From the NCBI RefSeq assembly GCF_003073045.1, contig NC_037600.1, positions 17,600,419-17,664,418 on the forward strand: DNA of 64,000 nucleotides, in the 5' to 3' direction. This document shows positions 1-64,000 of the stretch, piece after piece. Source of the DNA: Pomacea canaliculata. Its lineage: Eukaryota > Mollusca > Gastropoda > Architaenioglossa > Ampullariidae. The notes under the pieces were generated by a model. It was given only the letters and a program-made list of their open reading frames with translations. It was not told where the DNA came from and did not search any database. Positions within the stretch are counted from its first letter, which is position 1; each line of letters starts with the position of its first letter. Both the position numbers and the translations under genes were made by a program.

Positions 1-396
1 TGTGTGAGTGTGTCTGTTTGAGTGTGTCTTCTGTGTGTGTTTGTAGTGTGTGTGAGTGTGTGTGTGAGTGTGTCTGTGTTTGTTGTGTGTGTCTGTGTTG
101 TGTTGTGTGTGTGTTTGTGTGTGCTTTTGTGTGCTTGTGTGTGTGTGAGTGTGTCTGTTTGTGTTTGTGTGTGTTTGTGTGTGCTTGTGTGTGCTTGTGT
201 GTGTGAGTGTGTCTGTGTTTTTTGTGAGTGTGTGTGAGTGTGTCTGTGTGTGTTTGTGTGTGTGTTTGTGTGTGTGAGTGTGTCTGTTTGAGTGTGTCTG
301 TGTGTGTTTGTGCGTGTGTTTGTGTGTGTGAGTGTGTCTGTGTGAGTGTGACTGCGTGTGATTGTGTATGTTTGTGTGTGTGTGTATGTGTGTGTT

Positions 397-456
<60 letters not shown>

Positions 457-473
457 GTGTGTGTGTGTGCACA
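1..473. repeat. GT-rich microsatellite
   Basis: Almost pure imperfect GT, with TGTGTGAG, TGTGTCTG and TGTGTTTG variants, ending in a pure (GT)n run at about 400-455. The long cysteine/valine reading frames here are a product of the repeat and are not genes. Confidence 0.95.
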
Positions 474-622
474 CTCGGCTTCATGACGGCTTCACTACAG
501 CTTCACCACGGCTTGACGAAGGCTTCACGAAGGCTTCACCACGGCTCCATCACGGTATCACTACGGCTTCACCGCAGCTTAAAGATGGCTTCACAAAGGC
601 TTCACACACACACACAAGTCAG
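474..622. repeat. Degenerate ~12-bp tandem repeat
   Basis: About a dozen imperfect copies of a unit like ACGGCTTCACCA follow each other directly after the GT tract (CGGCTTCATGA, CGGCTTCACTA, CAGCTTCACCA, AGGCTTCACGA and so on). The block ends in a short (CA)n run. No gene is seen from here to about 1580. Positions 1200-1390 hold loose repeats of a CTTGTGACTATTT-like phrase and nothing else recognisable. Confidence 0.85.
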
Positions 623-1582
623 ACGTGTTATATAAAGCCTCGGGAATAGGGTGAGGTGTGTAGATGGAGAAGCTCAGTCGGTGAGCGTGTGTATTGGATG
701 TGTGTGTGTTTGTATTGGATTGTGTGTGTGTGTGTGCGTTTTCGTTGGTGGAAGGAAGGAGGGGTGGGCTATGACCTTAAAGAACTTGGACAGTTCCAGT
801 CGGCCTTTCAGGAAATTGAGGTTGACGCATAAAAATGTTATAAATGGTATTGGGAGTTGATTTACACCTAACACTAACCTGTAGAAATGCAATGTTCGAC
901 CACGATCAATTAAACAAACACATCAAACAGGGTTGATAAGAGAAGGTTATCCCGAGTTGCGACATGTGTTGGACATTCTTATGGCATACTGTGAGATCTT
1001 TACTACATGTTTATGACGTGTAAGGGTTAATGTGTCTTTCTTAACAGACATGTAATGTTTTATACTGAAGGTAATATGGGAAGATAAACAAATAAAATCT
1101 TTCCCAGGAAGTTAAAACTTTGGAGCATATCGACATAGACAATGAATACATTGACATGCTGTTGATATTACATGAAAACGGAGAATCGGTGTAAGTGCAA
1201 ACATCGACTAGTTGTGACTATTTACAATGATTACTTGTGACTACTTACGTCGAATACTTGTGACGTTTTACGAAATGTGACAATTTACATTACCAAATTG
1301 TTACCATTTAGATAAAATAGTTGTGACTTATACTTGTGACTATTTCATCAAATACTTTTGACTATTTAATCAAATATTCAGTGGAGCTCTTTTGTTACTG
1401 TTGGTATTTCTCGTTATTTATTGAGAAAGCAATGGTTTACGTGTTACATTATACGCCCATGCAAAGAGTAAATAAAATTGATTTATTTACCGACGAAAGT
1501 TAATACAAGTAATGCATGTTTTGCTGTTTTGAATCAAATTTTCTTAATTTTGAAAAAATAAAAATGTGTAAGTCTGGCCTAC

Positions 1583-2480
1583 CTGAACACTACAGGTGAA
1601 GGCAGTAGCAGGGCAGCGTGTACACGGTGAACCGGTCACAGCAAGGACAAGTGCTGCACTGCATGATGGGAAGGCTGAGCAAATACGTGGTTGAGTTGCC
1701 GTCACCTGGATTTCGACCCTGTCAGGTTTAAAAATAGAAGCAAGATAGTCTGGGTATCCTTCATCTTTCTAGCACTTTAGTACCTGATAAACTGGTCGTC
1801 GTCCGGGTAAGGTGCCATCAAGATGCACACGTGTGACGGCGTGACCACCAACTCCCTGTTTGGACACATATACCTACCTTGGAGGACTTCGAAGCTGAGA
1901 TGAACAGAGAAAAAAAAACAACTTTCAAATGTGAAGGACTTGACTGTTCATGCCGCGAAGGACATGCTCAATACCGTGGATAGACATGTCTGTAGCTTTG
2001 TCTTCCGAGTGGTTCTTCCTTACAATAGTACCTGCCGACCAGCAGAACCGTTCGTAATCTGGCAGCAGTCTGCAACCGAGCAATAGTGGATATTTTGAAA
2101 GTAGTTTCATACCTTAACATTCGTTTAGGCATTTGATCAGCTGTTGAGAAAAAGTGTGGTCCAGTATGAGTTAAATTCTTTTCCACAGACGTCCCATACC
2201 CAGTATGTCCAAATAATTTTTGTCCTGGCCTCTGACCAGGCCTCGTGACGACTGTTCTGTGCACTGTGAGTGAGAGAGAGGCTAGTACGGGTGAGTGTTC
2301 TCGATATCATTTATTTTGATCTGTTTGTCAGCGGAGAAGATCAGGTCAGCCACTCATTCTGTAATTCATATTGTGTGTGTTTGTCTGTTTCTTTTGCCTT
2401 CTCTGTAAATTAAACTTTATCTCCTCTGTGAAATTAGTGCGGTAACAGATACCATTTGCAATGAAAGGTCTCCAACTATT
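1583..2480 (-). repeat. Segmental duplicate, left copy (5' exon and promoter region of an off-window paralogue)
   Basis: This block is clearly related to 9009-9660. Shared phrases include the CTGAACACTA(C/G)AGGTGAAGGCAGTAGCA start, the CATGCTCA block, TTGTCTTCCGAG/TTGTCCTCCGAG, the ACAATAGTACCTG stretch and the 3' part ending near the (A/C)AATTTGCA(A)GAAAAGGTCTC-like phrase. Read on the minus strand, the left border is a splice donor (TTCAG then GTAGGC at 1583/1582), matching the donor at 9009/9008. By inference it is the first non-coding exon plus promoter region of a second copy of the 4.4-9 kb gene, whose coding exons would lie left of this window. Confidence 0.6.
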
Positions 2481-3765
2481 ATATTAGGGCTGGTGAGAAA
2501 ATATAAAATAAGACAAAACTCTTTACATATTGTACTTGTGTCATAGGTATGAAGAGAAATGAGTTTGTGTAGTTGTGTCAAGTGCAATCATGAGCCTTCC
2601 CTAGAGATGTGAGCTGAGCACATAGACGTAATCTTACAACCTTATAAGGAGATTACAGTTTAACTTACATAATGTTATATATCAGATGATAGATGCTATA
2701 AAATTTAATCAGCACATGAATTTCTGCGCTATATGAGGAACTGTAAGGACTAGAAGGTAACAAGGTGTCAGGAGCGGCGAGTGTTTGCTTAGCCATCATT
2801 AAGCTCTACCTTCACTACCTGGCAACTTAGTTTCTTGGTAGATACATTGCCTGCCGTCGTTCTTTCTGCTTTTCTGTTGAAAGGGGGAGAGAGAGAGAGA
2901 TAGAGAGAGAAGCAAGGCCACTACATTGCAAATATAATTAACTGGCAACGGAAAAAAAAGTTTTAAAAAAAATGTTGAAAGCAAATCACACCACAGCAAT
3001 GTTTTGTAAATGTTCATATGCCTACAACATCAATCTTCCAGTTTTTTTTAATTACTTTAAGATCATGATTAAAAAGCATTGCCACCGATCTCGTTATCAG
3101 TGTTTCTCAGTCGTAACAGGAAGTATCGTAATGACTGGGTAAAATATTTTGAGGTGTAATAAACTCTCAGTGTGGAGGAAATAATACTCCAATAAAAAGT
3201 GCTAGACGTTGTGTTAATATTACAATATTATATATTATATAATTGATATGTGGTATATTATTTAATATGTAAAGCGTAGACTCCTAATCAAGAAAAGTGA
3301 AACATCGTATTTATTACGCAGACGAGAAATTTTAAGTTGCAATAATGTCTTAAATGTGCCGTGTGTTCAGTATCTATCACTTTTTTGTTTCGAGAACAGG
3401 ACCAGTCCAATTCCTCGGAATAACAATGTCAAATGATCTTACGTGGAATGAGAATACAAATGGTGATGAAAGAGCAGCAGCGGCTGATTTCCTGTTGCTT
3501 AATTACCGCAGTTCTAACATCAGTCTAGTGAGAAACGAGAAATGCACTCTTTACCGACAGATCCAGCTGGTATATTTATAAGGTGTGTGTGTGTGGATGT
3601 TTTTCTACATAAGATTATGTATTTGTCTGTTTCTCGTATGTTTATTGTCTTTCCTAGATGTGATCCTTTTTATATTATGCACCACACACCCCATGCACAG
3701 CGTGTAGGGTCATTCATCTCAGCCATAATTTAAAGTTGTTGTATGTATTTACTCCCTGCAGTTAT
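2481..3765. other. Intergenic, no gene seen
   Basis: AT-rich sequence with a short (GA)n run near 2885-2912 and short AT palindromes near 3220-3250. No long reading frame, splice-bounded exon or recognisable mobile element was found. The equivalent place in the right-hand duplicate (after 9660) holds different, GC-rich sequence. Confidence 0.6.
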
Positions 3766-3980
3766 TGTACAAACATCAAAGAGCTGCTGTTAGACAATAT
3801 TTGATTCAAATTAAAGCACAACTACACAACCCACATCAGCTGCCATTCTAGGTAGCTTTAAAAAGTTCAACACACAAGTCATTTACTTTCATTGTTTAAT
3901 GCTTGAGTTGTGCCTCCAGGTAGCTGTCTCAAGTCCTGACGATAGACCTCAAGAAAGCCTTCACTAGTCTTACATAAAAT
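3766..3980. repeat. Paired repeat block, left copy
   Basis: About 200 bp is highly similar to 11862-12060. The shared core runs from TTAGACAA(T/C)ATTTGAT through ACTACACAACCCACATCAGC, the TGCCTCCAGGTAGCTGTCTC phrase and CCTTCACTAGTCTTAC. The spacing between copies (about 8.1 kb) is close to that of the 1583/9009 pair (about 7.4 kb), so both pairs are best read as parts of one tandem duplication rather than dispersed elements. The left copy lies just 3' of the 4.4-kb gene. Sequence from 3981 to 4398 holds a short (ATC)n run and nothing else recognised. Confidence 0.7.
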
Positions 3981-4398
3981 CATCATCGTCATCATCATCT
4001 TGTACCCGGGATAAAGCTAGGGTCACAGCTCTGGCTATCTTGTACGTGTAATGTCTTTGTGAATGTGTGCTCTTATGCTGTGTGAATTCACAGAGAATAT
4101 AGATTGAAAAAAGATTGGGCCTATTCAGATGGTACTATTGTTGGAACAATGTTGGAAAGTGTATATATGCCATCATGGATTCAGCTTCCGCAGATATATG
4201 TCACATATGTTACAGGCTTGCATTTCCAATATCGGGGTAATATTTAGCCAGGAAGGTGAAAGAACAATACAACTAAAAGGTTTGTAAAAAAGAGTTGTTA
4301 AAACTAGGTCTTAACATATCTCAGGCATGTCTCAAATGATTGGTGTCACAGGGATTCACAGAAGGGAACTGTACATAATCAGCATAGTCAAGAGCAAA

Positions 4399-7300
4399 TT
4401 ACCAAAATACGTTTCTTGTGGATGCTAGAACTCCAATACTAAAGACAAATAACAATTTACATGAATGATTTTGAGAGTATCGACTATTTATATTGTTTGA
4501 AAAATATTTTACTTTGTTGCCTCTCTGAATATTAACATTGTTGTCAGGAACTACAAGGTATGACAGTTTAAAGTCAAACAGTGTAACAAGAATCACACCT
4601 AGAGCTGCCTGGTCAAATCTGTGACACACACTATAGCCTCGTTTGTTGTCAAAACATGCTAAGAGTTTTCTCCAGTCATCACCTGGATAAACACATCTCG
4701 GGGCAAATGCACAGGCGACCCAAGGATCCAGTACAGCTTTGCTCATCAGCGGCTCGTTCTTGACTACAAAGAAGTTTGCTTCCACCTCATAGAAGGGGGC
4801 GAGGAGACAGGCTTGAGTGTGAAAATACTGCAGCATCACTGGCATCACGTGTCTCGGCATCATGTAGATGTTGTGTTGAATGAAAAATCCGTCGGCCATG
4901 ACACGCTGGATGATGAGGCTGACATCACCGGACTTGAAGCGGACCGAAGCATCCATCCACATCAGCAGCTTGGAGTGCGGGCTGTGTGCCTGTGTGAGGT
5001 AGTGTAAGGGAGACAAACACAACCAGCAAATATTTGCCTAGTAAACGCTTCTAACCCTGGTTAAGAGTCAACACCAAAGTATTTCACACATGCTTTAATT
5101 TACAGACGATCGTAACACTTGTTTATATTCAGGTGCTGTTTTCTACTTCTTTAATAATAAAATTAAAAACAATCTAATTATTATAACTGAATGAAATGGC
5201 TATACACTTGCTGCAAGCAACTAAGATGAATATAACAACCATCTTAATGTTAACGACAACAGCAAGGGTAAGATTAATTAACTACATTGGAGGCAGCAGA
5301 CTTTGGTCTATGAAGATTGTGATTAGAGACAGATGCTGACCTTCACAAGTAAGGGCTTCCACTGGTACGTTTTGAGATTCTTGAAGACTTCAGGTAGCGA
5401 CTGGAATGGGAAACTCAGCACGTGACATCTGCAGTACTTAGTGAGCTGAAAAAATATGGAGATTGCATATTTAGACTTTAAGACTGACTATAAGTTAACA
5501 CCGACAGTTTGTTTGTTTTTTTTTTTTAAATTTCTTACCAGTGCCAGGCTGTTGTTGGTGAGTCCCAGGTCATAGTAGATAAAGTTATAAGTATAGTTTG
5601 TGTTGTTGGTGAGCCAAGGAAAGACCTTTTCATGCAGGTCCCTGATGACACCCTGACTCTCATCAAAATGGTCCTCTGAGGCCGCCGTGAGGAAGACGAG
5701 GTCGGCGGGCGGCACCCGGGCCCCCAAGGAGCGCAGCACCTCAAGATGGCGGGAGCTGACGTTGTACTGGGTGCTCACAAGACGCTGTAGTCTCGCCCTG
5801 GGCGGCAGGAAGGTCGTGTTACAAGCAGGATCCACACAGGGTCCCACATCTGAGTGTCAAACAAAATTAGGTAAAGATTTATATAATAGGTAGGAATATA
5901 TATTATCTTAGGCAGCTTAAGACGTTACCTCCCTTACTTTAATGACGATATTCGTTTACTGTCTGTGAAGTAAATATTAACAATTTAGAATATGGTCATG
6001 CATTATATCTTCTACATTTAATGTTGACTGAAAATGTATTCTCGTGATTTTCACAATTGACTGTCTTTGTACTTATACTCTTTGTCACTAAAGCCCATCT
6101 GTCAGTATTGAAACAATAAAACTTTCAGGCAATCGTAAGTCAGTTAAGAAATGCGACACTAAGAAGAATTTGAACTTTGTATTATAAATTTTCTAATGCC
6201 GTCATCTGTTGCACTTAAACAATCAGTGTTAAACGACATTGTAAGAGTGTGACTAAAAAAAGGCGGTAATACATTAGAAAGTAGACGATGGGTCTGTCGC
6301 GAGAAATGGCGTGAATGGACATTTACATATTCTGAGTTTTTTAAATTCTGGAAAATATACATTGTTGTATAAAATGTAAATTATTTCAAAATACTTTACC
6401 TTTATTTTTACAGGTTTTGCTTACAAAATGGCCTTTGGTAACTTTGAAAACTGAAGAAATAGATGTTATTAGACATTATTAAATATCCATGATTGTGTTA
6501 ATCACAAAGATTATCTTCTGATTTGTATGTTTGAATGTTGTGTCCATCTGGGACTTGGTATATATGCATGTTATTTCCCTGTGTGGTATTATATCTCCAT
6601 GTTCGTGTCAGTGTGTGAGATGGTATGTCTGTATGTGTACAGCAAAGGATAATGAATTGTGTATATCTTGTGACTGTATTTTTGTGATGTCCAACCATGC
6701 ATGTGAATACATAATTTAATCATCCATACACTCTAGTGAGACTAAAGGTCATGGTAGACATGTGTGGAGGAGTAAATCAGAATAAAATAGTAGTAGTAGA
6801 AGACAAAACGATTACATCACAAACAACTATGTATGTACACTGAGTACATCAAAAACAACTTCATGTGTACACCGAATATAACTTTACATGTACATTTTGT
6901 ACATCACACATTTACATGTACAGTATATACATCACATAAAGTTTTGTGAATCTGATATTCAAAATAATGCATTCATATTGATGATGATGATGACGACGAC
7001 GGTGATATTAATAATAATGAGATTGATGATCACTATGATGAAAGCATCTTTTTCGACAAATTTACCTTTCCGTCTTTGAAGATACTGTGTGATTATTTCA
7101 TTATCGTAATTCTCACTGCCATTGTTTTCTGTAACATTTAAAATTTATTTACAACATTTATATCGTAAATACTATTTTCACTATCTGTGAACCTTTAACA
7201 AAATAATTTATTTCGGTAGTTTTTAAGTACACTTAGACTACATTATGTACATAAAAATTTCACATGCACATTGTGTACAACACAAAATGTTTTACATGTT

Positions 7301-7867
7301 TATGAATCTCAGATTCAAACTAACACATTATGATGTTGACGATGAGGATGATCATGATGATGAAAGCGGTTGTATGAACAAAGTTACCTTCCCACCTTTG
7401 AAGATACTGGCTGATTACTTCATTGTTGTATTTTGCACTGCCATCGTTTTCTGGAATATGTAACATTTATTTACAAAACACTTTAAATTATAATTTTGGT
7501 GTAGACGATCTGCAGACCATTTCATCATCCAAACACAAGTTGTTTTTGTAGTTTGTAATCTCCTGGATCCCTCAAATAATGCTAAATTCCATGGATTAAA
7601 GCTGATCAAAGGCATTTGTGTGAACTGCTTAAGCGAGCACGGATTACAAGGGATTTATTTATTTGAGACAGTAATCTTAAGGTGAACAAGTTCTTGTGAC
7701 TTCCCTAAGCCTTAAAGGTGACAACTGGTGAAGTACTCACCTGTACATTCTGGTGCTAGAGCAGACCACAAACACAGGTAACCTGTGGCATCAGTGTAGG
7801 TCACAAGGACTACACAGGTAGTCACAAGAAATATTGATAGCAAAAACAACTTAATTTTTCTCCCCAT
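4399..7867 (-). CDS. Type II membrane, DUF1647-like (glycosyltransferase-like) protein, six coding exons
   Basis: Six minus-strand exons join in frame to 419 codons plus a stop: 7867-7741, 7450-7388, 7128-7066, 5849-5539, 5445-5341 and 4989-4399. Every border is AG/GT. Exon 1 begins with MGRKIK and a hydrophobic stretch (residues about 7-24), a signal anchor typical of Golgi type II enzymes. Later exons carry VDPACNTTFLPP, ADLVFLTAASEDHFDESQG, FIYYDLGLTNNS, a KYCRC...YQWKPLLVK stretch, LLMWMDASVRF and CHRFDQAALGVIL. This order (YYDLGL, then W-K-P-L, then W-M-D-S/A-S-V-R-F, then H-R-x-D-Q-A/S-A-L) is what I recall of the DUF1647 family, which resembles glycosyltransferases but whose reaction is unknown. 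N-glycosylation sequons are frequent. Stops in every other frame, and the loss of frame if any listed exon is moved, support the model. A non-coding first exon probably ends at 9009. Family name is from memory; the exon model is seen. Confidence 0.8.
7066..7128 (-). repeat. Cassette exon 3, duplicate of exon 2
   Basis: 63 nt, phase 1 at both ends, encoding NNGSENYDNEIITQYLQRRK between a CAG acceptor and a GTAAAT donor. About 12 of 63 positions differ from exon 2 at 7388-7450. Flanking intron sequence with TTTACATGTACAT phrases and a GATGATGATG run is also shared, so a segment of roughly 330 bp was duplicated in tandem. Because phase and length are equal, either exon can be skipped without losing frame. 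Confidence 0.75.
7388..7450 (-). repeat. Cassette exon 2, duplicate of exon 3
   Basis: 63 nt, phase 1-1, encoding NDGSAKYNNEVISQYLQRWE, with a TTCCAG acceptor and a GTAACT donor. It is homologous to exon 3 at 7066-7128 (compare the NGSENY...QYLQRR core). It lies in the stem region between the membrane anchor and the catalytic-like part of the protein. Confidence 0.75.
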
Positions 7868-8072
7868 CCCAGTTGTCTGAAACAAAGAAATATTCATTAT
7901 GGATCAGAAATTATCAAAATATACCCAGGAGATATTACAACAGTATTAAATCCCAAAATGCTTACTTGTTCTCTTAAATAATAATTATAGATATTTACAA
8001 TAATTTTTTAGACTCTTTAATGGATTTTTCAAAATGTTTGGTTGCCAATATTTAAAAAAAAAACTACAAGCT

Positions 8073-8345
8073 TTAACAAACGGCAAACATGAGTGAAGTG
8101 TATGAGCAAAGAGGAGAACTTAAGTAGTTAGTGGAAAAGTTGTCTGGCTTAGGAAAGATATTGAGGCCTAACTTGAACACATCGAACGTGGACACTGTTC
8201 CAAGAAAAGATGGCAGAAAATTCCAAAGAGCGAGGTTAAAGAAAGAAAAAAGGTCGTCTGCCGAGTTTCTCTTGTCTGATGCGAGGCACAGAGAGGAGGA
8301 CATCCATAGCAGACCAGGAGACTGACTTGTAGGGTGGTTGGGCAT
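8073..8345 (-). mobile_element. LINE reverse-transcriptase C-terminal fragment
   Basis: In intron 1 of the DUF1647-like gene, a minus-strand frame reads FSFFNLALWNFLPSFLGTV, then STFDVFKLGLNIFPK. This matches the pattern R-x-W-N-x-L-P...S-x-x-x-F-K-x-x-L-x-x-x-L-F that closes ORF2 of many non-LTR retrotransposons (CR1/jockey-like). Only the tail is present and no 3' end could be placed, so it is a dead fragment. The family assignment is inferred from motif shape. Confidence 0.5.
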
Positions 8346-8427
8346 CAGATGCCAATCAAAATTATTAGACCCGTGTGACTAGTTATAAAGTCGTGTTTGC
8401 GATCAGTCTTCTTTCTCCCTTCCATGC

Positions 8428-8433
8428 TCTCTC

Positions 8434-8465
<32 letters not shown>

Positions 8466-8466
8466 A
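8428..8466. repeat. (CT)n microsatellite
   Basis: CT-rich run with a few TTT interruptions, followed by a short CACACG tract, inside the 5' intron of the DUF1647-like gene. Confidence 0.9.
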
Positions 8467-9008
8467 CACGCACACACATTTTTCGCTCTACCTCACTAAA
8501 ATTCACTTACGAAATGTAGGCTCCTAACTTCAAGAATAAAAAGATTGTAGTTATAAAAAAAAAAAACTTCGATTATTGTTGTTTACTGTCGGAAACAGCA
8601 ACACCTGACTGACACATGCGTGTGTGTGTGTGCTGGTTGATGTGTGTGCGTGTGTATTGGTTGTGGATGCGGGTAGCACACCGGCGATTTACTTCCCTGA
8701 CAGGTGAGGCTGTCTTAGAGTGTCAAGCAAACTACAGAGCAACATGGAGTTAGATAGCTTGACATTCGGAGTCTAGGCTGGCTTGTGTATGTGTGATTAT
8801 TCATGAGAAGAAGAATGATTGGACTTAAAGACAAAAGTTAAACACAGATAAGGTGCTGCAGGTTTCTTAAAAAGTTGAAAGGTCTTATGCTCTTTAGTTA
8901 CTGATTACTGATTACATGTGTCTTCTACCTGTTTATCAACAAATGTTGAAACGATTATATGTTTAAGCTTAGCTATTTTTGTTTACTGATAATTAAAGTG
9001 TGACTTAC

Positions 9009-9660
9009 CTGAACACTAGAGGTGAAGGCAGTAGCAAGACTCGGGGTGTGTGCGGTGCGAGTGTTGTATCAGGTTACGTGATGTGAAAAGATGAGAAAAG
9101 AGCAAGGTGAAAGGAAACCGTGTTTTTCTCGGCCTTATGAAGGTCTGGAGTGGTCATTCAGTGCAGGACATGCTCACCATCGCTGAAGACAGGTCTGGTT
9201 AGTCTGGTTAGCTGCTTTGTCCTCCGAGGTGTTCCCCTTTACAACAGTACCTGTCGACCAACACAGCCGCCCTGCATCTGGTACCTGTCCGTTACCAGAC
9301 AATAGCTAACGTTTCAAATGTACATTTTCAGGCATGTGATTAGTTGTTTTAAAAGTGTCTTCCACAGGGGTCCAGCACCCAATCTTCTCCAATCATTCTT
9401 TGTACGTTGCCCAGACGAGCAGCGACTTGAGTGTTGTATGCCCTTGTGCGACAGGCCGGTACAGTGTGTGATACCATATCAATCAGTTTTATCTGTGAGT
9501 CAGCCGAGAAAATCGGGCCAGCCACTCGAGCTGTCATTTATTTTGTGTGTCTTTGTCTGTTTGGTTTGATTTTTGACGCACATTACAATTTCATCTTTTT
9601 TCTGTGATACTCGTGCGGTTGGGTGACATGCAATTTGCAAGAAAAGGTCTCAAAGTATCT
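9009..9660 (-). promoter_or_regulatory. Probable 5' non-coding exon and promoter region of the DUF1647-like gene (right duplicate)
   Basis: On the minus strand, TAGTGTTCAG followed by GTAAGT forms a strong donor at 9009/9008. The next acceptor downstream, TTTGTTTCAG at 7877, lies nine bases before the gene's ATG. The block is a diverged copy of 1583-2480, including the donor, so the first exon and its upstream sequence were duplicated together. I cannot fix the transcription start. No convincing TATA box was identified. Confidence 0.5.
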
Positions 9661-11861
9661 TAGTCTGATTTTTTTTTATTGTGTGTGTCGCGTGTCACGA
9701 TTTCGGCCCTTCTGTCAGCGCCTGGGGACGATCCTGTTCAGTAAGGCAGCTCACAGCAGACGACGGTTGGCGGCTATTTTTTGTACGGTGTGTAGGGGAA
9801 AGGTCAAGGCCTTCTCCCTCTGACCGTAGCCGTGTCTTACGTCACGCTCTTGTTACGACACGTGACGTCGGCTTGAGTGCTGTGTGCTGCCGGTGGGAGC
9901 TCTGGGGGTGCACTGGTCGGGCCCCTCCCTTCCCTGTCCAAGGTTTTGGCGTGAAAAGCGTTCACGCGCCTTGGCATGGGCTGGGTGTCGTGGGCGCTGA
10001 CGATTGGTCACAGCCCCTGGGCGACAGGAAGTGACCCCCAGAGAGCAGCGTCCCTCGTGGCAGTTCTGACCTGGGCTCGGTGGAGAGAGGAGCTTGTTGT
10101 GCCTGAAAGGACGGCGGGAGGCCAGGCCATTTGGGCAGTGTAGGCTGCGCCGTGTTACCCAGGTCGTTGAGTTTCCCTTGGAAAGTGTCCGCGGATTTCC
10201 ACGGGAGAGTTTCTGCCGTTCCCGTTGTGGAGGGCAGCTGACCGTCGGGTACCATCACAAGCCGATTTGGGTTAGTAGAGTATATTTTCTTTGAGTTCTA
10301 CACGTTTCCAGTCTATGGGGCCCTTAGTTGGGGATTGGAGTGTGAATGGGTTGATCTTTATATGTTATATCTTTATATGTTAATGACTATGTTCACGATT
10401 GTTTTTTTATTTTTTGTTTTTGGAGTGTAAGACTTGTGTCCGGTTAGAATGGCTTTTGTATTGGCCGGGTCGCAGCGCATGTGGCGCGCACCCGTGTTTT
10501 ATTAAATGGATTTGTATGCTTTAGGACCGGCGCTGTAACGGTCACATGCTTACACGTGTGCTAGAATATGTGCTTAGAAACTGTGCAGTTGTGGAAGAGC
10601 TGCCTGTTTATTGGAGGAACTGTTTTTTTTTTTCTCTACAGGCTTTTATCTGTTCTGCTTGTTCGCCATATTTTGCAACGTCTTCGTATGTCGCATCTTC
10701 ATCGTATTCGACAGACTCTATATGTTCTTCGTCGTCGACGTCTCATCCGCCATTGTGTCAACCAGCCACCCTGTACCCACGTCATCTCATCGGCGTGTGA
10801 ACACGTGATCTCGCTGCGCGGGTGTGCGGCCAGCCTTAAGTGGAGCAGCCAGGGCTAGGACCGGCGAGCAGGGGTTCACGTGGCCAGCGGCCTACCCACC
10901 TCTCGTACCTGGACGCGAGGAGGGAGGGGGGGGCCAGGTGGAGGAGAAGAAGACTGGTGTTTCCGCGGATTTCCCGAACACTTTGAGCAGACGCTTGACT
11001 GGGCTGTGTCACAGTGCTCTTTGTATTTTTTCTGCTGTATTTGTGTTTTATTGTAACCTCTTGGCGGGGAGGTAGTCCCCTGTTGTTTTTGTATTTATTT
11101 GACGGGTGCTCGTGGGGGTATTTTTTTTTGATCCGTTTTTTCTGTGTGTGTGTGTGGGTGTATGTGTATGCGTGTTTATACTTGTCAGTAAACAGCGTGC
11201 TTGTATCGTTTTTCCCGTCTTTGTCGTGGCTGTGCGCGTGCTTCTGGCGAGGCTGGGGGGTGGAACGCGACAGTGAGTTGGAAAATATAAAAGTAAGTAA
11301 GCCACACTTGTTTGTCAGCATGAGGTTATCACTAAGGGTGGGGCTTAGAAAAGGAAGTTTCTTCTTGTTGAAGTCACCTGGAGATAGGTGTTCCTACTCT
11401 TTTCTTCATATGCTTCTTCCTCTTCTTTTTCTTTATCTTCTTTATGTGCAAAGTATCGCCATTCTCTTCATTAGTCCACCCCTTCGCCATCGTCGTCCTG
11501 GCCGCCAACATCGTCAGCGCGTGGAGCGCTCAAACCTGTGCACGTGACCAACGGACTTCCAGTGCTGAGGACCAACAGACGGTCCCCTCCGTGAGGTGGA
11601 CGGACAGGAGGTGTAGGTTAGCGGGAACACCGTGCAGAACCACAGAGGAACACCACACAGAATAGTGCAAACACACTGAGTGCAAACTCTCCTTCTCAGT
11701 GCTGACACCCTTATCGCTCCCTCACAACTACTCTGAGTGTGCTTCGCTCTGCATTTTGTATCTTTCGTCTTTATCTTTTATTTGGGCCTGGAGTGTTTTT
11801 TTGTGGCTGTGTACATGTATATTTGTTTTTTTCCTTTAATAATAAAAATAATGTTTATTTT
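9661..11861. other. GC-rich block of unknown nature
   Basis: This stretch is markedly richer in G and C and in CpG than its surroundings, roughly 9680-11700. It has no partner in the left duplicate, where 2481-3765 is unrelated, so it was gained here or lost there. It contains a phrase TGTAACGGTCAC at about 10533 and a plus-strand TTTTTTTTTTCTCTACAG acceptor-like site at 10640. It also carries GT-rich sequence, then GTGGAACGCGACA near 11270. The last two ends could suggest a terminal repeat of an old LTR element, but no target-site duplication or coding part was found. A CpG-rich regulatory region or an unknown exon is equally possible. Several frames of 80-177 codons run through it without recognisable domains. 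Confidence 0.35.
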
Positions 11862-12060
11862 ACAAACATTTGTTAGACAACATTTGATACAAAATAAAAC
11901 ACAACTACACAACCCACATCAGCTGCCATTCTAGGTAGCTTTAAAAAGTACAACACACAAGTCATTTACTTTCATTGTTTAATACTTTAGTTGTGCCTCC
12001 AGGTAGCTGTCTCAAGTCCTGACTATAGACCTCAAGCAAGCCTTCACTAGTCTTACACAA
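11862..12060. repeat. Paired repeat block, right copy
   Basis: Highly similar to 3766-3980 (shared CTACACAACCCACATCAGCT, GTGCCTCCAGGTAGCTGTCT and CTTCACTAGTCTTACA phrases). It marks the right limit of the detectable segmental duplication. Confidence 0.7.
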
Positions 12061-14402
12061 TACGAGGCCGGTGCCTAGATGTACCCTGCAAACTCACCTC
12101 CAAACATACCTTAGGGTACCTCAATGTCAACAACACTCTTTACATATCTCACGTTCATTAACTGAAGTAAATGTTAACATATTAACAGTCTGCGTGGTTC
12201 CCTTTCGTAAGATTAAGAGAATGTCAGCTAAATAACAGTATTTGTCAGACGAAGTATTGGTCAAATTGTCAACAGTTTATGTATCTGACATTTGTAGGAT
12301 AAAATGAATGTTTAACCATATGTGTGTATCTCATGATCAGAGCGAAGTGATGTCAGGTGTATACCTTACTTGTAACACTGAGAATGCTGAGGATGCTGAG
12401 GATGCCAGCTTACAACAATATTTATCTCACGTTCCTGAGACTCATTGTGTACTGGAATACCAAGTAATGCTTTTTTACCTTTTTTTATATATGAAGACAG
12501 ATGAAAATAATAATACCTGCCTCGAAATATGCGTAACCGCTCAACGACTAAACATTTTAAAATTAAATTTAACTGTCAGTATATTTATTTTTAATGTTCT
12601 AAATTCTACATCTTGGTATTATTTTCAAACGTGAAAGACGATCATCAATTGACTTACCACATCCTTTCTAAAGCCTGAGAATATTTCTGTTTCCGTTATT
12701 TCAGTATCTCTTGTCTCTTTGTTCAAATGTCTTCAGCCTCTCTGCACTACATTGTAGCTCTTAATTACAACATCGCTTGTCATCATTGTCACAAATTCTT
12801 GACAGAGCATGCATGACAGTGGGCATCAGTGTCGCCATCTACTGTAAGATGCAACAACTACAGGTTGCTGTAATTATTGCAGTGGACTAATTGTTATCCG
12901 AGCATTAAGCACACATTAATTGTGAAAAGCTAGTTAACTGATTAGCATGTTTCCTCTACTTGTCCTCCAGGGTGGACTTCAACATGAAGTTTGGTCCTGT
13001 TCTCTTCGCGTTCTTATCATTGTTATTGTTATTGTTATTGTTATTGTTATTGTTATTAAGTCCGAGTCTCTGGAGTCGTCCTGTCCCTTATCTTCGTCAA
13101 CGATTTATCCGAAGTAGTTTACAGTTTCTATTTTGTGTGTGTATGTGATGCAACTATTTTCAGCGCATTGGTAAACAAATTCGTTATTAAAGGATTTAGA
13201 TAGCTTAATTGGTTTTATTTAAGGTTGGCACAAAAGCTTTAACATGTAAATATAAATGTAGAGAAAGCCCTGGCGATATCTGCTAACTCTGATCGCAGGT
13301 TTTAAAAAAAATGTTAAAATATTGTTAGTAACACCGACAAAACAGATTTACTAAATATTTTGAATAAATTACCACAGATTAGTGACATTGTTTTGTTTAC
13401 TACTTTGCTAGACCTTGCTTCGATATCTCTCACGATTTCGTGATTAACATTTTGTAGAGGATAAAGGACGTTTTTCACAGAGCAGAAAGATGTCTAATAC
13501 CTTTGTTATTGAGCTCGTTGCAACCCGAGTAAAACTCGACTCGAGTAATGTAGTGTAATAATGTAATAGTAACCTCAGACCGGTAATGTAACAGAGTAAT
13601 AGTAACCTGAGAAAACATATCTATTTCTTCATGGTATATACACTTAAGAGGTATTATTCATCCAACAAAATATTTCTACCCTACACGATATTCTACACAT
13701 GGGGTGAGCTCGGGGAGTAGATGGGGAGAGAACCAGCAACTGACAGAGTCAGCACGAGACTGGACGCCATCATGAACTCACCCCGCGGTGGTAGGCAACC
13801 ATCATGAGGTGGATGACTTGAAGACAGGGTTAGACTGTCATCTAATTATGAAAATAGGTGCAATCTACAGGTACATTAATTATTCATTGAGACAACCTAA
13901 AATGAATTCAGATATATGCCAACATCAGGCTTCGATAAGGTTTCAACTGTCAGACGCTCTCGAGTTGTTACAACACAGCGACCGATTTATATATTGTGTC
14001 GTTTCATATATTGTTATATATATATATATCCGTGTATACTAACTGATGATCAAAGAAAACACAATTAATACATGTATTTATGTATTACTCTAAAATACTT
14101 TATATAAATACGTAATTCCCATTTTAAAAAATATTGGTTCTAAATAACAATTATCTTAATCGTTTTACTGTCCGTAAATATAAACTATGAATAAATCCGT
14201 TCACTACGTTTCGTCGTAGATTTCTCATTACTTTATTAAATATTTATATGCTTTAATTTTTAACATTTAGTCCTTTCTCTAAGATCTCACACAGGAAGCT
14301 TACACATTTTACTATGCTTACCATGAAGATAGTAACGGGAGTGCTTTCCAAATGTCCAAAGCATCAAGATTCCAAACGCTGCCTTCCTAATGAAGCTTTC
14401 AA
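12061..14402. other. Intergenic, no gene seen
   Basis: AT-rich sequence between the segmental duplication and the first receptor gene. A (TTATTG)n hexamer run lies at about 13018-13060 and gives a leucine-rich frame that looks like a signal peptide but is a repeat product. A candidate AATAAA signal for the next gene (minus strand) lies at 14237-14232, about 165 nt past its stop. Confidence 0.6.
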
Positions 14403-15548
14403 TTAACACGAAAAATTCTTTTGTTGGTGTTTATTGTCATTAGAACTCTTCTTGCGGCGCAGACAGGAAAACAAGTCGCTCACTGACTCTCTGTATTTGG
14501 TTCCTGCACAAAAGTAAACAACGAAGTTGACGCTGCTGTTGATGATGCTTCCAGCCTCTGCACAGTTGACGAGCACGACGAAGGTGTTGTTATAGCGACC
14601 GTTACTCTGCACTTCCGCTTCAACAATTTTTGCCATTCTGATGACAATGTTCGGAACAGAAAATATCAGGAACACTACAGACAGAATCACCAAGATTTTG
14701 GTGGCGGCTATTTCCCTCTTAGTGTCTGACGATGATGATGATTGTTTTCGAAATGTTACCGTCTGCACCAGCTTGAACGCTGTGATTGCAGTTGAAATCA
14801 GAACAAGGATAGGAATTCCTAGCGACAAGATGGCGCCATAGTAAATTCCTTCGAGATCGTTGACAATAGATTTATTTTCGATAAAAAACTGTGTTAGAAA
14901 CACTCCTATTATAGTTTTATTTCTTTGTATGTCAAAGAAACAAAGCGCTTGATAGGAAAAAGCTGTAATGAAAAAAGGAAAAACTGTGCAACACCCTCCT
15001 ACAAGAATAAAAGCTAGTATGGCCTTAATACTGAGAAGTGTTTTGGAATGCAGGGGGAAGAGGACACTGACACATCTCTCACAAGATGCCAGGGCCGTCA
15101 GGTACATGGAGCAGTACATAAAGCCCAACATTCCCAGCAAACGGGTGTTTATAATAAACCGGAAAACATCCCCATACAGGCCGTCTTCAGTGTCCATATA
15201 TAAACTGTCCACATTAAGAGTAAACAAAAATAACACGTTCAGAAGATGGACGAGTTCCAAGGAAAACAGACAGAGGTTGATTCTGTTGTTAAGACCTTGC
15301 TTGTAGAAGACGATAAGACTGATGGATGTTCCGACTGTTCCAACGATAAACATCAGAGGCATGATGGTGACCCCTCTCAGCTTGGTGACTAGATGTTCTG
15401 TCTCTTGGCTGATGGGGTCATCTGGGTATTCCTGGGGGTACATAGGTACACATCCTGTAGGAACATCTATAGTACTGTTCATGATGCTTACACGTGTCGG
15501 AGCTGTTAAATAAAAGTCCTGTGCGAGAAGGTCTGGTCCTGCAGACAT
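14403..15548 (-). CDS. Rhodopsin-type GPCR, gastropod chemosensory-like (copy 1)
   Basis: 381 aa in one coding exon. A short extracellular N-terminus carries an N-glycosylation site (N24), C33 and the family motif YPDDPIS (41-47). Seven membrane segments follow at about 60-82, 91-113, 135-157, 174-196, 233-256, 283-306 and 322-347. ERC (157-159) stands in place of DRY, followed by FPLHSKTLLS. TM6 ends FSVPN and TM7 has NFVVY in place of NPxxY, then a GTKYRES helix-8-like segment. ECL2 has C203, but there is no cysteine at the usual TM3 position. The start was chosen for the ATG that follows CTCCAG and fits the paralogues. A TATAAAG box on the minus strand at 15730-15724 is a promoter candidate. 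Ligand unknown. Rhodopsin-class assignment is firm; the chemosensory role is inferred from similarity to gastropod receptor expansions. Confidence 0.88.
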   Translation of the reverse strand: MSAGPDLLAQDFYLTAPTRVSIMNSTIDVPTGCVPMYPQEYPDDPISQETEHLVTKLRGVTIMPLMFIVGTVGTSISLIVFYKQGLNNRINLCLFSLELVHLLNVLFLFTLNVDSLYMDTEDGLYGDVFRFIINTRLLGMLGFMYCSMYLTALASCERCVSVLFPLHSKTLLSIKAILAFILVGGCCTVFPFFITAFSYQALCFFDIQRNKTIIGVFLTQFFIENKSIVNDLEGIYYGAILSLGIPILVLISTAITAFKLVQTVTFRKQSSSSSDTKREIAATKILVILSVVFLIFSVPNIVIRMAKIVEAEVQSNGRYNNTFVVLVNCAEAGSIINSSVNFVVYFCAGTKYRESVSDLFSCLRRKKSSNDNKHQQKNFSC

Positions 15549-15723
15549 CTGGAGCCTTTTATTAGGGAGCCTATGAAGAATCTTAAAAGAATAAACGAGG
15601 ATAGAAAATTTAAGGTTTGGTTTCGTACTGAGCGATGGAGTCTATGGTAGGACACTAACACACTACATAGCCATGGTCTAATGTGATACACAGAGCACAA
15701 CAACCTTCATTAGAAAGTCACTC

Positions 15724-15730
15724 CTTTATA
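15724..15730 (-). promoter_or_regulatory. Candidate TATA box for GPCR copy 1
   Basis: Minus-strand AGTATAAAGG lies about 180 bp upstream of the start codon. Position and sequence fit a core promoter; nothing else supports it. Confidence 0.35.
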
Positions 15731-18426
15731 CTTGATTGTCAATTAGTTATTAAAGCTGATTATATTAGACATTTGTCTCCTAATTCCTTCCCTAAATTTG
15801 AATCTCTTACAACATTCGTTTATTGAGCCGCGAGTTTCAAGGAAGGAAAAAGAACAAACAAGAGTCTTGAGCAATGTCTCGCTCCTGATACCTGATGGTT
15901 CGCGAAAAATAGGGTTTGTTCCGGATGATATTGTTTGAGTTCACAGCTGGTTCACTGCACAGCTTACTACTGTGGACTAACTGACAGATGGCTTAAACAA
16001 ACTTTTATTCTAAAATTCCAAGCTTTTCTTTCCCCAAAGCAGTTTGTCTTTCTCTTTCTGTATTCACACTATATACACGCTGTGTGCCCATGGGATTCAT
16101 AGTGAAACTGGTGAACACAAGCAGCAGGGTCCTGACATCAAACATCGATGAAGGGAGGAAGGTGACATCCGTCCTCATAATTGCTGCGACTGTATATCTT
16201 TGAAATTTAGTTGGAAAAGCTGTAGGTATTTCTGTTGTAGCACTTTGAACGGCTCTCTGATGCCATCTGGGATGAACACAAAGATCCTCTTCAGCAACTT
16301 TCCACAGAATGTTTTAATGTCAAGTGAGTTCAAAGAAAAATAGACGGTTGTAGAGAATATAAGGAGGCATGGCGAGAGCTCGCTACTCAAAAGAAACGAT
16401 TAAAGTGTATAGACATTATATAGATATTACCAGATGTCAATCAATGCATTAACAGAAAATAACAAATTTAAGCAGCTCCATTTATTTGAAAGGTTTGTTT
16501 TTCTTGGCTATTAGAGTTTTAAAATATCTTCGCAGTAAGGAATTCTTTGAATAAAAGACATTGTTTAATTTGTCGCGAAACTAATTTCTAAAACATAGTT
16601 TTAATTAACGGGTATGACATTTTCATGTTGCAGTTATTCATAGACAAAGAGACTAAGTACATTTGCATTTTCTATCGAGAAATTGTTATTTTTGTATTTC
16701 TATGCTTTTCTGAGTATGAGAAGCGGTGCAAAATGGAGTACTATCGCTCAATAGGACTGTAATATCTAAGCAAACACCAGAATAATCACAGCTATTAATT
16801 ATTGCCTCCCTTCCCAGATTCTTGTAGTCAGAAGAAGGTGGCGATGTAAATGTACCCGTTGTTTGTACACGTCATCGACGAGCCGCACCCTGGGTGTGAC
16901 TGCCTGAAGGAGGTAGCACGAGTACACACACCTCTGTCGACATCTTTTGTAGCAGTAGTAGGTCTGTTTGCTGGTCTGTCTGCTTGTTTTGGGGGGATGT
17001 TAACCTCTGGTCTCAGTTTGGACATTGTACGGTCTTTTAAACATGAAGTACATTGTGTGCAGCGGGACCTTGTCTGTTGTGTTTACTGACATGGTGAGTG
17101 TCTTTAATATTTGCTATATCTTATTGTTGTCACACTTGCTTCTGTATGATCCACTATTGGTCCTCGATCGAGTTCTCCCTCTTGTTGCCTTCGTTCCTTT
17201 CCTGATTGCACAGTTCACTTCTTTGTAATTGAAAGCTTGGTCTTTCTGTGTCTTTACAAGGCCTTCCTTGATCTAGGATGTCCTGCGTCTGTTCTAATAT
17301 GATTGGTATCAAACAAAGGGATTTAGCTTCTATGACCAACAGATGGACCTACTGCACCATGTTTGGTGTCTGTCGTGGTCATGAGTGCAAACACACTAAA
17401 TGAGTCACAGAACGCACGCACGCACGCAAGCACGCACGCAAACACACACACACACACAATAATATTGCCAACGGTACTTGTCCAGATTTACACAATTTAT
17501 TACAAACAAAATAAACTTCTCATTGCCAAGAATTTAAAAGAAAGCTTTTAAAGGTCCCCTGGTAAACATTTGTTATATTTGTGTTTGTATGTGTTATTTA
17601 CCTAGGATACATCTCACAGCCTATGTAATGTCTGTTTTCATGTGTTTTTAGCTGTATTCCTTATCCCTGTGTTGTTAACATGTTTTCTACTACCTCCTTC
17701 GCCTTCCATTCTCCTTTCATTCTCATTCCCTTTCCATCGTCCTTTGTCCCATTCTGTCTTCAATCTTTCCTGCCCTCCGTGTTTTAACGTATTTATTTAT
17801 CAAAATGATACACAAACATAAAAAAACAATTTTCAGATATTACAAAAACAGATTCATGTACTAAAACGTGTCGTTGTTATCAAGCTAAAAATACACAGCA
17901 AATAAGAAAAAATCAAAAGAGAAAATAATGTACCAGTAACTAACAAAAATGTAATCTAAAATGGAGTTGCTGTGGTTCGTAATAATTGGTATTTGAAGAA
18001 GAAAAATAAAGCTAAATATTTGTTAAACAGGTTTGTGATAGCGAGCTTTTAAATGCTGCCTTTGTGTCTGAATGACAATTGTGGTAGAAATTAGAAGATA
18101 AAAGCATTTATCACAGCTGTAGGAACAGTGAAGGCAAATCAAGTCAACAAAAATGTCCACAAAGTAAAAGTCATTTAACATCTGAAACAGTGTCATACTC
18201 ATGGAGACTAGAAATTCTAGAGCTAATAAAACTTTGTAGTCAGCATCAAGTCTGTCATACAAGAAAGCAAACACACTAACTGCAAACAAAAGTGAAAATC
18301 AGTCCTATAACAAAGCCGACAGAAAGACAATATACAGACACAAATGTCACACATCAACAAGGTGTAAAAACTTTAGTCGTCAGTGGAGAAGCGAATCAAA
18401 GCATTTCTTGCAGTCCTGCTTACTCC

Positions 18427-18495
<69 letters not shown>

Positions 18496-18497
18496 TC
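18427..18497. repeat. (CAA)n microsatellite
   Basis: About 20 CAA triplets with one CGA interruption. It yields poly-Q, poly-N or poly-T in the three plus-strand frames and poly-C on the other strand, none of them believable as protein. Confidence 0.95.
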
Positions 18498-19724
18498 CAA
18501 ACCACAAACACCTCTGTACATGTAAAGCTCTGGGGGTCGGCTGCCGGACACCGGAGGTTGCAGTCAGATGTAGAGGATGTCAGATGCAAGAAGCCGAATG
18601 CGGAGGAAACACGAACAGCAAGCCGTTGATGATATTGTCATCTATAAATGTGATATGTACATAATTGTATTCTGGGAGCACTGTACAAATGGTGTGAATA
18701 AAGTATTTGACGAATCATATGGTGTTGTCTCTCTGCACTTCGCTCTTGTCAATAAGACAAAATAGTTTACACGGAATCTGGTGATGTTGCATTTTTCCTT
18801 CTTTATCTGTCATTCACTTTCTCGCGCTCTCTCTCTCTTCACACATATGCATACATCTTATGTACAAAAGCATTCACATATATTTTCACACGTGTACGTG
18901 TATCTAGCTGCTCTATTTCAATGATAGCTGGAGGGAGCCTTGTTATTTTTTCGATCACCAGCTCAAGTTTTCACGATACCAGTCAAGAAGATCAGTGTGT
19001 GCGTGTTAGAAATGCTGATGTTCTAATGTATTCAAACACCAACCTTTTTATTAAATTATTGCTTAATTTGGACGGAATATTACATAAGGCATACAATCAT
19101 GATAAAGTCAAACTTGCGACATTGAACCCGTTACAGTTTTGTGTACTTTAATCTCCGCTAGTCCAACATTTAGTCCAACAGATTGTTTACTTTCTGTTGT
19201 CAAACAAGTGGCAGTGTTTGATGCCGACATAGTAAATAAAATACGTACTGGTCATCGGGAAAAAACTCTTCGTATCAGTTTCGAACCCGTATCTCACTGT
19301 GAGCAACTGATTTGCTCGAAGCAGTATCCTTTTCTTTAACTTCAAAAGTACTTTGTTCACACGATGATATTTTCGACTACATTTTTCTGACTAATAATGG
19401 CGGGACTGAGACTGTCGGGAGAATATCAATAAAGTGTTATATAATTTCTTATATTACCTCCCTTTCAAACTCAAGGGTTCAATGTAACTAAGCAGCATTA
19501 ATTAGGATATTTTAAGTAGCGACTACAAGGCTACATTTATAGTTTCTTGGTATGTCTACCAAGTTTTATCTCCAATATATCGGACGGAGATGGATGGTGC
19601 GAAGGTGGGAGGGTAAGTAAACTGACAGTTACTTTCCCCATCCTGGCTAAGTATGACAACTTGTGATCGCTCTAATCACACAGAAGTGAGAGATTGGTAT
19701 TAAACAGACGTTTAGACACTTTAT

Positions 19725-19975
19725 AATATACCGAGATAAAGCTTTATATAATACATTTACTCATACTTATTTCTTCAGTTTTGACACTTTATAACATACC
19801 GAGATAAAGCTTTATATAATACATTTACTGACATATTCTCCAGTTTTGACACTTTATGATAGACCAAGATAAATAGAATACTTTTACTGACATATTCTCC
19901 AGTTTTGACACTTTATAATAGACCGAGATCAAGCTTTATATAATACATTTACTGGCACATATTTCTCCAGTTATT
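19725..19975. repeat. Tandem repeat, four copies of a ~60-bp unit
   Basis: Four successive copies of a phrase like TTTTGACACTTTATAATA, then CCGAGATAAAGCTTTATATA, then ATACATTTACT, each ending in a CTCCAGT/CTTCAGT stretch. The third copy has lost the AGCTTTAT part. Confidence 0.85.
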
Positions 19976-20602
19976 GTTACATCACCTTGCTCTTCGTGAC
20001 AGTCACAGGACAGGTCACATTTAACATAAAAAAGAAACAAAAAAAATGTAATGAGTCTATCTAATAATGAAGCAAACAAAAGACAAGAAAAATTATCTAT
20101 TTGCTAAGAATAACGCATGTTTGTTAAGCATGATATGTAGTTAGATTATTAAGAATGACCTTTATTTCTGGTAAATGAAAGACATCTATGGAAAGAAATT
20201 TACTTCAGTAGCTTTATTATAAGTGAATTTTATTGAATTAGTTTATATATCATGTGTTTTCTTTGGGCTTCACGAACTAGAATGAAAACTTATTTAGATT
20301 AATATAATTAAATGCAATAAACTGGAGACAGATGTCTGTCATATTCCTTTCTCTCATAACACCAACAAATAAAGTGAAATGGGAAATGACTTACGTCCCC
20401 TGCTAGCAGGACTTGACCACACACATCTTGTGATAACTAGCAGTCTTGATGATGATAATAAATTGAAGGCTAAAACCAGTATGTCACCACAACACAGGCA
20501 TGTAAGTAGTTATTTTATATTTAGAATCGCCAATTAACTCACAACTTTTATTTTTGGTTGTCTTCCCTTGAAATGGTTGTCTACCCTGATATTAGATTGC
20601 TG

Positions 20603-21757
20603 CTACTGAGTGACCATACGTTTTCTTTTATTTTGTCTCGAGTTCATCAACGAAACTAATCGAGGACTGAGACTGGACAAGAGCTCGTGCACCGCCTGTC
20701 TAAACTTTGTTCCTGCAAAATAATAAACAAAGAAATTGCCGCTGCTGTTCACGATGCTTCCGGTTTCTGCGCAGTTGACGAGGAGGAGAAAAGAGTTGTT
20801 GTAACGACCATCATTCCTCACTTCCGGCTCGAACAACGGCACCATTCTGATGACGATGTTGGGGATGGACAGAACAAGAAACTGTACAGAGAGAATCACC
20901 AACATCTTGGTGGCAGCTGTTTCTCTCCTTGTGTCTGACGATGATGTCTGCTTTCGAAATGTTATCGTCTCCACCAGCTTGAAGCCTGTGATTGCAGTTG
21001 AAATTAAGACGATGATAGGAATTCCTAGCGACAAGATGGCTCCGTAGTAGATTCCTTCAAGACCATGCACTATATCTCTGTATTTAAAGTAGAACTCGGT
21101 AACATGTACACCTACTGTGGATTTATTCTTTTGCATGTCGAACAAACAAGCAGCTTGATAGGAATACACTACAAAGAAAAAGGGGAAAATCGTGGCGCAA
21201 CCACCGAGGATAATAAACACTAATATTGCTTTATTACTTAGAAGAGTTTTGGAATGTAGAGGGAAGAGGACACTGACACATCTCTCACACGATGCCAGGG
21301 CCGTCAGGTACATGGAGCAGTACATGAAGCCCAACATTCCCAGCAAACGGTCATTCATTATAAACCGGAACACATCCCCATACAACCCTTCCTCCATTGT
21401 CTTGTACAAACTGTCGATGTTCAGTAAGACTAGAAATAACACGTTCAACAGATTGACGAGCTCTAACGAAAACAGACAGAGGTTGATTCTGTTGGTGAGA
21501 CCTTGCTTGTAGAAGATGGTGAGACTGACGGATGTTCCGACTGTTCCTATGATGAAGAGAACTGGCATGATGGTGACTCCTCTCACCTTGGTGACAAACT
21601 GTTCTGTCTCCTGACTGATGGGGTCGTCTGGATACTCCTTGGAAGTTACTGGAATACATTGGATGGTGTTATTAATAATGTTAATTACACTTTCCGTTGA
21701 TGCCGCAGGCAGCGTCGTGAGAAATTCTGTAGTGAGTAGACTAGGACCGTCGGACAT
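20603..21757 (-). CDS. Rhodopsin-type GPCR, gastropod chemosensory-like (copy 2)
   Basis: 384 aa in a single coding exon, the closest relative of copy 1 in the window (shared RLLGMLGFMYCSMYLTALAS core before ERC). N-terminal sequons at N29/N30, C34, YPDDPIS at 42-48. ERC at 158-160, ECL2 cysteine C204 (AACLFD), LSIPN in TM6, NFFVY at 341-345 in TM7, then GTKFRQ. The C-tail is basic (RQNKRKR). The minus-strand upstream sequence gives a clean gene structure: TATA box, short first exon ending at 21963, an intron of about 170 bp, and an acceptor (TTTTCAG) at 21791. The ATG follows 33 bases later. This is the best-defined promoter of the array. Confidence 0.88.
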   Translation of the reverse strand: MSDGPSLLTTEFLTTLPAASTESVINIINNTIQCIPVTSKEYPDDPISQETEQFVTKVRGVTIMPVLFIIGTVGTSVSLTIFYKQGLTNRINLCLFSLELVNLLNVLFLVLLNIDSLYKTMEEGLYGDVFRFIMNDRLLGMLGFMYCSMYLTALASCERCVSVLFPLHSKTLLSNKAILVFIILGGCATIFPFFFVVYSYQAACLFDMQKNKSTVGVHVTEFYFKYRDIVHGLEGIYYGAILSLGIPIIVLISTAITGFKLVETITFRKQTSSSDTRRETAATKMLVILSVQFLVLSIPNIVIRMVPLFEPEVRNDGRYNNSFLLLVNCAETGSIVNSSGNFFVYYFAGTKFRQAVHELLSSLSPRLVSLMNSRQNKRKRMVTQ

Positions 21758-21962
21758 CTTGTGGCTAGGTCACATGATATCTTAAAAACACTGAAAATTA
21801 AAATCACTTTTCACGACTAGTTTTTCTGCACAGAGGTTTCATTCATTTCGTGATAAAGCCTCAACTTTCACTCGTCAAAGTGGTGGAAGGTGTCTACATC
21901 AAGCAAATGAGCAATCGACTATAATTTCATCCAAAGGTTCACAAACTTGACCGCCAACTCAC

Positions 21963-22014
21963 CAAGAAATGTCACGTGTGCAGACAAGTGGAGGCTGTGT
22001 GCTGGCTTTATAAA
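21963..22014 (-). promoter_or_regulatory. Core promoter and first exon of GPCR copy 2
   Basis: On the minus strand, TTTATAAAG (22014-22006) is followed by about 40 bases and then the donor CTTG/GTGAGT at 21963/21962. TATA-to-donor distance allows a transcription start near 21980-21985 and a very short non-coding exon 1. A CACGTG E-box lies between them. Confidence 0.5.
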
Positions 22015-23800
22015 CAGGTTTTAAAGAGAATAATTAACATCTTTTTCTTTGTTGTATTTACTCGGAGATGATAGTGCGCGCTAATTAGCCTGTAATCAAT
22101 AAACTCACATTTAGATACATTTATGCTCCTTTAATTGTATCGGTGTATACATTCATGCTCTCATCCAATTATTCACGTGTGTACACGTATACACGCACGC
22201 ACACAAAATAAAACACATATTTCAAGAATTACCAGAGTCATCTATGTGTGTAAAAATATTCGTTAGGCCAAAAAAGAAAAAAAATGTTTAGAAACCCTTG
22301 TCTAGTATTTACTTAAACAGAAATGTAGTCATTATGGGAACTAAATAATAAATAAAAATGTTCCCTTCTATACAGCCAAACTGTTGTTGTCAGGTAATGT
22401 GGCGCTGCAGCTAGTAATCAATGTCATCGTCAATGTACATCTGTCGTCTGTTATCACCTGATGTTGCTGAGAGTAGCAGCGTGTCTCAGCCCGTCACGTG
22501 ACAAGTACACCTGTGGCGGGCCTCACCTTCTTGAAGCGTGAATAGCAACAGGCGATAATCATGTAATCTGTGCGAAATATATTCGAGTTTATTTACACAG
22601 CTGCTGGGCTTTTCATGTTCGCATCAAGGGACAAAATAGTCGATAACATACTTGAGTTCCTCTCCTTGGCGTTTACTCGGACTGCACCCACAGCCTGGTG
22701 TAGGTGGTGCGACACACCATGGTACCACGTGATACTATGTGATACTGATACTATGGTGTAGGTGCTACAGTGTCACATGGTGTGAGTCACTATACTATGG
22801 TGTAGGTGCTACAGTGCTACATGGTGTGAGATGAGGCACAATACTATGTTGTAGGCACTACATGGTGTGACCTGTCGCTATACTATGGTGTAAGGGTTAC
22901 ATGGTGTGAGCTGAGGCACTATACTATGTTGTAGGTGCTTCATGGTGTGACCTGTCGCTATACTATGGTGTAAGGGTTACAATACTAAATAGTGCGATGT
23001 TATGCCATGTTATGCACTATCAACATATCGCAGTTTGTGTTAAACAAGCTGTTAAAGAAAAGGTCAGTCAGTCACGGTGTAGTAAGCAGAAGGCAATGGC
23101 TGGAAAGGTTTCCTGAAGTTTTGAAAATTATTTATCGAAAACGAAAACTAAGATAACGTGTGTACAATTGTACTTTGAGGTTTATCTGCATACACAAAAT
23201 GACTACACTATCAACTACACACTATAGACTATCGACTATACGATATACACTATAGACTATACACTATACTGACGAACTCAACCAAACTCTCTCGCTTGGG
23301 TTTAGCACCAGAAAAATCTTTGAATTCACTTACGACAGGGCACACTAGGATAATGCTATGACAGGTTGCACCTCTCTCACCTGCCATTATCTACGCAGGG
23401 AGTTAACTGGATTAACGGTTGAGTTAGACCGATATATCTTAAATTCAAACCATTCAGCCTCCTCCTATTGTACTGCGATAAATATATTTTAATTCAGACG
23501 AACCGGCGACCTTCTACGAGCTGCCCCCCATGACACTTTGTCAGTGAGAAGACATCTGTGTCCAGAGGAAGGACATCCACTCTTGGTCTGGTGGTGCTGT
23601 TGTGCTGCAACATGTCAGACACTCAGACACTCACGCTTCTGGGTACGTCTTGGTTTTCGGATTTACAAACGGAAAAAAGTAATAAAAGATAAGCATAGAA
23701 AATCCAAAGAGAAATCAATAAACAAACAGTCAGGATGGAGTGTGTCATCAGAGGAAGACGAGCAGGCAGACTAGTCAATTGACTATAATCACAGCTATTG
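22015..23800. other. Intergenic with degenerate minisatellite
   Basis: No gene supported. From about 22690 to 22985 runs a degenerate array of phrases ACTATGGTGTAGGTGCTACA and CATGGTGTGAG, with a unit of roughly 40-75 bp. A run of CACTATAGACTAT phrases lies at 23205-23275. Confidence 0.65.
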
Positions 23801-23804
23801 TATT

Positions 23805-24027
23805 GTTGTTCCTACGATAAACATCACTGGGACGGTCATGACTGTTCTATGATTATGACTAGAACTTCTGTCTCTTGGCTGATCGGGTCATCTGGGTATT
23901 CCACGGGTCGGGTATCATGGGTAGGATCCTCTAGGAACGTCTGCTGTGCTGCTGATGTTGATTGCAGCAGCTGATGCCGCTAAACAAAATTCGTCATCTG
24001 GCAAAGTGTGGAGTCCTGCAGACATTC
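23805..24027 (-). pseudogene. GPCR 5'-fragment pseudogene
   Basis: The minus strand starts ATGTCTGCAGGACTCC, like the MSAGPD start of copy 1. It continues through a 30-residue N-terminal segment ending DVPRGSYP, breaks frame, and then gives EYPDDPISQETE followed by a stop. The matching plus-strand phrase TCTGTCTCTTGGCTGAT, then GGGTCATCTGGGTATTCC, is nearly identical to that of copy 1 at about 15400-15430. Similarity fades beyond the TM1 region, so only roughly the first 80 codons remain. It is a relic of a ninth array member between copies 2 and 3. Confidence 0.85.
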
Positions 24028-27000
24028 TACAGCAATGGACTGACAACAGTTCTACACTGTACAGTCTTACGACCAGGAGTGTAGCGACTAATGTGACATT
24101 CACTGGCGTTCATCATCGTTCACACTGAACATCAACGATGACATTGAAGTCATCACAACAGTCCCAGAGACTACTGCCTAACATCTGTTAGTCTGTTTGT
24201 TAGTCTGTTAGTCTGTTAGTCCGTTAGTCTGTTAGTCTGTTAGTCGTTAGCCATGCATTGGAGGTTCTTGACATTCTTAGAACAGGAAACAGACTAACGA
24301 TTTGAGTCAATTAAGTCCCCTTACGCGGAGAGACCTGACATTACATTACTTCCGATGTTTATTTATTTGAAAGTGGAGATCAATAAGCCCGACAGACTAA
24401 AATAATTGTCTTTTATTTTCTCCCTGGGGTCTGTAATTTTTGTTATTTGCTTAAATCTTATAAAACGCAGCGAGGACTGGAGGACCTTTATTGATTTGAA
24501 AAAAGTTCAGCCTAGTTTTTTTCTCTTCATTTTCTCCTCCCAACCCCACCTACACTCACGTTTGTCTGTTTGTGAGTCTGTTCCACTAATTCTTTCCCTC
24601 CTACAGAAACATGTTGACTGTACACACATTGGTTTTAATTCATACAACATACAGGTATACCAACGTTCGTGCACTGATATGTTCACACGCATATTCACAC
24701 ACGTTACATACAAATATTCATCAATTAAACACACCGCGTCCGTATATTCAAAACTGTTACAAACATTTATTCATACAAAAAGCTACAAACTTTATATTCA
24801 TACATGCATTTCGTATTCATCTCAATCATGAGAAATACTAGCAGCCAGTCAACCACGCTCGACATACAGACATGGTGTTAGTTTTGTTAGTTTTTCAACG
24901 CATACTGACATGATGATAGATTTGTTGATTTGTGGAAGAAAATATAACGAAGTCTACATTATCTGGTTGTCGGTTAGTAGGTGCAGTGAAGTAATTACTG
25001 TCTCATCCTTGTTAAACTGTCATTTATTTCTGTAAAAAGTCAGTAGCAGTGAGAGCTCAGGGCGACACCTGGTGACAGCGTCACAGACCACGTGGTTATG
25101 GTGCCTCACATTTCTCTAGTCACACACCTTTCACACATCCTGGTTAGAAATGTCAGAATATGTTTGCAATAGTTTTTAAGAGTCTGGCCTGAATAAAGAG
25201 CCTAAGACAAAGTCCGTCAGTCCGTCCGTCAGTCTGTCAGCCAGCCATCCAGCCATCCAGTCATCCATCTAGCCAGTCCGTCAGTCTGTTAGTCAGTCAG
25301 TCAGTCAGTCAGTCAGTCAGTCAGTCAGTTTATAACGTGAGCAAACGATTTTACTATTTAATAAAGATGATAGTATGATATAGATATATTAGCCGTTATA
25401 AGCACTCTTTCATCTACAAAAAACACTCTGAAACTTAAGATTGTGTTTAATTTTTGTAAATAAATATAAATCCATAATTTACCTACCGTACAATACTAAA
25501 CAATGCAACTTTGTTAATTCACAAGGACAATGACAGGTAGAACTCATACCCTAGCATACAGATCAGTACAAATATTACATGTTGACTACATTGAGTAACT
25601 TCTCTCTCTCTCCACACAAATACACACAATCGCACACACACACACACACACACAGACATAAACGTACGTGAGTGCGTCACTCCTTTGTCCAAGACATCAT
25701 CGCATTAGCAGACCATTAAACCACTCATTTAAAGATGCTGAAAGTCACACTAATGATATCCGAATGATTGCTTTTGATAATCAGTTGTCAATGGAACATA
25801 CCTGCTTACCTCGTCATATGTAATTTGTGAACTACACAGCTGAACAGAATAAAATATAATCTAAACGCGATGCCATCTTGCGCCAAATGTCGCCATAAAC
25901 ATTTTATCATCATAGTTTAACAGTCTCTTCTATAAATGGAACATTTCTTAAATGGCCATTTTGAAACCTTGCTTAATTCATTATTTTGTGAGGTATAAAT
26001 AGCCCTGAAAGGAAATAAAAATGTGTGTTCTCCCCATGAAATAGTGAATCCACATGATTGTACGCCTCCACACCTCCATGTTGTCCCAGCACAGAACAAC
26101 TAACTCTGCCTTCTCTCATTCTTTTACAATAGCTAGTCAAGACTAGTATATGGTACTAACCCAGGGGTATCGATACAGTATATAATGTGCTGCAAAGCGA
26201 TCGTTGACAGATCGAAGATATCACATTATCCGAGCTGTTGTAGTTCTCCACACACTATTCTCGTTGTATCCTCCTTTTGTTAATGTTTTCTTCTCTCTCT
26301 CTCATTTACAAAATATATTCGTTTACAAAGCATAACACGACTAGACCTGGTGAGTGTTATCCACCAAATACCATGTCAATGAAACACCTAAATTCTTAGC
26401 TTCATCATTCCGTAGTTCTTTAGGGTATTGCTGACAACGATAATAATAATAGCGAATGGACCAGCAAACTAAAGCCACAAGTACAAACCACTTCTTGTAA
26501 AACCACAACAAACTTATTATTGTCAGAGAAAGAAATGCTGGAATGGTCACTCTATCCCGGACGTGTTTATCTCTAGTGTTTAACATATTGTATTGGTCAC
26601 TTATCTTTATTGTTGTTAAAGGCTCTTATCTGTCTCTGTCTGACGGTTGTGTGGTCAGCTGACACAGTCGAGGTCTTAAAGTTCGCATCTACACCTCGAG
26701 CAGCGTTGACGTCAGGGCCAGCGCCGACAGCAGCAGACGACGAGGGACTCGTAGCCTCGTCTTCAGGACTTTGTATTTAGAAGCAAAGTGCCCCTCCTCT
26801 AGAATGTCCGTGTGAGCGACTGGACAGTGAGCGGGCCACTAATCTTTCCGAAAAGTTTGAAAGCGGCCGTAACAGAGAGGAAAAGAGGAGGAAGCTTTGC
26901 GCTCCCCACACCATACATTAGACACGGTGAACCACTTACAATTGACTGGCCTGTAGGTTGAAAGACTTTAGCGAGGTAAGCGACAATGTGTGATGATTAA

Positions 27001-29576
27001 TGTGACGTGACGAAAGAGCCACGTTCCACGAACATGACGGAGAGAAAACTGATTTCTGTAAGAAAACTAACGGTGAATTCTTGCGTGTGTGCGTCTGTTT
27101 GTTCATCTTACACGTCTGCAGTGAAGACTGTGAGTTCTTCCTGTCGCCATCCCATTCCCAGTCGACAGTATACATATCGCGTACAAGGAAAGTCCGGGTA
27201 CCAAGAAAGCCTTTTGAAAATTTTTCTACCCGTCACAGATGAGAATTGAAAACGACAGCATACAGAAAGCCCTCCTCAACTAGGGGCAGAGGCCCAGTCA
27301 CGTGTTCCACCTCACTGCAAAGAAAAGGGGAACAACTCTGCGATAGAGTTATTCTGGTTATATATATATACAGATATAATGTTAAAACACAGGTCTGTCC
27401 AGATCGTGGAAAATGTTGAAGATGTTTGATTTCTTGTATCTGATCACTTAGCAACTAAAGTCCGGCATCTTATTTCTGATCAGTAAACAAATAACGCCAA
27501 GCCATTACAAAACAACAGGCTATGACGTCATCTTTCCAACTGTCAGTTACGTCATTTTCGAGCTCAACGGCGTCTACCATTAACGATTCTTTCTAGTCTC
27601 AAGCTGCTATATATTAATATGTTACTCGCATATATTATGTTACTTGTATATATTAATATGTCAGTTGTATATATTAATATGTCAGTTGTAAATATTTACA
27701 CTCAGGCTTTGTGACTCCGGCACTAGACCTCCAACATGAAGCTTTGTGTTCGAGCCTTGCTGAGGCCAATAAAAGCTTTACTGACCTGCGAAAGGAAACG
27801 GATTTCTCTGGGACAGTCAACGAAAGTAGAGTGAGTTTCGCCTCCCACATAAAGTGGTCGTAGTGAATTACTCAGAAATTACCTCCTGCTTTAACATTTG
27901 ATTTTTTGCATGTATACATATATATATATATCACATGATCAGTTTTCCTCTCCACAACATCTGTGTTACTTTGCGATATCGATAGCATGAGGTGTCACGA
28001 TTCCCTGAGGCCCCTTCACCGAGCGCCTTTGTACCACTGGTGACGTTTGAAGGTTCAAAGACATCCCCTGAACGTTTGAGGATCGTTGGCGAGGAGCTAG
28101 AGTTACAGACCCCACTTTTCTCGGGACTAGTTTTTGGTGAAAGCGGAGCCCATTTCTTCTCCATCGTTATACTTGACCTTTCTCCAGCCCTTCGAGCAGT
28201 CTTGTACACATTCTCCACAGCTGCATCACTAGTAAAACATTCGCTGCACCACAAGGGTATCGCCAGTATCGAACCGCCCAGTTATAAACTTCCCCCTTGT
28301 TTAAACATCCTGACTGATGCTGCCATCTGACACAAGTAAACTTTTGAGATGGTGCTGGGGAAAAAAGTCCCACGAATCAAATAATAATAAAACTTATTAA
28401 CACTGTTCGACACCAAAGTCAGGCTTACAGCCAAATCCTACTTACACTTGCAGTCCGTTTCCTCTCCTACCAAACACGTTTACTGTGTCCCTGTATTTCG
28501 TCCTGAACAAGCACCGTACATAGAGAATAAGCCCTCAGTATGTGCAAGATATTGTAACAGTATGTACAAGGTATTGTACACAGTATTACAAGATATTGTA
28601 ACAGTATGTACACGGTATTGTACACAGTATTACAATGTATTCTTTTCGTGGTCTGATGAGGGGACGGAGAGATGGAGAGAGCAAGTCTGCTCAGATGAGG
28701 CAAAGAGTCAAGACGACATGGTTCACTGATCACAATCTCCACGAAGTGTATCATCGACCTCCTGCGCCCCCTCCTGTAGCCAGGACAGTTGAGGTCAGGC
28801 GACAGAGACCACAGTTGTCGTGGAGGGACAACAACAACAACAATGAAGAATGTAGTGGGAGGTCTCGGGGGCCACGACTGCTAGGGTTGGTCTGTAACTG
28901 ACTCAAAGTCGCTGCTTTTGGCAGGAGAGAAACAAATAAATAAGCATTGAGGTAGCGCGAAAATAAGTTCATTCTTTTTAGTCTTGTTGTTATTGGTGGT
29001 AGTTATTGTTGTGTCCGCATCTCAATAAGACAACAGATAATGTGTTATAATTTACTATTATTGTATTGTTTGTACGATGCACCAAAAGACTGTTTTTCCA
29101 ACAATACCGCTGCCTGCTGGAGAAAAGATCTTTGTTACAAATATCAGATGCCATCATTTTAGCACTGCTATTTACTGTTGATTATACTTTCTTAATTTAA
29201 TTTATATGTTTCCTGCTTACACCTGCATTCGTGGGTTAATTTCTAATTGAATTTATCAAATAATCCTGTATTGTATTATCATGAGAACAACTATATTACA
29301 GCTGACTTGTCCGAACACAGAAACTCCTCAGTGTGCGCTGGTCATGATGCACGACGACTTACCCTCAGCATCACGTGATCTCTCGCTTCGCCACGTGGCA
29401 CAAGGCCACGTGACTGACATGAAACCATGATAGCATGCACTAGAGGCACAGCAAAATGAGATGCAGGTCTGGGCTTCAAAGTAAGATATTTAATATAAAA
29501 ACTGCAGTAAAAGCTTGATGCTTAATATCTCGTGCTCTGATCACATTGCTATGAGCGACTGAAATGAATTCCTCCA
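24028..29576. other. Intergenic, several tandem repeats
   Basis: No gene supported. Contents: (GTTAGTCT)n-type run at 24184-24246; (AGTC)n run at 25205-25330; CA run at 25634-25655; ~22-bp repeat ATATATTAATATGTCAGTTGT at 27606-27692; and a repeat built on TATTGTA(A)CACAGTA and CAGTATGTACA(A/C)GGTATT at 28536-28636. A minus-strand frame of 107 codons at 27931-28254 begins WCSECFTSDAAVENVYKTARR and may be a decayed mobile-element remnant, but I could not place it. Confidence 0.55.
25205..25330. repeat. (AGTC)n microsatellite
   Basis: Imperfect GTCCGTCAGTC phrases merging into about twelve pure AGTC units at 25280-25328. Confidence 0.9.
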
Positions 29577-30722
29577 TTAACGATGTAGGATCCCTGGCTT
29601 AGCCTTCTCGGTGGTTATTTTCTGGTCTTGTCTCGTTTGCAGATATGACAGCACCTGGTGGACTTGCTCTCGATACTTAGTTCCGGCAAAATAATAAACA
29701 AAGACGTTGACGCTGCTGTTGACGATGCTGCCCGTCTCCGCGCCGTTGATGAGGATGCTGAACGTGTTGTTGTAGCGGCCGTCGTGTCGAACCTCAGGCT
29801 CGAAAAGTGGAATAATTCTAACTATTATATTGGGAATTGACAGGACAAGAAACTGAATGGACAAGATCACCAGCATCTTGGTGATGGCGACCTCTCGTTT
29901 TGTGTCTGACGATGACGCCTGTTTGCGAAAGATTATTGACTGCTTCAGTTTTAACCCGGTGATGATTGTGGCGATGAGGACGATGATAGGAATTCCTAAG
30001 GACAAGATGATTCCGTAATAAATGCCTTGGAGACCGTTGACGATATGTTCATTTAGGAAATACAAGCTATTGACGATCATCCCGATTTTCTTTTTGTGAA
30101 GTCGAGGGTCGAACAGGCACGCCGCTTCGTGCCAAGCGACAACCGCGAAGAAAGGAAAGATGGTGACAGCGCCACCAACAACTATGACGACGACCATAGT
30201 GGTGGTGCTGAACAGAGACCTTGCACGCAGCGGCCACATGACACTGATGCAGCGCTCGCACGACACCAGGCCCTGCAGGTACATGCACCCGTACATGAAG
30301 CCCAGCATGCCCAGGGTCCGCCGCTCCATCAGCACCCGGAATACCACCCCGTACAACCCGTCATCGATAGGCAGGTACACGCTGTCGACATTGATGACAA
30401 ACAGATAGGTCACGTTGATGAGGTTGACAAGCTCTAAGCTGAAGAGACACAGGTTGATTCTGTTGCCGAGGCCTTGTCTGTAGAACACCAGGAGGCTGAG
30501 ACAGGTTCCACTGACGCCGATGAGGAACAGGAGGGGCATGAGGATGGTACCCCTCACCTTTGTGATCAGCTGCTCCGTGTGGTGGCTGATTGGATCATCT
30601 GGATACTCCTTGAAAGTGGTTGGAATGCACCCAGCGGGGACTTCGAGGTTGAGACTATCATTGGCTGAGACTAAGGATGCCGTGGACAAGTAAAACTTTG
30701 AAAGAGAATCAACTGACTCCAT
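29577..30722 (-). CDS. Rhodopsin-type GPCR, gastropod chemosensory-like (copy 3)
   Basis: 381 aa, single coding exon. C32 and YPDDPIS (40-46) in the N-terminus, ERC at 156-158, ECL2 C202 (ACLFD), LSIPN in TM6, NVFVY at 339-343. It is the most divergent at the intracellular side of TM3 (SVMWPLRARSLFS instead of SVLFPLHSKTLLS), which may alter G-protein contact. Codon use is GC-richer than copies 1 and 2. On the minus strand an acceptor (TTCTGTCACAACACAG) ends 15 bases before the ATG, implying a spliced 5' UTR as in other copies. No upstream exon was located. Confidence 0.88.
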   Translation of the reverse strand: MESVDSLSKFYLSTASLVSANDSLNLEVPAGCIPTTFKEYPDDPISHHTEQLITKVRGTILMPLLFLIGVSGTCLSLLVFYRQGLGNRINLCLFSLELVNLINVTYLFVINVDSVYLPIDDGLYGVVFRVLMERRTLGMLGFMYGCMYLQGLVSCERCISVMWPLRARSLFSTTTMVVVIVVGGAVTIFPFFAVVAWHEAACLFDPRLHKKKIGMIVNSLYFLNEHIVNGLQGIYYGIILSLGIPIIVLIATIITGLKLKQSIIFRKQASSSDTKREVAITKMLVILSIQFLVLSIPNIIVRIIPLFEPEVRHDGRYNNTFSILINGAETGSIVNSSVNVFVYYFAGTKYREQVHQVLSYLQTRQDQKITTEKAKPGILHR

Positions 30723-31842
30723 GGTGTAGCTTGGTGACCTGTGTTGTGACAGAAACCATCCTTCACTGTAGGATTACAGATAGGCATAATTCGACTATTG
30801 TCAAATAAAGAAACATAGTAGAACACACAAACACTAAACAAAATAAAACACATAAAAACACAACATCAGTCAGGATGAAAAAAGAACACGGTCTCAAGAG
30901 GTTCTACGGAAATTCGTAGTCAGACCTCAAGAACCCGAAAAGTTTGTTCCTCTCACAGAACTAGCTGCAGGCAAGCAGACGAACATGGTTTAGATATATT
31001 TCGTAATTGTTGTCTATTGAAAAGGGTCTAAAGACACGTATCTGTTGGCCAACAGCTTATGTCAACCCACCCACTGCTCTTGAGGTTGTCACATCTTTGT
31101 ATCTTCACCCTGCGGGTACATTCGTCATCGCGTCTAGATTTTATGTCCAATACCCGATCAATAACTATTTTCATAAAATATTGTATTATTTACAAACATT
31201 TATTTTCATAAGATTATGTTTTCTACTAAGTAGAAAATTCTCTAATTTTTTCCCATATAAATAATGGTTAATGTTCTTGTAATTACTTTGCAAATCAGCA
31301 GAAGCTTGAGTGGCATACATTGTCTATTTATGTATTCATCGAACAAACATACACCTTCGATCACATCGGCTAAAACTGTGTAATTAATTTTTTTATTTCA
31401 CAGAAAAATATTTTTTATTTTATTTTAAAATATTGTCAATTGAATACAACCTTTTTTTCAAAATGTGTCGATTTTCCTTCTTTGTGCGTGCATGTGTATA
31501 TGACTGTGCGTGCATATTGTGAAAAAACTGTCGCAATTATTTTATTTGAAGTGACTTTTATCAGAATTTCGCTTTATACTTTGTCTGAGAGCTTTAACAG
31601 CGAGAAAAATTATATTTTGATTCTTAAAAATCACTGTTTTTTTTTTTTTTAACGGATAGAAACACAAAATGTCTGACGATGCCGCAATTAAAACAGGGTT
31701 TGTCACACTTTTGTCTGCTTTCTGAAATAGTCAAACCTAATTAAACATCTTGTGCAGTTTAATAACGACCTACACCACTCCCCGTTTACCGGAAACTGAT
31801 TGATTTCTGTTTTTAAAGAAGTTTAATTAACTACGATGCAGT
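30723..31842. other. Intergenic, no gene seen
   Basis: AT-rich sequence between copy 3 and the first tandem unit, with poly-A/T runs near 31636. Nothing else recognised. Confidence 0.6.
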
Positions 31843-32449
31843 ATTATAAACTAGATTCTGTCCTTTGTTTTCATCTTCTGATTTAGAAGCATTTTTTTCC
31901 CTTGGTTCTGTTTGGACATCAAGTTTAAGATGTACTGGCGCCTGTCTACTTCACTGCCATTGAACTCCACTTAGAACACAAGTCACGTGACCACCGTGTG
32001 GGTGTGTAAGGCTAGCCGGCTGTCGGGTATGCCTGGTATGTAAAGTTGGGTTTCAACTGTGTGCAAATAAATTCAAAGATATTACGAAATAGGAAATGTG
32101 AATTGCTTTCATCTTTCAAAATGAAACTACATGCAGAACATTGTGTATTTTCTTGTGTTGTGTATTTCAGGCCAGAGACAGCAGTGTTATACAGGAAAGG
32201 ACTCCTCTGGTCACACGCTCGCTGTGCAGGTTTAAAACCCTGTGTTTACACGTTTACATCTTACATAGAATGTCATGGGTCAACCTATGAACATCTCTTC
32301 AAACGAAGCCTAAGGGATACTGAATAAAAAGTCAAATCTCTCTCTTTCTCTCTTACACACACACACACGCACGCATGCACGCCCACAAAGACTCTGGACT
32401 CTGGAGCATGCATACATACGTACTGAGTAAGTGATAATGTTTTTATTAC

Positions 32450-32459
32450 CGTAGAGAGC
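32450..32459. other. Empty insertion site of the 342-bp MITE
   Basis: CGTAGAGAGC occurs once here, inside flanks otherwise shared with units B and C. There the same ten bases sit on both sides of the 342-bp element. This is the pre-insertion state. Confidence 0.85.
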
Positions 32460-32831
32460 AAATTAAGCAAGATCACGTGTAACCCGTGTTTAATGTCATA
32501 GAGGACAGCAACATTAGCCAAATAATTCTTATATTCTCGACTAAATACAGACACAGTCCTTACATGACTGGTATACAAGTTGTTTCATATTCATAAACGT
32601 GCTCGTGGGTATACTATCCTTGATTACAAGCCACCGCTAGGGTCACAGTGTCAGTGAACTTTGGCCCTCGGTGGGTGAGACATAGTGTCACTGCGACACG
32701 CAGGTAAGACATCGACATCAAACTCACCTGAAGTTCTGACATACAATTCTGTACATAGTCATAGTCACAGCCACATGCTTTATACCCAGGTCACCATGAC
32801 CCACACCTCCGACATGACCTATAACCTAGAG

Positions 32832-33252
32832 AAGGGGAGGGCAGGGTTACTTTTTATGTGCAGGTCTTAAAATTCTAGTCTACAGGCCGGTAAAATACCA
32901 AAAACCCAGGCCAGGTGACACAGCAAACCTAGTGATGATGGAATGGACAACAAACGATAAGACTTACTGAATTTATTGTGCATTGTGAAGATGTTTGAAT
33001 TCTCTCACAAACTTTAAAACCAGCCATTCCTGTAAGGCAGCCCCTACCCCCGATACTCTCTAACGTCTCCATCAGACATGTCAGCCGTGGTATTTGTTAT
33101 CTTTGTGTAAGCATGCTACTAACTGCACATTTCTAACGGTGTTGTACTTGATAAAGTAAATTTCAATCAAATTAACCTAGGCTGAAATTTTAAATAAATG
33201 AAAAGAAGTTACTTCACACTTTTGGAGTCGGGCCGCACTTTGCCCACCCCTG
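32832..33252 (+). mobile_element. hAT-like MITE (unit A copy)
   Basis: Counterpart of 39840-40271 and 47167-47597. Ends are degenerate (AAGGGGAGGGC left, CACCCCTG right). It is the oldest of the small elements because all three units have it at the same place. Confidence 0.6.
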
Positions 33253-34508
33253 GCCCAGACCCTTCCCCTGTCCTCATCGTCAAGGCTAACACAGATGGGG
33301 CAGATTCGTTTCTCTGAGTTCCATAGTTACAATTACGACAGATACCCTTTTACTATCTTTCTCGGTTGTCTGTCACATACTGAAACAGAATAAAAATACT
33401 ATGTCGCTTTTTCCCAATCCACAGTCAGCTATGGGTGTTACATATGGCAGTACCCACCCCACAGTCAGCTTGAATAGCTCCAGACTGGTTGTGGAAAGAT
33501 TATCAGTGACGGTAAAGTCAGTAAGAAAACAGTCAAACGATTTCCTTAAAATTCCAATGTCGTCTTCAGCGTAAATGAATATATTTGTTACACTGCTTTA
33601 AAAAATAAAGTATTTTCAAATTTAGACGAATTATCTGGATTTTAAATATTTAAATACTTTCTGGACCATTTCAAATATCAGCAACACATTCTTATTAGCA
33701 TCACTTAAAAGGGTTTCTTTCATGGGACATGGTGACAATAAACGATTGGACCACCGGATTTAGACAATCAGAAAGAAACGTGGATAAGTAAAAGCGGAGT
33801 GGAAACATTGTTCACAATTCTATTAATTATACAATACGTAGATTAACCTATTTACGATTAATGATTGTAATAACGGGGAGAGGGGGGTAGGATTTAAAAA
33901 TCGCAAAGCGGACATGATACTTCGAATAATTGCATCTGTTTTAGATTTTAGGAAGGAAATTATTTCTAGTTATCGAGTTTCAGTTTAATCTTGTCCCTGC
34001 TCCTTAATGCTAAAAGCAAATATACAAATACAAATTGTAATTTCTGACTCTATTCGAGTAGAAAGACGATAACTCTGAAATGCCAGTCTCTCGAAGACTA
34101 CATGGTTGTGTCCCTTGAGATAGTTCGCTCGATGACAAGTCGATCATTAAATGTCTGTTGTCCTACACTGAGGTATGTCATGTCAACGGCTTGGATTCAA
34201 AGAATATGTCCACACAATCTACTTTGCTTTAAAATATGGAAAAAAAACAGAAAGTATATTTAAAGCCCTGAAGGTTTTGTCGAACATCCTGTGATCACAA
34301 ATTACGATAAACGCAGTATTACGAATAGCTTAAATGAATTATTTGAAAAACATTTTAAGTGATTACATATTAAGACCTCAGACCTCTAAGACCTGTAATT
34401 CTGCCTGCTGTGAGTTCAGGTGTAAAATACTAGACTTATTTATCTCTGACAGTAAAGTTTTCTCTCCTTGTCATGCAAGTAGGTGTCGTGTTGTTTCTTC
34501 CCCTGAAT

Positions 34509-35630
34509 TTATGGATGAGAACTCTTTCTGTCCAAGCAAGGAAACATTTCATGAACCGTGTCCCTGAACTTGGTGCCAGCCGAGTAGTAGACGAAGAAGT
34601 CGATGCTGCTGTTGAGAATGCTGCCCGTCTCGGCGATGTTGATGAGAAGAAAGTAAGAGTTATTATAACGACCAGCGAACCTCACTTCTGGTTCAAACAG
34701 ATGAATGATTCTGATGATGATGTTGGGCAACGAGAGGACGAGAAACTCGATGGAGAGTGTGACGAGCATCTTGGTGATGGCCGTTTCCTTCTTGGTGTCA
34801 GAGGTCGACGTCTCCTTTCGAAAAGCTATTGACTGGTTCAGCTTCCATCCCGTGAGGGCCGTTGAGATAACGACAACGATGGGTATCCCGAGAGACAAGA
34901 TAATACCGTAGTAAGTTCCTTCGATGATATTTATTACTTCTTTGTGCTGAAAGTAAAAGTCACCTGAGGTAGGTTTGTTCACTACCACGTTTGTAACAAT
35001 ATCGTGAAAGCAGACAACCTGGAAAGACCAGGTAACCACGAAAAAGGGTATCACGGTTAGACACGAGCCAAAAATTATTACAATTAGGATTACTTTAGTG
35101 CTGATGAGTGTTTTGGAATGCAATGGAAAGAGCACACTAAAGCACCGCTCACACGACACGACGGCGGAGAGGTACATGGCGCCGTACATGAAGCCCAGCA
35201 TCCCCAGCATCTTGCTGTTGGTCATGAAGGTGCCTACAACGCCTGTGTCGCCCTCGTCAAAAGGCCGGTAAAGACTGTCAAAGTTGAGTATAAAGAGAAA
35301 AGAAATGTTGATAAGGTTAACGAGCTCGAGACTAAAGAGACACAGGTTGATTCTGTTGTTGAGGTTCTGCCTGTAGAAAGCGACCAAGCTGACGACAGAC
35401 CCCATGACCCCCGTGACGAAGAGGATGGGCATGACGATGGCTTCCCGGATCTTGCCTAGGAGGCGTTCCACCTCGGTGCTGATGGGGTCGTCGGGGTAGT
35501 CTTGGTGCATGACTTGTATGCAGTCTGTGGAAAAGTTGCTGACTTCATCGTCTGTCGAACTCACCGTTGACAGAGCTGTTGTGAAGTAAAGTGCGGCGCT
35601 GATGGCACCTTCTGTTGGGATGACCGCCAT
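34509..35630 (-). CDS. Rhodopsin-type GPCR, unit A (copy 4)
   Basis: 373 aa, coding sequence uninterrupted. C37 and YPDDPIS (45-51); ERC at 161-163 followed by FSVLFPLHSKTLIS; ECL2 C207 (VVCFHD); LSLPN in TM6; DFFVY at 344-348, so the asparagine of the NPxxY position is aspartate here. The C-tail is short and ends RKSSHP. On the minus strand the first exon ends at 36644 (TTCAG/GTGAGT). The intron is about 1 kb and exon 2 starts at 35645 after TGTTTTTCAG, 15 bases before the ATG. Compared with the B copy it has specific residues at 56, 58, 129, 134, 136 and 153, and a shorter tail because a stop replaces a glutamine codon. Relationship within the array is seen; function is inferred. Confidence 0.88.
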   Translation of the reverse strand: MAVIPTEGAISAALYFTTALSTVSSTDDEVSNFSTDCIQVMHQDYPDDPISTEVERLLGKIREAIVMPILFVTGVMGSVVSLVAFYRQNLNNRINLCLFSLELVNLINISFLFILNFDSLYRPFDEGDTGVVGTFMTNSKMLGMLGFMYGAMYLSAVVSCERCFSVLFPLHSKTLISTKVILIVIIFGSCLTVIPFFVVTWSFQVVCFHDIVTNVVVNKPTSGDFYFQHKEVINIIEGTYYGIILSLGIPIVVVISTALTGWKLNQSIAFRKETSTSDTKKETAITKMLVTLSIEFLVLSLPNIIIRIIHLFEPEVRFAGRYNNSYFLLINIAETGSILNSSIDFFVYYSAGTKFRDTVHEMFPCLDRKSSHP

Positions 35631-35645
35631 GGGTCTGGCAAGGTT

Positions 35646-36643
35646 CTGAAAAACAGTAAAAAATTTATCTTTTCCTCCACGTCGTTATCCTTTACTTAAC
35701 TGTCATCGCTATCAACACCAATTTCACACGCTGACAGATGTGTGTGGCCGGAGTCCCTTCGGGAAAAGCGTCTTAGATGGAAGTTTGAAATGGTACCGGA
35801 TGGTCCATTATCTTATGAAAGAGGTGAAAGGACCACTAAATGTTAGAGAGAATACACTGAGATTTAAGCTGACGCGAAGAGAAAGCTGACAAAACTTTAT
35901 AAGAATTTTGAGAGGGAATAGACCAATAGGTCTGTAAAGCGGGGACCCCACCAGGACGGCAGCAGAAACATTCTTTGGCCTAAAGACACAGACCAGCCTC
36001 ACCCTGACTGAGGTCCTACACTGTAGTTCAAGTGAGGGCAGTGTATGTTCAGTTAACCGACAGGTGTGGGTCACCTGGGTCTCTCATCTATAAGTAGTCT
36101 GGACCACAGAAGTCAGGAAGTTCCAGAGGCCTCATCATATCAAGGACCCCAACTTCCATCATAAGGGTTAACGAAACAGTTTAAAATAAGAAATTAGGAA
36201 AGCAGAAGAGAAGGGAGGAGAACAGCCTGAAAGATAATGGATGTTCATCCCCTGATCAAAAGGCCTCCCCACCCCCATGGGGTGGGGTGGGGTGTAAGGC
36301 ATAAGGGAACGAAACCATGAGCAGAATTTTGCTGCCTGAGAACACTTGGTCCTGAAGCATATTTTGTGAGTTGCCTCTAGAATGTCAACGCTTTCTTCTA
36401 AAACACATCTTCTTTCTGCTTCAGTCACTTCGTTGTAAAGCACATTGTGTTTGTTGTCGAGGGCTTTAAAATGCCTCTTCACGCGACAAGTTATCGTCAC
36501 CGTTAGCATCAGGTCGTCGCCATCACGAATATTGTCTGTAGGAGAAGCTAACATCCGTCTCCTTTCCCTTTGCATCATTCTCATGATTAAAACCTATCTT
36601 CGTCCTTCAGTGAGATTCTAGACACAAACCTGGTGCAACTCAC
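35646..36643 (-). other. 5' UTR intron of copy 4 with an unexplained 138-codon frame
   Basis: The intron contains a minus-strand frame (36584-36168, starting MRMMQRERRRMLASPTDNIR) that is also open in unit B (44027-43611). Its few differences are mostly amino-acid changing, and in unit C most of it is deleted, so a coding role is doubtful. No domain recognised. Confidence 0.4.
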
Positions 36644-37974
36644 CTGAATGTTCACCTCATGTGCAGCTCCACCCTAACTTCTCACACATCTCGCAACCGA
36701 CGATCCACTTAAATTGAAAAAGAGAGGAATATCATCAACGTGGACCAATTACAGGCTGTTACTATTTTTAAAGACCTAATCAATCTCAAGTACATACAAA
36801 TATTGCACAGAATTTCTCAAGTTTTTCGTCAAATCAATCACACTCGTGTTTACATTCCTTTCAAAACTTTTTTTGCGATATCCAGAGCAATGTTGATGGT
36901 CTGATCACGTGCACACGTATGACCTATGGCTAACAAACTCTACAGATACCAGTCATCACAGCAGTTGACACACGAGCAAGAAATTTGTCCTCTGACATTT
37001 TTATCTCCTTTTACAAACTCCATAATAATTGAAGAACTGAGAAGAAAAACTGGAAAATTGTTTTTCTGTTCCCTTAACAGATTGACTGGGTGGAGAGAAA
37101 TACAAATGCACTCAAGCATTTTATTATTAATATTTGCGAAAAATGTTTAAGTGAAATTTAAATTTATGTCTTACCCATCAATAATTGTTATTATTATTAT
37201 AGTTGTGGTGCCAGTTTTGGGGCAGAGAGGATTTTACGTAGACGTGGCAATTGTGGATGTGAGTAAGTAAGACTATAATGAATTATTCAGAAACATATGA
37301 CAGTTCGTAGAATATTGAAAGGAACATGTGTATGTCGTCTTGGTGACATGAAGAGAACTATTGGAGCAGCCTGTGCGCTGTAGTATTTCTGGAATTGAAA
37401 GATATTTGACGTATATCTTATTATTTAGAAGCGAACTGAAAGACTCAGACATTTCTGTATCTTTAGTTAATGTTGACTGTTATAAAGTTTTTGTTGCCTA
37501 CGACAAATCTAAGTGTTTTGTGAGTGAAGGAAAGAACACGAAAGGGGACGCGTGCGTGAAGTGAAAGTGAGAGATTAAAAAAAAAACAAAAACAAAAACA
37601 AAAAAAAAACAAACAGCGTCTCTGACAATTATAAACTAGATTCTGTCATTTGTTTTCATCTTCTGATTTAGAAGCATTTTTTCCCTTGGTTCTGTTCGTA
37701 CATCAAGTTTAAGATGTACTGGCGCCTGTCTACTTCACTGCCATTGCTCCCCACGCAGAACACAAGTCACGTGACCACCGTGTGGGTGTTTAAGGCTAGA
37801 CGGCTGTCAGGTCTGCCTAGTATTTAAAGTTGGGTTTCATCTGTGTGCAAATAAATTCAAAGATATTCCGAAATAGGAAATGTGTCAAAAGATAAACTTC
37901 AGACATTTTTATTTTTAGTTTTTTTAAAATGCATGGAGTGCAAAAAGAAGTGCGAACTGTACGGCAAGACGTCG

Positions 37975-38735
37975 TGTGTGGTGACGTGGTGTCTATCAGA
38001 TGTGTGTAGTGACGTGGTGTCTATCAGGTGTCGTGTGTGGTGACGTGGTGTCTATCAGGTGTGTGTGGTGACGTGGTGTCTATCAGATGTGTGTGGTGAC
38101 GTGGTGTCTATCAGGTGTCGTGTGTGGTGACGTGGTGTCTATCAGATGTGTGTGGTGACGTGGTGTCTATCAGATGTGTGTAGTGACGTGGTGTCTGTCA
38201 GGTGTCTTGTGTGATGACGTGGTGTCTATCAGATGTCTTGTGTGGTGACGTGGTGTCTATCAGATGTGTGTGGTGACGTGGTGTCTATCAGATGTGTGTG
38301 GTGACGTGGTGTCTATCAGGTGTCTTGTGTGGTGACGTGGTGTCTATCAGATGTGTGTGGTGACGTGGTGTCTATCAGGTGTCTTGTATGATGACGTGGT
38401 GTCTATCAGATGTCTTGTGTGGTGACGTGGTGTCTATCAGATATGTGTAGTGACGTGGTGTCTATCAGGTGTCTTGTGTGGTGACGTGGTGTCTATCAGA
38501 TGTCTTGTGTGATGACGTGGTGTCTATCAGATGTCTTGTGTGGTGACGTGGTGTCTGTCAGATGTGTGTGGTGACGTGGTGTCTGTCAGGTGTCTTGTGT
38601 GGTGACGTGGTGTCTTTCAGATGTCTTATGTGGTGACGTGGTGTCTATCAGATTTGTGTGGTGACGTGGTGTCTATCAGACGTCTTGTGTGGTGACGTGG
38701 TGTCTGTGAAATGTCTTGTGTGGTGATGTGCTATC
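37975..38735. repeat. ~28-bp minisatellite with TGACGTGG core (unit B)
   Basis: By hand count about 25 copies of GTGACGTGGTGTCTATCAG separated by variable ATGTGTGTG, GTGTCTTGTGTG or GTGTCGTGTGTG spacers, so the period alternates around 25-31 bp. Unit C has about 21 copies; unit A has none. Confidence 0.92.
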
Positions 38736-38992
38736 AGATATTTTGCGTTGTGACTCTTCTGGTCACACGCTCGCTGTACAGGTTTAAAACCCTGTGTTTT
38801 GAAAACTTGACATCTTACATAGAATGTCATATGAACATCTCTTCAAACGAAGGCAAGGGCATACTGAATAAAAAACTCAAATCTCTCTTTCTCTCTTACA
38901 CACACACACACACGCACGCACGCACACAAAGGCTCTGGAGCATGCATACATACGTACGGAGTAAGTGATAATGTTTTATTACCGTAGAGAGC

Positions 38993-39334
38993 GGTACACG
39001 GACGTTTCGCCGCCGGACGTTTCGGCGCGGGGCACTTCATTTCGGCATTTCACACAGGACCTTTAGCCGAAGTCAAGTGTGTGACGCCCCTTAGCTCACA
39101 CATTTCTCTCGCCATTGTATCAATGTTTTTTCGCAAAGCCGTTGCGACAATCTGTGACAATCAAAGTGAACTGTCTGTGAAGTCTGTGTGTAAAATTTGT
39201 TTGAAATAAAGAATTATTGTGTAATCTAGTAGTTACTTTCATTCTTTGAGAAGTAAGTAAGCTCTCTCTCTCTCTCTGACATAATGCGGCGAAACGTCCG
39301 GCGGCGAAACACCGGTCGGCAAAACGTCCGCACA
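38993..39334. mobile_element. 342-bp MITE with GC-rich inverted ends (unit B)
   Basis: Flanked by a direct repeat CGTAGAGAGC (38983-38992 and 39335-39344). The left end CACGGACGTTTCGCCGCCGG and the inverted right end TGTGCGGACGTTTTGCCGAC match imperfectly, and GGACGTTT motifs repeat inside both ends. There is no coding capacity. A 9-10 bp target duplication would fit Mutator-like elements, but the superfamily is an inference. Confidence 0.82.
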
Positions 39335-39489
39335 CGTAGAGAGCAAACTAAGATCACGTGTAACCCGTGTTTAATGTCATGAGAGGACAGCAACATTAGC
39401 CAAATAATTCTTACATTCTCGTCTAAATACAGACATAGTCCTTACATGACTGGTATACAAGTAAGTTGTTTCATATTCATACTCGTGCT

Positions 39490-39647
39490 CAGGCGCGTTC
39501 TTAGCCCCCGCGGGGCCCGAGGCAAAGGGCATGTGCGGGGCCCTCACGCCACCATCACCCGGTTTTCCATATGCCTAGTTACCATATCAATCAAAAGCGC
39601 GGGGCCCTAGCAGATGCCTCGTCCGCCTGCCCCTAAGCACGGCCCTG
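39490..39647 (+). mobile_element. 158-bp hAT-type MITE (unit B)
   Basis: Begins CAGGCGCGTTCTTAG and ends CTAAGCACGGCCCTG, an inverted pair of the CAGGGCCG-type known from hAT elements. An exact 8-bp target duplication CTCGTGCT lies at 39482-39489 and 39648-39655. Unit A has the uninterrupted site near 32598-32603. Non-autonomous. Confidence 0.85.
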
Positions 39648-39839
39648 CTCGTGCTCGTGGGGATACTAACCTTGATTACAAGCCCCCGCCTAGGGTCACA
39701 GTGTCAGTGAACTTTGGCCCTGGGTGGGTGAGACATAGAGTCACTGCGACACGCAGGTAAGACATCGACATCAAATACACCTGGAGTTCTTACATACAAT
39801 TCTGTACATAGTCATAGTCACATGACCTATAACCTAGAG

Positions 39840-40271
39840 CAGGGGTGGGCGGGGTTACATTTTATGGGCCTGTCTTTAAATTCTAATCTACGGGCCGGTA
39901 AAAGACCCAAAACCCAGGCCAGGTGACACAACAAACCTAGTGGTGATGGAATGGACAACAAGCGATAACACTTACTGAATTTATTGTGCATTGTGAAGAT
40001 GTTTGAATTCTCTCACAATCAAACTTTAAAACCAGCCATTCCTGTAAGTCAGCCCTTACCCCCGATATTCTCCAACGTCTCCATCAGACATGTCAGCCGT
40101 GGTATTTGTTATCTTTGTACTTTGTGTAAGAATGCTACTAACTGCACATTTCTAAAGGTGTTGTACTTGATAAAGTATATTTCAATGAAATTAACCTGGG
40201 CTGAATTTTAAAATAAATGAAAAAAGTGTACTTCAAACTTTTGAAGTCGAGCCGTACTTTGTCCACCCCTG
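39840..40271 (+). mobile_element. hAT-like MITE (unit B copy)
   Basis: Ends CAGGGGTGGGC and GTCCACCCCTG are inverted repeats. Flanks ACCTAGAG and GCCTATAG are consistent with a decayed 8-bp duplication. About 430 bp with no transposase. Present in all three units. Confidence 0.65.
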
Positions 40272-40451
40272 GCCTATAGTACCTTCCCCTGTCCTCATCC
40301 TCAAGGCTAACACAGATGGGGCAGATTCGCTTCTCTCCGTTCCATACTTACAATTACGACAGATATCTTTTTACTGCCTTTCTCTTTTTTTGGTCAATTT
40401 TTATAACAGCCTGCACTTGTCTGCCTCATACTGAAACAGAATAAAAATACT

Positions 40452-40760
40452 ATGACGCTTTTGCCCACCCTACAGTCAGCTATGGCTGTTACATACGGCA
40501 GTACCCACCTCTCAGTTAGCTATGGCTGTTACATACGGCAGTACCCACCCCACAGTCAGCTATGGCTGTTACATACGGCAGTACCCACCTCTCAGTCAGC
40601 TATGGCTGTTACATACGGCAGTACCCACCTCTCAGTTAGCTATGGCTGTTACATACGGCAGTACCCACCCCACAGTCAGCTATGGCTGTTACATACGGCA
40701 GTACCCACCTCACAGTCAGCTATGGCTGTTACGTACGGCAGTACCCACCCCACAGCTGGA
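40452..40760. repeat. 40-bp minisatellite (unit B)
   Basis: About seven copies of TATGGCTGTTACATACGGCA, then GTACCCACC(C/T)(C/A)(C/T)CAGT(C/T)AGC. The single related copy in unit A (33425-33475) shows the unexpanded state. Forty is not a multiple of three, so the repeat reads open in several frames (AMAVTYGSTH, SYGCYIRQYP, QLWLLHTAVP) with no evidence of being coding. Confidence 0.93.
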
Positions 40761-41917
40761 CTCAGGTTCCAAAAGTCTTGTCGCGAATGCTCCTCCTTAG
40801 ACACATCAGGTGGAGACGACGAACAGTCAGCTTCCCGAGGAGGAGGAGGAGGAGAAGAACTCATTTCAGTGGAGCTCATACATGCACGGCTTTATGTCCT
40901 TTATTTTTGTGTTTTCATGCACTCGGCGCACCTTGAATAGCTCCAGACTGGTTGTGGAAAGGATATCAATGACTGAAGTCAGCGAGTAGACAGTCAAACG
41001 ATTTCCAAAACTCCAATGTCGTCTTCAGCGTAAAGGAAATATGTTTGTTACACTGCTTTACAAAATAATGTTTTTTATCAAATTTATATGAATTATCTAC
41101 ATTTTAAATATTTAAATACTTTCTGGGCCATTTCAATTATCAGCAACACATTCTTATCAGAGATATTGCACTGGCCTCACTTAAAAGGGTTTTATTCATT
41201 GGACTACCAGATGTGGACACAGAAAGAAACGTGGATAAGTAAAAGCGGAGGGAAAAATTGTAAACAATTGCATTAATTATACAATACTTAGATTAACTTA
41301 ATTACAATTAATTCTTCGAATAACTGGGGGATGGGGTAGGATTTATAAACAGCCAAGCGGACATTATACTTCGAATAGTTGCATTAGTTTTAAATTTTAG
41401 GGAGGAATTTATTTCTAGTTATCGAGTTTACAGTTTAATCTTGTTCCTGCTCCTTAATTCTAAAAACAAATATACAAATACAAGTTGTCATTTCTGAGTC
41501 TTTTCGAATGAGAAAGACGATAACTCTGAAATGTCAGTCTCGCGAAAACTGCATGGTTATGTCCTTGAGGATAGTTAGCTCGATGACAAGTCGATTATTA
41601 AATGTCTGTTGTCCTACACTGAGGTATGTCATGTCAACGGCTTGGATTTAAAAATATGTCCTCAAAATCGTCTCTGCTTTACAAAATGGAATTTAAAAGT
41701 ATATTTAATGCCCTGAAGGTTTAGTCGAACTTCTTATGATCACAAATTACGATAAACGCAGTATTACGAATAGTTGAAATGAATTATTTGAAAAACATTA
41801 TCAGTGATTACATATTAAGACCTCAGACCTCTAAGACCTGTAATTCTGTCTGCTGTGCGTTCAGGTGTAAAATACTAGACTTATTTATCTCTGACAGTAA
41901 AGTTTTCTCTCTTTGTC

Positions 41918-43075
41918 CTATAGGTAGGTGTTGTGTTGTTTCTTCCCCTGAATTTGTGGATGAGAACTCTTTCTGTGTAGACAAGGAAACATTTCATGAA
42001 CCGTGTCCCTGAACTTGGTGCCAGCCGAGTAGTAGACAAAGAAGTCGATGCTACTGTTTAGAATGCTGCCCGTCTCGGCGATGTTGACGAGAAGAAAGTA
42101 AGAGTTATTATAACGACCAGCGAACCTCACTTCTGGTTCAAACAGATGAATGATTCTGATGATGATGTTGGGCAACGAGAGGACGAGAAACTCGATGGAG
42201 AGTGTGACGAGCATCTTGGTGATGGCCGTTTCCTTCTTGGTGTCAGAGGTCGACGTCTCCTTTCGAAAAGCTATTGACTGGTTCAGCTTCCATCCCGTGA
42301 GCGCCGTTGAGATAACGACAACGATGGGTATCCCGATAGACAAGATAATACCGTAGTAAGTTCCTTCGATGATACTTATTACTTCTTGGTACTGAAAGTA
42401 AAAGTCACCTGGGGTTGGTTCGTGCACTACCACGTTTGTAACAATATCGTGAAAGCAGACGACCTGGTAAGACCAGGTAACCACGAAAAAGGGTATCACG
42501 GTTAGACATGAGCCAAAAATTATTACAATTAGGATTACTTTAGTGCTGATGAGTGTTTTAGAATGTAATGGAAAGAGCACACTAAAGCACCGCTCACACG
42601 ACACGACGGCGGAGAGGAACATGGCGCCGTACATGAAGCCCAGCATCCCCAGCATCTTGCTGTTGGTCACGAAGGCGCCTACAACGCCAATGTCGCCCTC
42701 GTCAAAAGGCCGGTAAAGACTGTCAAAGTTGAGTATAAAGAGAAAAGAAATGTTGATGAGGTTAACGAGCTCGAGACTAAAGAGACACAGGTTGATTCTG
42801 TTGTTGAGGTTCTGCCTGTAGAAAGCGACCAAGCTGACGACAGACCCCATGACCCCCGTGACGAAGAGGATGGGCATGACGATGGCTTCCCGGATCTTGC
42901 CTATGAGGTGTTCCACCTCGGTGCTGATGGGGTCGTCGGGGTAGTCTTGGTGCATGACTTGTATGCAGTCTGTGGAAAAGTTGCTGACTTCATCGTCTGT
43001 CGAACTCACCGTTGACAGAGCTGTTGTCAAGTAAAGTGCAGCGCTGATGGCACCTTCTGTTGGGATGACCGCCAT
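41918..43075 (-). CDS. Rhodopsin-type GPCR, unit B (copy 5, chimeric)
   Basis: 385 aa, uninterrupted. Same motif set as copy 4 (C37, YPDDPIS, ERC, VVCFHD, LSLPN, DFFVY). Residues 25, 36 and 43 match copy A against C. Residues 56, 58, 129, 134, 136, 153 and everything diagnostic beyond match C against A. The tail is twelve residues longer than in A, ending QIQGKKQHNTYL. First exon ends at 44087 and exon 2 starts at 43090, as in A. The gene therefore has A-type promoter, 5' UTR and N-terminus joined to a C-type receptor body. Confidence 0.88.
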   Translation of the reverse strand: MAVIPTEGAISAALYLTTALSTVSSTDDEVSNFSTDCIQVMHQDYPDDPISTEVEHLIGKIREAIVMPILFVTGVMGSVVSLVAFYRQNLNNRINLCLFSLELVNLINISFLFILNFDSLYRPFDEGDIGVVGAFVTNSKMLGMLGFMYGAMFLSAVVSCERCFSVLFPLHSKTLISTKVILIVIIFGSCLTVIPFFVVTWSYQVVCFHDIVTNVVVHEPTPGDFYFQYQEVISIIEGTYYGIILSIGIPIVVVISTALTGWKLNQSIAFRKETSTSDTKKETAITKMLVTLSIEFLVLSLPNIIIRIIHLFEPEVRFAGRYNNSYFLLVNIAETGSILNSSIDFFVYYSAGTKFRDTVHEMFPCLHRKSSHPQIQGKKQHNTYL

Positions 43076-43090
43076 GGGTCTGGCAAGGTT

Positions 43091-44086
43091 CTGAAAAACA
43101 GTAAAAAATTTATCTTTTCCTCCACGTCGTTATCCTTTACTTAACTGTCATCGCTATCAACACCAATTTCACACGCTGACAGATGTGTGTGGCCGGAGTC
43201 CCTTCGGGAAAAGCGTCTTAGATGGAAGTTTGAAATGGTACCGGATGGTCCATTATCTTATGAAAGAGGTGAAAGGACCACTAAATGTTAGAGAGAATAC
43301 ACTGAGATTTAAGCTGACGCGAAGAGAAAGCTGACAAAACTTTATAAGAATTTTGAGAGGGAATAGACCAATAGGTCTGTAAAGCGGGGACCCACCAGGA
43401 CGGCAGCAGAAACATTCTTTGGCCTAAAGACACAGACCAGCCTCACCCTGACTGAGGTCCTACACTGTAGTTCAAGTGAGGGCAGTGTATGTTCAGTTAA
43501 CCGACAGGTGTGGGTCACCTGGGTCTCTCATCTATAAGTAGTCTGGACACAGAAGTCAGGAAGTTCCAGAGGCCTCATCATATCAAGGACCCCAACTTCC
43601 ATCATAAGGGTTAACGAAACAGTTTAAAATAAGAAATTAGGAAAGCAGAAGAGAAGGGAGGAGAACAGCCTGAAAGATAATGGATGTTCATCCCCTGATC
43701 AAAAAGCCTCCCCACCCCCATGGGGTGGGGTGGGGTGTAAGGCATAAGGGAACGAAACCATGAGCAGAATTTTGCTGCCTGAGAACACTTGGTCCTGAAG
43801 CATATTTTGTGAGTTGCCTCTAGAATGTCAACGCTTTCTTCTAAAACACATCTTCTTTCTACTTTAGTCACTTCGTTGTAAAGCACATTGTGTTTGTTGT
43901 CGAGGGCTTTAAAATGCCTCTTCACGCGACAAGTTATCGTCAACGTTAGCATCAGGTCGTCGCCATCACGAATATTGTCTGTAGGAGAAGCTAACATCCG
44001 TCTCCTTTCCCTTTGCATCATTCTCATGATTAAAACCTATCTTCGTCCTTTAGTGAGATTCTAGACACAAACCTGGTGCAACTCAC
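43091..44086 (-). other. 5' UTR intron of copy 5
   Basis: Nearly identical to the unit A intron (35646-36643) with GTGAGT donor and TTTTTCAG acceptor. The same 138-codon frame is open at 44027-43611 with a handful of amino-acid differences. Confidence 0.55.
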
Positions 44087-45418
44087 CTGAATGTTCACCT
44101 CATGTGCAGCTCCACCCTAACTTCTCACACATCTCGCAACCGACGATCCACTTAAATTGAAAAAGAGAGGAATATCATCAACGTGGACCAATTACAGGCT
44201 GTTACTATTTTTAAAGACCTAATCAATCTCAAGTACATACAAATATTGCACAGAATTTCTCAAGTTTTTCGTCAAATCAATCACACTCGTGTTTACATTC
44301 CTTTCAAAACTTTTTTTGCGATATCCATAGCAATGTTGATGGTCTGATCACGTGCACACGTATGACCTATGGCTAACAAACTCTACAGATATCAGTCATC
44401 ACAGCAGTTCACGCACGAGCAAGAAATTTGTCCTCTGACATTTTTATCTCCTTTTACAAACTCCATAATAATTGAAGAACTGAGAAGAAAAACTGGAAAA
44501 TTGTTTTTCTGTTCCCTTAACAGATTGACTGGGTGGAGAGAAATACAAATGCACTCAAGCATTTTATTATTAATATTTGCGAAAAATGTTTAAGTGAAAT
44601 TTAAATTTATGTCTTACCCATCAATAATTGTTATTATTATTATAGTTGTGGTGCCAGTTTTGGGGCAGAGAGGATTTTACGTAGACGTGGCAATTGTGGA
44701 TGTGAGTAAGTAAGACTATAATGAATTATTCAGAAACATACGACAGTTCGTAGAATATTGAAAGGAACATGTGTATGTCGTCTTGGTGACATGAAGAGAA
44801 CTATTGGAGCAGCCTGTGCGCTGTAGTATTTCTGGAATTGAAAGATATTTGACGTATATCTTATAATTTAGAAGCAAACTGAAAGACTCAGACATTTCTA
44901 TATCTTTAGTTAATGTTGACTGTTATAAAGTTTTTGTTGCCTACGACAAATCTAAGTGTTTTGTGAGTGAAGGAAAGAACACGAAAGGGGACGCGTGCGT
45001 GAAGTGAAAGTGTGAGATTCAAAAAAAAAAAAAAAAAAAAAAAACAAAAAAAAAAAAACAGCGTCTCTGACAATTATAAACTAGATTCTGTCCTTTGTTT
45101 TCATCTTCTGATTTAGAAGCATTTTTTCCCTTGGTTCTGTTCGTACATCAAGTTTAAGATGTACTGGCGCCTGTCTACTTCACTGCCATTGCTCCCCACG
45201 CAGAACACAAGTCACGTGACCACCGTGTGGGTGTTTAAGGCTAGACGGCTGTCAGGTCTGCCTGGTATTTAAAGTTGGGTTTCATCTGTGTGCAAATAAA
45301 TTCAAAGATATTCCGAAATAGGAAATGTGTCAAAAGATAAACTTCAGACATTTTTAGTTTTAGTTTTTTTTAAATGCATGGAGTGCAAAAAGAAGTGCGA
45401 ACTGTACGGCAAGACGTC

Positions 45419-46065
45419 GTGTGTGGTGACGTGGTGTCTATCAGATGTGTGTGGTGACGTGGTGTCTATCAGATGTGTGTAGTGACGTGGTGTCTGTCAG
45501 GTGTCTTGTGTGATGACGTGGTGTCTATCAGATGTGTGTGGTGACGTGGTGTCTATCAGGTGTCTTGTGTGATGACGTGGTGTCTATCAGATGTGTGTGG
45601 TGACGTGGTGTCTATCAGATGTGTGTGGTGACGTGGTGTCTATCAGGTGTCTTGTGTGATGACGTGGTGTCTATCAGATGTGTGTGGTGACGTGGTGTCT
45701 ATCAGGTGTCTTGTATGATGACGTGGTGTCTATCAGATGTCTTGTGTGGTGACGTGGTGTCTATCAGATATGTGTAGTGACGTGGTGTCTATCAGGTGTC
45801 TTGTGTGGTGACGTGGTGTCTATCAGATGTCTTGTGTGATGACGTGGTGTCTATCAGATGTCTTGTGTGGTGACGTGGTGTCTGTCAGATGTGTGTGGTG
45901 ACGTGGTGTCTGTCAGGTGTCTTGTGTGGTGACGTGGTGTCTTTCAGATGTCTTATGTGGTGACGTGGTGTCTATCAGATTTGTGTGGTGACGTGGTGTC
46001 TATCAGACGTCTTGTGTGGTGACGTGGTGTCTGTGAAATGTCTTGTGTGGTGATGTGCTATCAGA
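45419..46065. repeat. ~28-bp minisatellite with TGACGTGG core (unit C)
   Basis: About 21 copies, hand-counted, of the same unit as 37975-38735. It is shorter than the B array by internal loss or gain of copies; both ends are conserved. Confidence 0.92.
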
Positions 46066-46320
46066 TATTTTGCGTTGTGACTCTTCTGGTCACACGCTCG
46101 CTGTACAGGTTTAAAACCCTGTGTTTTGAAAACTTGACATCTTACATAGAATGTCATATGAACATCTCTTCAAACGAAGGCAAGGGCATACTGAATAAAA
46201 AACTCAAATCTCTCTTTCTCTCTTACACACACACACACACGCACGCACGCACACAAAGGCTCTGGAGCATGCATACATACGTACGGAGTAAGTGATAATG
46301 TTTTTATTACCGTAGAGAGC

Positions 46321-46662
46321 GGTACACGGACGTTTCGCCGCCGGACGTTTCGGCGCGGGGCACTTCATTTCGGCATTTCACACAGGACCTTTAGCCGAAG
46401 TCAAGTGTGTGACGCCCCTTAGCTCACACATTTCTCTCGCCATTGTATCAATGTTTTTTCGCAAAGCCGTTGCGACAATCTGTGACAATCAAAGTGAACT
46501 GTCTGTGAAGTCTGTGTGTAAAATTTGTTTGAAATAAAGAATTATTGCGTAATCTAGTAGTTACTTTCATTCTTTGAGAAGTAAGTAAGCTCTCTCTCTC
46601 TCTCTGACATAATGCGGCGAAACGTCCGGCGGCGAAACACCGGTCGGCAAAACGTCCGCACA
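46321..46662. mobile_element. 342-bp MITE (unit C)
   Basis: Same element, same length and same CGTAGAGAGC flanks (46311-46320, 46663-46672) as in unit B. It was copied with the segment, not inserted twice. Confidence 0.82.
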
Positions 46663-46817
46663 CGTAGAGAGCAAACTAAGATCACGTGTAACCCGTGTTT
46701 AATGTCATGAGAGGACAGCAACATTAGCCAAATAATTCTTACATTCTCGTCTAAATACAGACATAGTCCTTACATGACTGGTATACAAGTAAGTTGTTTC
46801 ATATTCATACTCGTGCT

Positions 46818-46975
46818 CAGGCGCGTTCTTAGCCCCCGCGGGGCCCGAGGCAAAGGGCATGTGCGGGGCCCTCACGCCACCATCACCCGGTTTTCCATAT
46901 GCCTAGTTACCATATCAATCAAAAGCGCGGGGCCCTAGCAGATGCCTCGTCCGCCTGCCCCTAAGCACGGCCCTG
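46818..46975 (+). mobile_element. 158-bp hAT-type MITE (unit C)
   Basis: Same element as 39490-39647 with the CTCGTGCT duplication at 46810-46817 and 46976-46983. Confidence 0.85.
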
Positions 46976-47166
46976 CTCGTGCTCGTGGGGATACTAACCT
47001 TGATTACAAGCCCCGCCTAGGGTCACAGTGTCAGTGAACTTTGGCCCTGGGTGGGTGAGACATAGAGTCACTGCGACACGCAGGTAAGACATCGACATCA
47101 AATACACCTGGAGTTCTTACATACAATTCTGTACATAGTCATAGTCACATGACCTATAACCTAGAG

Positions 47167-47597
47167 CAGGGGTGGGCGGGGTTACATTTTATGGGCCTGT
47201 CTTTAAATTCTAATCTACGGGCCGGTAAAAGACCCAAAACCCAGGCCAGGTGACACAACAAACTAGTGGTGATGGAATGGACAACAAGCGATAACACTTA
47301 CTGAATTTATTGTGCATTGTGAAGATGTTTGAATTCTCTCACAATCAAACTTTAAAACCAGCCATTCCTGTAAGTCAGCCCTTACCCCCGATATTCTCCA
47401 ACGTCTCCATCAGACATGTCAGCCGTGGTATTTATTATCTTTGTACTTTGTGTAAGAATGCTACTAACTGCACATTTCTAAAGGTGTTGTACTTGATAAA
47501 GTATATTTCAATGAAATTAACCTGGGCTGAATTTTAAAATAAATGAAAAAAGTGTACTTCAAACTTTTGAAGTCGAGCCGTACTTTGTCCACCCCTG
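47167..47597 (+). mobile_element. hAT-like MITE (unit C copy)
   Basis: Counterpart of 39840-40271, ends CAGGGGTGGGC and CACCCCTG. Confidence 0.65.
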
Positions 47598-47777
47598 GCC
47601 TATAGTACCTTCCCCTGTCCTCATCCTCAAGGCTAACACAGATGGGGCAGATTCGCTTCTCTCCGTTCCATACTTACAATTACGACAGATATCTTTTTAC
47701 TGCCTTTCTCTTTTTTTGGTCAATTTTTATAACAGCCTGCACTTGTCTGCCTCATACTGAAACAGAATAAAAATACT

Positions 47778-48090
47778 ATGACGCTTTTGCCCACCCCACA
47801 GTCAGCTATGGCTGTTACATACGGCAGTACCCACCTCTCAGTTAGCTATGGCTGTTACATACGGCAGTACCCACCCCACAGTCAGCTATGGCTGTTACAT
47901 ACGGCAGTACCCACCTCTCAGTCAGCTATGGCTGTTACATACGGCAGTACCCACCTCTCAGTTAGCTATGGCTGTTACATACGGCAGTACCCACCCCACA
48001 GTCAGCTATGGCTGTTACATACGGCAGTACCCACCTCACAGTCAGCTATGGCTGTTACGTACGGCAGTACCCACCCCACAGCTGGACTCA
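47778..48090. repeat. 40-bp minisatellite (unit C)
   Basis: Seven copies in the same order of variants as in unit B. A GAG-triplet run just after (48165-48185) is one triplet longer than in B. Confidence 0.93.
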
Positions 48091-49247
48091 GGTTCCAAAA
48101 GTCTTGTCGCGAATGCTCCTCCTTAGACACATCAGGTGGAGACGACGAACAGTCAGCTTCCCGAGGAGGAGGAGGAGGAGGAGAAGAACTCATTTCAGTG
48201 GAGCTCATACATGCACGGCTTTATGTCCTTTATTTTTGTGTTTTCATGCACTCGGCGCACCTTGAATAGCTCCAGACTGGTTGTGGAAAGGATATCAATG
48301 ACTGAAGTCAGCGAGTAGACAGTCAAACGATTTCCAAAACTCCAATGTCGTCTTCAGCGTAAAGGAAATATGTTTGTTACACTGCTTTACAAAATAATGT
48401 TTTTTATCAAATTTATATGAATTATCTACATTTTAAATATTTAAATACTTTCTGGGCCATTTCAATTATCAGCAACACATTCTTATCAGAGATATTGCAC
48501 TGGCCTCACTTAAAAGGGTTTTATTCATTGGACTACCAGATGTGGACACAGAAAGAAACGTGGATAAGTAAAAGCGGAGGGAAAAAATTGTAAACAATTG
48601 CATTAATTATACAATACTTAGATTAACTTAATTACAATTAATTCTTCGAATAACTGGGGGATGGGGTAGGATTTATAAACAGCCAAGCGGACATTATACT
48701 TCGAATAGTTGCATTAGTTTTAAATTTTAGGGAGGAATTTATTTCTAGTTATCGAGTTACAGTTTAATCTTGTTCCTGCTCCTTAATTCTAAAAACAAAT
48801 ATACAAATACAAGTTGTCATTTCTGAGTCTTTTCGAATGAGAAAGACGATAACTCTGAAATGTCAGTCTCGCGAAAACTGCATGGTTATGTCCCTTGAGG
48901 ATAGTTAGCTCGATGACAAGTCGATTATTAAATGTCTGTTGTCCTACACTGAGGTATGTCATGTCAACGGCTTGGATTTAAAAATATGTCCTCAAAATCG
49001 TCTCTGCTTTACAAAATGGAATTTAAAAGTATATTTAATGCCCTGAAGGTTTAGTCGAACTTCTTATGATCACAAATTACGATAAACGCAGTATTACGAA
49101 TAGTTGAAATGAATTATTTGAAAAACATTATCAGTGATTACATATTAAGACCTCAGACCTCTAAGACCTGTAATTCTGTCTGCTGTGCGTTCAGGTGTAA
49201 AATACTAGACTTATTTATCTCTGACAGTAAAGTTTTCTCTCTTTGTC

Positions 49248-50404
49248 CTATAGGTAGGTGTTGTGTTGTTTCTTCCCCTGAATTTGTGGATGAGAACTCT
49301 TTCTGTGTAGACAAGGAAACATTTCATGAACCGTGTCCCTGAACTTGGTGCCAGCCGAGTAGTAGACAAAGAAGTCGATGCTACTGTTTAGAATGCTGCC
49401 GTCTCGGCGATGTTGACGAGAAGAAAGTAAGAGTTATTATAACGACCAGCGAACCTCACTTCTGGTTCAAACAGATGAATGATTCTGATGATGATGTTGG
49501 GCAACGAGAGGACGAGAAACTCGATGGAGAGTGTGACGAGCATCTTGGTGATGGCCGTTTCCTTCTTGGTGTCAGAGGTCGACGTCTCCTTTCGAAAAGC
49601 TATTGACTGGTTCAGCTTCCATCCCGTGAGCGCCGTTGAGATAACGACAACGATGGGTATCCCGATAGACAAGATAATACCGTAGTAAGTTCCTTCGATG
49701 ATACTTATTACTTCTTGGTACTGAAAGTAAAAGTCACCTGGGGTTGGTTCGTGCACTACCACGTTTGTAACAATATCGTGAAAGCAGACGACCTGGTAAG
49801 ACCAGGTAACCACGAAAAAGGGTATCACGGTTAGACATGAGCCAAAAATTATTACAATTAGGATTACTTTAGTGCTGATGAGTGTTTTAGAATGTAATGG
49901 AAAGAGCACACTAAAGCACCGCTCACACGACACGACGGCGGAGAGGAACATGGCGCCGTACATGAAGCCCAGCATCCCCAGCATCTTGCTGTTGGTCACG
50001 AAGGCGCCTACAACGCCAATGTCGCCCTCGTCAAAAGGCCGGTAAAGACTGTCAAAGTTGAGTATAAAGAGAAAAGAAATGTTGATGAGGTTAACGAGCT
50101 CGAGACTAAAGAGACACAGGTTGATTCTGTTGTGAAGGTTCTGCCTGTAGAAAGCGACCAAGCTGACGACAGACCCCATGACCCCCGTGACGAAGAGGAT
50201 GGGCATGACGATGGCTTCCCGGATCTTGCCTATGAGGTGTTCCACCTCGGTGCTGATGGGGTCGTCGGGGTAGTCTCGGTGCATGACTTGTATGCAGTTT
50301 GTGGAAAAGTTGCTGACTTCATCGTCTGTCGGACTCACCGTTGACAGAGCTGTTGTGAAGTAAAGTGCGGCGCTGATGGCACCTTCTGTTGGAATGACCG
50401 CCAT
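49248..50404 (-). pseudogene. Rhodopsin-type GPCR, unit C (copy 6), frameshifted before TM7
   Basis: The frame is open from the ATG at 50404 for 338 codons and stops at 49388. One C is missing in GCTGCCGTCTCGG (about 49397-49402) compared with GCTGCCCGTCTCGG in unit B. The protein ends NIAETAAF instead of NIAETGSILNSS, so TM7, the NPxxY-like motif and the tail are lost. The rest is intact and almost identical to copy 5 apart from S25P, D36N, Q43R and N91H. First exon ends at 50843, exon 2 starts at 50419. It may be a recent pseudogene, a polymorphism or an assembly error; two near-identical units make the last plausible. Confidence 0.75.
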
Positions 50405-51393
50405 GGGTCTGGCAAGGTTCTGAAAAACATTAAAAAAATTATCCTTCCCTCGTCCACGTTGTTATTCTTTACTTAACTGTCATCACTACCAACATCAGTT
50501 TCACACGCTGACAGATGTGTGTGGCCGGAGTCCCTTTGTAAAAAGTGTCTTAGATGGAAGTTTGAAAACGTATCAGATGGTCCGTAATGCTATGAATGCG
50601 GCGAAAGGACCACTAAATGTTAGAGAGAATACACTGAGATTCAAGCTGACACGAAGAGTAAGCTGACCAAACTTTATAAGAATATTGAGTTATCGTCACC
50701 GTTAATATCAGGTCGTCGCCATCACGAATATTGTCTGTAGGAGAAGCTAACATCCGTCTCCTTTCCCTTTGCATCCTTCTCATGATTAAAACCTGTTTTC
50801 GTCCTTCAGTGAGATTCTAGACACAAACCTGGTGCAACTCACCTGAATGCTCACCTCATGTGCAGCTCCACCCTAACTTCTCACACACCTTGCAACCGAC
50901 GATCCACTTAAATTGAAGAAGAGAGGAATATCATCCACGTGGACCAATTACAGGCTGTTACTTATTTTAAAGACCTAATCAATCTCATGTACATACAAAT
51001 ATTGCAGAGAATTTCTCAAGTTTTTCGTCAAATCAATCACACTCGTGTTTACACTCCTTTCAAAACTTTTTTGCGATATCCAGAGCAATGTTAATGGTAT
51101 GATCACGTGCACACGTATGACCCATGGCTAACAAACACTCTACAGATATCAGTCATCACAGCAGTTGACACACGAGCAAGAAATTTGTCCTCTGACATTT
51201 TTATCTCCTTTTACAAACTCCATAATAATTGAAGAATTGAAAATAAAAACTGGAAAATTGTTTTTCGGCTCCCTTAACAGATTGACTGGGTGGAGAGAAA
51301 TACAAATGCACTCAAGCATTTTATTATTAATATTTGGGGAAAATGTTTAAATGAAATTTAAATTCATGTCTTACCCATCAATAATTGTTATTA

Positions 51394-52615
51394 AAGAAAA
51401 AAAACCATGATTGTGTCAGAAAGTAGGTGCTACACAGAGACACCTACCTGGGATCACACTAGGTGCACATCACATCCCATCTACAAACGAACTGTGAATC
51501 AGGTATTTAGACTTGGACACCTGTGGTCCTTCTTGTGCATATACGCGGTCGCACACATGGGTGGCAGTGCCGGGTACAACGGGTGCCTGACGAGGGTGCA
51601 AACTGTTGCAGGAGTGTGACACTGTAGCCGCAAGCTGCTGCGGTTCCTTGACTCCGGGTGCCAGGAGAAGCTGCAGGTGGCAGATGCCGGGTAGAACTTG
51701 CAGGTAAGACTGTGGTTTCCATGGCCGCCTTTGTAACTAGCTTCTCATTCTTTGCGTTTATTGACTAAACACGAAGATAGATCAGGTTTAGGTCCACAAC
51801 AAGGGCAGAGAAGGGGAGAGAAAGAGTGGTCTTTCTGTTCACAAGGGCAGATAATGGGGTGGAAAAGACAGAGTTGTTGGCCTTTGTGCTCAGCCTGCTT
51901 CTTCTTAAAGTAAACGTTTGTGCTGAAAGTTTGGTGTAAAGTCTCCCGGCATGTGTCTGTGGGTTTTTTCCCGCAAGATATTAATTATTTTAACCTGCTG
52001 GCCCATCTTCAGTGTAACAGACGGTGATACAGAGTTTAGTGAGCAGTACAAGGCCATCTACTAGTGGTGTGCGCATGTGCAAGCAAATGTCCGATTATTT
52101 AATATCCAGAACTCGACTGATGTTACGCTGATTGGCTTTAGCCGATGTGTAACCTGGCCGCTAGTCACACACGTGTACTTGGATGAGGATTTTCATTAGG
52201 GGTACTTCAACCTTCATTTTGAATCACGTGACTAAAATATGAACTGTGCACCTTGGTAGTCGAGTATCGACAAGTACGTCAGTTTAGTGTGTGGCTAAAG
52301 ACCGAACTGGCTCTACACAGACAGGACCAGACTAACTCTACACAGACAGGACCATCTTACTATACACAGACATGTGTTTATGTGTATTCACAGGACCAGA
52401 GCCACGGTTGTTCAGATAACAGAAGGCCCGTCCTGCAGGACATCGGTTGACACACAGTCGACTGACTGCACGTGACTGCCTCACCTGTGCTACCTGCGGT
52501 CTACCTTGCCGTACACCAACCACTGGTCTTTAGCGACTGACAGGACTCGTGTGTGTGTTTATTGTCATACGGATTGAAAATCTGGATATCAAGTTGTCTG
52601 TAGACTGTGAAGTAC
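51394..52615. other. Intergenic, no gene seen
   Basis: A locally GC-richer piece at 51530-51720 has open frames on both strands but no recognised domain. Repeated AC(A)CAGACAGGACCA phrases lie at 52310-52360. Confidence 0.55.
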
Positions 52616-52715
52616 AAAGTTATTTATTTATTTTTGTGAAGTGCCTTGAGCTTGCCCTGGGGGTACAGATAAGGCGTTGTACAAGCGACCTTTATTATTA
52701 TTATTTGTCATCATC
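52616..52715 (+). mobile_element. LINE 3' terminus
   Basis: The phrase GTGAAGTGCCTTGAGCTTGC, then GATAAGGCGTTGTACAAGCG, followed by (ATT)n is the typical 3' end of L2/CR1-like LINEs in many animals. Only the terminal ~100 bp is recognisable. Confidence 0.6.
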
Positions 52716-52750
52716 ATTATCATCATCATCATCGTATTATTATTATTATC

Positions 52751-52900
52751 TGCTGCGTCCTGCCCGCTGTCTTGTGGTGTCCCCCGTTTTCTTCATTGTG
52801 CACGTGAAGCCACCGCCATCTTGCATCCAGCATCATTCTGATTGTCATCGGTCTTTTGCTGATGACACACAGGTGTACTACACAGATCGGTTTCTGCGTC
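52751..52900 (+). mobile_element. LINE reverse-transcriptase fragment (FADDT motif)
   Basis: Plus-strand frame reads VVSPVFFIVHVKPPPSCIQ, then HHSDCHRSFADDTQVYY. This matches the palm region of CR1-type reverse transcriptase (G-P-V-L-F...V-K-P-L...SFADDTQ). The catalytic F-A-D-D is visible. Flanked on the left by an (ATC)n/(ATT)n run, so two LINE pieces abut here. Confidence 0.65.
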
Positions 52901-53302
52901 TCACTCTGCCATCAATACTATAAATATTTGTATACGTGATGTAAATAAAATGCTTGACACAGAAAAGCAGTGGAAGTTTGATATCGGCACTTACACCCAC
53001 CGTAGAGTCTTTGAAGCCAGCATCACAGACATTGTCTACCTGAGCACATTCACAAACACATTTCACTTACTGGTACCAACCCGTTCTTCTGTCTCTCTCT
53101 CTCTCTCCCTTCCACCCACCCATCTCTTCTTCTCATATCTCGATTAGTTTTTCCTGCAGGTATCCTTTGTCTCTTTCTCTCCATCGTTACTATCAGTTAT
53201 CTCCGTCTTTGTACTTCATCCTCATCGTTGTCCATCCTTCTGTTCCTTCATGCACTAGTGTTTGTATTAAATGGTCAGTGCGGGTTTAATGGCTATATAT
53301 AT

Positions 53303-53303
53303 A

Positions 53304-53336
<33 letters not shown>

Positions 53337-53352
53337 CGTCGTCGTCGTCGTC
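53303..53352. repeat. (GTT)n/(GTC)n microsatellite
   Basis: About eleven GTT triplets passing into five GTC triplets after a short (AT)n run. From 53353 to 54366 no gene is seen. A CA-rich patch lies at 53520-53590. Confidence 0.9.
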
Positions 53353-54361
53353 AGCAACACAGTTTCTAAGCATGTACCTGACCAAAGTCTCCTCACGTCC
53401 CATCTATTAAAAAATCTGTGATAACCGTTACAAGACTAACTCTTCTGTTGAGTGGAGCAACCATCATGAATATTTAGAACGCACCTAGGGTGGACAAAAT
53501 GCTTGTGGCTACCCAAAGAAGCACATGTGCACACAAACCCACGCATATACACACATAAACACAAACATAACCACACGCACACAAATACAAGGACGAGTAG
53601 CTGCTGTAGTAAAGTGTACCACTCGCCCCTCCGCACTGTAGTAGCCTTGTTGTCCACATCTAGTTGGGTAACACACCTGTAGCATGCGGTGTACACACGT
53701 GTAGCATGCGGTACGCGTACTTTGGGTGGCCTATGGATCGTTAATGGAGGTTATGGTCTTTCAAAGTAAGTTTTGTCTTAAAGGGTTTTAATGTTTGCTA
53801 GCCTGTACCTTAATTCAAACATTAACCCTGACCCTATACTTAATCCTAATCCTAACCGTGTTTAGGTTTGCAGCTCATGGCGTTCATGGACCACTCAGTC
53901 ACGTGACCTCAGTGCTCGCCTCACAGCGCCCAGTCCAGTCAATATGAGAGAAATGAATAATTTACAAAGCTCGTCATCATTCACAGAGCCACTAACATTT
54001 GTAAACCACAAAGCAGGTCAGGGTGTGGGTGGGGTGGGCAATTACAGCAAACTTAACACAAATATAATTATATCAACCCTAATACAGCAATAATTTGTTT
54101 AAAATAACCCAACAGGAAACATACTTGACAATGTAAGACTACTATCCTAGTAGACCTTCTATTATCTAGTCAAATATTCAAGCAACAAATAATTAGGATT
54201 AAACAGGTAAAAATGTCAAAGAAGCATCAGCTGAAAGAAAATTAAGTTTAAAGAAGGAGATAGCTTCACCTGAATGATTATTCAGGAAATTTTTGCAAAG
54301 ACTGACATACCAGTCCTGCCGACATTCGTAATTGCTGGAGGTTGTTAAAATTATAGAACGT

Positions 54362-54488
<127 letters not shown>

Positions 54489-55019
54489 GTCAACGCCTCC
54501 CATTCCCGTTATTTTTCTTTAATCAAAAAAATTGCCTCGGGAAGAAACATCGTCGCAGGCATTTATCTATTAGCAGTCACGAATATAGATAAACAAACAC
54601 ACACAAAATAGACGTGCACACGGATACACAATCACGTTTACACGCACACCAAAGCAGCTCACTTCTCCCTCCCTCAAAACTAAATAAAAAAGGAAGAAAA
54701 TAGTTGAGAGGTTTGCTAATGATCGGGTACACACCAGTCAATTAAAGTGTCGACACCCCCACACCCTGCAGCGAGATAAAAGCTGCCGAGCTCTTGCTTC
54801 TAAAACTTCGGCAACATGTCGGTCAATGTGATGTTTAATGCCGAGTCTGTCGGAAAAAGGTTCTGCCTCTAAGCATGCAGGTGAGACGATAACGACAGGT
54901 GAGACGATAACGACAGGTGAACTGTTGGAAAAGCACTTTAACAGTGGGAAAACACATGTAAGGTTAAATGTAAAGTAGCAGCTGACACTGGCTGTCATCC
55001 CTGTAAGTCTGGTGTCACA

Positions 55020-55112
55020 TTCACAAAGAGGTGTGTTTCGGAGGCGAGATGCGCCACCCGATGCTGACTGCGGGTGGAGACAGGCAGTTTATCCACTGCG
55101 CCACCAAGGTCC
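55020..55112 (-). mobile_element. tRNA-derived SINE head (fragment)
   Basis: The minus strand reads CCTTGGTGGCGCAGTGGATA at 55109-55090. TGGCGCAGTGG fits the polymerase III A box (TRGCNNAGTGG) exactly. It continues CTGCCTGTCTCCACCCGCAG and then loses resemblance; no good B box was found. Probably a truncated SINE. Confidence 0.45.
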
Positions 55113-55690
55113 TGTGACTGACAGCACGTGTGACGTACGTGTGACGTACAGAGCTTGGCAGTTATGTAACTACTCTGATAACAACAGCAGCAACATCACC
55201 CACAACATCCTTATCTTTATATCAACTCTCTTCCTTTTCTTTTCCTCGTCAGTCGACTGGCTTAGTCATCCATAGTGCCTGCTTTTAATTTCAAGAAGAA
55301 GATGAAGATGAGGAGGAAGACGATGACGAAGACGAGGACTGTAGGTAAATCAAGTAAAAGGGCCAACATTTACAACTGGTGCTGTTGGTGAGTGGAATGG
55401 TTCCCAGGACTGAGTTGTGTCCGAGCTGGCGAGTAGAATGGTCCAGTGTTCAGTTGATGGACGACACCACCTGTACGTCTACAACAGTGTTTAGTTTATA
55501 CTTTAAAAATAATCCTTCGTGTAAGTACCCGCGTGTCTCAGATAAGCATCTAGCAATTCTTTATCTCTTTCGTCTTCCTCACTCTTTCTGTTGCCACACC
55601 TCTTCTCTTCTTTTCTCTCCTCACATCTCTCTCCAGAATCATTTTAACCGATACTCTCTCTCTCTCTCCGAGTGTGTATGTGTGTTGTAG
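55113..55690. other. Upstream region of the plus-strand receptor
   Basis: A GAAGAAGATGAAGATGAGGA run at about 55290-55340 is followed by a GTGAGT donor-like site at 55388. A long pyrimidine tract ends in GTTGTAG at 55690, a good acceptor. By inference an upstream exon of the next gene lies here, but I could not fix it. Confidence 0.4.
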
Positions 55691-56797
55691 ACCGTGCTGA
55701 AGGATTTGTACCTACTGTACGACATCACCACAAACACTCACAACTCAACAGACAACAGCAATGTCGACTTTCCAGAGGGATGCATACCCGTGATAACCAC
55801 CGACCACCCGGAGGACCCTATCACCCACGCCACCGAGCAGTTGATCGCCAAGGTGCGGGGGGTCAGCCTCATGCCTGTCCTCTTCGTATTCGGGGTGGCG
55901 GGTACCTGCACCAGCATCGCTTCCTTCTACAAGCAGGGCCTCAACCACCGGATCAACCTGTGTCTGTTCAGCCTCGAAACAGTAAACTTCATCAACGTCG
56001 CCTATCTCTTCCTCCTTAACGTCGACAGCTTGTATCGGCCAATCGACGACGGTCTCTACGGTGTCGTCTTCGCTCACATCGTCAACAGCAAGATGCTGGG
56101 GATGCTGGGATTCATGTATGGCACCATGTACCTGTCGGCTCTGGTTGCCTGGGAACGCTGTCTGACCGTGTTGTTTCCCTTGCATTCCAAGTCTCTACTC
56201 AGCATCAGAACCATGGCCATCCTCATTCTCCTCGGCTCTGTCATCACCATTCTTCCTTTCTTCTTTGTCGCCGCGTGGTACGAGGCAGTCTGCTTTTACG
56301 ATCTCGTAAACAAAAGATCGACGATAGGAGTCTCAATTAACGAAATGTATTTTGAGCATAAAGCAATAATAAGTAGTGTGGAAGGTATTTATTATGGCAT
56401 CATATTGTCTCTCGGCATACCCATCGTCGTGCTCATCGCGACCATCATCACCGGTGTCAAACTAAGACAAACAGTCAGCTTTCGCAAGCAAACGTCGTCT
56501 GTTGACGGCGGGAAAGAAACGGCTGTGACGAAAATGTTGTTAGTTTTGTCAGTCGTGTTCCTCGTCACTTCCATTCCCAATATCATCGTTAGAGTTATCC
56601 CCCTCTTCGAACCGGAAGTACGCGCCGACGGTCGCTACAAAAACTCCTTTCTTGTTCTTGTGAGTGGCACTGAGGTCGGCAGCATCATGTACAGTTGTGT
56701 CAACTTCTTTATTTATTATTTTGCCGGAACCAAATATCGACAAACTGTTCACGAGCTTTATGGCTGCAGTCGCTTGAAAAAGTTGTTTACCAAATAA
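55691..56797 (+). CDS. Rhodopsin-type GPCR, plus-strand copy (copy 7), start exon not found
   Basis: About 368 codons from the acceptor at 55690 to the stop. The only receptor on the plus strand. An in-frame TAG forms part of the acceptor itself and no ATG occurs in frame before residue ~60 (in TM1), so translation must start in an upstream exon or the gene is dead. Otherwise well preserved: cysteine in FPEGCIP, HPEDPIT in place of YPDDPIS, AWERC before LTVLFPLHSKSLLS, ECL2 AVCFYD, TSIPN in TM6, NFFIY in TM7, then GTKYRQ. The TM3 motif has tryptophan where the others have cysteine (WERC against CERC). GC-rich codon use. Its orientation implies a local inversion or independent placement. Confidence 0.82.
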   Translation, partial: TVLKDLYLLYDITTNTHNSTDNSNVDFPEGCIPVITTDHPEDPITHATEQLIAKVRGVSLMPVLFVFGVAGTCTSIASFYKQGLNHRINLCLFSLETVNFINVAYLFLLNVDSLYRPIDDGLYGVVFAHIVNSKMLGMLGFMYGTMYLSALVAWERCLTVLFPLHSKSLLSIRTMAILILLGSVITILPFFFVAAWYEAVCFYDLVNKRSTIGVSINEMYFEHKAIISSVEGIYYGIILSLGIPIVVLIATIITGVKLRQTVSFRKQTSSVDGGKETAVTKMLLVLSVVFLVTSIPNIIVRVIPLFEPEVRADGRYKNSFLVLVSGTEVGSIMYSCVNFFIYYFAGTKYRQTVHELYGCSRLKKLFTK

Positions 56798-58700
56798 CTG
56801 GGACTAGGCGCAGACCTTCAATATCCCCCATGGTGCCAAATGTTAAAACAAATTATTCAATCATCATTTGTCGTTGATAATTGTTTACTTCTGTTAAAAT
56901 CCACGAACCGGTATCACTTTAATGGTGGTAGGAAGACTCATTTCTTAACCTCAGGTTCTTGATGCGCTGTCATTCAAACATTCCGTCCTGTAAAAGAATT
57001 AATTAACGGATTCCAGATGACACGAGTCCACTGTCATGTGTTCAAAACCCAGCAAAGCTCTGTGTACGAAAGAAACTTTTTCAGTAGTCTTTGTCTAGTT
57101 TCACTTAACATGACACGACAACGAAAATCTTTCATTCTCATTGTTTTCTGTTAAAATTAAACTGAAGAGATAGAGAAAAGTTTCAAGATGTAGTAGATGA
57201 AATATTTCAGCTGCTGGGATGATTCGTTCAGACTTGCAGATCATACAGGTGAGAGAAGCAGCCTTCAGTATTCACTAGCTTTGTCAATGTGTTTGACTCT
57301 GAGGTTGAGAATTCGTGGGTATATAAAATTCCACCCAGCATTAACTGGGGGAGTCTAAAAGGCAGCGGGGGGATTCTGTACCCTCCACACTTCCCCACTT
57401 TCCCGGGTAGGATGTATACTGTAACAATTCTGAGGAACAAAAACAAACAGAGAGAATCATCGTTGTTAGTGAAGTGTCACATACAGGAGGACATCCCACA
57501 GCCTGGTGGTTGGCCTGATGGAGTCTGAGTGACATTATCTAGCATGAAGATGATATACAGTATCTACATTTGTAGTGTTGACTAAGCAGGTGAGGATGGA
57601 CACGTTGAGATTGTCAAAACGCACATGTATATTTTTAGCTGTAGTAAGCTGAGTAATATTGTGTAATGTAAGTAATGATTACGAGGTCAGAAACATCAAA
57701 TTTTGACAAGGGTTTTTTGACTTTAACATAATTTCCTGGAGGACCAAAGCGCTTGTGTACAACAACATCCTTTCTTCTCAGCACGCACTCACACACAAAC
57801 ACACACACACACACAATCACACACACACACACACAATCACACACACACACAGACTCACACACAAACACACAGAGAGACACATGCCGACATGGATGTAATT
57901 TACAAAATTATTGCAATAAGACTTACACATGTACGCACGCACACACAGGGGAGCTAATGAGTACAATCACAGTCGTTGTGTACTAATGTTTATTTATAAA
58001 ACTGCCTAATTAATTTTAATTAATATGATTAATTTTTACCAAACTCTACTGATCTTTCTGAAAGGTGGCTCCTCGGGGTTTAAGCGCTTTCAAGGTAAAT
58101 TGAAGTTTAATAATTATCCTCGGGTAGTTTATGACTTGTTGATGTCAACATAGTAAGGAGACCGCTTGCAATACCTAAAACACGGTTTAACCGGAAAAAT
58201 CCTTTAGGTGCAGCATCAACAAAGATCGGTAACTCAAGCAAGTTTGCATTTCATTTAAGTTTACTTTATCTTTAAGACTGTGTTATAAACTTCGAAATTA
58301 AAATGCTATTGCGGTTACAGATGTAATACACTATTTTCTACTTTTTCCCCGATATGCGAGGTATATTCCTCAATGTATTCCACCAATATGTTTATTACAA
58401 AGGCCGGCGACTTTATTTGATTAACATCAAAGCTTTTAACGACGACCTAGAAGGAAAGGAAAACGGCTTTAATTGTTTAAAAGAGAGTCTTGTGTTTTCA
58501 GAAGCCAAAACTTTCTGTACACGTAACGGTCTAGAGGCATCAGACGCTTAGTACTTGATGACAATGATGTCGAATATAGATTATTAGTAAAGGTCATGTG
58601 ACCAGAGAGGTAAGGTCATAGGACAATGAGATGTGGACCAGAGGCAGGGTGGTAGGAGCAGTAGGACAAGGCCAGAGGACCAGTAGAAGCTGACTACAGT
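56798..58700. other. Intergenic, no gene seen
   Basis: CA-rich microsatellite at 57781-57875 (ACACACAATC and ACACACAGAC variants). Nothing else recognised. Confidence 0.6.
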
Positions 58701-58734
58701 TGTCCTGTCAACCTTCGGAGAGTTTAATGACTTG

Positions 58735-58990
58735 ACAAGGTGTGTAAAGCCTCATTACTAGACTTTGATGGCCTCACAAGGTGTGTAAAGCCTCATTACT
58801 AGACTTTGATGGCCTCACAAGGTGTGTAAAGCCTCATTACTAGACTTTGATGGCCTCACAAGTTCTTAAACTTCATTACTAGACTTTGATGGCCTCACAA
58901 GGGGTGTAAAACCTTATTACTGGACGTTGATGTCTTTGCCAGTTGTGGAAAGCTCCCATAACTAGAGTTGATGACTGTGTGAAGCTTTCT
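58735..58990. repeat. 41-bp tandem repeat
   Basis: About six copies, the first ones perfect, of CTTTGATGGCCTCACAAGGT, then GTGTAAAGCCTCATTACTAG and A; later copies (to about 59060) are increasingly diverged. Confidence 0.88.
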
Positions 58991-59069
58991 TTATGAGTTT
59001 TGTGTCCTCACAAAGTGTGTAAAGCTCTCATTACTAGAGTTTGATATTTTCGCACATTGTGGTAAGCTG

Positions 59070-60540
59070 CCATAATTGAAGTGGACTTCGTTCTTGTGCA
59101 ATGTTTCATTGATGAGTCTGTCTTTAAGCTTTCTTGTTGATTATCTAAAAATATAAACCTAAATGTACTTTGTGAAAAGATTTCAAACTTTAATTTTTAT
59201 TTAAAATTTTCTAAATTTACCTGGAAAGTTGTGGAACTTGTTATGCCGGTATAAGAGTAGATACATCATTGCTACCTGTACTGACTACTGTAGTGCTCTG
59301 TGATCATGGACAGCTGCCATCATTACCTCATCAGTTGGGCCGATTATGTATAGAATGAGTTATTCAGTTTTAAGCACCCGCCGACCCAAAATTTCCAACA
59401 ACTTTCTTAGGTATACATTTGATTTTTAGTTCACAATTTTCCACGTTTTTGTTAGATTTTCAACTTTTGAATTCACATGTAAACAACGTTTCTTTCTCTC
59501 TTTTTCTTTTTCCCTTCCCTCCACACTTTCTCTCTCTCTTTCTTTCTCTGTTTTTTGTTGTTGTTGTGTAAATGCAAACAAAAATACTTATTCCTTTCGA
59601 CTGGTTTGTACAATCACTCAGCTCCCAAACAAATGTAGTGACCAACAGTTTATATTTTGTATTAGGCGTAAGATAACTCCCCATCTCATTTTATCTCTCG
59701 AGAAACACATTTGTATGACCTTTGACTTAAAATTATTCACGAATTTAAATTAAATTGACATTAAATGAGTTGCTATTTGTGTTCTGTGTTGACTGAGTTT
59801 CATAATGCTTGACATTGCTTTCTCACAAAACGCACATAACAATCAATACCTGTTGTTACTAATCTGTCAGAGGGAGAAGACAGGATGGTGCAATATAAAG
59901 AGAAATGAAATACCTAATCCCCGAGGCTCTTTACTGATAATTTACCAAAGACAAGACTGTTTTCCCATAAATCCCAAATAAAATGCCAGACAAGATGATC
60001 CCCTTCCCTTCCCAGAGCGCATGCGCAGAAAGGCACGCGCCAGAAGCCTTCATGAACGTCAGGCGGTCAACAGATGGAAGTCACGTGATGCGCAGACTGT
60101 TTGAGCGTGACTCGGACTCTAGCAACCCAGCAACAATCTCTGTCTTTCCGCAAATGAACATCGATGTTTCAGTTTAACTGACGGCTCGTAAACGCCTGCT
60201 GGCAAACATCTGCCGTGCAAACTACAGGCTGATCACGTGATAGTTTGTCTCCAGGTCCTGCCCTCTCTCATCAGGGACAGGTGTGTCAACGATGAAACTA
60301 ATCGCATACTCAGTAAAACACTATTCACGAGGACAGTCTAGCCTGCCATCATGTCGAGACCGGTAGCAGCTGCAAGTTGGTGCTGCTAGTGCGTGTCAGC
60401 ATGAAGGGAAGAGTCAGGGAGTGCCACGTCTGACTACTGAACACGCTCCTCGTTCTGCTGACCTTTGAACCCGTGTCATCATCTACTTGCAGTTTGTCGA
60501 TAAGCCGCTCATTTAGAACACTACGTCACAGACAACAACT
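59070..60540. other. Intergenic, no gene seen
   Basis: Contains a T/C-rich tract at 59490-59560. A 64-codon plus-strand frame at 59983-60177 has no recognised domain. Confidence 0.55.
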
Positions 60541-60544
60541 TTAG

Positions 60545-60860
60545 AAATGAGGATAATGATAATAATAATGACGATCATGACGACGATGGCGATGACGACT
60601 GTCATGATAATGATGATGATGACGACAACGACGACGACGATGATCTCAAATATTTCATTCTTTATTTTTCATACATCTTACACAGACACCAAGTCATAAC
60701 AAAAGCTCATCACCACCAGCACAGAATCACGAGCATGTGTTCAACTCTCCATCTGCTCAGTGAACAAACACGTCTTCACCTTCGAGACAATAGTTGGAGA
60801 TGTCCGATTGTTTAGTAAATATGCTGCTGGTAACTTCCGACCCATCTTTGCTGTAAATAT
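60545..60860 (-). mobile_element. LINE 3' end with terminal triplet repeat
   Basis: The minus strand reads KLPAAYLLNNRTSPTIVSKV, then KTCLFTEQMES and a stop, the usual closing pattern of CR1/jockey-like ORF2 (L-P...S-x-x-x-x-F-K-S-K-L-K-T-H-L-F). After some 130 bp of 3' UTR ending ATGAAAAATAAAGAATGAAA it runs into an (ATC/GTC)n tail at 60655-60550. It is 5'-truncated, as is common for LINEs. Confidence 0.65.
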
Positions 60861-62782
60861 TACTAGCTGATAAATAATCGTGTAAAGCATGTCATCGGTA
60901 CCATAAGTTTATTGCTTTGCTGAGGTTCTCTCATTAATGCGAGTGTCTGTGCTGATGCTCGTCCACACAACTGTGGGCTGTGGTTCAAACCTGTCCTTAC
61001 ACTGATCTTAATACCAAAAGTCTGATGTGATGGCCAATTGCTTGCAATTAATACTGGCATGAAAAAGATGGTAGATATAAAATAACCAACATACACCAAT
61101 GTTCAAAATGTCACTAAAAATAAGACAGAAAACTGCATGAATTGCAGATAAACTGAGAATAAGTAAACATGGCAGTTTGGTAAGCATGTGGATACAAACA
61201 CGACTATGGCGACATTGAGTTAAAATAATGATAATCATATGTACCGATAATCAATTTATTAATACATTATAATGTCAGTGTATTCATAATGTAGTAAATA
61301 AGCAGTCATTAGCTTGGCATCCAGTTACTGAAATGTTTACACCTGAGTTTCGTCTGGCTGGACGTCAGTCGGTGATGGGAATAAAGTTCATCTCAATGTT
61401 TATTGCCAATGTTTATGTAAGTTTACACGCAGACACGTGCCAACAACGAGAACAGAAAGCAGTTCACTGAGGTCTTGTGATCAATTAGATGACACTAGCT
61501 TTGGCATCAGACAACCACGTGACATGCCTCGTCTCTGATGACAACGAGAGCGATCTCACAGACCACTTAATTTATTAGCGTGCATTCTTATTTAAAACAT
61601 TTCCAACATTTAAATAGATAAACTTTCAAAAAGTTCTAAGATTGACATCAGCACCTTGAAATTTTTTTTTAATATTTTGCCTTTTAAAGAATTATTTTGT
61701 TTAAGCTAATCCTTCGGTAGCTAAGTATGTAGGTACATTCTCAACCTTCTCAACCGAACCAATATAAAGGACGGAGTAAAACTGTGATTAACAGTACAAA
61801 TGTCAGAATTTAGTAAGCTCAACAATTAATTCTGTTTCTAAACTAGATTTTAAAAAGATTTCTCCAAATTATTTATTGCATGGAAAGGTGTCGTTGCCTT
61901 TGTAAAAGTAGAATGTCAGTGAGTAGATATATCTATATATATGTATGTATGAGAGGTATCTTTCCTGCACTCGAAGCTGCCCGACTGTTCTCTAAATCTC
62001 CAATAAACAGAAACAACCATTGCCATTAAACGAATAGATGTATATTATTATCACAGAAAGCAATAAAGTATGTCTTCTATTGAGAGTAGCCATTCCTGGT
62101 TCCGAGGTATTAATTAAATCGGTAAAATGACCAAAAATCAAAACCGTTTTATTGTTGCATGAAGCCGACACGTACTTCAGCTCAAAGTCTGTCATAAAGT
62201 GCGTTAAGAATGCATTATTTAGTTATATATATATTTGTGTACTACATATAGCTTTCATGAAGTCCCAAAGTTATTGTCATCATGATGTCATCGACATTGG
62301 TTTGCAAGTAAATTAATTAAAACTCGCCGAGTCTTAGAGAGTTTTGCACAATTATTACACACCCTTGTGCTTTCGATAAAACTTGAATATTGGGATAAAT
62401 AATTCACAAATATCCGATACAGGTTTCACACATAATACCAGGAGAATGATCACTAAGTCTTGTCACATTTTTTACTGCTGTAGTCTGAATGAGAGTCACT
62501 CTAACTACCAACCGTTTGTAGAATCGGACTAAATCTTTAGTTACCTTAGCAAAGCCAGGACTTAGCACGAAGCAACTTTCCACTAAACACTTCTTTGACT
62601 CCTTTCATAGTTTGGTCTGGTCTCGAGGTGTGTAAACAAGTCTGGTGAGATCTCAACCTATGTTTAAGTTCATTACTACCACGGCGGATCACTTGCCCTG
62701 TTCACTAACCGACAGTGTTCATGTGAACACCAATTCTAGTCAGTAAAGATGGACAGCGACATTCAGCATTACTAAAATAATA
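60861..62782. other. Intergenic, no gene seen
   Basis: AT-rich, with (AT)n at 61927-61943 and 62223-62234. No domain-bearing frame found. Confidence 0.6.
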
Positions 62783-63946
62783 TTACCATCTGTTCATCGA
62801 TATCTGGTGCTGGGAGTGATCCGTCAGCTCCATGCTACTTTTCTTTTCTCGTTTTTGACAACGAAATATTTCTTGAACATTTTCCCTGAACTTGGTTCCT
62901 GAGAAATAATAAACAAACACATTGACACTGCTGTTCATTGCACTCCCGACCTCTGCACCGTTAATCAGAACGCCGAAAGAATTATTATAGCGGCCATCTG
63001 CCCGGGCTTCTGGCTGAAAGAGAGGGACCATCCTGATGAAAATATTTGGGATGGAGAGGACAAGAAAAATTATAGATATGATGATCAGCATTTTGGTCGT
63101 CGCCGCTTCTTTTCTGGTATCAGACGATGAAGTCTTTTTGCGGAAGGTTATTGTCTGCTTCAGCTTGAAGCCTGTTAAAGCCGTACAAACACAAACAATA
63201 AATGGAAGACCAAGGGACAGAATCAGACCAAAATATGTTCCTTCGACAGCGTTGATGATGTCCTTGTTCTTGAAGTAATACTCGTTCACCGTGTACTTCA
63301 AGACGGTTGAGTTTTTCACCACATCAAAGAAGCACGTGACCTGGTACCTGGCGGTGACGACGAAGAAAGGTAAGGTGGTCAGGCAGGTGCCGCAGATGAT
63401 GACCACATACATGGTCCTGGTGCTGAGCAAAGTCTTAGACTGCAGTGGAAATAACACAGTTAAGCACCGTTCACACGAGGCAACAGCTGTCAGATACATG
63501 GCACCGTACATGAAGCCCAGCATCCCCAGCAGGCGATGGTTGACGAGGAACTGGTAGACAGGACCATAGACACCCGAGTCTAGAGGAAGAAACACGCTGT
63601 CGATGTTCAGCAGGAAGAGGAAGGCGATGTTCAGAAGGTGGATGAACTCCAGGCTGAAAAGACACAGGTTGATTCTGTGCTTGAGGCCTTGCCTGTAGAA
63701 AGATGTCAGACTGAGGCAGATGCCGACGGTTCCAAGAAGGAACAGGACTGGGAGAATGATGGCTCCCTTCCCTTTGCTGATCCAATGTTCCACTGCCTGA
63801 CTAATGGGATCGTCTGGGTAGTCTGCGGTTACCATGGAGATGCATCCTTGGGGACTTGGTGCTGCATCCCAGCTGTGACTCGTGTTCTGTGCTGTCAGCA
63901 CGTGTTGGGCGAGGGATGTAACCAGTGTCTGATTCGGTATCATCAT
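62783..63946 (-). CDS. Rhodopsin-type GPCR, gastropod chemosensory-like (copy 8)
   Basis: 387 aa from the ATG at 63946, chosen because the codon before it is GTG. A second ATG follows directly. N-terminus has three sequons (NQT, NTS, and NSS-like context later), a cysteine in PQGCISM and YPDDPISQAVEHW. ERC after TAVASC, SVLFP replaced by TVLFPLQSKTLLS, ECL2 VTCFFD, LSIPN in TM6, NVFVY in TM7, GTKFREN, and a C-tail ending QISMNRW. On the minus strand an acceptor (TTTATTTACAG) ends at 63954, eight bases before the ATG, so the first exon and promoter lie beyond the right edge of the window. Confidence 0.88.
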   Translation of the reverse strand: MMIPNQTLVTSLAQHVLTAQNTSHSWDAAPSPQGCISMVTADYPDDPISQAVEHWISKGKGAIILPVLFLLGTVGICLSLTSFYRQGLKHRINLCLFSLEFIHLLNIAFLFLLNIDSVFLPLDSGVYGPVYQFLVNHRLLGMLGFMYGAMYLTAVASCERCLTVLFPLQSKTLLSTRTMYVVIICGTCLTTLPFFVVTARYQVTCFFDVVKNSTVLKYTVNEYYFKNKDIINAVEGTYFGLILSLGLPFIVCVCTALTGFKLKQTITFRKKTSSSDTRKEAATTKMLIIISIIFLVLSIPNIFIRMVPLFQPEARADGRYNNSFGVLINGAEVGSAMNSSVNVFVYYFSGTKFRENVQEIFRCQKREKKSSMELTDHSQHQISMNRW

Positions 63947-64000
63947 CACGCGCCTGTAAATAAATTTAAAAAAACATGAAAGGGAAAACTGATTTCAGAG
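63947..64000 (-). other. Splice acceptor and intron upstream of copy 8
   Basis: A pyrimidine-rich stretch ends in TTTACAG at 63954. The remainder is intron sequence running off the window. Confidence 0.6.

Follow-up and report, generated by a model that had tools for sequence, protein, structure and literature searches.

Three seven-transmembrane (7TM) receptor genes, A, B and C, stand in tandem on the minus strand of the window, the whole 64,000-nucleotide stretch of Pomacea canaliculata DNA analysed here (C11:17600419-17664418), and the middle gene resembles one neighbour at one end and the other neighbour at the opposite end. How did such a gene come about? We find that B is a chimera with one main switch inside the receptor gene, a conclusion supported by base-by-base alignment of the three units, and that the gene is likely young. 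That B exists on real chromosomes rather than in the assembly, that it was born by meiotic exchange between homologues and that it is expressed from the promoter of A is what we infer from this pattern. The features on which the argument draws are collected in the table.

The reading frames of A, B and C match the Srw and/or the rhodopsin-like 7TM families in profile searches, B scoring above the curated cut-offs of both (Srw, 40.6 bits against 22.2; 7tm_1, 34.1 against 30.5). Five more frames of the window, four on the minus and one on the plus strand, match the same families, whose names would suggest a chemosensory role for the A, B and C receptors. When the genome (440,159,624 bases in 24 contigs) was searched with the B protein, 107 matches were scored out of 1616 first-look candidates, most of the 107 clustering at about C4:25.2-25.9 Mb. 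Between A and C dN/dS is 0.025/0.044, a figure with few changes behind it. The open frame of C is shortened near its end by a 1-bp deletion at 49398 (CCC to CC) relative to B at 42069. Because single-base indels are in excess around 49398, the frameshift suggests an assembly or sequencing error rather than a pseudogene; if it is real, B alone of these units carries an intact C-type body. On the plus strand, downstream of B and of C, lie two open frames (40452-40940, 162 aa; 47778-48269, 163 aa) that mostly cover a 40-bp tandem repeat and are probably not genes. Directly before the window lie 5000 N (window -4999 to 0), which may be a scaffold gap.

Table. Coordinates of the receptor array and of the features bearing on the origin of unit B (positions in the window)
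Feature	Position	Strand	Basis or remark
Unit A receptor CDS, 373 aa	34509..35630	-	ORF; Pfam 7tm_1 E 1.1e-09, Srw 3.2e-09; parent of the 5' end of B
Unit B receptor CDS, 385 aa	41918..43075	-	ORF, profile matches, alignments; chimera with A-type N-terminus and C-type body
Unit C receptor ORF, 338 aa as assembled	49388..50404	-	Frameshifted near its end; parent of the body of B
Likeliest switch interval	42910..42947		Without any A/B/C difference; alignment and site-pattern model
More cautious switch interval	42759..42947		Allows for A-derived 42904/42909 and C-derived 42805/42806
A-type part of B comparable with C	42948..44636		N-terminal codons, splice acceptor, upstream flank; SNPs: 61 A with B, 7 A with C, 1 B with C
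Segment common to A and B, about 575 bp	43357..43931		In A at about 35912-36488; absent from C at 50687/50688; A-type marker of the right side of B
Candidate splice acceptor AG	43091..43092	-	Shared by A, B and C, 15 nt upstream of the ATG; putative, from sequence
Nearly identical B/C block	38333..42909		5 SNPs and 8 small indels
Unit C partner of the nearly identical block	45660..50238		Self-comparison, alignment
Minisatellite left of B, 31-bp period, about 25.6 copies	37967..38730		Repeat analysis
Minisatellite left of C, 31-bp period, about 21.7 copies	45412..46057		Same repeat as left of B

In the three-way alignment the identity of B and C per 250 columns stays at 98.8-100% between 38.7 kb and the gene, a stretch over which A and B are mostly 81-97% identical, very short aligned pieces aside. 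On the right of the switch, A-B identity is 98-100% as far as 44.9 kb and 94.5-99.5% beyond, and B-C identity drops to about 81-96% until homology with C stops near 44.64 kb; the A- and B-only segment of about 575 bp goes along with this right half. Site by site the picture is the same. SNPs at B 39000-42925 comprise 235 at which B and C agree against A, five that unite A with B and one that unites A with C; at B 42926-44640 the corresponding counts are one, 61 and seven. With the switch set at 42910-42947, 256 of 261 sites are C-like on the left, the other five uniting A with B, and 61 of 62 are A-like on the right, the exception uniting B with C. The 323 sites at B 38760-44636 that group B with A or with C fall into 12 runs, far beyond chance (2000 shuffles averaged 106 runs and never gave fewer than 87), and these runs consist of the main switch and five isolated exceptions, at 40108, 41252, 41429, 42805/42806 and 44392. 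The initial annotation, which had described B as C-like on its left and A-like on its right in flanks and protein, is borne out: the alignment it had proposed finds one main switch point, and neither of the patterns it had named as speaking against a chimera, alternating patches or equal similarity of B to A and to C on both sides, is seen.

The protein divides likewise. Residues 25, 36 and 43 of B are A-type and residues 56, 58, 129, 134, 136 and 153 (at 42618, a C-type change common to B and C) C-type, all nine as first described, and H91 is indeed private to C; L16, private to B, was absent from that list. Compared with C, B has 5 differences in 334 residues, and compared with A it has 17 in 370; its body within residues 44-334 differs from C at residue 91 only. 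A mosaic test of B as the child of A and C gives p = 0.0036 on the coding sequence alone, which fails correction for 75 tests; the strong evidence comes from coding sequence and flanks jointly. As an observation apart, the A-type half of B carries seven B-private changes at 43028-44413 and A only one private change there, a lopsided ratio.

How sharp is the switch? The 36-bp interval first proposed, 42911..42946, is still its likeliest place, no A/B/C difference being present from 42910 to 42947, but its edges are softer than claimed when the sites are polarised with five outgroup paralogues, other receptors of the window; the stretch TATGAGGTGTTCC common to B and C, given as lying at 42903, starts at 42902. 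According to the outgroups, A is the unit that changed at sites 42904 and 42909 (residues 58 and 56), where B and C agree against it, and C is the unit that changed at 42805/42806 (N91H, with a silent substitution in codon 90), although one of the five outgroups has the base of C at 42806. Having changed on the branch of A or of C, none of these sites therefore proves the descent of B from either parent. The first sites right of the switch, 42948 and 42970, are also changes in C, and the right edge is drawn by the density of C-private sites and by no single one; descent from A on this side is argued from the number of C-private changes, too many to date from after the parting of B and C, at 0.1% divergence.

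An unpolarised best-fit scan puts the switch at 42758-42805. A site-pattern model with coding rates gives 0.67 to the interval first proposed and 0.32 to 42758-42804 if the dinucleotide 42805/42806 is taken as two events, and 0.98 and 0.005 if it is taken as one; with the rates of the whole left block the respective values are 0.04 and 0.88 for two events and 0.63 and 0.33 for one. Positions left of 42758 receive at most 0.09 and those right of 42948 at most 0.012. The likeliest switch lies in codons of the N-terminal tail, and the more cautious interval reaches TM2 at most, with the helices placed by eye. The switch sits in A-C identity, 38 bp being without difference and a 97-bp run identical in A and C lying close by. 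The longest such run (213 bp, ending at B 42302) was considered as the exchange site and rejected, the switch interval lying elsewhere.

If unequal crossing-over made B, the interval from the switch point of A to that of B (S1, 35.47-42.93 kb) and the interval from there to the switch point of C (S2, 42.93-50.26 kb) should be two copies of one segment, alike at the start. With a poly-A stretch, the minisatellite and the 40-bp repeat array masked, S1 and S2 differ by 22 events in 6328 aligned bp, that is, by 0.35%. These events are unevenly spread, with 19 in the 2445 bp of A/B-right sequence and spacer against 3 in the 3883 bp of B/C-left sequence (the dinucleotide 42805/6 counted once, and the SNP at 40471 left out as part of a masked repeat). 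A change-point scan rejects a uniform clock, since 0 of 2000 placements were as uneven (p = 0.0005), and sets the best change-point at S1 37932 in the unmasked sequence. The last difference before the quiet block, at 38332, falls inside the minisatellite, which is absent in self-comparison from the corresponding flank of A (about 32.1-32.2 kb), and a donor-tract test, looking for two ends within a unit of the other type, places the second low-divergence edge near or inside the minisatellite. The eight small indels of the block, seven of a single base and one of three bases, fall in short homopolymers or repeats, and the deletion that truncates C is among them. That B and C diverge so little in the left block because it mutates slowly is rejected: 261 of 3164 sites there distinguish A from C, more than the 62 of 1150 on the right (Fisher p = 0.0025, scaled by A-C divergence).

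The single uniform divergence expected if sister chromatids alone had been involved was thus not found between S1 and S2, and the unevenness excludes a plain sister-chromatid or intrachromosomal duplication without later homogenisation. For the history put forward in the initial annotation, in which an ancestral pair A, C recombined out of register to give A-B-C, this means that the simplest history stands, with its one main switch, but that its plain sister-chromatid form is insufficient. What is needed is either an exchange between homologues whose alleles differed, or conversion between B and C at a later date over about 4.6 kb, or replacement of an older A copy by C sequence, or an artefact of assembly. 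Two alleles are free to diverge unevenly, so uniform divergence is not a defining feature of an exchange between homologues. Coalescent simulations of two alleles were run in six settings (theta 0.01-0.02), each yielding 30 to 574 runs with a similar total; in 24-90% of these runs the unevenness is as large as that observed, the value of 90% coming from 30 runs. In the same simulations the probability of an S1/S2 total at or below that observed is 0.01-0.15, which is low for two random alleles.

We give about an even chance to the view that B was born by non-allelic homologous recombination (NAHR) between C of one homologue and A of the other. The exchange would fall within codons of the N-terminal tail, likeliest at 42910-42947 and more cautiously at 42759-42947, and the product chromosome would carry, in order, A, the left part of C joined to the right part of A (that is, B), and C, so that B would encode the seven-helix body of C under the upstream flank of A. 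Given that the parental chromosomes would be different haplotypes, S1 and S2 would differ as two alleles do, unevenly, from the first day. In accordance with NAHR or unequal crossing-over, what is found is a two-part mosaic with one switch, with both parents alongside, in the order A-B-C. The heterozygosity reported for the sequenced snail is 1-2% (PMC6129957) and the population diversity given in a resequencing paper is 0.00427 to 0.0580 (PMC11417965); the S1/S2 divergence lies below the former, which we count in favour of an origin between homologues and which suggests a young event that may be polymorphic to this day. Counted against it are the low S1/S2 total, the seven against one private changes on the right, which no model explains, and the position of the switch outside the longest run of A-C identity.

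Is B then a gene at all? One assembled genome cannot show that B is no assembly error. It is conceivable, if rather unlikely, that the individual has A and C only and that the interval from A to C was assembled twice in tandem, once from each allele, reads of haplotype 1 ending in the left part of C having been overlapped with reads of haplotype 2 in A; B would then not exist. S1 and S2 do resemble two alleles, and the assembly was built from one highly heterozygous adult with PacBio reads, smartdenovo and Pilon base correction, its authors stating that heterozygous regions emerge as alternative contigs (PMC6129957). Off-diagonal Hi-C contacts in the assembly, perhaps from missing links or misassembly, have also been described (PMC11417965). 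In the nearly identical block small indels outnumber SNPs by eight to five, as expected where short reads lack unique placement; these indels are likely to be uncorrected errors because short reads cannot be placed there. Against an artefact speak the clean switch, with almost no A-left sequence in the left part of B over about 4 kb, and a megablast self-comparison of 264 kb of left flank and window (5 kb of it N), which revealed no repeat of at least 800 bp besides the array and one pair of 79% identity, hence no other near-identical one. Collapse is also commoner than expansion in such assemblies. A haplotig hidden elsewhere in the assembly is rejected, since genome searches with the DNA of 43100-44600 and 41000-41900 gave no copies besides A, B and C.

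Two further histories keep B as a gene and explain the quiet block by conversion. A sister-chromatid or intrachromosomal exchange may have made A-B-C earlier, with a later B-C gene conversion homogenising about 4.6 kb from minisatellite to gene; in agreement with this, divergence falls from 19/2445 to 3/3883 at a change-point best placed at S1 37932, and 38332, inside the minisatellite, would be a plausible initiation site. It asks for two events where an exchange between homologues asks for one, and the right end of its tract is indistinguishable from the switch, and we consider it improbable. Quite improbable, too, is that B began as an A-like tandem copy whose left part was replaced by C sequence in one conversion tract of about 4.6 kb that ended at the switch. 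One tract with ends near 38.33 kb (minisatellite) and 42.93 kb (gene) would explain both the B-C identity and the lost B-A identity, but an earlier duplication of the whole unit A is required and a tract of this length is long for conversion.

Do other receptor genes of the family show mosaics of the same kind? A triplet screen covered A, B and C together with 14 of the 20 receptor genes fetched from C4, the other six having no pair above 83% and being left out; 75 tests satisfied the filters, which demanded 85% identity in all pairs and 8 or more informative sites. Four C4 triplets from the top of the list, with L032 as the child in three and L033 in one, reach p values of 5e-6 (the three; 0 of 200,000 permutations) and 2.5e-5 (the one). 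They show patches and not one switch, and selection on hypervariable loops is also possible. In L032 (C4:25367967-25369013), a gene that elsewhere resembles L033 or L045, a patch at about nt 573-669 of the stretch read in coding direction is like L046 or L034 (p about 5e-6); it reflects gene conversion or convergent selection, and the stretch may be extracellular loop 2, placed by eye. In the same region, C4:25347875-25388549 and C4:25469605-25509565 hold receptor genes in the same order (L030, L031, L034, L035 and L043, L044, L047, L048), about 120-122 kb apart and 95.5-96.5% identical, which is either a block duplication or two haplotypes in one scaffold.

What would the chimeric structure mean for the product of B? 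The candidate splice acceptor common to A, B and C suggests that at least one 5' exon probably comes before the coding exon. The initial annotation had credited B with the promoter and 5' UTR of A. This holds for the A-like flank, which extends from 42948 at least as far as 44636 and takes in the candidate splice acceptor, and is otherwise partly conjecture, no 5' exon or promoter having been located. The likely effect, as predicted from the DNA, would be a receptor with the ligand specificity of C and the expression of A. On a more speculative and unlikely view, recombination at the array is ongoing and the locus polymorphic in invasive apple snails: two- and three-unit haplotypes segregate, exchanges in the N-terminal tail repeatedly put the ligand-binding body of C under the upstream control of A, and the minisatellite starts homogenisation.

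The closest known case is human OR8U1, which arose when NAHR fused OR8U8 with OR8U9 (Hasin et al. 2008, PMC2570968). There, too, tandem 7TM genes are joined within the coding sequence and the switch falls in a short stretch identical in all copies, 119 bp in OR8U1. Unlike B, OR8U1 turned two genes into one and is presumably the reciprocal deletion product, with both alleles demonstrated in the population by allele-specific primers (PMC2570968), whereas B would be the duplication product, seen in one assembly with both parents still alongside. The hybrid L/M opsins of primates are likewise tandem GPCR genes recombined by unequal meiotic exchange, with gene conversion between the members, but they are multi-exon genes with a known colour-vision phenotype (PMC3213168). 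Within the same genus, GPCR expansions of ampullariids including Pomacea comprise many tandemly duplicated genes linked to chemoreception (PMC13336756); that paper counts 31 genes in Pomacea, as compared with the 107 scored matches to B out of 1616 first-look candidates, and chimeric copies are not mentioned in its available excerpts. Among titles and opening lines of abstracts, no report of chimeric receptor genes in a mollusc was found.

For any long-read array in a heterozygous genome it is worthwhile to check whether the duplicated intervals resemble alleles. Exchange out of step is a familiar route by which receptor genes are born, and the snail gene, if real, is another such case, a receptor gene caught soon after birth with both parents adjacent. 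Resequenced genomes of this invasive snail number 173 (PMC11417965), and if B is real the copy number, age and expression of this new receptor could be followed in populations.
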